This document shows positions 1 through 39,484 of a DNA stretch of 39,484 nucleotides, piece after piece. Positions within the stretch are counted from its first letter, which is position 1, and the number at the start of each line of letters is the position of its first letter. Below the pieces are notes generated by a model. That model was not told where the DNA came from. It saw only the letters and a program-made list of their open reading frames with translations, and ran no database searches. The position numbers were made by a program, and so were the translations under genes. Source of the stretch: Bifidobacterium breve (GTDB lineage Bacteria; Myxococcota_A; UBA796; SXON01); NCBI GenBank assembly GCA_943328795.2, contig CALQBK020000025.1, positions 1-39,484 of the forward strand. The letters run 5' to 3'.

Positions 1-214
1 CCGAGCCGGTCGATGGCACGCGGCATCGACGCTCACGGCGTTTCCCACCGGGGTCGCGTTGACGTGTCAGGGGTGGTGTCGAATTCAGGTGAAGGTGGCG
101 CCCGGCCACATGCGCGCCCTCCCAGCGGGTGGTGCTCCCGTCGAGTACTGAATCAAAGCCGTACAGATCGCGGTTCACCAGGCTGAACCCGGGGCCCGGC
201 GAGGGCCGCGTCAC
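1..214 (-). CDS. Possible partial ORF downstream of lipB
   Basis: A minus-strand reading frame opens with a GTG that overlaps the lipB stop codon (GTGA) and stays open to the left edge of the window. The first 43 or so codons have the strong G/C third-position bias of the real genes here (about 214 down to 85). Beyond that the bias collapses and the translation becomes Arg-rich. The junction style matches other gene pairs in the window, so a real gene start is plausible, perhaps with a frameshift near position 85. No family was recognised. It could equally be non-coding sequence. Confidence 0.25.
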   Translation of the reverse strand, partial: MTRPSPGPGFSLVNRDLYGFDSVLDGSTTRWEGAHVAGRHLHLNSTPPLTRQRDPGGKRRERRCRVPSTGS

Positions 215-813
215 CAGCCGCGCACGCGCTCCGCCACGAGGCCCTCGACCTCCCCGACTCCGACGTCCCGCCCAAGCTCCTCGCTCACGCTGGTCATCAC
301 GGCCGAGTCGAACCCGCAGGGGTTGATCCGGCGGAACGCCGACAGATCGGGGTTGACGTTCAGCGCGAGCCCGTGCCACGTGACCCAGCGCCGGCACGCC
401 ACCCCGATCGAGCACACCTTCCGACCCCGGATCCACGCGCCCGTGTTGCGTTCGTCCCGCCCCGCTGGCAGCCCGAGCGCGCCGCAGACCTCGATAGCGA
501 GGTCCTCGAGCCGCTGGAGGTGCGCGTGCAGGTCGCGCGCCGCCCCCTCCAACCTGAGCACGGGGTACACGACCAGCTGGCCCGGCCCGTGCCAGGTCAC
601 GTCGCCCCCGCGCTCGACCTCGATCACCGGGGTGTCGCCCGCGTCGAGCACGTTCGCGCTCGCCCCGCGCTTGCGCCCGAGGGTGTAGACCGGCTCGTGC
701 TCGCAGAGGATGACGGCGTTCTCCGCACCGTCGATCACCGCGGTGAGCTCCTCCTGCTGGCGGGCCCAACCCTCGCGGTAGTCGACGCGCCCGAGGGCGA
801 TCAGGCGGGCCAA
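211..813 (-). CDS. lipB: Octanoyltransferase LipB
   Basis: This is lipoyl(octanoyl)transferase. It moves octanoate from acyl carrier protein to the lipoyl domains of 2-oxoacid dehydrogenases and the glycine cleavage system, as the first step of cytosolic lipoate synthesis. The 200-residue length is normal. The family signature RGGDVTWHGPGQLVVYPV lies at residues 68-85. The catalytic pair is present: Lys132 in GRKVCSIG and Cys166 in INPCGF. The start is a TTG at 813, inside the 3' end of the thymidylate kinase gene (13-bp overlap), with no better in-frame ATG or GTG nearby. No lipA is visible in the window, so the neighbour relationship is probably only operonic. The assignment is secure. Confidence 0.95.
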   Translation of the reverse strand: MARLIALGRVDYREGWARQQEELTAVIDGAENAVILCEHEPVYTLGRKRGASANVLDAGDTPVIEVERGGDVTWHGPGQLVVYPVLRLEGAARDLHAHLQRLEDLAIEVCGALGLPAGRDERNTGAWIRGRKVCSIGVACRRWVTWHGLALNVNPDLSAFRRINPCGFDSAVMTSVSEELGRDVGVGEVEGLVAERVRGW

Positions 814-1418
814 ACGGCCTTCGTGACGCGGGCGGCGACGTCGTCGGCGGTGCCGTCGGCGGGGACCCTGACAACGGTCCAGTGTCTGCCTGGGGGCTCT
901 GCCCCAACCGCGCCCACCGCCCGCACCGCGGCGTCATAGCCAGCCGCGATCGTCCGCAATCTCTCGAGGGTCTCGAACCGGTCGCGCGGCAGCCCGCGGG
1001 CCGCGATTCGGGCGAGGCACTCGGCGGGGTCCAGGTCCAGCAAGATCACGAGGTCGGGGGGCGGAAAATCCTCGTTGAGCCGCATCACCTTCCCGAGCCC
1101 GTGCGCCTCCGCTTGGTACGCGAGGCTCGACAGCGCGCAGCGGTCCGACAGCACGTTCTCCCCGCGCGCGAGCGCCGGCAAAATCACGGAGTCGAAGTGG
1201 TCCCGGCGGTCCGCGGCGAACAGGTACGGGAGCACGCCGTCGCTCACGCCGCCGGCCAACTGCGCGCGGATGAGCTTGCCAACCGGCCCGTCGCTGGGCT
1301 CCCGCGACACGACGCACGCTTGGCCCCGACGCTCGAACTCCGCCTTCAGCAGGGCGAGCTGGGTGCTGCCGCCCGAGCCGTCCAGCCCCTCGATGGCGAT
1401 GAACCGCGCCGCGCTCAC
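801..1418 (-). CDS. tmk: Thymidylate kinase-like protein without the Walker A lysine
   Basis: dTMP kinase makes dTDP from dTMP with ATP in the cytosol. The 205-residue length and the order of motifs fit: the P-loop region EGLDGSGGSTQ (residues 10-20), the DRx motif REPSDGP, the segment LSDRCALSSLAYQ in place of the usual DRY...S..AYQ, and a short Arg-rich lid GLPRDRFE. The P-loop reads GSGGST where typical Tmk has GxGKTT, so Gly17 replaces the Walker A lysine. I checked this on the nucleotides. I recall other Tmk-like proteins with this Lys replaced but cannot verify that here. The start is GTG, overlapping the upstream stop as GTGA, and the gene is probably coupled to the amidohydrolase upstream. 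It is the only tmk in the window. Confidence 0.9.
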   Translation of the reverse strand: MSAARFIAIEGLDGSGGSTQLALLKAEFERRGQACVVSREPSDGPVGKLIRAQLAGGVSDGVLPYLFAADRRDHFDSVILPALARGENVLSDRCALSSLAYQAEAHGLGKVMRLNEDFPPPDLVILLDLDPAECLARIAARGLPRDRFETLERLRTIAAGYDAAVRAVGAVGAEPPGRHWTVVRVPADGTADDVAARVTKAVWPA

Positions 1419-2692
1419 CGCAGGACCTTGAACCGGTCATAGAGCTCGGTCTGGTGGTTCACCAACGGCTGGTCGACGCCGAGCACCACCACCTTCTTCA
1501 CCGACGATCTCGGCTCGAGCGGGTCGCCGTCGCTCACGACAAAGCTCGCTTCTCCACCGACGCGCAGCGTGCCCTGGTCGAGGCCGAACAGCGCGGGTGA
1601 GTTGCCGGTGATGGCCGCGACGGCGGCTGCGTACGGCAGCCCCCACGCGACGGCGATGCCGGCCTCGGTCGTCAGGTCGTAGGTGCGGTGCGGGTCCCCG
1701 ATCCGGATGCCGAACGTCACCCCCGCGGCGTGGAGCAGCGCGGCGTTGTCGTAGCGGGCGTTCGGGTGAGCCCAGCTGTCCGGCTGCACGGTCACCGGCC
1801 CGAGCACTACGCCACAGCGGGCGTCCGCCAGCTGCCGCGCCACCATCCACCCCTCGGCGGCGCCGATGATGACGGCGTCGAGCGCGTACTCGCTCGCGAG
1901 GTCGAGCGCGAGCTCGATGTCGCTCGCCCGGTCCGCGACGAACAAGGCCTTGAGCCGCCCGCCCCGGAGATCGTGCCACAGCACCTCGGCGCGGGTGGGC
2001 GGCTTGGGCGGCTCCACGGGCGCGTGCTTCTTCTTGTCCGGCGGCGGCACTGCGGCTGGATCTGGGTTCGCGTCCAGCACGTCCCGCAGCCGCGCGAGCA
2101 CCCCCAACCTGGAGGTCGGGCCCTTGTCGCTCGCCCCGGCTTTCCCCAGGTTCACGACGAGCCCCGCGGGCGCCATCACGGTCGCGTCCGCCAGCGTGGC
2201 ACCGCTGGTGCGCATCCACGCGGCTTGACCGCTGACGACCCCGCCGCCGGGCAGCACCAGCGCGCCAAGCACGCCCCGCGCGCGGAGCACAGGCAGCACC
2301 TCGCTCTGTGGGTTGAACCCGTCCACCACGCGGACCTGGGGCTGGAACGCGTCCAGCGTCTCCACGTCGTCGCGCGTCGAGGGCTCGAGATCGATGTCCG
2401 CCAGCCCGATGGTGGTCCCCGTTTCCCAGGTGCCCGGCCAGACCGTCGCGCCCGCGAGGTCGGTGCCTCCGGTGACGTCGGGCCCCATCGCGACGATCTT
2501 CCCGCCTTCAACGCGGACTCCGCCCCGGATCTCGGCGTCCCCTGCGCCGATGGGCAAGCCGGTGAGGATCCGGCCGTTCGACCAGGTCATCGCGGGAGCC
2601 GCGGACCACGGCTCGTCGGCGAACGCCCGGCGGCCCGCCAGCGCGGCCGCGCCGACGATCGCGGCGTTGCGCAGCAGGTCCCGGCGGTTCAC
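1415..2692 (-). CDS. Exported amidohydrolase-fold protein lacking metal ligands
   Basis: This 425-residue protein begins with a twin-arginine signal (NRRDLL, then a hydrophobic stretch ending AFA at residue 25), so it is probably exported folded. The body follows the imidazolonepropionase/urease-type amidohydrolase layout: an N-terminal beta-sandwich, the PGxxx turn at residues 86-90, a TIM barrel, and a C-terminal G.LRVGGEASFVVSDGDPLE segment. The metal-binding HxH after the PG turn is replaced by G92-T-T94. The aligned barrel positions VHLHCYE and LQHGLE of the neighbour read LFVADRAS and IIGAAEG, so those histidines are missing too. A Pro/Lys-rich loop lies near residues 215-230. It overlaps the upstream active paralogue by 4 bp (ATGA). 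It is likely a pseudoenzyme partner or a non-hydrolytic binding protein. Confidence 0.85.
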   Translation of the reverse strand: MNRRDLLRNAAIVGAAALAGRRAFADEPWSAAPAMTWSNGRILTGLPIGAGDAEIRGGVRVEGGKIVAMGPDVTGGTDLAGATVWPGTWETGTTIGLADIDLEPSTRDDVETLDAFQPQVRVVDGFNPQSEVLPVLRARGVLGALVLPGGGVVSGQAAWMRTSGATLADATVMAPAGLVVNLGKAGASDKGPTSRLGVLARLRDVLDANPDPAAVPPPDKKKHAPVEPPKPPTRAEVLWHDLRGGRLKALFVADRASDIELALDLASEYALDAVIIGAAEGWMVARQLADARCGVVLGPVTVQPDSWAHPNARYDNAALLHAAGVTFGIRIGDPHRTYDLTTEAGIAVAWGLPYAAAVAAITGNSPALFGLDQGTLRVGGEASFVVSDGDPLEPRSSVKKVVVLGVDQPLVNHQTELYDRFKVLR

Positions 2693-3900
2693 TGGGCCAC
2701 CCCCGCGCCCGCGCGGTCATACACCACCTCGCCGTCGATCCACGTTCGCTGCACCCGCGAGTACACGGAGAGCGGATCGCCGTTGTACAACGCCAGGTCT
2801 GCGTCCTTCCCGACCTCGATGCTCCCCACCTTCGCCTCCACGCCCAGCATCCGCGCGGGCACGATCGTGATGCTCTGGAGCGCTTGGTCGGCGGTCCAGC
2901 CGTAGCGCAGCATCTTCGCCGCCTCCAGGTTGAGCCGCTGGACGAAGCTCGCGGAGTCGGAGTGCATGGACACCCCGACCCCCGCTTGGCTCGACAGCAC
3001 GGCGTTCTGCGGGATGGCATCCCACGCCTCGAGCTTGAAGCCCCACCAGTCCGAGAACGTCGCGAGCATCGTGCCGTGGGCGGCGATCACGTCGCGGACC
3101 TTGTACGCCTCGAGCCCGTGCTGCAGGCTCTGGATGTGGAAGCCGTACTGGTCGGCGATCCGGTACATCCCGAGGATGTCGTTCGTCTCGTAGCAGTGCA
3201 AGTGCACGAGGATCTTGTCGTCGATCACGTCGAGGATCACGTCCAGGTCCAAGTCTCGGGCGGGCGGGTTTGGGCGCTTGCGCGCGTCCCGGTAGTCCAG
3301 CGCGGCTTGGAATTCACGGCGCAGCGCGGCGAATTCGCCCATCCGGGTCTGCAATTGGTCGCCGTCGGGCGCGAGCTCTGTCGACGCGCCGTACACGCGC
3401 TTCGGGTTCTCCCCGATGGCCATCTTGATGCCCGGCGGCGCGGCCTTGAACAGCATCTGGTCGAGCAACCTGCGCTGCCGCAGCTTGAGCACCGCCGACC
3501 GGCCGCCTACCAGGTTCGCCGAGCCCGGCAGGACCTGGATCGTGGTGACCCCGCCGGCGCGCGCGAGCTCGAACGCGGGGTCCTCCAAGTTCACGCTGTC
3601 GCCGGCCCACACCCGGGGCGTAAAGGGCTCGGACGCCTCGTTGCCGTCGCTGTGGCCGTTCCCGTCGGGCCAGGAGTAGTCCCCCATGTGCGAGTGGGGG
3701 TCGATCGTCCCCGGCGCGAGGTACATCCCGGTCGCGTCGAGCGTCTCTGCACCCGCGGGGACGGGGCCGCCAACGCTGGCGATCACCCCGTCGTGGATGA
3801 CGACCGTGCCGTCCGCGATCGGCGGGCCGGCGGCCGTGAGCACCGTGGCGTGCAAGATGGCGAGGTCCGCGGCGAGGGCAGGGAGGCAGAGCAGCAGCAT
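2689..3900 (-). CDS. Secreted metal-dependent amidohydrolase
   Basis: This is an amidohydrolase-superfamily enzyme of the imidazolonepropionase/dipeptidase-like branch, 403 residues. It has the metal site HxH at His69/His71 in APGTIDPHSHMG, further His ligands in VHLHCYE and LQHGLE, and the catalytic Asp in MHSDSA. The C-terminal IEVGKDADLALYNGDPL is the usual sandwich-closing motif. The N-terminus MLLLCLPALA is an extremely short signal peptide. An in-frame TGA eight codons upstream, with no start between, rules out a longer version. The substrate cannot be read from sequence; an amide or cyclic imide in the periplasm is likely. It is the first gene after a 123-bp gap and is followed with a 4-bp overlap by a metal-less paralogue, which suggests the two work together. 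Confidence 0.9.
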   Translation of the reverse strand: MLLLCLPALAADLAILHATVLTAAGPPIADGTVVIHDGVIASVGGPVPAGAETLDATGMYLAPGTIDPHSHMGDYSWPDGNGHSDGNEASEPFTPRVWAGDSVNLEDPAFELARAGGVTTIQVLPGSANLVGGRSAVLKLRQRRLLDQMLFKAAPPGIKMAIGENPKRVYGASTELAPDGDQLQTRMGEFAALRREFQAALDYRDARKRPNPPARDLDLDVILDVIDDKILVHLHCYETNDILGMYRIADQYGFHIQSLQHGLEAYKVRDVIAAHGTMLATFSDWWGFKLEAWDAIPQNAVLSSQAGVGVSMHSDSASFVQRLNLEAAKMLRYGWTADQALQSITIVPARMLGVEAKVGSIEVGKDADLALYNGDPLSVYSRVQRTWIDGEVVYDRAGAGVAQ

Positions 3901-4023
3901 GCGCCCGACTTTATGCCCTTTTCACCGCGCCGGCTCGGGGGGGACACGAGCGGCGGCGTCGGCAGGCCGGCCCGGGCGGTGCGCGAGGTCAGCGTCGTCG
4001 TCGCCGCGCCGATGGCACGAAGC
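3901..4023 (-). other. Gap between starch genes and amidohydrolase operon
   Basis: This 123-bp interval separates the glucoamylase stop from the amidohydrolase ATG, both on the minus strand. It is the largest gap in the left block and probably carries the promoter for the amidohydrolase-tmk-lipB group. The last 30 bases before the ATG, read on the minus strand, are less GC-rich (GTGAAAAGGGCATAAAGTC). I see no convincing -35/-10 pair and no terminator with a T-run. Confidence 0.35.
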
Positions 4024-6126
4024 TCAGTCTCTGAGTTTCGTTCGATTTCGGGCGTAGGAGAGGGAGGCGAGGAGGGCGAGGAGGGCGGCGGGGGGGCTGC
4101 CGGGGGTGGCGCAGCCGCAGGGGCCGGGGTCCTCGGTGAGGGTGGGGCCGCTGGAGTCGTCGAAGCACGCGGACTCGAGCTCGGCGCGGTGCACCATGCC
4201 CCAGACGTAGGCCCCGGCGCCGAACCCGAGCATCGGCGCAGGCCCGGCGTAGTCGCCGTTCGCGGGGTCGTACAGCTCCGGGATGGTGTCGTGGTTGAGC
4301 ACCGCTTGGGAGGTGATCCACGCGTCCAGCGCGTCAGCGGCCTCGAGGTCGCACGAGCGGCGCAGGGCCTCCGCGAGCCGCAGGTCGATCACGGCCCACT
4401 CGGCCTGGTCGTAGCTGCTGCCATCGTCGTTCCGCGCGTAGCCGTTGTCGGACGCGGCCCGCAGGCGGTCCCAGGCGGCGTAGCTGGCGTCCCACTCGGG
4501 GCCGCCGGGCGCGAGGATCTCGTGGTTGAATGCCTCGACGGCAGCGAGGTCCAGGTAGTCCGAGCCGGCCTCGAGCTGGTCCTTGCTCGCGGCGATCACC
4601 CCGCTCGCGTCGAGCAGGTGCTCGGGGATCGCCGTCGCCACGGTGAGCGCGGCGTCGCGGTACGTGGCTTCGCGGCTGTCACCCAAGTCATGGGCGATGT
4701 TCGCCGCGGCGGTGAGCCCCGCCACGGCTTGGATGCTCGAGTACGCGAACTGCTCCTGCTTGCCGTTCCAGTGGCGCTCCCAGATCGAGGAGTCCGGCTG
4801 GAGCAGGCCCGTGTTCGGATCGATGAGCCCCACCAGCACGTCCGCGACGCCGTCGAGCGCGGCGGGGCCCCGCCCCTCGACGACGTCCATGCGACCTGCC
4901 GCCCGCACCTCGCCGAGCGCCCACAAGTACAACCCAAAGTCGTCGAACTCTACGTTTGGGCCGTCAGCGTCGCTGTCGGACCACTCGCTGCCGTCCCCGT
5001 ACACGCGGCACACGCTCACGATGTAGTCGGCGTCCCCCACGTAGGAGCGGTACTCGCCGGTCTTGCCCTGCGAGAGGAACGCCAACGCGTCCGCGGCCTC
5101 CTGGGTGCGGCCCGCTGCAGCGAGCGCGGCGGCAGCGTAGGACCCGTCGCGCACCCACGTGATGTTCCAGATGTGCTCGAACTCGGGGTCCGTCGCGGCC
5201 ACCGGGAACGACGCCGGGATCTGCCCAAACGCGTCGCCGGGCTCCTGCACCTGCGCCATGCGGAGGTACGCCAGCTGCTGTTGGTACACCCCCAGCTCGT
5301 CGTCCGACAAGCCCTCTGGCGGGTCGACCCGGCCTTGCCACTCAACCCAGTCAGCCAGCTCGTCCAGGTAGAGCTGCTGCGCCGTGCGGCCGGCGACCCA
5401 ACTGTCGGCCCCGCCCGCGCCGCCGGTGAACACACCGATCCAGGCCTCTTCCCCCGGGCCGAGGGCGTCGATCTGCCAACCGAACGCGGGGACCACGTCG
5501 TCCCCGGACTGCGCACACCCTCCGCCGATGGCTTGGCCAGCGAGGACGGCGTCGTACACCCCAGAGCAGCTCACGTCCGTCGCGGACGCGCCGACCAGGT
5601 CGAGCGTCACGTCGCTGCCGGACTCGGACAGGTGCGTGGCGTCGGGTGACGACGCGCTCTCGGTCCCGCCGACGTGCCAGTTGTGCAGCGACACGACTTG
5701 CAGCCCCGAGAGGGTGGTGCTCCCTGCGTTGAGCACCTTCAAGACTTGGACGAGGCCCATCCCCGGGTAGCTCATCGGCGCAAAATCATACTCGGTCAGC
5801 ACCAAGTCTGGCTGGGCGGACGACGTACGCTCGGCCACGACGATGCCGGTGCCGCGCTCGTAGTCGACGGCCCCGGCGCTCGTGAGCCACTCGCCGTTGC
5901 CGCCCCCGACCAGCCCAAAGTAGCTGTCGTACAGCAGGTTGGGCGTGACGTCCCCGGGCGTGTACTCCTGGTAGATGTGCGGGTACGCGGTGGTGAGCCG
6001 GTCGCCTTCGAACACCATCGCGCCGTAGCCGTTCGCCGTGCCGAGGTTGGGCAGCGAGTAGTGGGGTGCGGAGCCCGCCAACGCGGGGCCCGTGAGCCAC
6101 AGCAAGAGCAGGGGGAGGGGCGTCAC
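4024..6126 (-). CDS. GH15-type glucoamylase with MYXO-CTERM tail
   Basis: Glycoside hydrolase family 15 glucoamylases release glucose from the non-reducing ends of starch or maltodextrins. The N-terminal half is a beta-sandwich. The (alpha/alpha)6 barrel follows, with WNITWVRDGSYAAAAL, VEFDDFGLYLWAL and SSIWERHWNGKQEQF. Glu450 in the last is the candidate catalytic acid. The start is GTG at 6126, overlapping the porin stop as GTGA and giving 700 residues with the short signal MTPLPLLLLWLTGPALA; an ATG further upstream would lie inside the porin gene. The C-terminus (GPCGCATPGS, then a hydrophobic run, then ARNRTKLR) is MYXO-CTERM-like, a tail linked to cell-surface anchoring. Its place after lamB and an amylase supports extracellular maltodextrin breakdown. 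The exact substrate is inferred. Confidence 0.88.
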   Translation of the reverse strand: MTPLPLLLLWLTGPALAGSAPHYSLPNLGTANGYGAMVFEGDRLTTAYPHIYQEYTPGDVTPNLLYDSYFGLVGGGNGEWLTSAGAVDYERGTGIVVAERTSSAQPDLVLTEYDFAPMSYPGMGLVQVLKVLNAGSTTLSGLQVVSLHNWHVGGTESASSPDATHLSESGSDVTLDLVGASATDVSCSGVYDAVLAGQAIGGGCAQSGDDVVPAFGWQIDALGPGEEAWIGVFTGGAGGADSWVAGRTAQQLYLDELADWVEWQGRVDPPEGLSDDELGVYQQQLAYLRMAQVQEPGDAFGQIPASFPVAATDPEFEHIWNITWVRDGSYAAAALAAAGRTQEAADALAFLSQGKTGEYRSYVGDADYIVSVCRVYGDGSEWSDSDADGPNVEFDDFGLYLWALGEVRAAGRMDVVEGRGPAALDGVADVLVGLIDPNTGLLQPDSSIWERHWNGKQEQFAYSSIQAVAGLTAAANIAHDLGDSREATYRDAALTVATAIPEHLLDASGVIAASKDQLEAGSDYLDLAAVEAFNHEILAPGGPEWDASYAAWDRLRAASDNGYARNDDGSSYDQAEWAVIDLRLAEALRRSCDLEAADALDAWITSQAVLNHDTIPELYDPANGDYAGPAPMLGFGAGAYVWGMVHRAELESACFDDSSGPTLTEDPGPCGCATPGSPPAALLALLASLSYARNRTKLRD

Positions 6127-7496
6127 CGGTAGCCCTGCGACGCGATCCACCACTCGGCGCCGATGCCGAACGTGTGTTGGACAGGCCCGGCGGCGACACG
6201 CGTGTCGTCGGGGTCCAGGCGATCGAGCGCGTCTTGGTTCACGAGCGAGAGGGTGTAGCGCACGTGGATGTTGGGCCGCGCGAAGGTGCCCTTCCCGAGC
6301 TGCACGCCGGGCATGAGCGACACGCGGGTGACCGCCGGACGCTCTTGGACGTTGGTGCGCGGGTCCAGGCCCGCGGGGTAGGCGGCCTCGTGCGAGACCT
6401 CGGCTTGGATCGCCACGAAGCGCGTAGGGTAGAACGCGGGTCGGATGGACCCAACCCACTCCCAGCCGTCATCGGGGTCCGTCGCGTTCGCGTCGGCGTC
6501 CGCCCAGCTCCGCAGGTACGCCCCCGCGGCGATCGACGCGTGCCCGAGCTCCTGGTTGAACGCGAGCGCGCCGAGGTCCTCCCGCGCCGCGTTGACGCTG
6601 CTGTCCAGCGCAAACCCCGCGGTCGGGACGGTCAGCTCGCCTACCGCGGCGATCCCGGTCGCGTGCCGATAGTACACGTTGACGTAGCTGTCCTTCGACC
6701 ATCCGTATGCCGAGAGCTCGCCCCCGACGAGCAGCCCCGTCTCGGCAGGGAGGTCCTCGGAGACGCCGCCTTCAACCCCGTCCGTCTCGACCAGCCGCGT
6801 GCCTGCTGGCAAGCTGTGCAGCTCGCCGTACAGCTTGGGCCGGACGTGGACCGCGCCCGCCGGCACGTCGTAGCTGGCCTTCAACGAGCCGATCGTGCGC
6901 TGCCGGTCCAGGTACGTGATGCTGCTCGCGCCGACCGAGCCCGGCGTCGTCTCCTCCAACGCCTGGTACTGCCAATCGTCCGCTGAGAGCCGGTTGAACC
7001 CGACGTGCGCTGCGACGTTGAGCCGCTGATCGCGCCAATGCGCGCCCCCGCCGAGCGTGTTGAGGTTGTCGAGCGGCCAAAAGTCGAGGAGGTACACGTC
7101 GTCGCCGCGGTACATCCGGGAGCCTGCCCAGACGCCGAGGCCCTTGACGCCGAAGTCGTCGGCCTGCGCGTACACGTTGCGGATCGCGAGGCTGGCGTCG
7201 AACGTCCCGGTGTAGTGGAACAAGTCGCCGGAGAGGGCGGGGGTGACGAGGGCGCGGAACGCTGCGCCCGACGCAGTGCGGAGCTGCCAGCCGAGGTCCA
7301 GCTCGACGTAGGGGTCCTCCAACAGGCGCCCGGGGTGAGCCGTCACGCTGACCGGGTCGCCCGCGCCGCCGGCGAGGTCGGTGCCGGCCTCGACCCGGCC
7401 GTACGAGCCGACCGTGAACACGACGGGCGGCGCGGCGTCGTCGTCGGGCGCGGAGTCGTCGGCGAACGCGGAGTGGAGGCAGAGGGCGAGGAGCAC
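6123..7496 (-). CDS. lamB: LamB-type maltoporin
   Basis: This is an outer-membrane sugar porin of 457 residues, near the usual maltoporin size. After a short signal (MLLALCLHSAFA) and an acidic spacer, the first strand GSYGRVEAGTDL resembles the LamB N-terminus. The segment GLGVWAGSRMYRGDDVYLLDFW (residues 119-140) matches the conserved maltoporin strand that reads like FWAGKRYYRRHDVHILD. The protein ends with alternating aromatic strands (NIHVRYTLSLVNQD, HTFGIGAEWW). It should let maltodextrins into the periplasm. It sits between a lipoprotein alpha-amylase (16-bp gap upstream) and a surface glucoamylase (GTGA overlap downstream), so substrate and context agree. The start is GTG at 7496. No inner-membrane maltose ABC transporter is present in the window. 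Confidence 0.88.
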   Translation of the reverse strand: MLLALCLHSAFADDSAPDDDAAPPVVFTVGSYGRVEAGTDLAGGAGDPVSVTAHPGRLLEDPYVELDLGWQLRTASGAAFRALVTPALSGDLFHYTGTFDASLAIRNVYAQADDFGVKGLGVWAGSRMYRGDDVYLLDFWPLDNLNTLGGGAHWRDQRLNVAAHVGFNRLSADDWQYQALEETTPGSVGASSITYLDRQRTIGSLKASYDVPAGAVHVRPKLYGELHSLPAGTRLVETDGVEGGVSEDLPAETGLLVGGELSAYGWSKDSYVNVYYRHATGIAAVGELTVPTAGFALDSSVNAAREDLGALAFNQELGHASIAAGAYLRSWADADANATDPDDGWEWVGSIRPAFYPTRFVAIQAEVSHEAAYPAGLDPRTNVQERPAVTRVSLMPGVQLGKGTFARPNIHVRYTLSLVNQDALDRLDPDDTRVAAGPVQHTFGIGAEWWIASQGYR

Positions 7497-7512
7497 CCGG
7501 GCGGCTAACCGG

Positions 7513-9948
7513 TCAGCTGCCGACGAGGACGCGGGAGGACAACCCCGGCACGGTGACGGTGATGCTGTCGCCGCTCGCGTAGAACACGTCCCCGGTGAGC
7601 ACGTCGGTCCAGGTCGTCGCGGTGAGCCCGGCGAACCCGAGCCCGTTGGTCAGCGTGCGCTCGGCGTCGCCCTTGTTGAGCAGCACCAGCACCTCGTCCC
7701 CGCTGGTCTCCTCGTAGCGCGCGTAGGCCCACAGGTCGGCCTCCCCTTGCCACCAGTCCGTGCGTACGCCCTGGGACATCGCCGGGTGTAGGCGCCGGGC
7801 TTGCCCCAACAGCTGGACCTGGGCCAACACGTCGCCCTCGTCTGGCGACACGTCGTCGCCAAACCGCATCATCTGCCGGTTGTCGGGGTCGTTGTAGCCA
7901 GGGAGCCCGATCTCGTCGCCATAGTAGACGAGCGGCAGCCCCTCGTTGGTGAGCAGGAACGTCCAGGCCAACCGGAGCCGATCGTAGGGCTCGGACCAGC
8001 CCGGCGGCGTGTCCGGCGTGCGCAGGTTGCCGTCGTCCCCGCACGAGCTGTCCCCGTACAACGACTCGATCTCGCCGCTCGACATCGCCGTGAAGCGGGC
8101 GACGTCGTGGTTGCCCAGGAACGTGCTCATCGTGAAGCCAGCGAACGCGGAGACCGAGGCCTCGCGCGTGGATTGGAGCGAGCCGTCGCCGTTCGAGAGC
8201 CCGATCTCGTCCCGCCCGAACGCCGCGACGATGGCCCAGTACAGCGCGAAGTCGAACTGGGCGTCGAGCTCGTTCTCCCCGATGTAGCTCGCGATCAGGC
8301 CCGAGTCCCCGGAGTAGGTCTCGCCGACCGTGTAGAAGTCCTCGTCGCCGCCCGCGCTGGGGAACTCGAGCTCGTCGTGGATTCGGCTCGCGAAGTTGTG
8401 GATGACGCTGTGCGGCATGTGCTTCGCGGCGTCCACTCGGTAGCCGTCCAAGTCATACTCGCGCGCCCAGGCCATGGCGTCGTCGACGAACTGCACGAGC
8501 GGGCCGGTCTCGTAGTAGCGAATATCGGGGAGGAAGCTATCGAACCAACACGTCTCGGGGATGTCGTTCCAGTTGTTCGCGTCCCCGCACAGCTGCTCGT
8601 CGGTGAACCAGTCGGGGTGCTCGGTGTAGTACGGGTGATCTTGGTGGACGTGGTTCCCCACCCAGTCGGTGAGCACCCGCATGTTCCGCGCGTGGGCGGC
8701 GTCGATCAGCGCGTGGAGCTGGGCTTCGTCGCCGAAGTGGCCCTCGGTCGCGAACGGGTCGGCGGGCCAGTACCCGTGGTAGCCGGAGTAGGTGGCGTTG
8801 CAGGTGGTGCCGTACGCCCCGGCCGCGTTGTCCTGCGGCGCGGTGAGCCACAGCACCGTGACGCCCATCTCCTGCAGGTAGTCGAGCTTGTCCACGACCC
8901 CGCGCCAGTCGCCGCCCTCGTAGTCGGTGCTGGCGATGCCCGTGCCTTCGCTGCCGTCGAGCGAGGTGTCCCCGTTGTTGAAGCGGTCGACGAACACGTA
9001 GTACATCAGGCCGTTCTGCCAGGTGTCGGCGTCGGTCCAGAACCGCACGTGGACCGGCTCGGGAGTGCGGCCGTCGGTGCTCGTGACCCCGAACTCCAGC
9101 ACGTGGTGGCCTTCGGTGAGCCCGCTGGCGGAGTATTGGAACCCCGCGCCTGTCCACGCGTCCACCGGCGCGCCGTCCAAGGTCGCCCAGGACGATGCGA
9201 TGTCCCCGGTAGCGGACACCTGGACGTCCGCAGAGTTGGCGTCGCGGTCGATGTCCAAGCCGGTGACGGTGAGCTCCGGGAGCGTGCAGTCCTCGACGAC
9301 GAGCATGCTGTTGCAGCTCGCGCCGCCAAGCGGGCACGAAGGGTCCCAGGTGTAGCCCTCGTCGCACTGGACGAACGGGGCGTCGGGATCGCAGGCCCAA
9401 CTCTCGGTGCCCGCGCTGTAGTCGGCTTCGATGACCTTGTAGGGCCACGCGCCCTCGGCGAGCTCCAGGTCCACGGCCCAGGCGCCGCCCCCGAGGTCGG
9501 TCATCGGGGTCGCGGTGGCGTCCCAGTCGTTGAACGTGCCGGCGATGTAGACGGCCTGGGTGCCTTCGCCGCGGGCGGTGTAGGTGACGTGCTGCACGCA
9601 CGAGCCGGTGGCGACCCCCACGGTGACGTCGAGATCGGCCTCGGCGGTGTTGCCGCAGGCGTCGGTCGCCGCGAGGTGCACGCTGCTCTCGCCTTCGAAG
9701 CCGGCCTCCGACAGCAGGGTGAGCGTGCCGTCGGCGTCGACGTCCGCGAGCACCCCGTCGTCCGCTTCGACCTCGAACACGAGGTCGTCCCGGTCGTCGG
9801 TCACGAGGTCGGCGAGCGCGACGGTCTGCCGCACGTCGGGCTCGAGCGCGACGGGGTCGAGGGGGAGCCACTGCGGGGACTCGCGGCCGCAGCACCCCGT
9901 GAGCGCGAGGAGGGCCACGACGAGCGCCGCGTCGGACCTGGACGTCAT
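7513..9948 (-). CDS. Lipoprotein alpha-amylase, GH13
   Basis: This is an alpha-1,4-glucan hydrolase of 811 residues. It has a lipoprotein signal with lipobox LTGC (Cys19), an Ig-like stretch, then an E-set/starch-binding-like domain at about residues 115-215 (VYIAGTFNDWDATATPM). The GH13 barrel starts near 310 (YYVFVDRFNNGD). All four GH13 regions are visible: LTDWVGNHV, GYRVDAAKH with nucleophile Asp506, TVGETY with acid/base Glu543, and LGNHD with Asp615. The domain ends with a beta-sandwich (VLVLLNKGDAERTL). The ATG overlaps the upstream stop (ATGA). As a lipoprotein it is likely outer-membrane bound and works with the LamB porin and the GH15 glucoamylase downstream. Confidence 0.95.
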   Translation of the reverse strand: MTSRSDAALVVALLALTGCCGRESPQWLPLDPVALEPDVRQTVALADLVTDDRDDLVFEVEADDGVLADVDADGTLTLLSEAGFEGESSVHLAATDACGNTAEADLDVTVGVATGSCVQHVTYTARGEGTQAVYIAGTFNDWDATATPMTDLGGGAWAVDLELAEGAWPYKVIEADYSAGTESWACDPDAPFVQCDEGYTWDPSCPLGGASCNSMLVVEDCTLPELTVTGLDIDRDANSADVQVSATGDIASSWATLDGAPVDAWTGAGFQYSASGLTEGHHVLEFGVTSTDGRTPEPVHVRFWTDADTWQNGLMYYVFVDRFNNGDTSLDGSEGTGIASTDYEGGDWRGVVDKLDYLQEMGVTVLWLTAPQDNAAGAYGTTCNATYSGYHGYWPADPFATEGHFGDEAQLHALIDAAHARNMRVLTDWVGNHVHQDHPYYTEHPDWFTDEQLCGDANNWNDIPETCWFDSFLPDIRYYETGPLVQFVDDAMAWAREYDLDGYRVDAAKHMPHSVIHNFASRIHDELEFPSAGGDEDFYTVGETYSGDSGLIASYIGENELDAQFDFALYWAIVAAFGRDEIGLSNGDGSLQSTREASVSAFAGFTMSTFLGNHDVARFTAMSSGEIESLYGDSSCGDDGNLRTPDTPPGWSEPYDRLRLAWTFLLTNEGLPLVYYGDEIGLPGYNDPDNRQMMRFGDDVSPDEGDVLAQVQLLGQARRLHPAMSQGVRTDWWQGEADLWAYARYEETSGDEVLVLLNKGDAERTLTNGLGFAGLTATTWTDVLTGDVFYASGDSITVTVPGLSSRVLVGS

Positions 9949-11222
9949 GCCGACACGCGGAGGCGATCCCAGACCGCCGTGGATGTGTCCACCCCGACGT
10001 GCCGCTCCTGGTCCGCGGCGAGCTCGACGAACCCGGCGAGGAAGTCGACGACCGGGATGTCGAACACGACGTCGTGGCAGCCGATGGGCTCTCCACCGAC
10101 CACGCTGACGACGCGCGCTGGCCCGCGGAGCCGCCCGGCGTCGAGGTCAACGGGGGGAGGACAGTCGAGCAGGAGCAGGTCCCCGAGCTCGGCGTGGATC
10201 ATGTTCCGGGTGCGCGCGCCGGGGCGGATCACGAGGTTGGACGGGTGGAGCGCGCCGTCCCGGACGTGGCCCGTGGGCCCGGCTCGGGTCGCGCGGGCGG
10301 ACTCGGGGCTGTGGTAGCGGGCGCTGACGACGCCCTCGCGGAGGAGCGTGAGCGGCACCGGGGTCACGCCACGGTCGTCGAACGCGACGGTCCACAAGCC
10401 CGAGTGCAGGCCGGCGTCGTCGGTCATGTGCAAGAGCGGCGGGGCGATACGCAACGGGGTGGTGCGCCCCGCGAGCGCGCGGGTGATGAACCCAACGTGG
10501 TCCGCGGCGAACGCGGGCGCGAGCGCGCGGGCGAGCTCGGCCATGCAGCGGGGCTCGATGAGCACGGGGCGATCGGGCGGCGCACCCGTCAGCAGGCGGC
10601 CGAGGGGCTCCGCCCGCCGGCGGAGGTCCGTGCCGAACGGCAAGCTCGCGACGTCCGAGAAGTGGCGTGAGGCGAGGAGCTGCGTGAACGAGCGGCCCGC
10701 GCCCGTCTCCACGGTGCCTTCGAGCAGGAACCGCGTGGTGGTCTCGGTGCACTCCGTCCCGCGGGTGGAGGCCTGGCTGCGGACCGTGCGCTCCTGGCGG
10801 TACACCAAGCTCGCGAGCCGGATGTCCTCCTTGGTCTTGACGAACGCGCGCTCGGCCAGGTCCATGAGCTCCACGCGGTCCGCGGGCTCGATCGCCGGGT
10901 ACCGACGGTCGTTGGTGCCGAGCCCGGCGGCGCGTGCGTCTTGCCGGTCTACGGGCCCGGCGGTTTGCTCGGGCGGCGCGGAGGATGCCGCTGCCAGCGC
11001 GGCATGGCTCGCCTCGGCGGCGGTCGCCCCGACGCCGACGCCCCGCGCGCCCCCCGTTCGCCACGCGCGGACCGTCCACGTGGTGGTGCGCCCCTGGACC
11101 GGGAGCGCGTGCGAGCCCGCTTGCTCGAGCCAGTCCGTCGTGACGAGGAGCACTTCGGCAGCGAGCGCGCCTCCCTTCCTGAGGGCGTCGAGCGCGGCGA
11201 GGAGCTGGGGGCGGTCTTGCAT
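9945..11222 (-). CDS. TldE/PmbA-like protein of the TldD/PmbA family
   Basis: The TldD/TldE (PmbA) pair forms a cytosolic protease that processes modified peptides and clears unfolded peptides. This 425-residue protein has the family plan: an N-terminal domain, the helix PVLIEPRCMAELARAL, the segment DDAGLHSGLWTVAFDDRGVTP, a heading RNMIHAELGDLLLLD, and a C-terminal beta-rich part. The TldD zinc motif HExxxH is not seen, so it resembles the non-catalytic TldE/PmbA subunit. It has diverged, with an Ala-rich stretch near residues 75-95. It is the first gene of the starch block and overlaps the amylase by 4 bp. No TldD partner is in the window. Why it is coupled to starch genes is unclear. Confidence 0.8.
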   Translation of the reverse strand: MQDRPQLLAALDALRKGGALAAEVLLVTTDWLEQAGSHALPVQGRTTTWTVRAWRTGGARGVGVGATAAEASHAALAAASSAPPEQTAGPVDRQDARAAGLGTNDRRYPAIEPADRVELMDLAERAFVKTKEDIRLASLVYRQERTVRSQASTRGTECTETTTRFLLEGTVETGAGRSFTQLLASRHFSDVASLPFGTDLRRRAEPLGRLLTGAPPDRPVLIEPRCMAELARALAPAFAADHVGFITRALAGRTTPLRIAPPLLHMTDDAGLHSGLWTVAFDDRGVTPVPLTLLREGVVSARYHSPESARATRAGPTGHVRDGALHPSNLVIRPGARTRNMIHAELGDLLLLDCPPPVDLDAGRLRGPARVVSVVGGEPIGCHDVVFDIPVVDFLAGFVELAADQERHVGVDTSTAVWDRLRVSA

Positions 11223-11295
11223 GGGGCCAGGCTATCGCGGGCGGACTTCGCTGCGCGGCCAGGGGGATACGGGCGATCTCGCCCGATCTCCACCC
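11223..11295. promoter_or_regulatory. Divergent intergenic region with GGGCGA-TC-TCGCCC palindrome
   Basis: These 73 bp lie between the divergent starts of the TldE-like gene and the SGNH hydrolase and must hold both promoters. A perfect inverted repeat GGGCGATCTCGCCC lies at 11271-11284. It is the clearest candidate operator here. No convincing sigma-70 boxes were seen. Confidence 0.3.
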
Positions 11296-12522
11296 GTGCA
11301 GAAGCCCAGCCGCCGCTTGACCCCCTCCGCGATGCTCGGGCGCGCGGTCTTGGGCCTGGGGGTCGCGCTCGTGCTCTTCGGCGCGGTGGAGGCTGGCCTG
11401 CGGGCGGCGTGGGGTCCGCCCGTGTCGCCGACCACCTACCACGAGCTCTTCCACCGCGATCGTCCGCACTGGGCGGAGCAGGGTGACGGCCTCGTGCGCC
11501 CGGTGTTCCAGGACAAGGACGAGGTCGCGCCGTTCGCCCCAGCGCCCGCGGACGGCGTGCGCCGTGTGTTGGTGTTCGGCGAGTCTTCCGTGCGCGGCGG
11601 CAGCGGGTTGCCGCCCGAGCAGGAGTTCCCCGCGCGGCTGCAGGCGCAGCTGCGGGCTGCGGGCCAGGACGTCGAGGTGATCAACCTCGGGCGCCCCGGC
11701 CTCGACTCGGGGGGCATCCGGGTGCTCGCCTTCGAGGCGGCCGCGTTCCACCCGGACCTCTACGTGGTGTACGCGGGGCACAACGACATCGGCAACGCCT
11801 ACATGTTCGAGCGCTTCCACGACGTCGAGTCGGTCGCGGGGGCCAAGGTGCGGATCCTGCTCGATCACCTCCAACTCTACGCGGCGATGCGCCAGCTGGT
11901 GAAGTCGCCGCTGCTCGGCACGGCCGCCCCGGGCGGCGCCCCGCCTCCGATGAGCGCGGCCCAGCGTATGGTCGCGGCGTCCGGGTTCCAGCAGAACCTC
12001 GCCCGCCTGGTGTTCGAGGCCCAGGAGGCGCACATCCCCGTGGTGCTCGCCACGGTGATCTCGCGGCTGGACGCGTGGACGACGGGCCAGCCGGTTTGCC
12101 CAGGGGCGCTGCCGCCGGGCACCTGGTCGGGCGAAGGGGGGCGTTGGTCGTTGCACGCGCGCCCGGGTGACGACGCGGCGCTGCTGTTGGCCCCGGACGC
12201 CGCGCCGGACTGCCCCGAGGCCTGGTTCCTCCGTGGGCAGGCGCGCTTGCGGGCCGGGGACGAGGGCGGGCTCGCCGACCTGGAGCACGCGCGCGACATC
12301 GACGTGATCCCGCTGCGGGCGAGCACCGCGGTCGAGGACGCGATCCGGGCCGTAGGGGCGGCGACCGGCGCGCCTGTCGTTGACATCGAGTCCCTGGCGC
12401 GGCCCCGCGTACGCGACGGGGGGCGGCTGTTCGTGGACAACCTGCACCTGACCGCCGACGGGCACGCGTTCGTCGCCGATGCGCTGCTCCCCGAGGTCGA
12501 GCGGGCGCTCGCCCGCCCCTAG
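11296..12522 (+). CDS. Membrane-anchored SGNH/GDSL hydrolase
   Basis: This is an SGNH-fold esterase or acyltransferase-like protein of about 408 residues. A basic N-terminus (KPSRR) precedes one hydrophobic segment at residues 14-34, giving a signal anchor. The catalytic blocks are present: the Ser block VFGESSVRGG (Ser97), the Asn block GHNDIGN (Asn163), and DNLHLTADGH (Asp381, His384). A TPR-like piece (FLRGQARLRAGDEGGLADLEHARDID) lies between blocks III and V, as I recall for deltaproteobacterial members. I chose GTG at 11296 because it keeps the basic n-region; ATG at 11332 is the alternative. The substrate is unknown, perhaps acylated polysaccharide or lipid. It is transcribed alone and divergently from the starch block, and is convergent with the next gene, 8 bp away. 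Confidence 0.82.
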   Translation: MQKPSRRLTPSAMLGRAVLGLGVALVLFGAVEAGLRAAWGPPVSPTTYHELFHRDRPHWAEQGDGLVRPVFQDKDEVAPFAPAPADGVRRVLVFGESSVRGGSGLPPEQEFPARLQAQLRAAGQDVEVINLGRPGLDSGGIRVLAFEAAAFHPDLYVVYAGHNDIGNAYMFERFHDVESVAGAKVRILLDHLQLYAAMRQLVKSPLLGTAAPGGAPPPMSAAQRMVAASGFQQNLARLVFEAQEAHIPVVLATVISRLDAWTTGQPVCPGALPPGTWSGEGGRWSLHARPGDDAALLLAPDAAPDCPEAWFLRGQARLRAGDEGGLADLEHARDIDVIPLRASTAVEDAIRAVGAATGAPVVDIESLARPRVRDGGRLFVDNLHLTADGHAFVADALLPEVERALARP

Positions 12523-12530
12523 CGGTGCGC

Positions 12531-13259
12531 CTACGGGCTCGGGGGCGCGGCGGGCGCGACGCCCGGCGCAGCGGGGGGGGCGTCGGTCGGTGCGGCGGGG
12601 TCGTCGGTCGGCGCGGTGGGGTCGTCGGTCGGCGCGGTGGGGTCGTCGGTCGTCGGGGCAGCGGCGGGCGTGGCGGCAGTGGGGTCGGCGAACACGCGTT
12701 CGATGAGCTGGTCGTCGTCGTTGTCGAGGATGCGCTGGTCGGTAGAGCTCTCCAGCTTGTTCACGGCCTCGTGGTCCGTCGGGAACGTGCGCTGGTCGCA
12801 CGGCGGGGGATCGCCCCAGGGCGCGTAGATGATGACCCGCGCGTCCTCGTACACCGGGGGCCCCGCCGCTGCCTCCAGGCTGTGGCGCACCCGCCGCAGT
12901 CGCGTGCGAATCGCGTTGTCCTGCAGCCCCGGGACCCGGCGCGGGGGGTAAAACGCGTCGAGCTGCAGCAGCAGGTAGCGGTAGCCGAGCGTGTAGATGG
13001 CCTCGCGGTCGGCTTCCGTGGACGGGAGGTCCGTCGACTGCAGCCGGCCGAGCGAGAGCACCCGCGCGAGCCAGGTGTTGTTCTTCTCCAGGTCCGTCAG
13101 CTCGGTCGGGGTGAAGACGATGTTGTTCTCCAGCATGCCCCCGAGGATCGGGCGGCCGTGCTCGGTCTGGTAGTACAGGTGCCCCTGGGTCCAGCCGTAC
13201 GGCAGCTCGATGACCGCGCCCGCCGGCCCGGTCGCGAGGCACTTGAAGCCGGCGGGCAC
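12531..13259 (-). CDS. C-terminal part of a membrane glycosyltransferase-like protein, 5' end broken
   Basis: Coding bias continues from the stop at 12531 up to 13382, but the only start codon in frame is GTG at 13259. Between them lies an uninterrupted hydrophobic segment, TQLVAIFGLALTWLVDLA. The frame closes at a TAG at 13383-13385. The soluble part (GAVIELPYGWTQGHLYYQ, then GRPILGGMLENN) resembles, from memory, the periplasmic C-terminus of multi-pass sugar-transferase-like membrane proteins. The N-terminal membrane helices are missing. An ATG at 13470 overlaps the upstream gene's stop as TGATG, and a single +1 shift would join it to this frame. The C-terminal tail is Pro/Thr/Asp repeats. 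It could be a decayed gene, a frameshifted gene or a sequencing error. Confidence 0.6.
   Translation of the reverse strand: MPAGFKCLATGPAGAVIELPYGWTQGHLYYQTEHGRPILGGMLENNIVFTPTELTDLEKNNTWLARVLSLGRLQSTDLPSTEADREAIYTLGYRYLLLQLDAFYPPRRVPGLQDNAIRTRLRRVRHSLEAAAGPPVYEDARVIIYAPWGDPPPCDQRTFPTDHEAVNKLESSTDQRILDNDDDQLIERVFADPTAATPAAAPTTDDPTAPTDDPTAPTDDPAAPTDAPPAAPGVAPAAPPSP
12581..12643 (-). repeat. 21-bp tandem repeat, three copies
   Basis: Three head-to-tail 21-bp units (12581-12601, 12602-12622, 12623-12643) are followed by a partial fourth. The second and third are identical and the first differs at two bases. On the minus strand they encode a seven-residue D-D-P-T-A-P-T repeat in the tail of the membrane protein. 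Copy number is likely to vary between strains. Confidence 0.85.
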
Positions 13260-13469
13260 GGTGGCGTCCCAGGTGCTGAACGGCAGCAGGCGGTTCGTAG
13301 CGAGGTCGACGAGCCACGTGAGCGCGAGCCCGAAGATCGCGACCAGCTGCGTGCGCCGGGACCGGCGACCTAGACGAGTTCGCTACCGACAGCGTGACCG
13401 GCAAGGGCGCTGCAGCGCAGTAGTACTCGTCACAGGGAAGCTGATCGGGTGGGCTCAAACCCGCGCCCA

Positions 13470-14066
13470 TCAGCGCACCAGCAGGTTGTCGTCCCGGTAC
13501 ACGCTCCCGAGCGGCGAGGGGAACATCCAGGGCTCGAACGCGAAGGCCACCTGCATGTCGTACGGCGGGAAGGGGCTCGGGTGGCGCGCGGGCAGGGGGA
13601 GCTGATCCGCCGGGCCGATGTGGTCCGCCCGGCCGTCGTGCGCCGGCTCTGGGGCGACCGGCCGGAGGGGGACGAGCTGGTGGTAGCGGACCGCCGCGAG
13701 GAACAGGCTCACCCCACCGCCGACGCGCAGCCCGCTCCAGGTGCCGATCCGCAGCGTGTACCCGACCTCCGTGTACGTCGCCGGCCCTGCATAGTAGGTC
13801 CAGTTGGTGTACCCGAACTGCCCGTTCGTCATCACCCCGGCGCGCGCGAGGCCGCTGAACGACCACCCGTTGATGTTGTAGCCGACCTCCGCCACCAGCT
13901 TGAACTCGGGCCCGCGGTAGTCGACCGGGGCCTCGCCAAACTGCGCAGACACGGCAAAGCCCATCGGCTTCGGCGCACCCAGCGTGAGCGTGAGCTCCGC
14001 CGAGGTGTACATCTGCTCCCAGGCCAGCGCGGGGTGCGCAGCGAGGATCGCGAGGAGTCCGAGCAT
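13470..14066 (-). CDS. Small outer-membrane beta-barrel protein
   Basis: The 198-residue product starts with a short signal peptide (MLGLLAILAAHPALA), then alternating strands rich in aromatic and glycine residues (TSAELTLTLG, FKLVAEVGYNING, WSFSGLARAGV, TEVGYTLRIG, GLRVGGGVSLFLAAV). It has a Pro-rich loop near residues 140-170 and ends with another strand (MQVAFAFEPWMF). This is the pattern of an eight- to ten-stranded outer-membrane barrel. No specific family was recognised. It lies 11 bp after the beta-propeller cytochrome gene on the same strand and may be its outer-membrane partner. The stop overlaps an ATG as TGATG, which would have started the broken membrane-protein gene downstream. 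Confidence 0.72.
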   Translation of the reverse strand: MLGLLAILAAHPALAWEQMYTSAELTLTLGAPKPMGFAVSAQFGEAPVDYRGPEFKLVAEVGYNINGWSFSGLARAGVMTNGQFGYTNWTYYAGPATYTEVGYTLRIGTWSGLRVGGGVSLFLAAVRYHQLVPLRPVAPEPAHDGRADHIGPADQLPLPARHPSPFPPYDMQVAFAFEPWMFPSPLGSVYRDDNLLVR

Positions 14067-14077
14067 CGGACCCGGTA

Positions 14078-16036
14078 TCAGAGCGAGCGGAGGTACGCTT
14101 CCAGGTCGTCCAAGTCGGAGTCCGACAGCGCGGACGCGTCGCCCATCTGGCCCGCGCGGGCGGTCTCGAGCACCGCCATCAGCGTGGGGGCCGAGCCGTC
14201 GTGCAAGTACGGCGCGGTCGCCGAGATGCCGAGCAGCGTGGGGGTGTTCACGCCGGCGAGCCCGTACAGGTCATGCGACAGGTTGTCGGTGAACAGCGGG
14301 GCGGCATGGCAGGTGCCGCACGCGGTGTCCTCGCGGTTGAACAGCGCCTCGCCGCGGGCGACTGCGGCGGTGTCCAGGCTAGCGGTGGCCGCTTGCGGAG
14401 CACGCAGGGTGCCGACGTAGCCCTGGATGTCCGCGACGTCCTGGTCGGTGATGTTGTCGCCGCCCATGCGCGTCTGGCTCGTCTCCATCGCCTCGTCCGC
14501 GACGCTCGCGACGCCGTTGGTCCACGTGAACGGGGCTGTCGCGTTCACGATGCCGCTCGAGAGGTTCATCGTCTGGCGGGGGCCGTTGCTGAGCGGCCAC
14601 GTGAGGCCGTCGTTCCGCGCGTCGAGGTGGCACGTCGCGCACGAGACGCCCGAGCCCTCCGCGGACATGTGGGTGCTGGTGGCCGAGTAGAACAAGCGGC
14701 GGCCGCGCTCGACGTCGTCCGAGAGCAGGCCCGACTCGATCGCCGTGCCGGCGTCCGCCCGCGTGACCTCCTCCCCGAGGAAGTCGGAGCTGACCTGCTG
14801 CTGCAGCATTTCCTGGACCTGCTTGGGCTGCAGCGCGCCGATCGAGCGGTCGAGGAAGGCGTGGACGTACGGCGTCTTGTCGAGGAACGCGATGCCGCGG
14901 GGGCCGTCGTCCACCGAGCTGAACACCGTGGGCGAGACCCAGAAGCCGCCGTCGGCGGGGAACAAGCTGCCGCCGCCCGAGTCAAAGCAGAACGAGCAGC
15001 TGTTCTGCTCGGAGAACACGGGGTCGGACGAGAGCGCGATGACGGTGTGCGAGCCCTCCATGCTGGTCCAGATGGTGTCGCCATCCGGGGAGAACCGCGC
15101 GCTGACGAGGTAGCTGCGAGCGGTGAAGGTGTCCTCCTCGTCGAGCGGGTTCGGGGCGGCGCCCGCGACGAACACGGGCTTGGCCTCGTCGCCGTCTGCG
15201 ACCCCGGAGCCATCGAGGGGGACGATGACCACGCCGGGGTTCAGCCGGGAGATGCCGAGCCCGACGGAGCCGTAGCCGCCTTCGCTCGCTACGCCGGTGT
15301 CGAAGCCCTCGGTGTCGGGGCTGATGGGCGTCTGGTTGTCGACGAACAGGCAAGGCACGGCGAGCGAGCGCCCGTCGGGGGAGATCGAGAGGTCCCCCGT
15401 GATGCGGCGCGCCAGGTCCAGGTCGGGGTCGTCCCCTGCGCCGCCGAGCCGCGGCAGGTCCACGACCTCGACGCTGCCGGACTCGCCGAGGTTGACGCGC
15501 GAGAGCGTGCCGCCCATCGCGCTGCCGACGAACAAGGCCTTGTCGCTCGGGTGCAGCGCGAGCCACGTCGGGTGGCCCTCGACCGCGAACGTGCGCAGCA
15601 CAGCGAGGGTCTCGCCATCGATCTCGGTGACGGTGTCCGCCATGGAGTTCGCGACGTACACCCGCTTCCCGTTCTCGCTCGCGACGATGCCCATCGGCTC
15701 GGCATCGACGCTGACGCGGTCGACGACGGAGAGCACGCCCCCGTTGTCCTGGAGCACCGCGACGGCGGCTTCGGCGCGCAAGGTGACAAAGATGCGGTCC
15801 TTCGACCGGGCGATCCGGGCGGGCTCAGCCCCGACCGAGACCGTGCCGAGGACGCCCGTGGCCGGCTCGAACCGAGAGACCGTGCCCTCGTCGACGTTCA
15901 CCGCGTACAGCGCCTTGCCGTCCGCCGAGCCGACGATGGTGGAGCTGCCGGTCGCGAACGTGTGGTCGTTGAGGGAACCAGCACAGCCAACCAGCGCTGC
16001 CGAGAGCGCCAGGGTGGCGAGGATGTTGCGGATCAT
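14078..16036 (-). CDS. Beta-propeller / di-haem cytochrome c lipoprotein
   Basis: This is a 652-residue envelope lipoprotein (lipobox LVGC, Cys18). Residues 30-400 are YVTN/PQQ-like propeller repeats (GSADGKALYAVNVDEGTVSRF, VYVANSMADTVTEIDGETL). The C-terminal third is a cytochrome c peroxidase/MauG-like unit with two haem motifs: CATCH at Cys466 and CGTCH at Cys573, with TPTLLGISATAPYLHDGS typical of that family. It probably accepts or passes electrons in the periplasm, with peroxide or a modified protein as possible substrate. The start is ATG with GGAG ten bases upstream. A CSFC motif near residues 345-350 is not a haem site. It heads a three-gene minus-strand group and diverges from the TPR gene across a 157-bp spacer. 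Confidence 0.87.
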   Translation of the reverse strand: MIRNILATLALSAALVGCAGSLNDHTFATGSSTIVGSADGKALYAVNVDEGTVSRFEPATGVLGTVSVGAEPARIARSKDRIFVTLRAEAAVAVLQDNGGVLSVVDRVSVDAEPMGIVASENGKRVYVANSMADTVTEIDGETLAVLRTFAVEGHPTWLALHPSDKALFVGSAMGGTLSRVNLGESGSVEVVDLPRLGGAGDDPDLDLARRITGDLSISPDGRSLAVPCLFVDNQTPISPDTEGFDTGVASEGGYGSVGLGISRLNPGVVIVPLDGSGVADGDEAKPVFVAGAAPNPLDEEDTFTARSYLVSARFSPDGDTIWTSMEGSHTVIALSSDPVFSEQNSCSFCFDSGGGSLFPADGGFWVSPTVFSSVDDGPRGIAFLDKTPYVHAFLDRSIGALQPKQVQEMLQQQVSSDFLGEEVTRADAGTAIESGLLSDDVERGRRLFYSATSTHMSAEGSGVSCATCHLDARNDGLTWPLSNGPRQTMNLSSGIVNATAPFTWTNGVASVADEAMETSQTRMGGDNITDQDVADIQGYVGTLRAPQAATASLDTAAVARGEALFNREDTACGTCHAAPLFTDNLSHDLYGLAGVNTPTLLGISATAPYLHDGSAPTLMAVLETARAGQMGDASALSDSDLDDLEAYLRSL

Positions 16037-16193
16037 ACGAAACTCCGGTGGGTGCCCATACGTACTTTGACACGAGCTTCACGAGGCGGCAAGGGAATTG
16101 CCTGGACCGTCCGGATCCGAGTGAGGCCGATCGGGAAGGGGACCGTCCGGATCCGAGTGAGGCGGATCGGGAAGGTGCTAAGCTGGCCAGCGA
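16037..16193. promoter_or_regulatory. Divergent promoter region with 36-bp direct repeat
   Basis: This spacer separates the cytochrome lipoprotein (minus) and the TPR/barrel protein (plus). A TTGACA is at 16067-16072 on the plus strand, but no good -10 box lies 16-18 bases beyond it. A 36-bp direct repeat fills 16105-16176 and ends 18 bp before the plus-strand ATG. Confidence 0.4.
16105..16176 (+). repeat. Two tandem 36-bp units with two mismatches
   Basis: Unit 1 covers 16105-16140 and unit 2 covers 16141-16176. They differ at two positions. Each carries the palindromic core TCCGGATCCGA and the block GATCGGGAAGG. There are two copies only and no spacer, so it is a tandem duplication and not a CRISPR. 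Its position just upstream of a gene makes a protein-binding role possible. Confidence 0.85.
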
Positions 16194-17105
16194 ATGCTGC
16201 TCGCTACGCTGCTCCTCTCGGTCCCGGCTCGGGGCGAAGACGTGCCTACGGCCCCCGTGGCCGGGGCGAACGCGCCCGCGACAGCTGCACCCGTCGCTGA
16301 CCTCCCGCTCGCGCTGCCCGACCCACCTCCGAGCGGCGATGTCGCCCCAGGCGCGCAGGCCGCGCCCGTGGACGACCCCGCCGACCTGTACCTCGAGGCG
16401 CTCGACGCCTGGAAGGGCCGCAACTTCGCAGGCGCGCTCTCGCTCGCGACGAAGGCGGTGAACATCGACCCGCTGTTCGGTGAAGCGTGGCTCCTGCGCA
16501 GCTACGCGCACCTCCGGCTTCACGAGCCCGACCGTGCGCTCACGTCCGTTCGCCTGGCGCGCGAGTCCGAGCGCGACGACGTCCGCGCGGCGGCGCGGGC
16601 GTTCGAAGCGCGCCTGACGCAAGACTACGTGCGAGACAGCATCTCGCTTTGGACAGGACTCGGGCCGGTCGTCGAGCTCGACTACGGCGCGCCGAAGGGG
16701 CGGGTAGGGCTGAACCTTGGGGTCGGCGTGCCCGTGTGGAAGCGGCTGTCCGCCCGGGCCGAGGTGCAGTGGATCGCGCTCGATCCCGGCGAGCTCCGCG
16801 TCGCGGGATCGAAGGCCGCGGCGTTGGCGTCCTGGACGCTGCCTATCGGTGGCGGTCGGTGGTCGTTCACGCCCGCGGTCGGGCCCTCGCTGTGGGTCGC
16901 GACAGGCCAGTACTGGGCTGACGGCGTCAACCCGTACGTCGGGCTCCGGGCCGACCTGGACCTGGACGTGCGGCTCACGCCGACGCTCGGGCTGTACTTG
17001 GCGGCTTCGTCGGACGTCTACCCGGCGCAGCTCGCCGACCTGGACTGGACGTACACGCCCGCGGACGTCAGGACGGGCCTGCGCCTCTGGTTCTGGAAGG
17101 TGTGA
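16194..17105 (+). CDS. Exported TPR protein with a beta-barrel-like C-terminus
   Basis: The 303-residue product has a very short signal (MLLATLLLSVPARG), an Ala/Pro-rich linker to about residue 60, and two or three TPR-like helices (YLEALDAWKGRNFAGALSLATKAVNIDP, AWLLRSYAHLRLHEPDRALTSVRLA). It then has about 150 residues of alternating beta strands (LNLGVGVPVWKRLSARAEVQWIALD, YVGLRADLDLDVRLTP) that end in an aromatic residue-rich strand (LRLWFWKV). This is consistent with a periplasmic TPR domain on an outer-membrane barrel. No family name can be given. Its stop overlaps the ATG of the nucleotidyltransferase gene by one base (TGATG), so the two are probably translated together, though a shared function is not obvious. 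Confidence 0.75.
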   Translation: MLLATLLLSVPARGEDVPTAPVAGANAPATAAPVADLPLALPDPPPSGDVAPGAQAAPVDDPADLYLEALDAWKGRNFAGALSLATKAVNIDPLFGEAWLLRSYAHLRLHEPDRALTSVRLARESERDDVRAAARAFEARLTQDYVRDSISLWTGLGPVVELDYGAPKGRVGLNLGVGVPVWKRLSARAEVQWIALDPGELRVAGSKAAALASWTLPIGGGRWSFTPAVGPSLWVATGQYWADGVNPYVGLRADLDLDVRLTPTLGLYLAASSDVYPAQLADLDWTYTPADVRTGLRLWFWKV

Positions 17106-17767
17106 TGCGCGCGACCGCCTTCATCCTCGCCGCGGGGTTCGGCACCCGGCTACGCCCGCTCACCGACCACACCCCCAAGCCCTTGCTCCCCGTCCGCGGG
17201 CGCCCGCTCCTGGACCACGTGCTGGACCACGCCCGCGCCTACGGGCACGAGCGCGTCGTGGTGAACGCGCACTGGCTCGCGCCGCAGGTCGTGGCCTGGG
17301 GCGCGTCCCGCCCGGGTGTAACGGTGGTGGTCGAGCCTTCGATCCTCGGCACCGGCGGCGGGCTTCGGAACGCGCGGGCGCTGCTCGCTGACCGCTTCGT
17401 CGTGCTCAACGGCGACATCCTCTGCGACGTGGACCTGGGCGCATTGATGGCCGCGCGGGCCCCCGCGGTGATGGCGCTGCGGCGGCGCGAGGGCCGACAC
17501 ACCGCCATCTCCGCGGTCGAGGGCGACGGCGGCCTGCGCGTGACGGGCATCGCCGGGGTGGTCGGGCCGGCAGACGGGGCGTGGCACTTCACCGGGGTCC
17601 ACGCGATCGACAACGTGGAGCTGGACCGAGTGCCTGCCGGCGAGGCCTGCATCATCCGCACGGCGTACCGAGAGCTGGTGGCGGAGGGCAAGGTCGCTGG
17701 GATCGCCCACCCCGGGGCCTGGACCGACATCGGCACGCACGCGGAGTACGAGGCCGTGGCTGGGTAG
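17105..17767 (+). CDS. Sugar-1-phosphate nucleotidyltransferase, MurU-like
   Basis: This enzyme activates a sugar 1-phosphate with an NTP to give an NDP-sugar and pyrophosphate. The signature AAGFGTRLRPLTDHTPKPLLPV is at the N-terminus, NGDILCDVD supplies the metal-binding Asp, and the C-terminus has the short form WTDIGTHAEY without a left-handed helix domain. At 220 residues it matches the short MurNAc-1-phosphate uridylyltransferase/mannose-1-phosphate guanylyltransferase group. I chose ATG 17105, which gives a TGATG overlap; GTG at 17102 is directly upstream. MurU would normally sit beside an AmgK-type kinase, and none is here, so the sugar is uncertain. Confidence 0.87.
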   Translation: MRATAFILAAGFGTRLRPLTDHTPKPLLPVRGRPLLDHVLDHARAYGHERVVVNAHWLAPQVVAWGASRPGVTVVVEPSILGTGGGLRNARALLADRFVVLNGDILCDVDLGALMAARAPAVMALRRREGRHTAISAVEGDGGLRVTGIAGVVGPADGAWHFTGVHAIDNVELDRVPAGEACIIRTAYRELVAEGKVAGIAHPGAWTDIGTHAEYEAVAG

Positions 17768-17789
17768 GGCTGGCGGGGTACCTTCGGTC

Positions 17790-19367
17790 GTGACCTCTAC
17801 CCCTCCCGCGACCGGCCTCGGCATCGGGCCCTACGAGCTCCTGGAGCGCGTGGGGGTAGGCGGCATGGGCGAGGTCTGGCGGGCGCGGCACCGGACGCTT
17901 GGCCGGCTGGTCGCGGTGAAGCTCATCCGCGCCGGCACGCTCGGGGTCTCTGCCGACGATGATCGCGTCGCGCTGGGCCGGTTCGAGCGTGAAGCGCGCG
18001 TGGCCGCGTCGCTTCGGTCGCCGCACGCGATCCAGGTGCAGGACTTCGGGGTCACGCCGGAGGGGACGTTCTTCCAGGTGATGGAGCTGCTCGACGGGCT
18101 CGATCTGCAGGCGCTCGTCGAGCGGTTTGGGGCCCAGCCCCCGGGGCGCGTGGTCGGCCTGCTGCGGCACGCCGCGGACGCGCTCACCGAGGCCCACCAG
18201 CTCGGGTTCGTGCACCGCGACGTCAAGCCGTCCAACCTGTTCCTCTGCCGGCTCGGCACCCGCGGGGACTTCCTCAAGGTGTTGGACTTCGGCCTCGCGC
18301 GGCCGGCGACGAGCGACGTCCACGTCACCCGCACTGGCGGCATCCCCGGCTCGGCGGCCACCACCGCGCCTGAGCTCCTGCGCGGCGATCCCCCCACCGA
18401 CAAGGCCGACGTCTACGCGCTCGGCTGCGTCGCCACGTGGTTGCTGGCCGGGCGCCTCCCGTTCGCCGCCACGACGGCGATCGAGATGGTCGTAGCGCAC
18501 CTGGAGAAGGTGCCGGCCCCGCTCGACCCGGCGGTACCTGCGCCGCTTGCGGAGCTGGTCGCGCGCTGCTTGGCCAAGGATCCCGCCGCGCGTCCGACCT
18601 CGAGGGAGCTCTCTCGGCTCCTCGCCGCGACGGGCCTCGAGGCTGGCTGGTCCGAGGAGCAGGCCGAGGCCTGGTGGGAGGAGAACCAGCCCGGGCGGGC
18701 GCCTACGGTGGTCGCGGGCGCCGGCCCCGCACCCTCGCGCGAGCAGGTGTACACGCGGCTTCGGCGCGAATTCGAAGAGAGCCGCATCGACCTTGGCGAC
18801 TACGAGCGCCGGCTCGACGTGGCGCGCCGGGCCGAGACGCCCGTCGCCGTGCTCGACGCCCTCCGGGGGCTGCCTGACCTGCCGCAGCCCACCGCCCTCG
18901 TGAAGGTGGCGGACGCCGCTTTGCCCGCGCCGCGATCCGCCTCGACGCGAAAGCTGGTGACGGTGCTCGCGTCGACCCGGCGGGCGGGGGCGTGGCAACC
19001 CGACGCTTCGACGAGGCTCGTGACGGTTTTCGGGAGCGCCGAGCTGGACTTGCGCACGGCCGTGCTCGGCCCCGGGATGACGGAGCTGCGTTGCGTGACC
19101 GTGTTCGGGAGCGTCGAGATCACCGTGCCGCCCGGCCTGTACGTCGAGCTGAACGGGGTGGGCGTGCTCGGCTCGTTCGACGGGGAGTCCGGGGCGGCGC
19201 AGCCTCCGACCGCCGGGCCGTGGGTCCGCGTGTCGGGGGTAGCGGTGATGGGGAGCGTAGACGTCGTGGTGAAGCCGCTGCCGGTGCCCGGGCGCTCGTT
19301 CGGCGAGGTCGCGGTGGCGGCGATCACGCGGGCCCGCGACGCCGTGCTGGGGAAGCCCGGGGAGTAG
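17790..19367 (+). CDS. Ser/Thr kinase fused to DUF1707-like and LiaF-like domains
   Basis: This is a 525-residue cytosolic protein in three parts. Residues 14-280 are an intact Hanks-type kinase: Gly loop [12 protein letters not shown] with Lys44, HRDVKPSN with Asp144, DFG with Asp166, and an activation loop with Thr residues. Residues 315-370 ([30 protein letters not shown]) match the DUF1707/SHOCT-like pattern of a short helical bundle. Residues 390-490 contain repeated beta turns ([37 protein letters not shown]) like the C-terminal domain of LiaF and other cell-wall-stress proteins. No transmembrane helix is present. In Firmicutes LiaF controls envelope-stress signalling, so a kinase coupled to an envelope-sensing fold is plausible here. 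The start is GTG at 17790, 22 bp after the nucleotidyltransferase. Confidence 0.88.
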
Positions 19368-19381
19368 GTTATCCCGTCCCC

Positions 19382-20020
19382 ATGTGGCCCTTCCAACCCC
19401 GGATGCCGTCCCCCGAGCGCGCGCTCGCCGGGCGCACCACCCCGATGCCCGTCCCCGAGCGACACTTCGTGAACGGCAACCCGATGGTCGGCCCTTTCCC
19501 GGGCATGTCCACCGCGATGTTCGGCATGGGCTGCTTCTGGGGCGCAGAGCGCAAGTTCTGGACCGTGCCGGGGGTGTTCAGCACCGCGGTCGGCTACGCC
19601 GCGGGCTTCACGCCCCACGCGACCTACCGCGAGGTGTGCTCGGGGCAAACCGGCCACAACGAGGTCGTCCGCGTGATCTTCGACCCCGCGAAGGTGAGCT
19701 ACGCGGAGCTGTTGCGGGTGTTCTGGGAGAACCACGACCCGACGCAGGGGATGCGGCAGGGCAACGACTCGGGCACGCAGTACCGGTCCGGGATCTACGT
19801 GTACGCCGGGCAGCGCGCCGAGGCGGAGGCGACGCGGGACGCGTTCGGAGCCGCGTTGGCGAAGGCCGGGTTCCCCGTGATCACGACCGAGATCGTCGAC
19901 GCGCCCGAGTTCTACTTCGCCGAGGAGTACCACCAACAGTACCTGGCGAAGAACCCCGGCGGGTACTGCGGCCTTGGCGGCACCGGCGTGAGCTGCCCGG
20001 CGGGGCTGACCACCGGGTGA
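19382..20020 (+). CDS. msrA: Peptide methionine sulfoxide reductase MsrA
   Basis: MsrA reduces methionine S-sulfoxide in proteins. The 212-residue product matches the long, E. coli-like form over its whole length: the N-terminal extension with GRTTPMPV and VNGNPM, then MGCFWGAER with catalytic Cys51, [35 protein letters not shown], and the tail [12 protein letters not shown] with resolving Cys196 and Cys205. No signal peptide is seen, so it is cytosolic. I chose ATG 19382, 15 bp after the kinase stop, because the family similarity starts there; longer in-frame readings run into the kinase gene. It probably belongs to the same transcript as the kinase, which would fit a stress response. Confidence 0.96.
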
Positions 20021-20088
20021 TCCCGACTGTGTCCGGCGCCCCCCGCTGCGCCGCTCGCCCACGCCCGGGTTCGTGGGTACACTGTGGC

Positions 20089-20853
20089 ATGGCCCTGCCC
20101 CGCTCCTCCATGATCCTCGGCCCCGGGCCGTTCAAGGCGAAGGACCTGCCGTCCAAGTCCCAGTACGAGCTGGATGACGGTCACGCGGTGCTGTGCCTCC
20201 CGACGCTTGGGCGCGGGGGCGCCGCCCAGGCGCTCGGGGCGCGAGTGATCGGGACCGACCCGCTGGTCGAGCACTCCGGCGTCGAAGTTGGCTTCCAGCT
20301 CGGCGAAGGCACGCTGCGCGCGCCGGACGTCGCCGTGATGAGCGGCGCACCCGGGGAGGGGTGGGTGCAGGGGGCGCCGCCGCTCGCCATCGAGTACGCG
20401 GACCGGGGGCAAGACGAGGTGGAGCTCCGGCGGAAGACCCAGCAGCTGTTGGAGGGGGGCACGCGCGCCGTGTGGGTGGTGCGCCTCGGGCGGATTCGGC
20501 AGGTCGAGGTCTACACGCGAGGCCCGGCGGGTGACGTGGTGTGCACGGTCGCGCAGGCCCACGAGACCTTGTCGCTGCCGGGGGTGCTCCAGAACCCCGT
20601 TCCCGTTGCCGCGCTGTTTGATCCGCAGCAGGCCGACCTTGCGACCTTGCAGAACCTGCTCGACCGCTTCGGGTTCGTCCACCCGGACCAGGCGCGCGAG
20701 CTCGGCCGGGAAGAAGGCCGGGAAGAAGGCCGGGAAGAAGGCGCGCGCGCCGTAGCCATCGCGGTGTTGCGAGCGCGGGGAGAGGCCGATCCGGAGGCCC
20801 GGATCGCCGGGCTCGACGAGGCGGCGCTGGTGCGGTTGCTCGCCGGGCGGTAG
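20089..20853 (+). CDS. Uma2-family (DUF820) nuclease-fold protein
   Basis: The 254-residue product has the PD-(D/E)XK-like core of Uma2 proteins: APDVAVMSG (Asp), LAIEYADRG (Glu) and RRKTQQLLEGGTRAVWVV (Lys), followed by the usual beta strand VEVYTR. The C-terminus carries a repeated GREEGREEGREEG helix and then AIAVLRARGE, seen in Uma2 and Rpn-like families. Uma2 proteins are abundant in cyanobacteria and Myxococcota. Their function is not established and nuclease activity is only inferred from the fold. ATG 20089 was chosen because the frame upstream is non-coding. It lies 68 bp after msrA and convergent with the methyltransferase gene. Confidence 0.82.
   Translation: MALPRSSMILGPGPFKAKDLPSKSQYELDDGHAVLCLPTLGRGGAAQALGARVIGTDPLVEHSGVEVGFQLGEGTLRAPDVAVMSGAPGEGWVQGAPPLAIEYADRGQDEVELRRKTQQLLEGGTRAVWVVRLGRIRQVEVYTRGPAGDVVCTVAQAHETLSLPGVLQNPVPVAALFDPQQADLATLQNLLDRFGFVHPDQARELGREEGREEGREEGARAVAIAVLRARGEADPEARIAGLDEAALVRLLAGR
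20704..20739 (+). repeat. 12-bp tandem repeat, three copies
   Basis: Three identical 12-bp units GGCCGGGAAGAA encode Gly-Arg-Glu-Glu three times in the C-terminal helix of the Uma2 protein. Slippage here would change helix length in steps of four residues without breaking the frame. Confidence 0.9.
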
Positions 20854-20925
20854 CCGCCCGACTACCGGCGCACTGCCCGAACGATGTTCACCGCGATGGC
20901 GAGCGGCACCAGCACCGCCAGCACG
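20854..20925. other. Convergent gap with a possible 20-codon hydrophobic ORF
   Basis: The 72-bp gap lies between the stops of the Uma2 gene (plus) and the methyltransferase (minus). On the minus strand a GTG two bases after the methyltransferase stop opens a 20-residue ORF, MLAVLVPLAIAVNIVRAVRR, ending in TAG. It reads like one transmembrane helix with a basic end. It may be chance, and I see no other evidence for it. No terminator hairpin with a T-run is present. Confidence 0.2.
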
Positions 20926-21561
20926 TCACAGCGTGAACGCGTCGGGGTCCTCCGGGCGCCCCCGGACGCGCACCCGGGCGGGCGGGACGTTGGCCAAGAT
21001 GTCGATCTGCTCACGTTGCAGCGGCAACAAGTGCTGCTCGATCTCCAGGATGCGGCGGACCCGGCGACGCTCAGCACCTAGGGTCGCGACCGCGAGGGCC
21101 TGCCGGATGACGAGGTACTCGAACATCACGAAGAACGCGTCGGGGTGCATCAACCGGAAGAACGTGCGGTAGATCTCCTCCACCACCTTCGCGGGGAAGT
21201 TGGCGAGGGGCAGCCCGCTCACGATCCGGTCGTAGGAGTCGGCCCGGAAGTCGAGGATGGACAGCTCGTGGATCGTCGCCGGGGTGTCGCCGAAGCGGTC
21301 CCGCAAGTGCTCGCAGAACGTCGGGTTCAGCTCGACGATGTCGTAGGTGTCGCCCGCCCGCAGCTTCGGGATCAAGATCTCGGAGACCGGGCCGAGGCCC
21401 GCCCCGACCTCCAGGATGCGAAGCGGTCGGTCGGGCCGGTCACGGAGCACGGGCTCGGCCATCGTCGCGCACAACGCCGGCGAGCTCGGCCACACCGCGC
21501 CCACCATGTTCTGTTGCCGGATGCTCTCCTGCAGGAACTTCAGGCCGTCAGCGAACCTCAC
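20926..21561 (-). CDS. PmtA-like phospholipid N-methyltransferase
   Basis: This is a class I SAM-dependent methyltransferase of 211 residues. The N-terminal FLQESIRQQNMVGAVWPSSPAL and the SAM loop ILEVGAGLGPVSEIL resemble bacterial phosphatidylethanolamine N-methyltransferase PmtA. SGLPLANFPAKVVEEIYRTFFRLMHPDAFFVMFEY continues that family's motifs IV-VI region. The product would be monomethyl-, dimethyl- or phosphatidylcholine at the membrane face. An rRNA adenine dimethylase-like relative is the main alternative. The start is GTG, overlapping the purF stop as GTGA. It is the last gene of the exonuclease-purF group. Confidence 0.8.
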   Translation of the reverse strand: MRFADGLKFLQESIRQQNMVGAVWPSSPALCATMAEPVLRDRPDRPLRILEVGAGLGPVSEILIPKLRAGDTYDIVELNPTFCEHLRDRFGDTPATIHELSILDFRADSYDRIVSGLPLANFPAKVVEEIYRTFFRLMHPDAFFVMFEYLVIRQALAVATLGAERRRVRRILEIEQHLLPLQREQIDILANVPPARVRVRGRPEDPDAFTL

Positions 21562-22976
21562 GCGCCACGCCGGTCCATCACGATCGCCGCGACCTCGCCC
21601 GACGAGACGGGCACGACATAGTCGCCGTCAAAGCACGCCATGCAGATGCTCCCGCCCATGGTCTGGCGGAGACCGTCGAGCGACAGGAACGTGACCGAGT
21701 CGACGCCGAACGCCTCTGCCCAGGCCTCCTCGGGGAGCTTCGCCGCGACCAGCTCCTTCTTCGAGGGCATGTCGATACCGTAGTAGCAGGGGTGCTTCAC
21801 GGGCGGCGAGTACACCGCCATGTGCACGGCCGCGGGGCGCGTCATGTGCGCCAGGTCCGCCAAGCGGCGCACGGTCGTCCCGCGCACGATGCTGTCGTCC
21901 ACCAGGATGACGCGCTTGCCCTCGAAGATCTCGGGGATCGGGTTGAGCTTGAGTCGGTGTGCGGCTTGGCGTGCGGCGGCGTCCGGCATGATGAACGTCC
22001 GGCCCGAGTAGCGGTTCTTGATGAACCCCTCGCGGTACGGCAGGCCCAACACCTCGGCCATCGCCTGCGCCGCGGTGCGGGACGTGTCCGGCACGGGGAC
22101 CACGACGTCTGCCTCCAGCCCCTTCGCCATCCACTCCTCGCCGAGCCGCTTCCCGAGCGCCCAGCGCGTGGAAGCGACCCGACCATCGGCCATCAGCGAG
22201 TCCGGCCGCGCGAAGTAGATGCGCTCGAACACGCACGGGCGCGGGGTGTCCGCCTCGATCGGCAGGATGATCGCCTCCTCGTTCGGCCGCATCAGCACCG
22301 CCGCCCCGGCCGGCAGGTCCCCGATCACCGAGAACCCGAGCGCGTCCATCACGACGCTCTCGCTCGCCGCGATCCAGCCCCCGCTCTCGCTGCGGCCGTA
22401 GCTCCCCGGTCGGATCCCGTGCGGATCGCGGAAGCTGACGAGCGTCTCCTTGCCGTCCACCTCGCAGATTGCCACGCAGGAGTACGCCCCGCGGACGAGC
22501 CGGTACACCTCGCGGACCGCGTACACGACGTCCTCGGCGGTGTGTCCGGACGCGCGGCGCTCGGCCAGCGCCTCGGCGAACACGAGCAAGATCGGCTCGA
22601 CGTCGCAGCGGCTCTGTACGTGGATCCCGCGGGTGAGCAGCAGGCGCTCGAGCTCGTCGACGTTGGTGACGTTGCCGTTGTGCGCCATCACCACGCCCGG
22701 GCGGCGGGTGTAGAACGGCTGCGCGTCTTCACGGACGCCGGTTCCGACGGTGGGGTACCGCGTGTGCCCGAGGCCAGCCGTGCCGCGCAGCGACGCGAGC
22801 GTCTGCTCCGAGAACACGTTGATGACGAGCCCCAGGTCCTTGTGAACGTGGAACCGACCCTGCTCCACGGTCGCCATGCCGCACGCGTCTTGCCCGCGGT
22901 GCTGCAGCGCCTGGAGCGCCATGGAGAGCGCCGCGCTGGCGCGTTCGACCCCGATGATGCCGACAAATCCACACAT
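21558..22976 (-). CDS. purF: Amidophosphoribosyltransferase PurF
   Basis: PurF transfers glutamine amide nitrogen to PRPP in the first committed step of purine synthesis. The 472-residue product begins MCGFVGIIG, so Cys2 is the nucleophile and no cleaved propeptide is encoded, unlike B. subtilis PurF. The PRPP loop VILVDDSIVRGTT is intact. Four cysteines match the [4Fe-4S] ligands of the B. subtilis type: PRPCVFERIYFARPDS, HPCYYGID, and the pair in ICMACFDGDY. It starts one base after the exonuclease stop (TAAATG), so the two are surely on one mRNA. The assignment is secure. Confidence 0.97.
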   Translation of the reverse strand: MCGFVGIIGVERASAALSMALQALQHRGQDACGMATVEQGRFHVHKDLGLVINVFSEQTLASLRGTAGLGHTRYPTVGTGVREDAQPFYTRRPGVVMAHNGNVTNVDELERLLLTRGIHVQSRCDVEPILLVFAEALAERRASGHTAEDVVYAVREVYRLVRGAYSCVAICEVDGKETLVSFRDPHGIRPGSYGRSESGGWIAASESVVMDALGFSVIGDLPAGAAVLMRPNEEAIILPIEADTPRPCVFERIYFARPDSLMADGRVASTRWALGKRLGEEWMAKGLEADVVVPVPDTSRTAAQAMAEVLGLPYREGFIKNRYSGRTFIMPDAAARQAAHRLKLNPIPEIFEGKRVILVDDSIVRGTTVRRLADLAHMTRPAAVHMAVYSPPVKHPCYYGIDMPSKKELVAAKLPEEAWAEAFGVDSVTFLSLDGLRQTMGGSICMACFDGDYVVPVSSGEVAAIVMDRRGA

Positions 22977-23546
22977 TTAGGACTCCAACAAGCGGATGAG
23001 CAGCTCGGCCTGGTACTGCGCGTCGTAGTCCGCGCGGTGCTTGAGGGTGAGGTCCTCGGGGGGCATCTGGAGCCGCTCGTGGAGCACCTCCTTGCTGCTG
23101 TCGAACCAGTGTAGCCCGAGCTTCCCGGTCGCCAGCGCTTTCGTGTCTAGCGCCTTGTAGCCGAACACGTTCGGGAGCTCCTCGGCGGCGAAGCACCACG
23201 CGACGAACGACCAGTCGAACGGGGCGTTGTGGCCGACGAACACGGGCTTCGTGCCCTTCTTCGTCCGCGCCTTGACCCAGTCCGTGACCTGCAGCATGGC
23301 GTCCCGCCGAGAGACCCCGTGCTGCTGCAAGTGTTCGAGCGTGAGCCCGTGGATCTTCATCGCGCCGGGGTCGACCCGCGGGCCCTCGGGCTTGATCTCG
23401 AGGTACAGGGTCTCCGTACAGCGGAGCCGCCCCTGGTCGTCCGGCGGCACCGCGACGATGCCGATGGACACCATGTCGTAGAGCCCAGGCACGGGGCCCG
23501 AGCACTCGATGTCGACCGAAAAATACGTGGCACGGGTCTCGGACAT
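22977..23546 (-). CDS. DEDDh 3'-5' exonuclease, DnaQ/RNase T-like
   Basis: This 189-residue protein has the exonuclease core with DIE at Asp12/Glu14, a central Asp in HNAPFDWSF, and the final HxAxYD in LKHRADYDAQYQ, so all four acidic ligands and the general-base His are visible. The layout matches the epsilon/RNase T superfamily without extra domains. It could trim RNA or DNA ends; stand-alone forms are not assignable to the replisome. I chose ATG 23546, where the conserved domain begins, because the longer open frame upstream (to 25418) runs antisense to the phosphatase gene. It heads the group with purF and the methyltransferase. Confidence 0.88.
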   Translation of the reverse strand: MSETRATYFSVDIECSGPVPGLYDMVSIGIVAVPPDDQGRLRCTETLYLEIKPEGPRVDPGAMKIHGLTLEHLQQHGVSRRDAMLQVTDWVKARTKKGTKPVFVGHNAPFDWSFVAWCFAAEELPNVFGYKALDTKALATGKLGLHWFDSSKEVLHERLQMPPEDLTLKHRADYDAQYQAELLIRLLES

Positions 23547-23633
23547 GCGCGCGGCTAACGCGCCCGTGCAAAAACCTCCGTCGGAGGTTTTGGTAGATCG
23601 GCTGGGGCGGCACCGGTGGCATACTGGGGCGCG
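23547..23633. promoter_or_regulatory. Divergent spacer with a 21-bp inverted repeat
   Basis: The 87-bp spacer lies between the divergent starts of the exonuclease and the phosphatase-like lipoprotein. A perfect inverted repeat, AAAACCTCC-GTC-GGAGGTTTT, lies at 23571-23591. It has the stem and T-run of an intrinsic terminator, but it sits upstream of both genes, not after a stop codon. It could act as a short attenuator, an operator, or a block to read-through between the two divergent promoters. Confidence 0.5.
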
Positions 23634-25619
23634 ATGCGCCGCCGCCTGCTCTGCTTGGTCCCCCTGCTCGCCGGCTGCAAAGACTGCCGGGGCAACCCCG
23701 TGCCCCTGACCGCCGAGAAGTCCGCGATGATCCTCGTGCTCGACGGCGTCCGGAGCGAGGAGTTCACCAGCGACGAGCGCGTGAGCGACCTGACGGGGAT
23801 GACGGGCGAGGCGTACGCGTCCGAGACCTGGGCGACGCTCGGGCCGGACATGGCGACGCTGCGGGCGGCGATGAACCCCGGCGTGACGATCACGGCCCCG
23901 GGCCACTCGCAGATGGTGACCGGGCGCATCGATCCGTACGCGAACTTCGCGGTCTCGGACGGCCCAGGGCTCTACCGGCCGGAGTACCCGACGATCTTCG
24001 AGGAGCTGCGGGGGCAGCTCGGGCTGGACGCCGACCAGGCCGTGTTCGTGGGGAACACGGAGCTCCTGCAGGGCGAGGTGCAGTCCATCCAGCCCGGGAG
24101 CGCGGATGTCGCCGGGGAGTACACGCTGCTGTACGACCCGGACGTCGCGAACGCGCCGATCAACGACGACACGCCGATGGCCGGTGCGATCGAGGCCGCC
24201 GTCGCCGCCGATCGGCCCCGCTTGATCGTCGCGAACTTCCACGACGTCGACCGCGCGGGTCACTACGGGGCCGGGGACGCCTACATCAAGGACGTGAAGA
24301 AGCTCGACGGCATCTTGCCCGACCTCTGGGACTGGCTCGGCGAAAACGACCCGGCGTACCGCGACAACTTGCTGGTGTTCATCACGGCCGACCACGGACG
24401 CCACCGGCACGACGGGGACGACGGCTGGCACAACCACGGCGACACCTGCTCGGGGTGCCGCGAGGTGCCGCTGATGGTGCTGGGGGCGGAGGCGCCCGCC
24501 GGCCAAGAGCTCGCGGGCAACTGGACGTTGCTGGACCTGGCGCCGACGTTGGCCGCGCACGTCGGCTTCGACACGCCCTGGGCGCAGGGGCTGCCGATCG
24601 ACGAGGTCGTGAGCGGTGGGACGGTCCGCGAGGGCGACGTGGGGCTCTCCGCGGACGGGACCGCGTGGGTGCGGTACCGGGCGGACGACCTGGCGCGGGA
24701 CGAGGTGCTGATCGACGACCAGGTGGTGAGCACGGACGGCGTGATGTTCGCCGAGGGCGTGCGGGCCGGCACCGCCGGCGCTGCGCGCTGGGCCTGCTGG
24801 CGCGAGCTCGTGACTGACGCAGAGCTCTACTGGCCGTGGGTCGGCGACTGCCGGGTCGACGCCGGGACCGGGTGGTTGGACGTGGGGTTCCCGGAAGAGA
24901 TGGTGGGGCCGAACTGGGAGCCCGTGCTGGTGGAGTACGCGGGCGGGCTGTGGGCGGTGTTCAACAACAACCCAGACGGTATCGGGGAGCTCGGCAGTGA
25001 GCACCAGGTGGGCATGCGCGTGCGCCCGCTGCAGGCGGACGGCAGCTGGGGCGAAGGCTACGAGAGCGAGCAGTACTACCCGACCAACCCGGCGGCGGTC
25101 TCCACGTCCACCGGGCTCTTGCTCGCGTTCGGGACGAACCTCCAGGGCGACGACTCGCGGTACACGCGCCGGGTCCGCGTGCTGCAGTTCGGCGTCGCTC
25201 ACGAGGCGTTCGGCGGGGCCGTGGACATCGACCTGGCGGGGCTGCTCGACGGCGCGCGCGTCGAGCGGCCGGCGCTGGTGACCGACGGCAGCGTCGTGCG
25301 GCTGGCGGTCGTGGCGACCACGGAGACCGAGAACGTCATCGCCGTGGTCGAGAGCACCGACGAGGGGGCGACGTGGTCGACGGGGTCGATCGTGTCGACG
25401 GACCCCGTGTTGCCGCACCTCTCGCCACAGTGGGACGGCGCGGACCTCGTCTGGGCGGCCCGGAGCCCGTCGGGCAACGCCGAGCTGTGCCGGCGCGCGC
25501 CGGGGGCCGACGCGACCTGCCAGGAGCTCGACAGCGAGCGGATCGACAGCTTCTCGGCGGCGGCGGGCACCGTCGTGATCGACACCGGCGTAGCGGAGTG
25601 GGAGCGGGTCTCGCTCTGA
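23634..25619 (+). CDS. Alkaline-phosphatase-superfamily lipoprotein with C-terminal BNR-like repeats
   Basis: This 661-residue protein starts MRRRLLCLVPLLAGC with Cys15 as lipidation site. Residues 33-330 are an alkaline phosphatase/NPP/sulfatase-type domain: LVLDGVRSEEF (first metal Asp), TITAPGHSQMVTG (candidate nucleophile Thr), FHDVDRAGHYG, and FITADHGRHRHD with a following WHNHG. The C-terminal 300 residues carry beta-propeller-type repeats with a BNR/Asp-box-like motif (STDEGATWSTGS). It probably releases phosphate, sulfate or a nucleotide from a surface or periplasmic substrate. ATG 23634 is chosen because it gives a proper lipoprotein signal. It is followed 53 bp later by the ABC exporter on the same strand. 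Confidence 0.83.
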   Translation: MRRRLLCLVPLLAGCKDCRGNPVPLTAEKSAMILVLDGVRSEEFTSDERVSDLTGMTGEAYASETWATLGPDMATLRAAMNPGVTITAPGHSQMVTGRIDPYANFAVSDGPGLYRPEYPTIFEELRGQLGLDADQAVFVGNTELLQGEVQSIQPGSADVAGEYTLLYDPDVANAPINDDTPMAGAIEAAVAADRPRLIVANFHDVDRAGHYGAGDAYIKDVKKLDGILPDLWDWLGENDPAYRDNLLVFITADHGRHRHDGDDGWHNHGDTCSGCREVPLMVLGAEAPAGQELAGNWTLLDLAPTLAAHVGFDTPWAQGLPIDEVVSGGTVREGDVGLSADGTAWVRYRADDLARDEVLIDDQVVSTDGVMFAEGVRAGTAGAARWACWRELVTDAELYWPWVGDCRVDAGTGWLDVGFPEEMVGPNWEPVLVEYAGGLWAVFNNNPDGIGELGSEHQVGMRVRPLQADGSWGEGYESEQYYPTNPAAVSTSTGLLLAFGTNLQGDDSRYTRRVRVLQFGVAHEAFGGAVDIDLAGLLDGARVERPALVTDGSVVRLAVVATTETENVIAVVESTDEGATWSTGSIVSTDPVLPHLSPQWDGADLVWAARSPSGNAELCRRAPGADATCQELDSERIDSFSAAAGTVVIDTGVAEWERVSL

Positions 25620-25672
25620 CGAGACCGGTATTGGGGTTAGCGACCGCCGTGGACCGAGCCGCTCCGTCGCCG

Positions 25673-27325
25673 ATGACCGATCGTGAGCTGGTGCTCGCGT
25701 GGTTCCGCTTCGGCTGGCAGGGGCAGCGCGGCCGGATGGTGTGGCTGGTGCTCGGCAGCGCCACCGTGGGGCTCCTCCAAGCCGCTTTCGGGTACCTGTG
25801 GAAGGTCGTGATGGACACCGCGAGCACCGGCGATGCGCGGCAGGCGGGGCTCGCGATGGTGGCGGTCGGGGTGGGCCAGAGCCTGCTGTACGTGTTCGTC
25901 CAAGGCACGCGCACGTGGATGAACACGCACATCCAGCGGGTCGCGCGCGACCGGGTGTACGGCGCCGTGCTGCGAGGCCGGCTCGACGGGCTCCGCACGG
26001 GGGACCTGGTCACCCGGCTGACGGACGATCTCTCGGAAGAGAAGCTCAGCTGGTTCCTCTGCTCGGGCGTGTTCCGGGCGATCGAGGCCAGCATGGTGGT
26101 GCTCGCGTGCGTCGCGACCATGCTCTGGATCGCGCCGGCGCTCACGCTCTGGACCCTGCTGCCGCTGCCGATCTTGGTCGTAGTCCACCGGCGGATCGGC
26201 GCCAAGGTCAGCCAGACGGCGGCGGACGTGCAAGCCGCGATCTCGGCGCTCGGGACGCTCGTTCACGACGCCTTCACCGGGGTGCGGGTGATCCAGTCGA
26301 GCGGCATCGAGCCCCTCGCGGACCGGGCGTTCCAGGCCGCCGCGCGGGTCCAAGCCGAGGCGGAGGTCCGCAACACGCGCATGCAGCAGCTGTTCTTCGC
26401 GCAGTTCGCGTACGGCTGGCAGCTCGCGCTGGCGGTGCTGCTCGTCGCGGGCGGGCTCGGGATCCGGTCGGGCAACGTCCTGGCGTCTGACTTCGCGGCG
26501 CTGTCGGGCTTCTTGATGACGATGGTGTTCCAGATGTTCGACTTCGGCGCGTTCGTGGTCCGCGGTCGACAAGCCGCCGCGAGCTTGCGTCGGCTGCAGG
26601 AGCTGGTGGACCTGGACCCGCCGTTCGAGCGCGTCCCGTTCGAGGACGGCATGGGCGGGCCGCGGGACTTTCGGCTGCCGGAGGCGCTGGACCGGCCCCA
26701 CCTGGCGATCCGGTTCGACCACGCGCTGGAGGTGCGGGCGGGGTCGCTGGTCGTGGTGACCGGCGCGGTGGGGAGCGGCAAGTCGACGCTGATCCAGGCG
26801 ATCGCCGAGGGGCGAGGGGTCGCGTCGCCGGCAGCGGCGTGGGTCCCACAAGACCCGGCGCTGTTCTCAGTGAGCGTAGAGGCGAACATCCGCGCCGGGG
26901 ACGCGGCGGGCAGCGTCGCGAAGGCGGTGGAGGCCGCGTGCTTGGCCGCGGACGTCGCGGCGATGCCGGCAGGGCTCGCGACGATGGTGGGGGAACGCGG
27001 CGTGACGCTCTCCGGGGGCCAGCAGCAGCGGCTCCAGGTCGCGAGGGCGCTGCAGTCGGGGCGAGGCCTGCTGCTGCTCGACGACGCGACGAGCCCGCTG
27101 GACGCGGAGACCGAGGCGCGGTTCTGGGACCAGCTCGCCGCCCGTGCGGACCGGCCGACGATCGTGGCGTCGACGCACCGCGCGGCGACGCTGGCGCGCG
27201 CGGACCAGGTGCTGTGGCTCAGGCGGGAGGGGGCGGTGACGCGGGTGACCGTGGGGCCGCACACCCAGTTCCTGGAGTCCCCGGTCTACCGCGCGTTGTA
27301 CGGAGACGCGCCGCGCGCGCCGTGA
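25673..27325 (+). CDS. ABC half-exporter with Asp in place of the catalytic Glu
   Basis: This is a type IV exporter with an N-terminal transmembrane domain of about six helices (residues 20-300) and a nucleotide-binding domain from 345 on, 550 residues in all. The NBD has Walker A GAVGSGKST, a Q-loop (WVPQDPALFS), signature LSGGQQQR, Walker B LLLLDDATSPLD and the H-loop STHRAAT. After the Walker B Asp470 comes Asp471 where most exporters have Glu, a change known from degenerate sites in heterodimeric exporters. No second half-transporter is in the window. The substrate is not readable. ATG 25673 was chosen; GTG 25649 is an in-frame alternative. It ends 10 bp from the convergent TPR gene. Confidence 0.87.
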   Translation: MTDRELVLAWFRFGWQGQRGRMVWLVLGSATVGLLQAAFGYLWKVVMDTASTGDARQAGLAMVAVGVGQSLLYVFVQGTRTWMNTHIQRVARDRVYGAVLRGRLDGLRTGDLVTRLTDDLSEEKLSWFLCSGVFRAIEASMVVLACVATMLWIAPALTLWTLLPLPILVVVHRRIGAKVSQTAADVQAAISALGTLVHDAFTGVRVIQSSGIEPLADRAFQAAARVQAEAEVRNTRMQQLFFAQFAYGWQLALAVLLVAGGLGIRSGNVLASDFAALSGFLMTMVFQMFDFGAFVVRGRQAAASLRRLQELVDLDPPFERVPFEDGMGGPRDFRLPEALDRPHLAIRFDHALEVRAGSLVVVTGAVGSGKSTLIQAIAEGRGVASPAAAWVPQDPALFSVSVEANIRAGDAAGSVAKAVEAACLAADVAAMPAGLATMVGERGVTLSGGQQQRLQVARALQSGRGLLLLDDATSPLDAETEARFWDQLAARADRPTIVASTHRAATLARADQVLWLRREGAVTRVTVGPHTQFLESPVYRALYGDAPRAP

Positions 27326-27335
27326 CGGCGTCCGG

Positions 27336-27947
27336 TCACTCGAAGAGCTGCAGTACGTCGTCGCCCTGGTAGACCGTGACGAGCCGGCGGAGCACCGGGC
27401 CGAGCTCCGGGTCGCGGAAGTGCGCCCGCCACGCGGGGTCCTGCGCCACGTCTCGGAACGAGAAGCCGCACCGCAGGGCCTGGAGCAGCTCGCGCTCGAA
27501 CGCGGCGGCGTCGTGGCTCCTCGCGGCCAGGTCCGCCAGCCGGAAGTGGCCGGGCCACTCGCCGGGGGCGAGCGCCACCACGCGCTCGAAGTCCGCCCGG
27601 GCGGTCTCGACGTCGCCCAGGGTGAGCGCCACCTCGCCGTGGTCGTAGCGCGCGGCGACCATGTTGGGATCCTCGCGGATCGCCTCGTCCAACGCGGCCA
27701 GCGCCTTGGCGTCGTCCCCGGCGAGCCGCCAGCCCAGGCCGAGCTCGTACGCGATCTTCGCGTCGTCCGGCCCATCGCCGGCGCCGAGGGCCCGGCGCCA
27801 GCGCGCGGCGAAGTCCTCGGCGGCCTTCATCGGCTCCGTCTGCGAGCGCGCGAGCGCCGCGACCTGGTCGGCGGCGGCGTTGGCCAGCTCGGTGTGGTAG
27901 TCCATCGGCGGGAGCTCGGCCCACGCGAGGCTGACCAGCAGGATCAT
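27336..27947 (-). CDS. Exported TPR-repeat protein
   Basis: This 203-residue protein has a very short signal-like start (MILLVSLAWA) and three TPR-type helix pairs between residues 60 and 150 (AYELGLGWRLAGDDAKALAALDEAIREDP, ARYDHGEVALTLGDVETARADFERVVALAP). The rest is helical with an acidic end. It probably binds a partner protein in the periplasm. It overlaps the cytochrome gene by 4 bp (ATGA), so an assembly or partner role for that cytochrome is a reasonable guess. No specific family was recognised. Confidence 0.78.
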   Translation of the reverse strand: MILLVSLAWAELPPMDYHTELANAAADQVAALARSQTEPMKAAEDFAARWRRALGAGDGPDDAKIAYELGLGWRLAGDDAKALAALDEAIREDPNMVAARYDHGEVALTLGDVETARADFERVVALAPGEWPGHFRLADLAARSHDAAAFERELLQALRCGFSFRDVAQDPAWRAHFRDPELGPVLRRLVTVYQGDDVLQLFE

Positions 27948-29482
27948 CGTTGCCCCGCCCGCGAGTCGGCTTCACGCTTCTGGAGCACGCACGACCACCG
28001 CTTCATGTACGCGCCGTAGTCGAACTGGGGCGAGTTGGCAGGGTCGTGGCACGCGAGGCAGGTGGACGGCTCAATCGGGGTCGTCTTGTGCCCGTGCGGA
28101 TCGTCGGCGTGCGCCGAGCCCGGCCCGTGACAGGACTCGCACTGCACCGCGTGCCACGTGTTCATCGCGGGCTGCGCCAGCGACGCGTTGCCGCCGGGCT
28201 CGCCCCAGGCGGTCGAGTGGCAGCCTACGCACTCGGGATCTTGGCTGGCTTGGCGCGTGACGAGAGACTGCCACGCCTTCGCGTGGTCGGTGAACGCCCA
28301 GGCCGTGAAGTAGGTGTTGTGGCAGCCCTGGCAGCGCGAGGCGGACACGTACCGCACGGCCGACGGTGCCTCCGCGCGGGTCTTGGCCACCCCCACGGAG
28401 GCGCGCTGGAACGCGAGGAGGGTGGACTTCACGTCGTCGTGGGCGCTCTCGAGGTCGAGGTCCGTCCCCAGCGGGCGGTCGCGGACGAGCACGAGGTTCC
28501 GCCCAGCGGCCTCGGGCTCGACGGCGGCCCAGTAGCGCGCCACCCGGTCCTTCTCTGCGGCCAGCGCGGCGGGCGGCTGCAACGGGAGGCGCTCCAGCGC
28601 GTCGTCCCACGCGTCCCACCCCCGCGCGCTCGCGCCGTCGGTGACGAGCCCGGCGGGCCCCGGCGCCGTGCCGATCACCCAGCGCACGACGCTCACGAAG
28701 CGGCCGCGGTCCGGCGCCTCGATGATCGGCGCGCCGGCCGTCCGGACCGGGGTGTCCAGGTCCGCCCCCCGCGTCGCGAGCACGAGCCCGACCCCTGGAA
28801 CGGTCGCTGCGGCCTTGTTCACGTCGGTCCCGGCGCTCGACAACACCACCCACCCGTCTACGGTCGCCGCGCGCACGGCGGCCCCGACCCGCTCGGCGAT
28901 CTCCGCCGGGTCCGGCGCCCGCCCCGCCGCGCCGCTGCTCACCCCGATCACCCCGATGCGGAGCCCGTCCCGCTCGACGACCCGCCAGCCGTCCAGGCCG
29001 TCGGCGTTCACCGACAGCGCGCGGCTCCAGCCTTCGCTCGTGTCCCGGAGCTCCAGGTCGGTCGTGCTCGGCGCCCACGCGTCCAAGCCGACCTGCACAG
29101 CGAGCGTCAGCACGGTCTTGCCCCGCAGCGCGGCGTCCGTCGCCCGCGCGAGCTTCGCGCCCTTGACCAGCATGTCGCCGGCGTCGAGGACCACCAGCGG
29201 CTCGCCTTGCTCCCGCAGCCGGTCGAGGTACCTGTCCCGGCGCTCGAACCCGCCGTACGGCACCGTCGGGCACCCGCAGACCTCGATCTCACCGCGCACC
29301 TCGCCCGTCCACGCCAGGGTGACGCGTTTGATCGGCAACGCTGGCCCAGGGGGCGCGAGCGTCGGCACGGGGAGCCGAGGGGGCAGGTCGGAGACCGGGC
29401 TCGGCGGAGGGTCACCCGTGCACGCGGCGAGCGCCAACAAGAGAGGCGCGGCGTGGACGAAGCGTGCTGGCACAGGGCCCAT
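27944..29482 (-). CDS. Metallophosphatase-like / tetrahaem cytochrome lipoprotein
   Basis: This is a 512-residue lipoprotein with lipobox LALAAC. The N-terminal half has the 5'-nucleotidase/UshA-like layout (GEIEVCGCPTVPYGGFERR, LVVLDAGDMLV, RIGVIGVSS), but with little sign of the His ligands. The C-terminal part carries four CxxCH haem sites: Cys384 (CQGCH), Cys418 (CVGCH), Cys448 (CESCH) and Cys475 (CLACH), with the WHAVQCESCHGPGSAH pattern of cytochrome c554-like proteins. It likely carries electrons across the envelope; whether the N-terminal half still has activity is unknown. ATG 29482 was chosen since it gives the lipoprotein signal; an upstream ATG at 29557 would add a charged leader that spoils it. 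It heads the two-gene minus unit. Confidence 0.87.
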   Translation of the reverse strand: MGPVPARFVHAAPLLLALAACTGDPPPSPVSDLPPRLPVPTLAPPGPALPIKRVTLAWTGEVRGEIEVCGCPTVPYGGFERRDRYLDRLREQGEPLVVLDAGDMLVKGAKLARATDAALRGKTVLTLAVQVGLDAWAPSTTDLELRDTSEGWSRALSVNADGLDGWRVVERDGLRIGVIGVSSGAAGRAPDPAEIAERVGAAVRAATVDGWVVLSSAGTDVNKAAATVPGVGLVLATRGADLDTPVRTAGAPIIEAPDRGRFVSVVRWVIGTAPGPAGLVTDGASARGWDAWDDALERLPLQPPAALAAEKDRVARYWAAVEPEAAGRNLVLVRDRPLGTDLDLESAHDDVKSTLLAFQRASVGVAKTRAEAPSAVRYVSASRCQGCHNTYFTAWAFTDHAKAWQSLVTRQASQDPECVGCHSTAWGEPGGNASLAQPAMNTWHAVQCESCHGPGSAHADDPHGHKTTPIEPSTCLACHDPANSPQFDYGAYMKRWSCVLQKREADSRAGQR

Positions 29483-29577
29483 GTATCGTGTCACGTTCCA
29501 GTAAATCCGGGCGTCGGCGCCCGCGCGGAACTTGGAGAGTTTGGGGGTCCGGGGCACACTACGGCGTTGGAGTTTCC
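29483..29577. promoter_or_regulatory. Divergent spacer between cytochrome and protease genes
   Basis: The 95-bp spacer must hold promoters for both directions. Towards the protease, TTGGAG at about 29532 is followed 17 bases later by CACACT, a weak sigma-70-like match. No operator-like palindrome stands out. Confidence 0.3.
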
Positions 29578-32361
29578 ATGACCGTTTCGCTCCTCGCGCT
29601 CGTCCTCCCGCTCACCTCCACGCGGGCTCTCGCGTTCGCGCCGTCGGAGGGGTCGGGTGTAGAGCCGAACCGCATCGAGCACTTCCACATGCCCGAGCAG
29701 CTGCGTATGCGGCACCTGCCGGCGTGGGAGGAGTTCACCCAGGGCGACGGCGCCGGCTGGCAAGCGCGGTTTGACGAGGTCGAGGACACCACGCGCCGCG
29801 CCTGGGGTCCGGGCATCCCGATGGCGGACGTGTCGGACGAGGCGGGCGTAGAGGCCTCGCTGCGGGCGTTCTTCGCCGACAATGCGGGCCTCGTGGGGGT
29901 CGACGACAGCGAGCTCGAGCTCCGCGCGGCAGGCTACTCCGAGAGCAACGACACCTGGTACGTGGATTTTGACCGGATGATCGCGGGCGTGCCCGTGTGG
30001 CGGGGCGGCGTGACCGCTCGCATCCACGGCGGCGAGCTCGTGATGTTCGGGATCGAGACCTACCCGGGGGTCCGCAGCTTGCCGAAGCCGACGGTGTCCG
30101 CGTCGGACGCAGAGGCCGTCGCGCAGCTCGAGGGGCCGGCCGCGATGGCCGACCACACGGACGTCACGTCCTCGCTGGTGGCGTTGCCCTGGGACCGCGA
30201 CGGTGGCGTGGTGGTTCGGCTCTGCTGGGAGGTCCACAGCCACACGGACGCCCCGGTCGGCGACTGGGTCACCCACGTGGACGCCCAGACTGGGGAGCGG
30301 CTCAACACCTACAACACCGTGCGGTTCTTCACCGGCACGGTCCAGGGGACGCACGACACGCGCACGGTCGATGGCAGCTACACGACGTCGGTGTTGCCGC
30401 TGGCGAAGTTCACCGGGTCCGGCGGCACGACGGTGAACGCCGACGAGTACGGCGCTGTCACGCTCGCGGACGACGAGACGTGGACCACCACGCTCTCCGG
30501 CTCATACGTCACGGTGCGCAACCAGGCGGGGTCGAACGGCTCGCTCTCAGTGACGAACAGCTCGCCCGTCTGGACGACCGCGGCGGCGACCCAGGCGGAG
30601 ATCGACACCTACAAGTTCGCCACGAACATCCGCGCCTGGGGCTTGCTGATCGACCCGTCGAACGGGATGAGCAGCGACTCGCTCACGGCGAAGGTGAACG
30701 CGAACAGCAGCTGCAACGCCTACTACGACGGCAACATCAACTTCTACAGCGCGGGTGGGGGCTGCAACAACACCGGCCAAATCTCGGACGTCGTGTACCA
30801 CGAGTGGGGCCACGGGTTCCACTACTACGCGCTCGAGGCCGGCAGCTACGACGGGTCGATGTCCGAGGGCATCGGGGACACCGTCGCGACGTTCCAGACG
30901 CACGACTCGGAGATCGGCCCGTACTTCTACACGTCGGGGGGCCCAGTCCGGGACGTCAGCGACCTGCGCGTGTACCCTGCGGACATGGACGGCGAGGTGC
31001 ACGACGAAGGCATGATCTTCGGCGGCTCCGTCTGGGACCTGTGGGGCGAGCTGCTCACCACCTACGGCGAGTCGCGCTCCGACTCCGGCGACGCGTGGCT
31101 CACCGTCAACACGCTGCTGGCGAACGGCATCAAGGCCGGGCCCACCATCCCCGAGGTCTACGACGAGTTCGTGCTCGCGGACGACGACAACAACAACACG
31201 GCGGACGGCACGCCTCACCTCTGCGAGCTGCTGGACGCGTTTGGCCGGCACGGCCTCGGCCCGGGCGGCGACTCCGCGCTCATCGGCATCGACCACGCCG
31301 CCCTCGGGAACCAGCGCGCCGACAGCGTGATCCCGCTCTCCGGCACGGTGATCAACCTCGCGCCGAGCTGCACCGACTTCACGCTCACCTCCGCGACCAT
31401 CCGGTACTCGACGGACGACGGGTCGAGCTGGGAGTCGCTCCCCGCGGTCGTCTCGGGGGACACCTTCAGCGCGGACCTGCCCGGCTTCCCGGCCGGCACG
31501 ATCGTGACCTACTACATCACCGCTCGCGCGGACGACGGCACCCAGGTCAGCCTGCCAGCGGGCGAGGACATCGCCCCGTACACGTTCTACGTTGGCGCGC
31601 TGACCGAGGTCTGGTGCGCGTCGCTCGACGACGACGACGGCGGGTTCACGCACGAGCTCATCGACGGGCGCGACCAAGAGGGCGCGGACGACTGGAGCTG
31701 GGGTCGGCCGGGCGGCTTGGCAGAGGACCCGTCCGAGGCGTACGCGGGCAACAAGGTGTGGGGGAACGACCTCGGCGGCGGCAACTACAACGGCGAGTAC
31801 CAGACGTCGATCGAGAACCGGCTCTCGTCGCCCGAGATCGACGTCGGCGCGAACACCGAGCTCATTCTGCAGTATCGCCGTTGGCTCAACGTCGAGGACG
31901 GCGTCTACGACCAGGCCTCGATCCTCGCGAACGACGCGACGGTGTGGACGAACCACGCGAGCAGCGAGTCGGTGGGCGACGAGCAGACCCAGGACGACGA
32001 GTGGATGCTGCACACCGTGCGCTTGTCGAGCGTAGCGAGCCCGCTCACGGTCGCTTGGGACCTCAGCAGCGACGGCGGCCTGGAATTCGGGGGCTGGAAC
32101 CTCGACGAGGTGTGCGTCTACGCGCCCGCGGAGGCCTTGGACACGGGTGGAGATGACACGTCCGGGGACAACGGCGGGAACGGGGGGAACGGCGACAACG
32201 GCGGGAACGGCGGCGACAACTCGGGCAGCACGGACACCGGGGACAACCCCAAGATCGCGGTCAACGGCGGGTGCGGCTGCGCGAGCGCGCCCGCGGTGCC
32301 GTGGTCGGCGGCGGGGCTGCTCATCGCGATGGTGGCCGTGCGCCGCAAGCGCGTCGGGTAG
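29578..32361 (+). CDS. Gluzincin metalloprotease with MYXO-CTERM tail
   Basis: This is an extracellular zinc protease of 927 residues. A signal peptide (MTVSLLALVLPLTSTRALA) precedes a propeptide-like region at 60-260 with YVDFDRMIAGVPVWRGGVTARIHGG, as in FTP/PepSY propeptides. The active site is HEWGH at His408-His412 with the third ligand Glu430 in SMSEGIGD, as in M4/M36-type gluzincins. Later come two beta domains (about 605-690 and 690-860), a Gly/Asn/Asp-rich linker, and a tail NGGCGCASAP-hydrophobic-VRRKR, typical of MYXO-CTERM. It should be anchored at or released from the surface to degrade protein. The small membrane protein is downstream. The family (M36-like) is inferred from motifs. 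Confidence 0.9.
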   Translation: MTVSLLALVLPLTSTRALAFAPSEGSGVEPNRIEHFHMPEQLRMRHLPAWEEFTQGDGAGWQARFDEVEDTTRRAWGPGIPMADVSDEAGVEASLRAFFADNAGLVGVDDSELELRAAGYSESNDTWYVDFDRMIAGVPVWRGGVTARIHGGELVMFGIETYPGVRSLPKPTVSASDAEAVAQLEGPAAMADHTDVTSSLVALPWDRDGGVVVRLCWEVHSHTDAPVGDWVTHVDAQTGERLNTYNTVRFFTGTVQGTHDTRTVDGSYTTSVLPLAKFTGSGGTTVNADEYGAVTLADDETWTTTLSGSYVTVRNQAGSNGSLSVTNSSPVWTTAAATQAEIDTYKFATNIRAWGLLIDPSNGMSSDSLTAKVNANSSCNAYYDGNINFYSAGGGCNNTGQISDVVYHEWGHGFHYYALEAGSYDGSMSEGIGDTVATFQTHDSEIGPYFYTSGGPVRDVSDLRVYPADMDGEVHDEGMIFGGSVWDLWGELLTTYGESRSDSGDAWLTVNTLLANGIKAGPTIPEVYDEFVLADDDNNNTADGTPHLCELLDAFGRHGLGPGGDSALIGIDHAALGNQRADSVIPLSGTVINLAPSCTDFTLTSATIRYSTDDGSSWESLPAVVSGDTFSADLPGFPAGTIVTYYITARADDGTQVSLPAGEDIAPYTFYVGALTEVWCASLDDDDGGFTHELIDGRDQEGADDWSWGRPGGLAEDPSEAYAGNKVWGNDLGGGNYNGEYQTSIENRLSSPEIDVGANTELILQYRRWLNVEDGVYDQASILANDATVWTNHASSESVGDEQTQDDEWMLHTVRLSSVASPLTVAWDLSSDGGLEFGGWNLDEVCVYAPAEALDTGGDDTSGDNGGNGGNGDNGGNGGDNSGSTDTGDNPKIAVNGGCGCASAPAVPWSAAGLLIAMVAVRRKRVG

Positions 32362-32510
32362 GCCGACCGAGCTGGAGCGGTTGTTGCAGGAGCCCTGCGG
32401 GCAAGCTGCACGGGGCCTGCACACGCCGGATCTTAGGATGGAGCCATGAACCTCGCTTCGTTGCCCCTCCTCCTCGGCTCCACCACTGCTCACACCCCCC
32501 GCGTGTCCGC
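32362..32510 (+). other. Intergenic region with leader ORF and weak hairpin
   Basis: After the protease stop a weak stem with a bulge forms between 32386 and 32420 (GCAGG...CCTGC) with no T-run, so termination is doubtful. A GGAG seven bases before an ATG at 32446 opens a 22-codon ORF. Nothing else is seen. Confidence 0.3.
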
Positions 32511-32514
32511 GTGA
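32446..32514 (+). CDS. Possible 22-residue leader peptide
   Basis: This short ORF, MNLASLPLLLGSTTAHTPRVSA, has a good ribosome site (GGATGGAGCC before ATG). Its stop overlaps the GTG start of the next gene as GTGA, the same arrangement used by real gene pairs in this window. It may be a translated leader that couples ribosomes to the membrane-protein gene, or it may be the true 5' end of that gene after a frameshift. There is no homology evidence. Confidence 0.35.
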   Translation: MNLASLPLLLGSTTAHTPRVSA

Positions 32515-32960
32515 GCGCCGCCCGCTTGGCAGCGGTGGCCGGCCCGGTGTTCCCCCTCGTCAGCCTGGTCGCGGCTTGCGTTGGCCTCGGCACCGGCGAA
32601 GCGCGGCTCGACAGCTACGTGTTCGGCAGCGTCGTGGTCACGCTCGGGTGTGCGTCGGTCGCCCTCTTCGACGCGCCGAGCTTTCCGCGGCGCGCGCTAG
32701 CCGCGCTCTGGGTCGTGGCCATGCCGTTCGTCGCGGGCGCCGCCACCGGTCTCGCGCTGGCCCTGGTGCACCCGCGGGTGTCCGAGAGTGAGCAGCACAG
32801 CACCCTCCTCGGCGGGATGGGCAGGGGGCTGATGGGCGCGGTGGTGTTCTACCCGGCCCTGGTCCTCGGCGCGGTCGCGGTGCAGCTCGCCGCGACGTGG
32901 GTCGCCCGGCGCGTGCGGGCAGCGCCCGCTGCGGCGATTGAGCCCGATCCGACGGTGTGA
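32511..32960 (+). CDS. Small four-helix membrane protein
   Basis: The 149-residue product has four hydrophobic stretches (residues 5-28, 37-55, 62-85, 105-132) separated by short charged loops and ends in a basic/Pro-rich tail. No known family was recognised. The start is GTG at 32511, chosen for its coupling to the 22-residue ORF. It may belong to the protease transcript. It converges on the lipoprotein gene 13 bp away. Confidence 0.65.
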   Translation: MSAARLAAVAGPVFPLVSLVAACVGLGTGEARLDSYVFGSVVVTLGCASVALFDAPSFPRRALAALWVVAMPFVAGAATGLALALVHPRVSESEQHSTLLGGMGRGLMGAVVFYPALVLGAVAVQLAATWVARRVRAAPAAAIEPDPTV

Positions 32961-32973
32961 GCCGGTGTCGTCG

Positions 32974-34419
32974 CTAGGGTGCGACCCACTCCAGCTCGAC
33001 GTGGTACGGCTCGTCCCCGGCGTCGCCCGAGTACCCAAGGGCCACGAGGTAGTACGTGACGTCCGGCTCCAGCGGCACCACGAGCTCGCAGTACTCGGGG
33101 TTCGCGCCCGTCAGGCAGTACGTGTCGCCGAAGCTCGAGAAGTAGTCGATCGTCCCGTAGGGGTCGTAGTTGCCCCAGATCCCGAAGTCGAGGTCGTCCG
33201 CGGCGTTGCCCCAGCTGCCCGTCATCCGGACGTACATCTGCTCGGGGACCGTGAACGAGTAGGCGTCGCCGTCGTTGGCGCTCCAGCCGGACCCGGAGAG
33301 GGTCGACGCCCCGTCGACGGTGTCCACGTACCCTAGGCCGGAGAGCATCCCCAGCTCTTGCGCGACGAGCGTGTCGAGGATCAGCGTGTAGTCGGCCTCG
33401 TTGACTTGGGCGACCGTGGTGTCGGGCGTGGTCTCGACCGACTGGATGCCGATCACCTTGGGGAACAGCCCGTCGAGCACGATCGCGGTGTCCACCGTCG
33501 TGGTCTCGTTGGTCACGCTCGCTTCGACCGCCGTCGTGCTGTACAACGATCCCGCGCTCGGCGTGGCGTTCAGGCTCGAGAGCGTGCCGGCCATCAGGTA
33601 GAGCGGCCCGTCGAGCGCCTCGTCGACGATCGCGTCCGCGGGGATGGTGTCCGCCGTGTCGGTGTCCTCCATCACGACGGAGCGCACGTACAGCAGCTCG
33701 TAGCTGCCGGTCCACGTGTACGTCGCCTCGTCGTACACCCAGTCCGTGACCGTCCCGCCGGCAACGGGCGCGGACCCGACCGCCGGGTCGCCCTCCAGGT
33801 AGGCGCCCACGAGCACGTCGTTCTCGCCAGGCGCGGAGCCGGACAGCACCACGGTGTAGGGCACCGCGGCGTCCTCGCCCTCCTCCGAGAACCCGGCGAT
33901 GACGAGCACGTACTCGGTGCCACCGACCACGTCTGCAGACACAGTCACCAGCCCAGCGCTGCCGCTGGTGGACGCGGTGCCGAGGCCGCCCGCCACGTCG
34001 AGCGACGCGGCGTCGACGATGTACACGTCGTAGATGACGGCGTCGCCCCCGGCGGTGCCGGTGCCGGCGTCGAAGCTCACGGTGACGGTGAAGGTGCCGT
34101 CGGCCACCGGGGTGAACGCGTAGAGGTCGGCGTCGCCGTAGATCTCGTCGTCCTCGGTCCCGGGGCCGCCGGTGTCCGGCGCAAACGAGCTCGTCTCGCC
34201 GGAGAGCAGCACGGACCGGTAGGTCAGCGAGCTGGAGCCGTCCTCGCCGAGCGCCTGTGGGGCATTGTCGTTCGGGGCGGTCGGCGGATCTTTCTCGTCT
34301 ACGCTCGCGGGCGGGATCGAGACGGTCCCGGCGAGCACGGTGTGGTCGATGCCGGTCTCGGGGACATCGCAGCCCGCGAGCAAGAGGCCGAGGGGGAGGG
34401 TGAAGTGAAGGGTTTTCAT
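32974..34419 (-). CDS. Lipoprotein of unknown function paired with TonB receptor
   Basis: The 481-residue product begins MKTLHFTLPLGLLLAGC with lipidated Cys17. The rest is beta-rich with extracellular-type strands (YAFTPVADGTFTVTVSFDAG, YSFTVPEQMYVRMTGSWG, VTYYLVALGYSGDAGDEPYHVELEW), resembling two pre-peptidase C-terminal (PPC)-like domains that frame an Asp/Thr-rich centre. It has many Asp and few Lys, like secreted proteins. It overlaps the TonB receptor stop by one base (TGATG), so it should be made with it and could be its surface partner. It is not SusD-like (no TPR helices). Function is unknown. Confidence 0.78.
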   Translation of the reverse strand: MKTLHFTLPLGLLLAGCDVPETGIDHTVLAGTVSIPPASVDEKDPPTAPNDNAPQALGEDGSSSLTYRSVLLSGETSSFAPDTGGPGTEDDEIYGDADLYAFTPVADGTFTVTVSFDAGTGTAGGDAVIYDVYIVDAASLDVAGGLGTASTSGSAGLVTVSADVVGGTEYVLVIAGFSEEGEDAAVPYTVVLSGSAPGENDVLVGAYLEGDPAVGSAPVAGGTVTDWVYDEATYTWTGSYELLYVRSVVMEDTDTADTIPADAIVDEALDGPLYLMAGTLSSLNATPSAGSLYSTTAVEASVTNETTTVDTAIVLDGLFPKVIGIQSVETTPDTTVAQVNEADYTLILDTLVAQELGMLSGLGYVDTVDGASTLSGSGWSANDGDAYSFTVPEQMYVRMTGSWGNAADDLDFGIWGNYDPYGTIDYFSSFGDTYCLTGANPEYCELVVPLEPDVTYYLVALGYSGDAGDEPYHVELEWVAP

Positions 34420-37154
34420 CAGAACTCTCCGCGCAGGCCAAGCTGCAGGTAGCGGGGGGACTGCCGGCTGGTCGGCGTGCCGAAGATCGGGTTGCCGTCC
34501 TCGTCGGTGTAGACACCATCGCCGGACTCGTTGCCGTACGTCTGCTCGACGGACTCGACGGTGCGGTCGTTGAACACGTTGAACGCCTCCAGGGTCACGT
34601 CCCAGGTCGTCTTCTTGACGGCGAGGGTCAACCCGACCTTGAGGTCCAGCTGGCTCTCGGCGGGGAGGCGGTAGGTGCCGTCCGTGGGCTCCTTGTACAG
34701 GTACCAGCCTTGGTCGTACTGGTCGTAGTACAGCTTGTTGTACGGCGCCCCGGAGAGGATGTTGAAGTTCCAACCATACAGGTAGCCAAGCCGGACAGCG
34801 TCCGAGATCTTGATCGCGTTCGGGTTGCGCTGCGAGCCCAGGAGCTTGACGCTGTGCGTGTGGTCGTAGCCGAGCAAGCCCGTCTCTTCTTCCTGCTGCG
34901 TCGGGTTGTCGAACACGGCGGTCGCGAACTGGTCCGAGTTGGTGCCGTACGCGCGGCTCCACGTGTAGGAGCCCAGGACCGCGAACCCGTTGTCGAACTG
35001 CCGCGACAAGCTGAACTCGAGATCTGTGTAGTCTACGAACGCCTCGTCGGGGGTGCGGATGCGGTAGATCGCCTCGTTCGTGCCGTTGCGGTAGCCGACC
35101 ACGTTGTCGCCCGCGTCGTTCCAGATCAGGTTGACCTCGTCGTCCTCCCAGAAGTTCTGCGAGTGCGAGTAGGTCCCCGTGATGTCGACGCCCCAACCGG
35201 CGCCGAGGTCGCGCGACAGGCCGAGATCGAAGCTGTCGGAGTGCGGCGCCTTCAGGTCGTCGCTGATGACGTTGCTGCTGGACGCGGCGTACACCGGCTC
35301 TTCGCCCCACGCCCCGGCTTCGGCGTCCCACGCGTACACCGCGAAGCCTTGGCTCTGGCGGTGCAGGATGTCTGAGACGGCGAGGAAGCCCGAGTCGTAG
35401 AAGCGGCCATAGTAGGCGTGCGCGCTCGTCTTACCGTCCCCCGTGATGTCTGCGGCGGCGCCCATGCGCGGGGCGATCGTGACCTTCGAGAACGCGAGCT
35501 CGCCGAGGTCGTTGTTCAGCATCGAGTAGTCCAGGCGGGCGCCGGGCCGCAGCGTGAGCCGGGGGATCGGGTTGTAGACGTCCTGGATGTACCCGCTGAT
35601 CAGCGAGCCGGTGAGGTGCACCTTCTGCTCGCTGTCGTAGCGGTACTGGTACGCGTTCTCGTACGTGCTCATGTCCGACGGATCGCCGGTGGAGGACTTG
35701 TAGGTGATGTCGGTGATGCCCGGGAACTGGTCGTCCGTGATCAAGTACTCGCCGACCAGGCCGATCTTCGACTGGTGCTCGCCAAGCAACGTAAAGAACT
35801 GGGTCCAGGCTGTCTGGAACGACATCCGGTATCGGTGGGAGATCTCGCCGTAGGGCTGGTCACCGTTGGAGAACTCGTCCGGGCCGTAGGCGAGCCACGG
35901 GTCCTCCAAGCCGGTCGAGATGCAGTCGCGCAGCTTGTCGTCGTTGCCGGCGACCGCCTCGCAGTCCTTGGCGTAGTACTCCAGGTTCGACTTCTGGAAG
36001 TAGGCCTGGGTCTGGATGATCGTCGAGGCCGACGGCGTGAGCAGGTGACCGGCTGTGAGCGAGAACCCGCCCTGGCGCCAGTTGTACTCGGAGTTCGGCA
36101 GCGTGTGTGGGTCCTGCGCGGCGTTGTTGATGTGCGTGGGGTCGCCTTCGCCCTGCACCCAGATCTTGTTCGCCGCGTTCGGCTGCCAGGTCAGCTTCCC
36201 GAACCAGAAGATGCTGTTCCACTGCTGTGGGTCGACCGGCTGGTCGAGGGGCCGGCCGATGGCCTCGTCCACCGCGACGGTAGACGTCTTCAAGTCGCCC
36301 TGGAGGCTGGCGAAGAACCAGAGCTTGTCCTTCGCGATCGGGCCGCCGAGGTTGATCGCGAGCGACTTCTTGTCGTAGATGCCGAACTGCTCGCCTTCCA
36401 GGGGCTTTGCCAGGCGGAGGGGCGTGCTCGAGTAGATGAACTGCGCGTCGCCGTGGAATTCATTTCCGCCTGAGCGCGTGACGATGTTCACCGCGCCGCC
36501 GAGCGAGCGACCATACTCGGCGTCCATGCCGCCGGTGATGACCTGCACCTCGTCGATGGCGTCGTAGTTCATGTTCTGGGAGAACGTGCCCGTGATCGGG
36601 TCCGTGCCGTTCACGCCGTCGGTGTAGTACTGGTTGCCGCTGTCGAACCCGCCGTGGACGTTGGGGTTGCCGTTCCCGCTGTCCACCACGCCGGGCGCGA
36701 GGGTGGTCAGGCCCTGGTAGCTGCGACCGGGTGCCGGGATGTCGCGCATCGACTCGCGCGTCAACACAGCGCCGGTCGAGGTCTTGTGCGTGTCGACCGT
36801 CGGCTTCGCTGCGATGACGTCCACCGCGACAGCGCCGCTGGAGGGCTGCAGCTCGATCTTGAGCTCGGCCGACTGACCCGTGATGACCTGCAGGCCGGTG
36901 GCCGTGTAGGGGAAGAAGCCATCGGCGCGCGTCGTGACGGTGTACTGGCCCGGGGGGAGCGCCGGGAAGCGGTAGTAGCCGTCGTCGTCAGTCGTCGCAG
37001 ACGCGACGCCCATCAGCGCAGAGCCGGTTACCGAGACTTGGAGGCCGGGGACGCCGATCCCTGACGGGTCGATCACTTGGCCGCGGATCTGGCCCGTGAC
37101 CTCGATCGCGAGGGCGGGCTTGGACAGCGAGAGAGCGAGGAGGAGCGTGAGCAA
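34419..37154 (-). CDS. Oar-like TonB-dependent outer-membrane receptor
   Basis: The 911-residue product has a carboxypeptidase-regulatory/CNA-B-like domain at residues 20-100 (GQIRGQVIDPSGIGVPGLQVSV), then a plug with DIPAPGRSYQGLTTLAPGV and GGMDAEYGRSLGGAVNIVTRSGGNEFHG, and a large 22-strand-type barrel ending in LGLRGEF with a terminal Phe. This is the Oar/TonB-receptor type common in Myxococcota and Bacteroidota. The substrate is unknown. I chose TTG at 37154: GAGGA lies 6 bases upstream, and it gives the short signal MLTLLLALSLSKPALA, like other exported proteins here. Longer readings need a nonstandard start or pass through low-GC DNA. The lipoprotein gene follows with a one-base overlap. 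Confidence 0.87.
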   Translation of the reverse strand: MLTLLLALSLSKPALAIEVTGQIRGQVIDPSGIGVPGLQVSVTGSALMGVASATTDDDGYYRFPALPPGQYTVTTRADGFFPYTATGLQVITGQSAELKIELQPSSGAVAVDVIAAKPTVDTHKTSTGAVLTRESMRDIPAPGRSYQGLTTLAPGVVDSGNGNPNVHGGFDSGNQYYTDGVNGTDPITGTFSQNMNYDAIDEVQVITGGMDAEYGRSLGGAVNIVTRSGGNEFHGDAQFIYSSTPLRLAKPLEGEQFGIYDKKSLAINLGGPIAKDKLWFFASLQGDLKTSTVAVDEAIGRPLDQPVDPQQWNSIFWFGKLTWQPNAANKIWVQGEGDPTHINNAAQDPHTLPNSEYNWRQGGFSLTAGHLLTPSASTIIQTQAYFQKSNLEYYAKDCEAVAGNDDKLRDCISTGLEDPWLAYGPDEFSNGDQPYGEISHRYRMSFQTAWTQFFTLLGEHQSKIGLVGEYLITDDQFPGITDITYKSSTGDPSDMSTYENAYQYRYDSEQKVHLTGSLISGYIQDVYNPIPRLTLRPGARLDYSMLNNDLGELAFSKVTIAPRMGAAADITGDGKTSAHAYYGRFYDSGFLAVSDILHRQSQGFAVYAWDAEAGAWGEEPVYAASSSNVISDDLKAPHSDSFDLGLSRDLGAGWGVDITGTYSHSQNFWEDDEVNLIWNDAGDNVVGYRNGTNEAIYRIRTPDEAFVDYTDLEFSLSRQFDNGFAVLGSYTWSRAYGTNSDQFATAVFDNPTQQEEETGLLGYDHTHSVKLLGSQRNPNAIKISDAVRLGYLYGWNFNILSGAPYNKLYYDQYDQGWYLYKEPTDGTYRLPAESQLDLKVGLTLAVKKTTWDVTLEAFNVFNDRTVESVEQTYGNESGDGVYTDEDGNPIFGTPTSRQSPRYLQLGLRGEF

Positions 37155-37286
37155 GAGGGGTCCTCGGAAAGGTCTATATTTAGTCCAAATTTGTCGTTTC
37201 TGCAACGGCTCCGTCAGATGGGGCGGCGCCGTCGCCGGTGCGCCAGGCGTACAGCGGTCGGGGTGCAACCTGGATAGCTCCCCAAG
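37155..37286. promoter_or_regulatory. Divergent, locally AT-richer promoter region with near-palindrome
   Basis: The 132-bp spacer lies between the TonB receptor (minus) and the pseudokinase (plus). It holds the most AT-rich stretch in the window. At 37171-37186, GGTCTATATTTAGTCC is a near-perfect 16-bp palindrome (one mismatched pair), 17 bp before the receptor's TTG start. At 37186-37193 the perfect 8-bp CAAATTTG follows. This is a good candidate for an operator or for the -10 region of the receptor gene. Confidence 0.55.
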
Positions 37287-39484
37287 ATGCTCGTCCTTCC
37301 CCAAAACCTCGGGTCGCTCACCCTGCACCGCAAGATCGGCACCGGCACTGTCGCCGAGTCCTACCTGGCCACGGGCGCCGACGGGAAGCCCGCGGTCGTG
37401 CGGCGGATCTTGCCGTTCATCGTGAAAGACCCGAGCCGAAAGGCGGGCATCGAGGCGCGCGTCGCCGAGCTGTCCGGGTTTCGGCACCCCGCGCTCGTCC
37501 ACGTCAACGGGGTGCTGGAGGCCGGCGGCGAGACGTTCATCGTCGAGGAGTACGTCGACGGCGTGTCGCTCGAGCGCCTCATCACGTCCGCCCGCAACCT
37601 GGGCGTGTCTCTGCCGCCGAACCTGTTCCTGCACATCGCCGTCCAGATCTGCAACGCGCTCGAGGCCCTCCACAGCCGCCCGGGCGCGACCGGCGCGGAC
37701 AGCGTCCTTCACCTCGGGATCAAGCCCGGCGCGGTGTTCGTCGCGCCGGACGGCAAGGTCGCAGTGGGCTCGTTCGGGCTCACCCGCAGCCCCAACAGCC
37801 TGCCGCACGGCGGGGTGGCCGGCCCGGTCGCGATCAAGATGGAGTACCTGTCTCCTGAGCAGACGCACTCCGACCAGCAGATCACCCCCGCGTCCGACCT
37901 GTTCTCGCTCGGCGCGGTGCTGTACGAGCTCCTCACGCTCGAGAGCCTGTTCCGAGCAGAGTCCAACCTGCAGACCATCCACCGCATCCGGCGCGGCGAG
38001 GTCACGAGCCAACTGTTGCGGGTGAAGGGCAAGATGCCCGGGCTCGACAAGATCCTGTACCGGGCGCTCTCCGTGAACCCGAAGCACCGGTACCAGCGCG
38101 CGTTCGTGCTTCGCGAGGACCTGCGCGGGCTGATGAGCGGGTACAGCTTCGCGGCGGTGGCGGACGACGCGCGGGCGTGGCTCGCGCCGCTGTTCGAGGA
38201 GCGCTCGCGGGGCGTGGACATCGCGACGGCCTCGATCGAGGCGTCCGCGCGGAGCTTGGAGTCGGAGGAGTCGGTGACGGGCATCCGGCCGATGCCCACG
38301 GAGAGCCCGGCGGCCGAGCCGGGCTCAGGCCGCACCTTGGAGCCGGTCCCGGACGACGACGGCCATCAGCCGGCGCGGACGCTCGAGCCGGACCCCTCGG
38401 ACGCGGCCGCGGCGGATGCCGAGCCCGCTCGCGAGCGCGCGACGATCACGCGAACGTTGGTCGGCCTCGACGACGACGCCGAGTCCTCCGGGCCCGAGGC
38501 CACCGACCTCGGGTTCGTCCCGACGCCCGACCCCCCGCGGGTGTTCCCGGACCCGACCGCGTCGTCCGCTGGCGCCGAGCCGCCCCCGCCGGCCCTGGCG
38601 GCGCCGCGCACGTCGTTGCGCCCCGTCTCCCTTGTCCGGCTGGACGACGAAGAGGCCGCGCCGGAGTTCGCCCGCGCCGGCACGCTGCTCCCCGAGTCGG
38701 AGACGCCGGAGAGCACGGCTGCGTGGATCGCCCGCTCCGTGGGGTCGGAGGGTCCAGGCCATGATCTCCCGCGGTTTGGGGACAGCGTCGAGAACACCGC
38801 GGCCCACATCGGCCGAGCGGAGCCGGAGGACACGGCCTCGTTCATCCCGGCGGGCGTCCACGAGGACACGGCGTCGTTCGCGCCGGACCCGCGCGGGAAC
38901 GAGAACACGGCGTCGTACATCCCGCCCCGGGAGAGCACCGCGTCGGGGTTGCCCGACGCCGACGGCCCCCAGGAGAACACGCTCGGCAACGCGCTCGGCG
39001 ACGAAGGGGTTGACGCGGCTCCGGCGCCGGCGTTCTTCCCCCGCGAGGCGCCAGCTCCGATCGCCTCCGCCCCGCCCGCGCCCCCGCCGGGGCTCTCGCG
39101 GCAGATGCCCGGGCCCACCGGCGCCCGCCCTCCGAAGAGCGCCACCCTCCCGCCCCCGGCGGCGTCGAGCGTCCCCGCGGCCGCTCCCCGCGCTCCCGAG
39201 CCGTACTCGGAGCCCGACCTCCCGCCCGCCGCGCCGTCGCGCGCGCCGTTGTTCCTGTTCAGCGTTGTCGGCGGCCTCGCGGCGATCGCGCTGTGCTCAG
39301 GCCTCGTCTACGGCGTCTCGCAGTACGCCGTGCAGGCCCGGGCGGAGCGCGTAGCGGAAGCGTTGAAGGACGCCGCGCCCCCGGTCGTCGCGGCCTCGGA
39401 CGATCCCGCTTCCACCCTCGCCGGCGGCCTCGCCCCGGTAGACGCCGCGCCGGCCGATGCCCCCGCTGTTGCGCCTGCCGCCCC
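37287..39484 (+). CDS. Transmembrane Ser/Thr pseudokinase with Thr-repeat linker (runs off the right edge)
   Basis: From ATG 37287 the frame is open to the last base (at least 732 codons), which is why no stop is seen. Residues 10-270 are a Hanks-type kinase fold (HRKIGTGTVAESY, VEEYVDGVSL, EYLSPEQ, ASDLFSLGAVLYELL) with all three key residues lost: VVRRI where VAIK is expected (Arg39), HLGIKPG (142-148) instead of HRDxKP, and GSFG with Ser162 in place of the DFG Asp. The linker from about 330 to 650 is acidic and Pro-rich, and between 475 and 570 it carries seven E-x-T-A/L-type repeats. One transmembrane segment lies near 655-678, followed by an Ala-rich segment outside. It is likely a membrane scaffold or sensor rather than an enzyme. 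Confidence 0.88.
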   Translation, partial: MLVLPQNLGSLTLHRKIGTGTVAESYLATGADGKPAVVRRILPFIVKDPSRKAGIEARVAELSGFRHPALVHVNGVLEAGGETFIVEEYVDGVSLERLITSARNLGVSLPPNLFLHIAVQICNALEALHSRPGATGADSVLHLGIKPGAVFVAPDGKVAVGSFGLTRSPNSLPHGGVAGPVAIKMEYLSPEQTHSDQQITPASDLFSLGAVLYELLTLESLFRAESNLQTIHRIRRGEVTSQLLRVKGKMPGLDKILYRALSVNPKHRYQRAFVLREDLRGLMSGYSFAAVADDARAWLAPLFEERSRGVDIATASIEASARSLESEESVTGIRPMPTESPAAEPGSGRTLEPVPDDDGHQPARTLEPDPSDAAAADAEPARERATITRTLVGLDDDAESSGPEATDLGFVPTPDPPRVFPDPTASSAGAEPPPPALAAPRTSLRPVSLVRLDDEEAAPEFARAGTLLPESETPESTAAWIARSVGSEGPGHDLPRFGDSVENTAAHIGRAEPEDTASFIPAGVHEDTASFAPDPRGNENTASYIPPRESTASGLPDADGPQENTLGNALGDEGVDAAPAPAFFPREAPAPIASAPPAPPPGLSRQMPGPTGARPPKSATLPPPAASSVPAAAPRAPEPYSEPDLPPAAPSRAPLFLFSVVGGLAAIALCSGLVYGVSQYAVQARAERVAEALKDAAPPVVAASDDPASTLAGGLAPVDAAPADAPAVAPAA
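38709..38990 (+). repeat. Degenerate E-[NDS]-T-A-[SA] peptide repeat, seven copies
   Basis: Within the pseudokinase linker the codons for Glu start at 38709, 38790, 38826, 38862, 38901, 38931 and 38973, giving ESTAAWI, ENTAAHI, EDTASFI, EDTASFA, ENTASYI, ESTASGL and ENTLGNA. Spacing after the first pair is 12, 12, 13, 10 and 14 residues. The nucleotide copies have diverged while the peptide core is kept, which suggests selection on the protein. Confidence 0.8.

Follow-up and report, generated by a model that had tools for sequence, protein, structure and literature searches.

A transmembrane pseudokinase of Myxococcota whose relatives head a peptide-importer operon

The stretch of DNA analysed here (the window, 39,484 nucleotides) ends in a gene for a kinase-like protein that has lost its catalytic residues and carries a repeated threonine motif beside a membrane helix. 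What could such a protein do, and is it a working scaffold or a kinase in decay? What bacterial Ser/Thr kinases respond to and what bacterial pseudokinases do are two general open questions. We describe the gene, its linker motif, and the neighbourhoods of its relatives, and weigh four explanations against them.

Domain order and loss of catalytic residues

An ATG open frame of 732 codons runs on the + strand from position 37287 to the window edge, as the sequence-only reading had reported. That edge is the end of contig C25, and the gene is thus broken off by the contig end. Topology was assigned by hydropathy, which agrees with the earlier description of the protein as transmembrane: one helix is predicted from about residue 656 (hydropathy maximum, 2.26), and full-length relatives have it at the same location. 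The kinase side would be cytoplasmic and the C terminus periplasmic. The parts of the gene within the window are as follows.

37287..38171, + strand: pseudokinase domain, residues 1-295 (Pfam, PknB alignment, family alignment, AlphaFold2)
38172..39251, + strand: predicted cytoplasmic Pro/Ala/Glu-rich linker, residues 296 to about 655 (composition and shuffles, dN/dS)
38709..38984, + strand: E-x-T motif array, Thr 477-565 (pattern counts and shuffles, linkers of relatives)
39252..39317, + strand: single transmembrane helix, about residues 656-677 (hydropathy, relatives)
39318..39484, + strand: start of the predicted periplasmic Ala/Pro-rich linker, stopped by the contig end (continues on G000:C71:1-875)

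The missing C terminus, which the earlier reading had proposed to find by extending the sequence, lies on contig C71 of the same genome as a conserved 175-residue domain. With the C-terminal domain of an 89% identical relative as the probe, one place in this genome matched (G000:C71:336-875); the frame there is already open where the contig begins, and the remainder of the gene is G000:C71:1-875. The assembly appears to break in the low-complexity periplasmic linker. The order is therefore pseudokinase, linker, one transmembrane helix, Ala/Pro-rich linker, and 175-residue domain; a full-length relative (L102) has 1010 residues. In the 89% identical relative, the C-terminal domain was modelled as ten helices and is all helical (pLDDT, 95.7). 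Its fold resembles TPR proteins, weakly by E value (best, 0.02), and a PDB sequence search with the C-terminal profile returned weak matches only, with no common theme.

A protein kinase domain was recognised at residues 13-285 (PF00069, E = 1.4e-24; Mycobacterium tuberculosis PknB, E = 2e-25), and an AlphaFold2 model of the domain (pLDDT, 90.7) has PknB as its best PDB match, which bears out the view that the kinase fold is retained. In the PknB alignment, Arg39, Gly144, and Ser162 occupy the positions of the VAIK Lys, HRD Asp, and DFG Asp, exactly as first read. Two further losses were found, namely, the catalytic-loop Asn (now Ala149) and the αC Glu (now Arg58). The register of the latter was taken from the PknB alignment, in which Arg58 aligns with Glu59 of PknB, which we take to be the αC Glu. 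HLGIKPGA replaces HRDxKPxN, and SFG replaces DFG; SPE and Asp204 are retained. Homologues with normal residues had been named as evidence that would point to a local oddity or decay. Among 41 aligned kinase domains of the window's order, the window's included, none has the HRD Asp, the DFG Asp, or the catalytic-loop Asn, one has the β3 Lys, and most carry no acidic residue at the HRD or DFG positions. On these residues, assignment of the protein as a pseudokinase is strongly supported.

The relatives come from uncultured Myxococcota/Deltaproteobacteria-type metagenome-assembled genomes (MAGs), many of them genomes of the window's order. Five of the records with this Myxococcota-type gene (L068, L077, L084, L086, and L090) are MAGs titled Klebsiella pneumoniae, titles that look wrong, and at L104 (8001-11156) the pseudokinase gene lies in two frames, reflecting a frameshift or an assembly error.

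The E-x-T-A motif of the linker

The sequence-only reading had described seven copies of E-x-T-A-S at 10- to 14-residue spacing. Seven E-x-T are present (Thr 477, 504, 516, 528, 541, 551, and 565), but only six are E-x-T-A, four of these being E-x-T-A-S, and the seventh, at Thr 565, is E-N-T-L. The last five gaps (12, 12, 13, 10, and 14) have the spacing described, while the first is 27. The six E.TA of the window's linker are well beyond chance: 20,000 shuffles gave 0.36 on average and never more than 5.

Linkers of relatives carry the form P-[ED]-x-T-A-[AS]-[FWHY]-[IL]. A strict expression, [ED]xTA[ASG][FWYHIL][ILVA], has 28 matches, spread over 17 of 46 linkers, versus 0.22 expected from shuffles, a comparison in which the expression was derived from the same sequences that it counts and the related sequences are not independent. 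In the same 46 linkers, there is one match to the Ser version and none to the reversed motif. The strict motif is absent from 29 of the 46, some of them truncated, and is thus not essential to the family. Strict copies number 3 to 5 in the window's genus (3-4 in three congeners) and 0-2 in more distant relatives; single copies occur at L079, L091, L093, and L101, which are about 50-62% identical in the kinase domain. Since distant relatives have single copies, the motif is old, and it was expanded into an array at the level of the genus, so that the claim of a conserved repeat holds for the motif itself and not for its seven-copy number.

The motif copies have diverged at the DNA level. Recent tandem duplication was rejected as the origin of the array: TRF found no unit over the motifs, and direct copies are 81-84% alike. 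A genome-wide search with the motif pattern gave six other matches only, scattered and single, one of them presumably in DnaK, with no second array; within this genome, the array is peculiar to the gene at 37287.

In front of the motif threonines are acidic residues, and position +3 is hydrophobic or aromatic. The reported mycobacterial kinase consensus is similar, being acidic ahead of Thr and large and hydrophobic at +3 (PMC5686395). FHA domains reportedly bind pThr with high specificity over pSer (PMC3146460). Taken together, this specificity and the consensus match make phospho-Thr docking a sensible reading, which the preference of the motif for Thr over Ser (28 versus 1) also favours. 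The linker threonines fit a multisite phospho-Thr/FHA target; they are probably phosphorylated by another kinase, and the phosphorylated linker may be read by FHA domains, of which the genome has 16. No gene for an FHA protein or an active kinase was found among the neighbours conserved in the window's order. The kinase encoded at 17790-19367 (+), in which VAVK, HRD, and DFG are intact, was considered as a dedicated partner and set aside, no linkage having been found despite its catalytically intact residues. It also has DUF1707 and LiaF-like C-terminal matches below the Pfam cutoffs.

The peptide-importer operon and catalytically intact relatives

All-against-all neighbour comparison and Pfam searches gave a downstream order in relatives of c4, c6, OppA, OppB, OppC, and a double ABC ATPase. 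The c4 product is a short CarboxypepD_reg-like protein, in many cases with a lipoprotein-type signal; c6 encodes about 390 residues with a lipoprotein-like start, and the OppA is an SBP_bac_5 protein. The spacing was examined at 24 loci that have the gene in full and no less than 800 bp of sequence beyond it. At 21 of them, the operon gene that follows on the same strand is c4, c6, or OppA (c4 in 19, c6 at L067, OppA at L098), and c4 starts within -4 to +4 bp of the pseudokinase stop in 18 of the 19. The three exceptions are the window's genus. Outside this genus, then, the gene heads a tightly spaced operon that also encodes an OppABC-DF peptide importer and two secreted proteins.

In the window's genus, the gene lies outside the transporter operon, with its C-terminal domain still present, and c4-c6-OppABC-DF is kept elsewhere (G000:C94, G002:C200, G003:C216, and G004:C43). 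Motif expansion and the loss of operon linkage both belong to this genus and, being one event each, may coincide by accident. Upstream of the gene in the window is a divergent TonB-dependent-receptor-like frame (34419-37200, -) with an N-terminal carboxypeptidase-regulatory-like stretch; in other genera, a small secreted protein, purH, and purD lie upstream of the pseudokinase gene. In the open-access literature, we found no report linking a bacterial kinase or pseudokinase to peptide transport or binding proteins.

Deeper relatives were found with the C-terminal domain as the probe. In another family of the class, three genomes (G147, G032, and G128; L186-L188) encode a kinase with a transmembrane helix and the same C-terminal domain, with VALK, HRD, and DFG intact, and these genes adjoin a second intact kinase and Opp genes. 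Beside Opp genes in G186 (L185) are an intact kinase and a separate lipoprotein carrying the C-terminal domain, and L190-L193 have the domain with no fused kinase, again beside Opp genes; at these loci, the kinase-free domain sits on a lipoprotein or transmembrane stub. The lipoprotein-like proteins at L190 and L191 have a CarboxypepD-like stretch before the domain and look like a fusion of c4 with the TPR-like part. In G038 (L189), a degenerate kinase domain is fused to the C-terminal domain and adjoins an intact kinase, with no Opp genes within the stretch read. This L189 protein (oriented 5679-8396) has HGQ for HRD and SDICPD near DFG, possibly an independent loss of catalysis.

With long rows removed, the pseudokinases grouped with the intact Opp-linked kinases (support, 80/81), and a test of one clade did not reject it (P = 0.315); a sister-group placement is only moderately supported by these trees. 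The simplest account would be that an ancestral transporter-linked kinase lost catalysis once, before the window's order diversified. We define the Opp-operon kinase lineage of Myxococcota by the shared C-terminal TPR-like domain and the Opp operon, both of which the pseudokinases have, with the operon unlinked in the window's genus. The peptide-transporter operon, together with the catalytically intact class-level counterparts, is the strongest clue to function.

Explanations and known systems

The reading that we prefer, with a probability of roughly 0.5, is that a receptor-like Ser/Thr kinase belonging to a peptide (Opp-type) ABC importer operon became a noncatalytic transmembrane scaffold. 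Its periplasmic TPR-like domain would touch either the secreted proteins encoded alongside it or the peptide-binding protein and would signal that peptide is being taken up or bound, while the cytoplasmic pseudokinase would act as a binding platform. A separate active kinase would phosphorylate the E-x-T-A motifs in the flexible linker, and the phosphorylated motifs would recruit FHA-domain proteins, with more copies giving higher avidity. This reading builds on the catalytic-residue loss, domain order, operon linkage, and motif conservation seen in the sequences; to these it adds periplasmic sensing, phosphorylation, and FHA recruitment, which we infer. Several observations speak against it, namely, the linkers that lack the strict motif, the position of the gene outside the operon in the window's genus, the failure to find an FHA or active-kinase gene among conserved neighbours, and the weak TPR match of the C-terminal domain. 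A wider proposal, which we advance only tentatively, is an undescribed Myxococcota system in which a transmembrane kinase would read the state of a peptide importer and, in one order, would have become a dead scaffold that signals only via E-x-T-A phosphorylation by other kinases and FHA capture, with copy number tuning the output.

Less probable is that the protein is a structural importer subunit on which OppA and the secreted proteins are anchored or assembled at the transporter, with the pseudokinase holding the ABC ATPase and the E-x-T-A stretches serving as unphosphorylated docking helices, without phospho-signalling. Tight operon linkage would fit such a role, and the kinase-free C-terminal domains at L185 and L190-L193 indicate that the periplasmic part does not need a kinase in order to serve. 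However, Ser is usually as good as Thr at a helix cap, so that the excess of Thr over Ser in the motif (28 versus 1) is unexpected for a plain cap, and homologues with intact kinases occur in the same setting.

We consider it unlikely that Arg39 and Arg58 form a pair that binds nucleotide or another anion as a ligand-gated switch, possibly with unusual catalytic activity. Arg occupies the αC Glu position in 41 of 41 aligned sequences and the β3 Lys position in 38 (His in 2, besides the single Lys), and the DYD and DLHK pseudokinases have been modelled with nucleotide despite loss of the Lys (PMC12599244). Against this, the acidic HRD and DFG residues are gone in most members and there is no catalytic-loop Asn, which makes metal binding unlikely, and Gly20 of the glycine loop is kept in just 23 of 41.

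Between the window and its nearest relative (NG86), dN and dS are 0.068 and 0.651 for the kinase domain, 0.150 and 0.822 for the C-terminal domain, and 0.375 and 0.801 for the fast-evolving linker, and the pseudokinases form one clade (support, 99/97 and 100/100). Local decay is ruled out by the consistent loss of residues in 41 sequences, the low dN, and monophyly; a decaying kinase paralogue without function, which would suit the loss of all catalytic residues, is thus extremely improbable, given also the consistency of the substitutions across many genera, the retention of the operon, and the finding that, of 33 genomes sampled from the window's order, 27 have the family.

A new lineage of pseudokinases is thus well supported, and the functional setting in which the scaffold mechanism is proposed lends itself to testing. 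What is new is the operon with two secreted proteins and OppABC-DF and the same layout with an intact kinase in class-level relatives. Because the change from kinase to pseudokinase can be located on a phylogeny along which the gene neighbourhood is kept, catalytic and noncatalytic forms can be compared in one transporter setting.

Membership in the described families ActPs3, GLW, DYD, CP1, and DLHK was rejected, each failing on a defining feature. CP1 and DLHK have no transmembrane region, whereas the 37287 protein has one helix, and the GLW family has GLW for HRD and a β3 poly-Leu (LLLL/W) where the 37287 family has HL[GAS] and VVR. DYD pseudokinases are similar in being membrane associated, with the β3 Lys changed to Arg and the αC Glu absent (PMC12599244), but they have the DYD motif and the catalytic-loop Asn and belong to Actinobacteria or Firmicutes, while the present family, from Myxococcota, has [GS][FY]G and the Asn in 0 of 41. 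EssB/YukC of type VII secretion is likewise a single-pass transmembrane pseudokinase and the scaffold of a transport machine (PMC12599244); it differs in its attenuated activation loop and its Firmicutes secretion system, with no linker array or Opp operon known.

MviN of M. tuberculosis (ActPs3), with PknB and FhaA, and GlnH-GlnX-PknG are precedents for the proposed mechanism. MviN is a membrane pseudokinase that has lost all three motifs, and a phosphorylated tail next to its pseudokinase domain recruits an FHA protein (PMC12599244). MviN serves the peptidoglycan pathway, and members of its family have VALT and a deletion in the activation loop, whereas the 37287 family belongs with a peptide-importer operon and has a loop of normal length with VVRR, HLx, and [GS][FY]G; the ActPs3 hallmark deletion is absent, the segment from SFG162 to SPE191 aligning to the loop of PknB with no large gap. 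In the GlnH-GlnX-PknG-GarA/OdhI system of Actinobacteria, a solute-binding protein, a transmembrane protein, a TPR Ser/Thr kinase, and an FHA target cooperate, and its authors predict more kinases linked to solute-binding proteins (PMC6069109). PknG is soluble and active with cytoplasmic TPRs; the 37287 protein, in contrast, is dead and membrane anchored, its TPR-like part is predicted to be periplasmic, and the binding protein is OppA-like.
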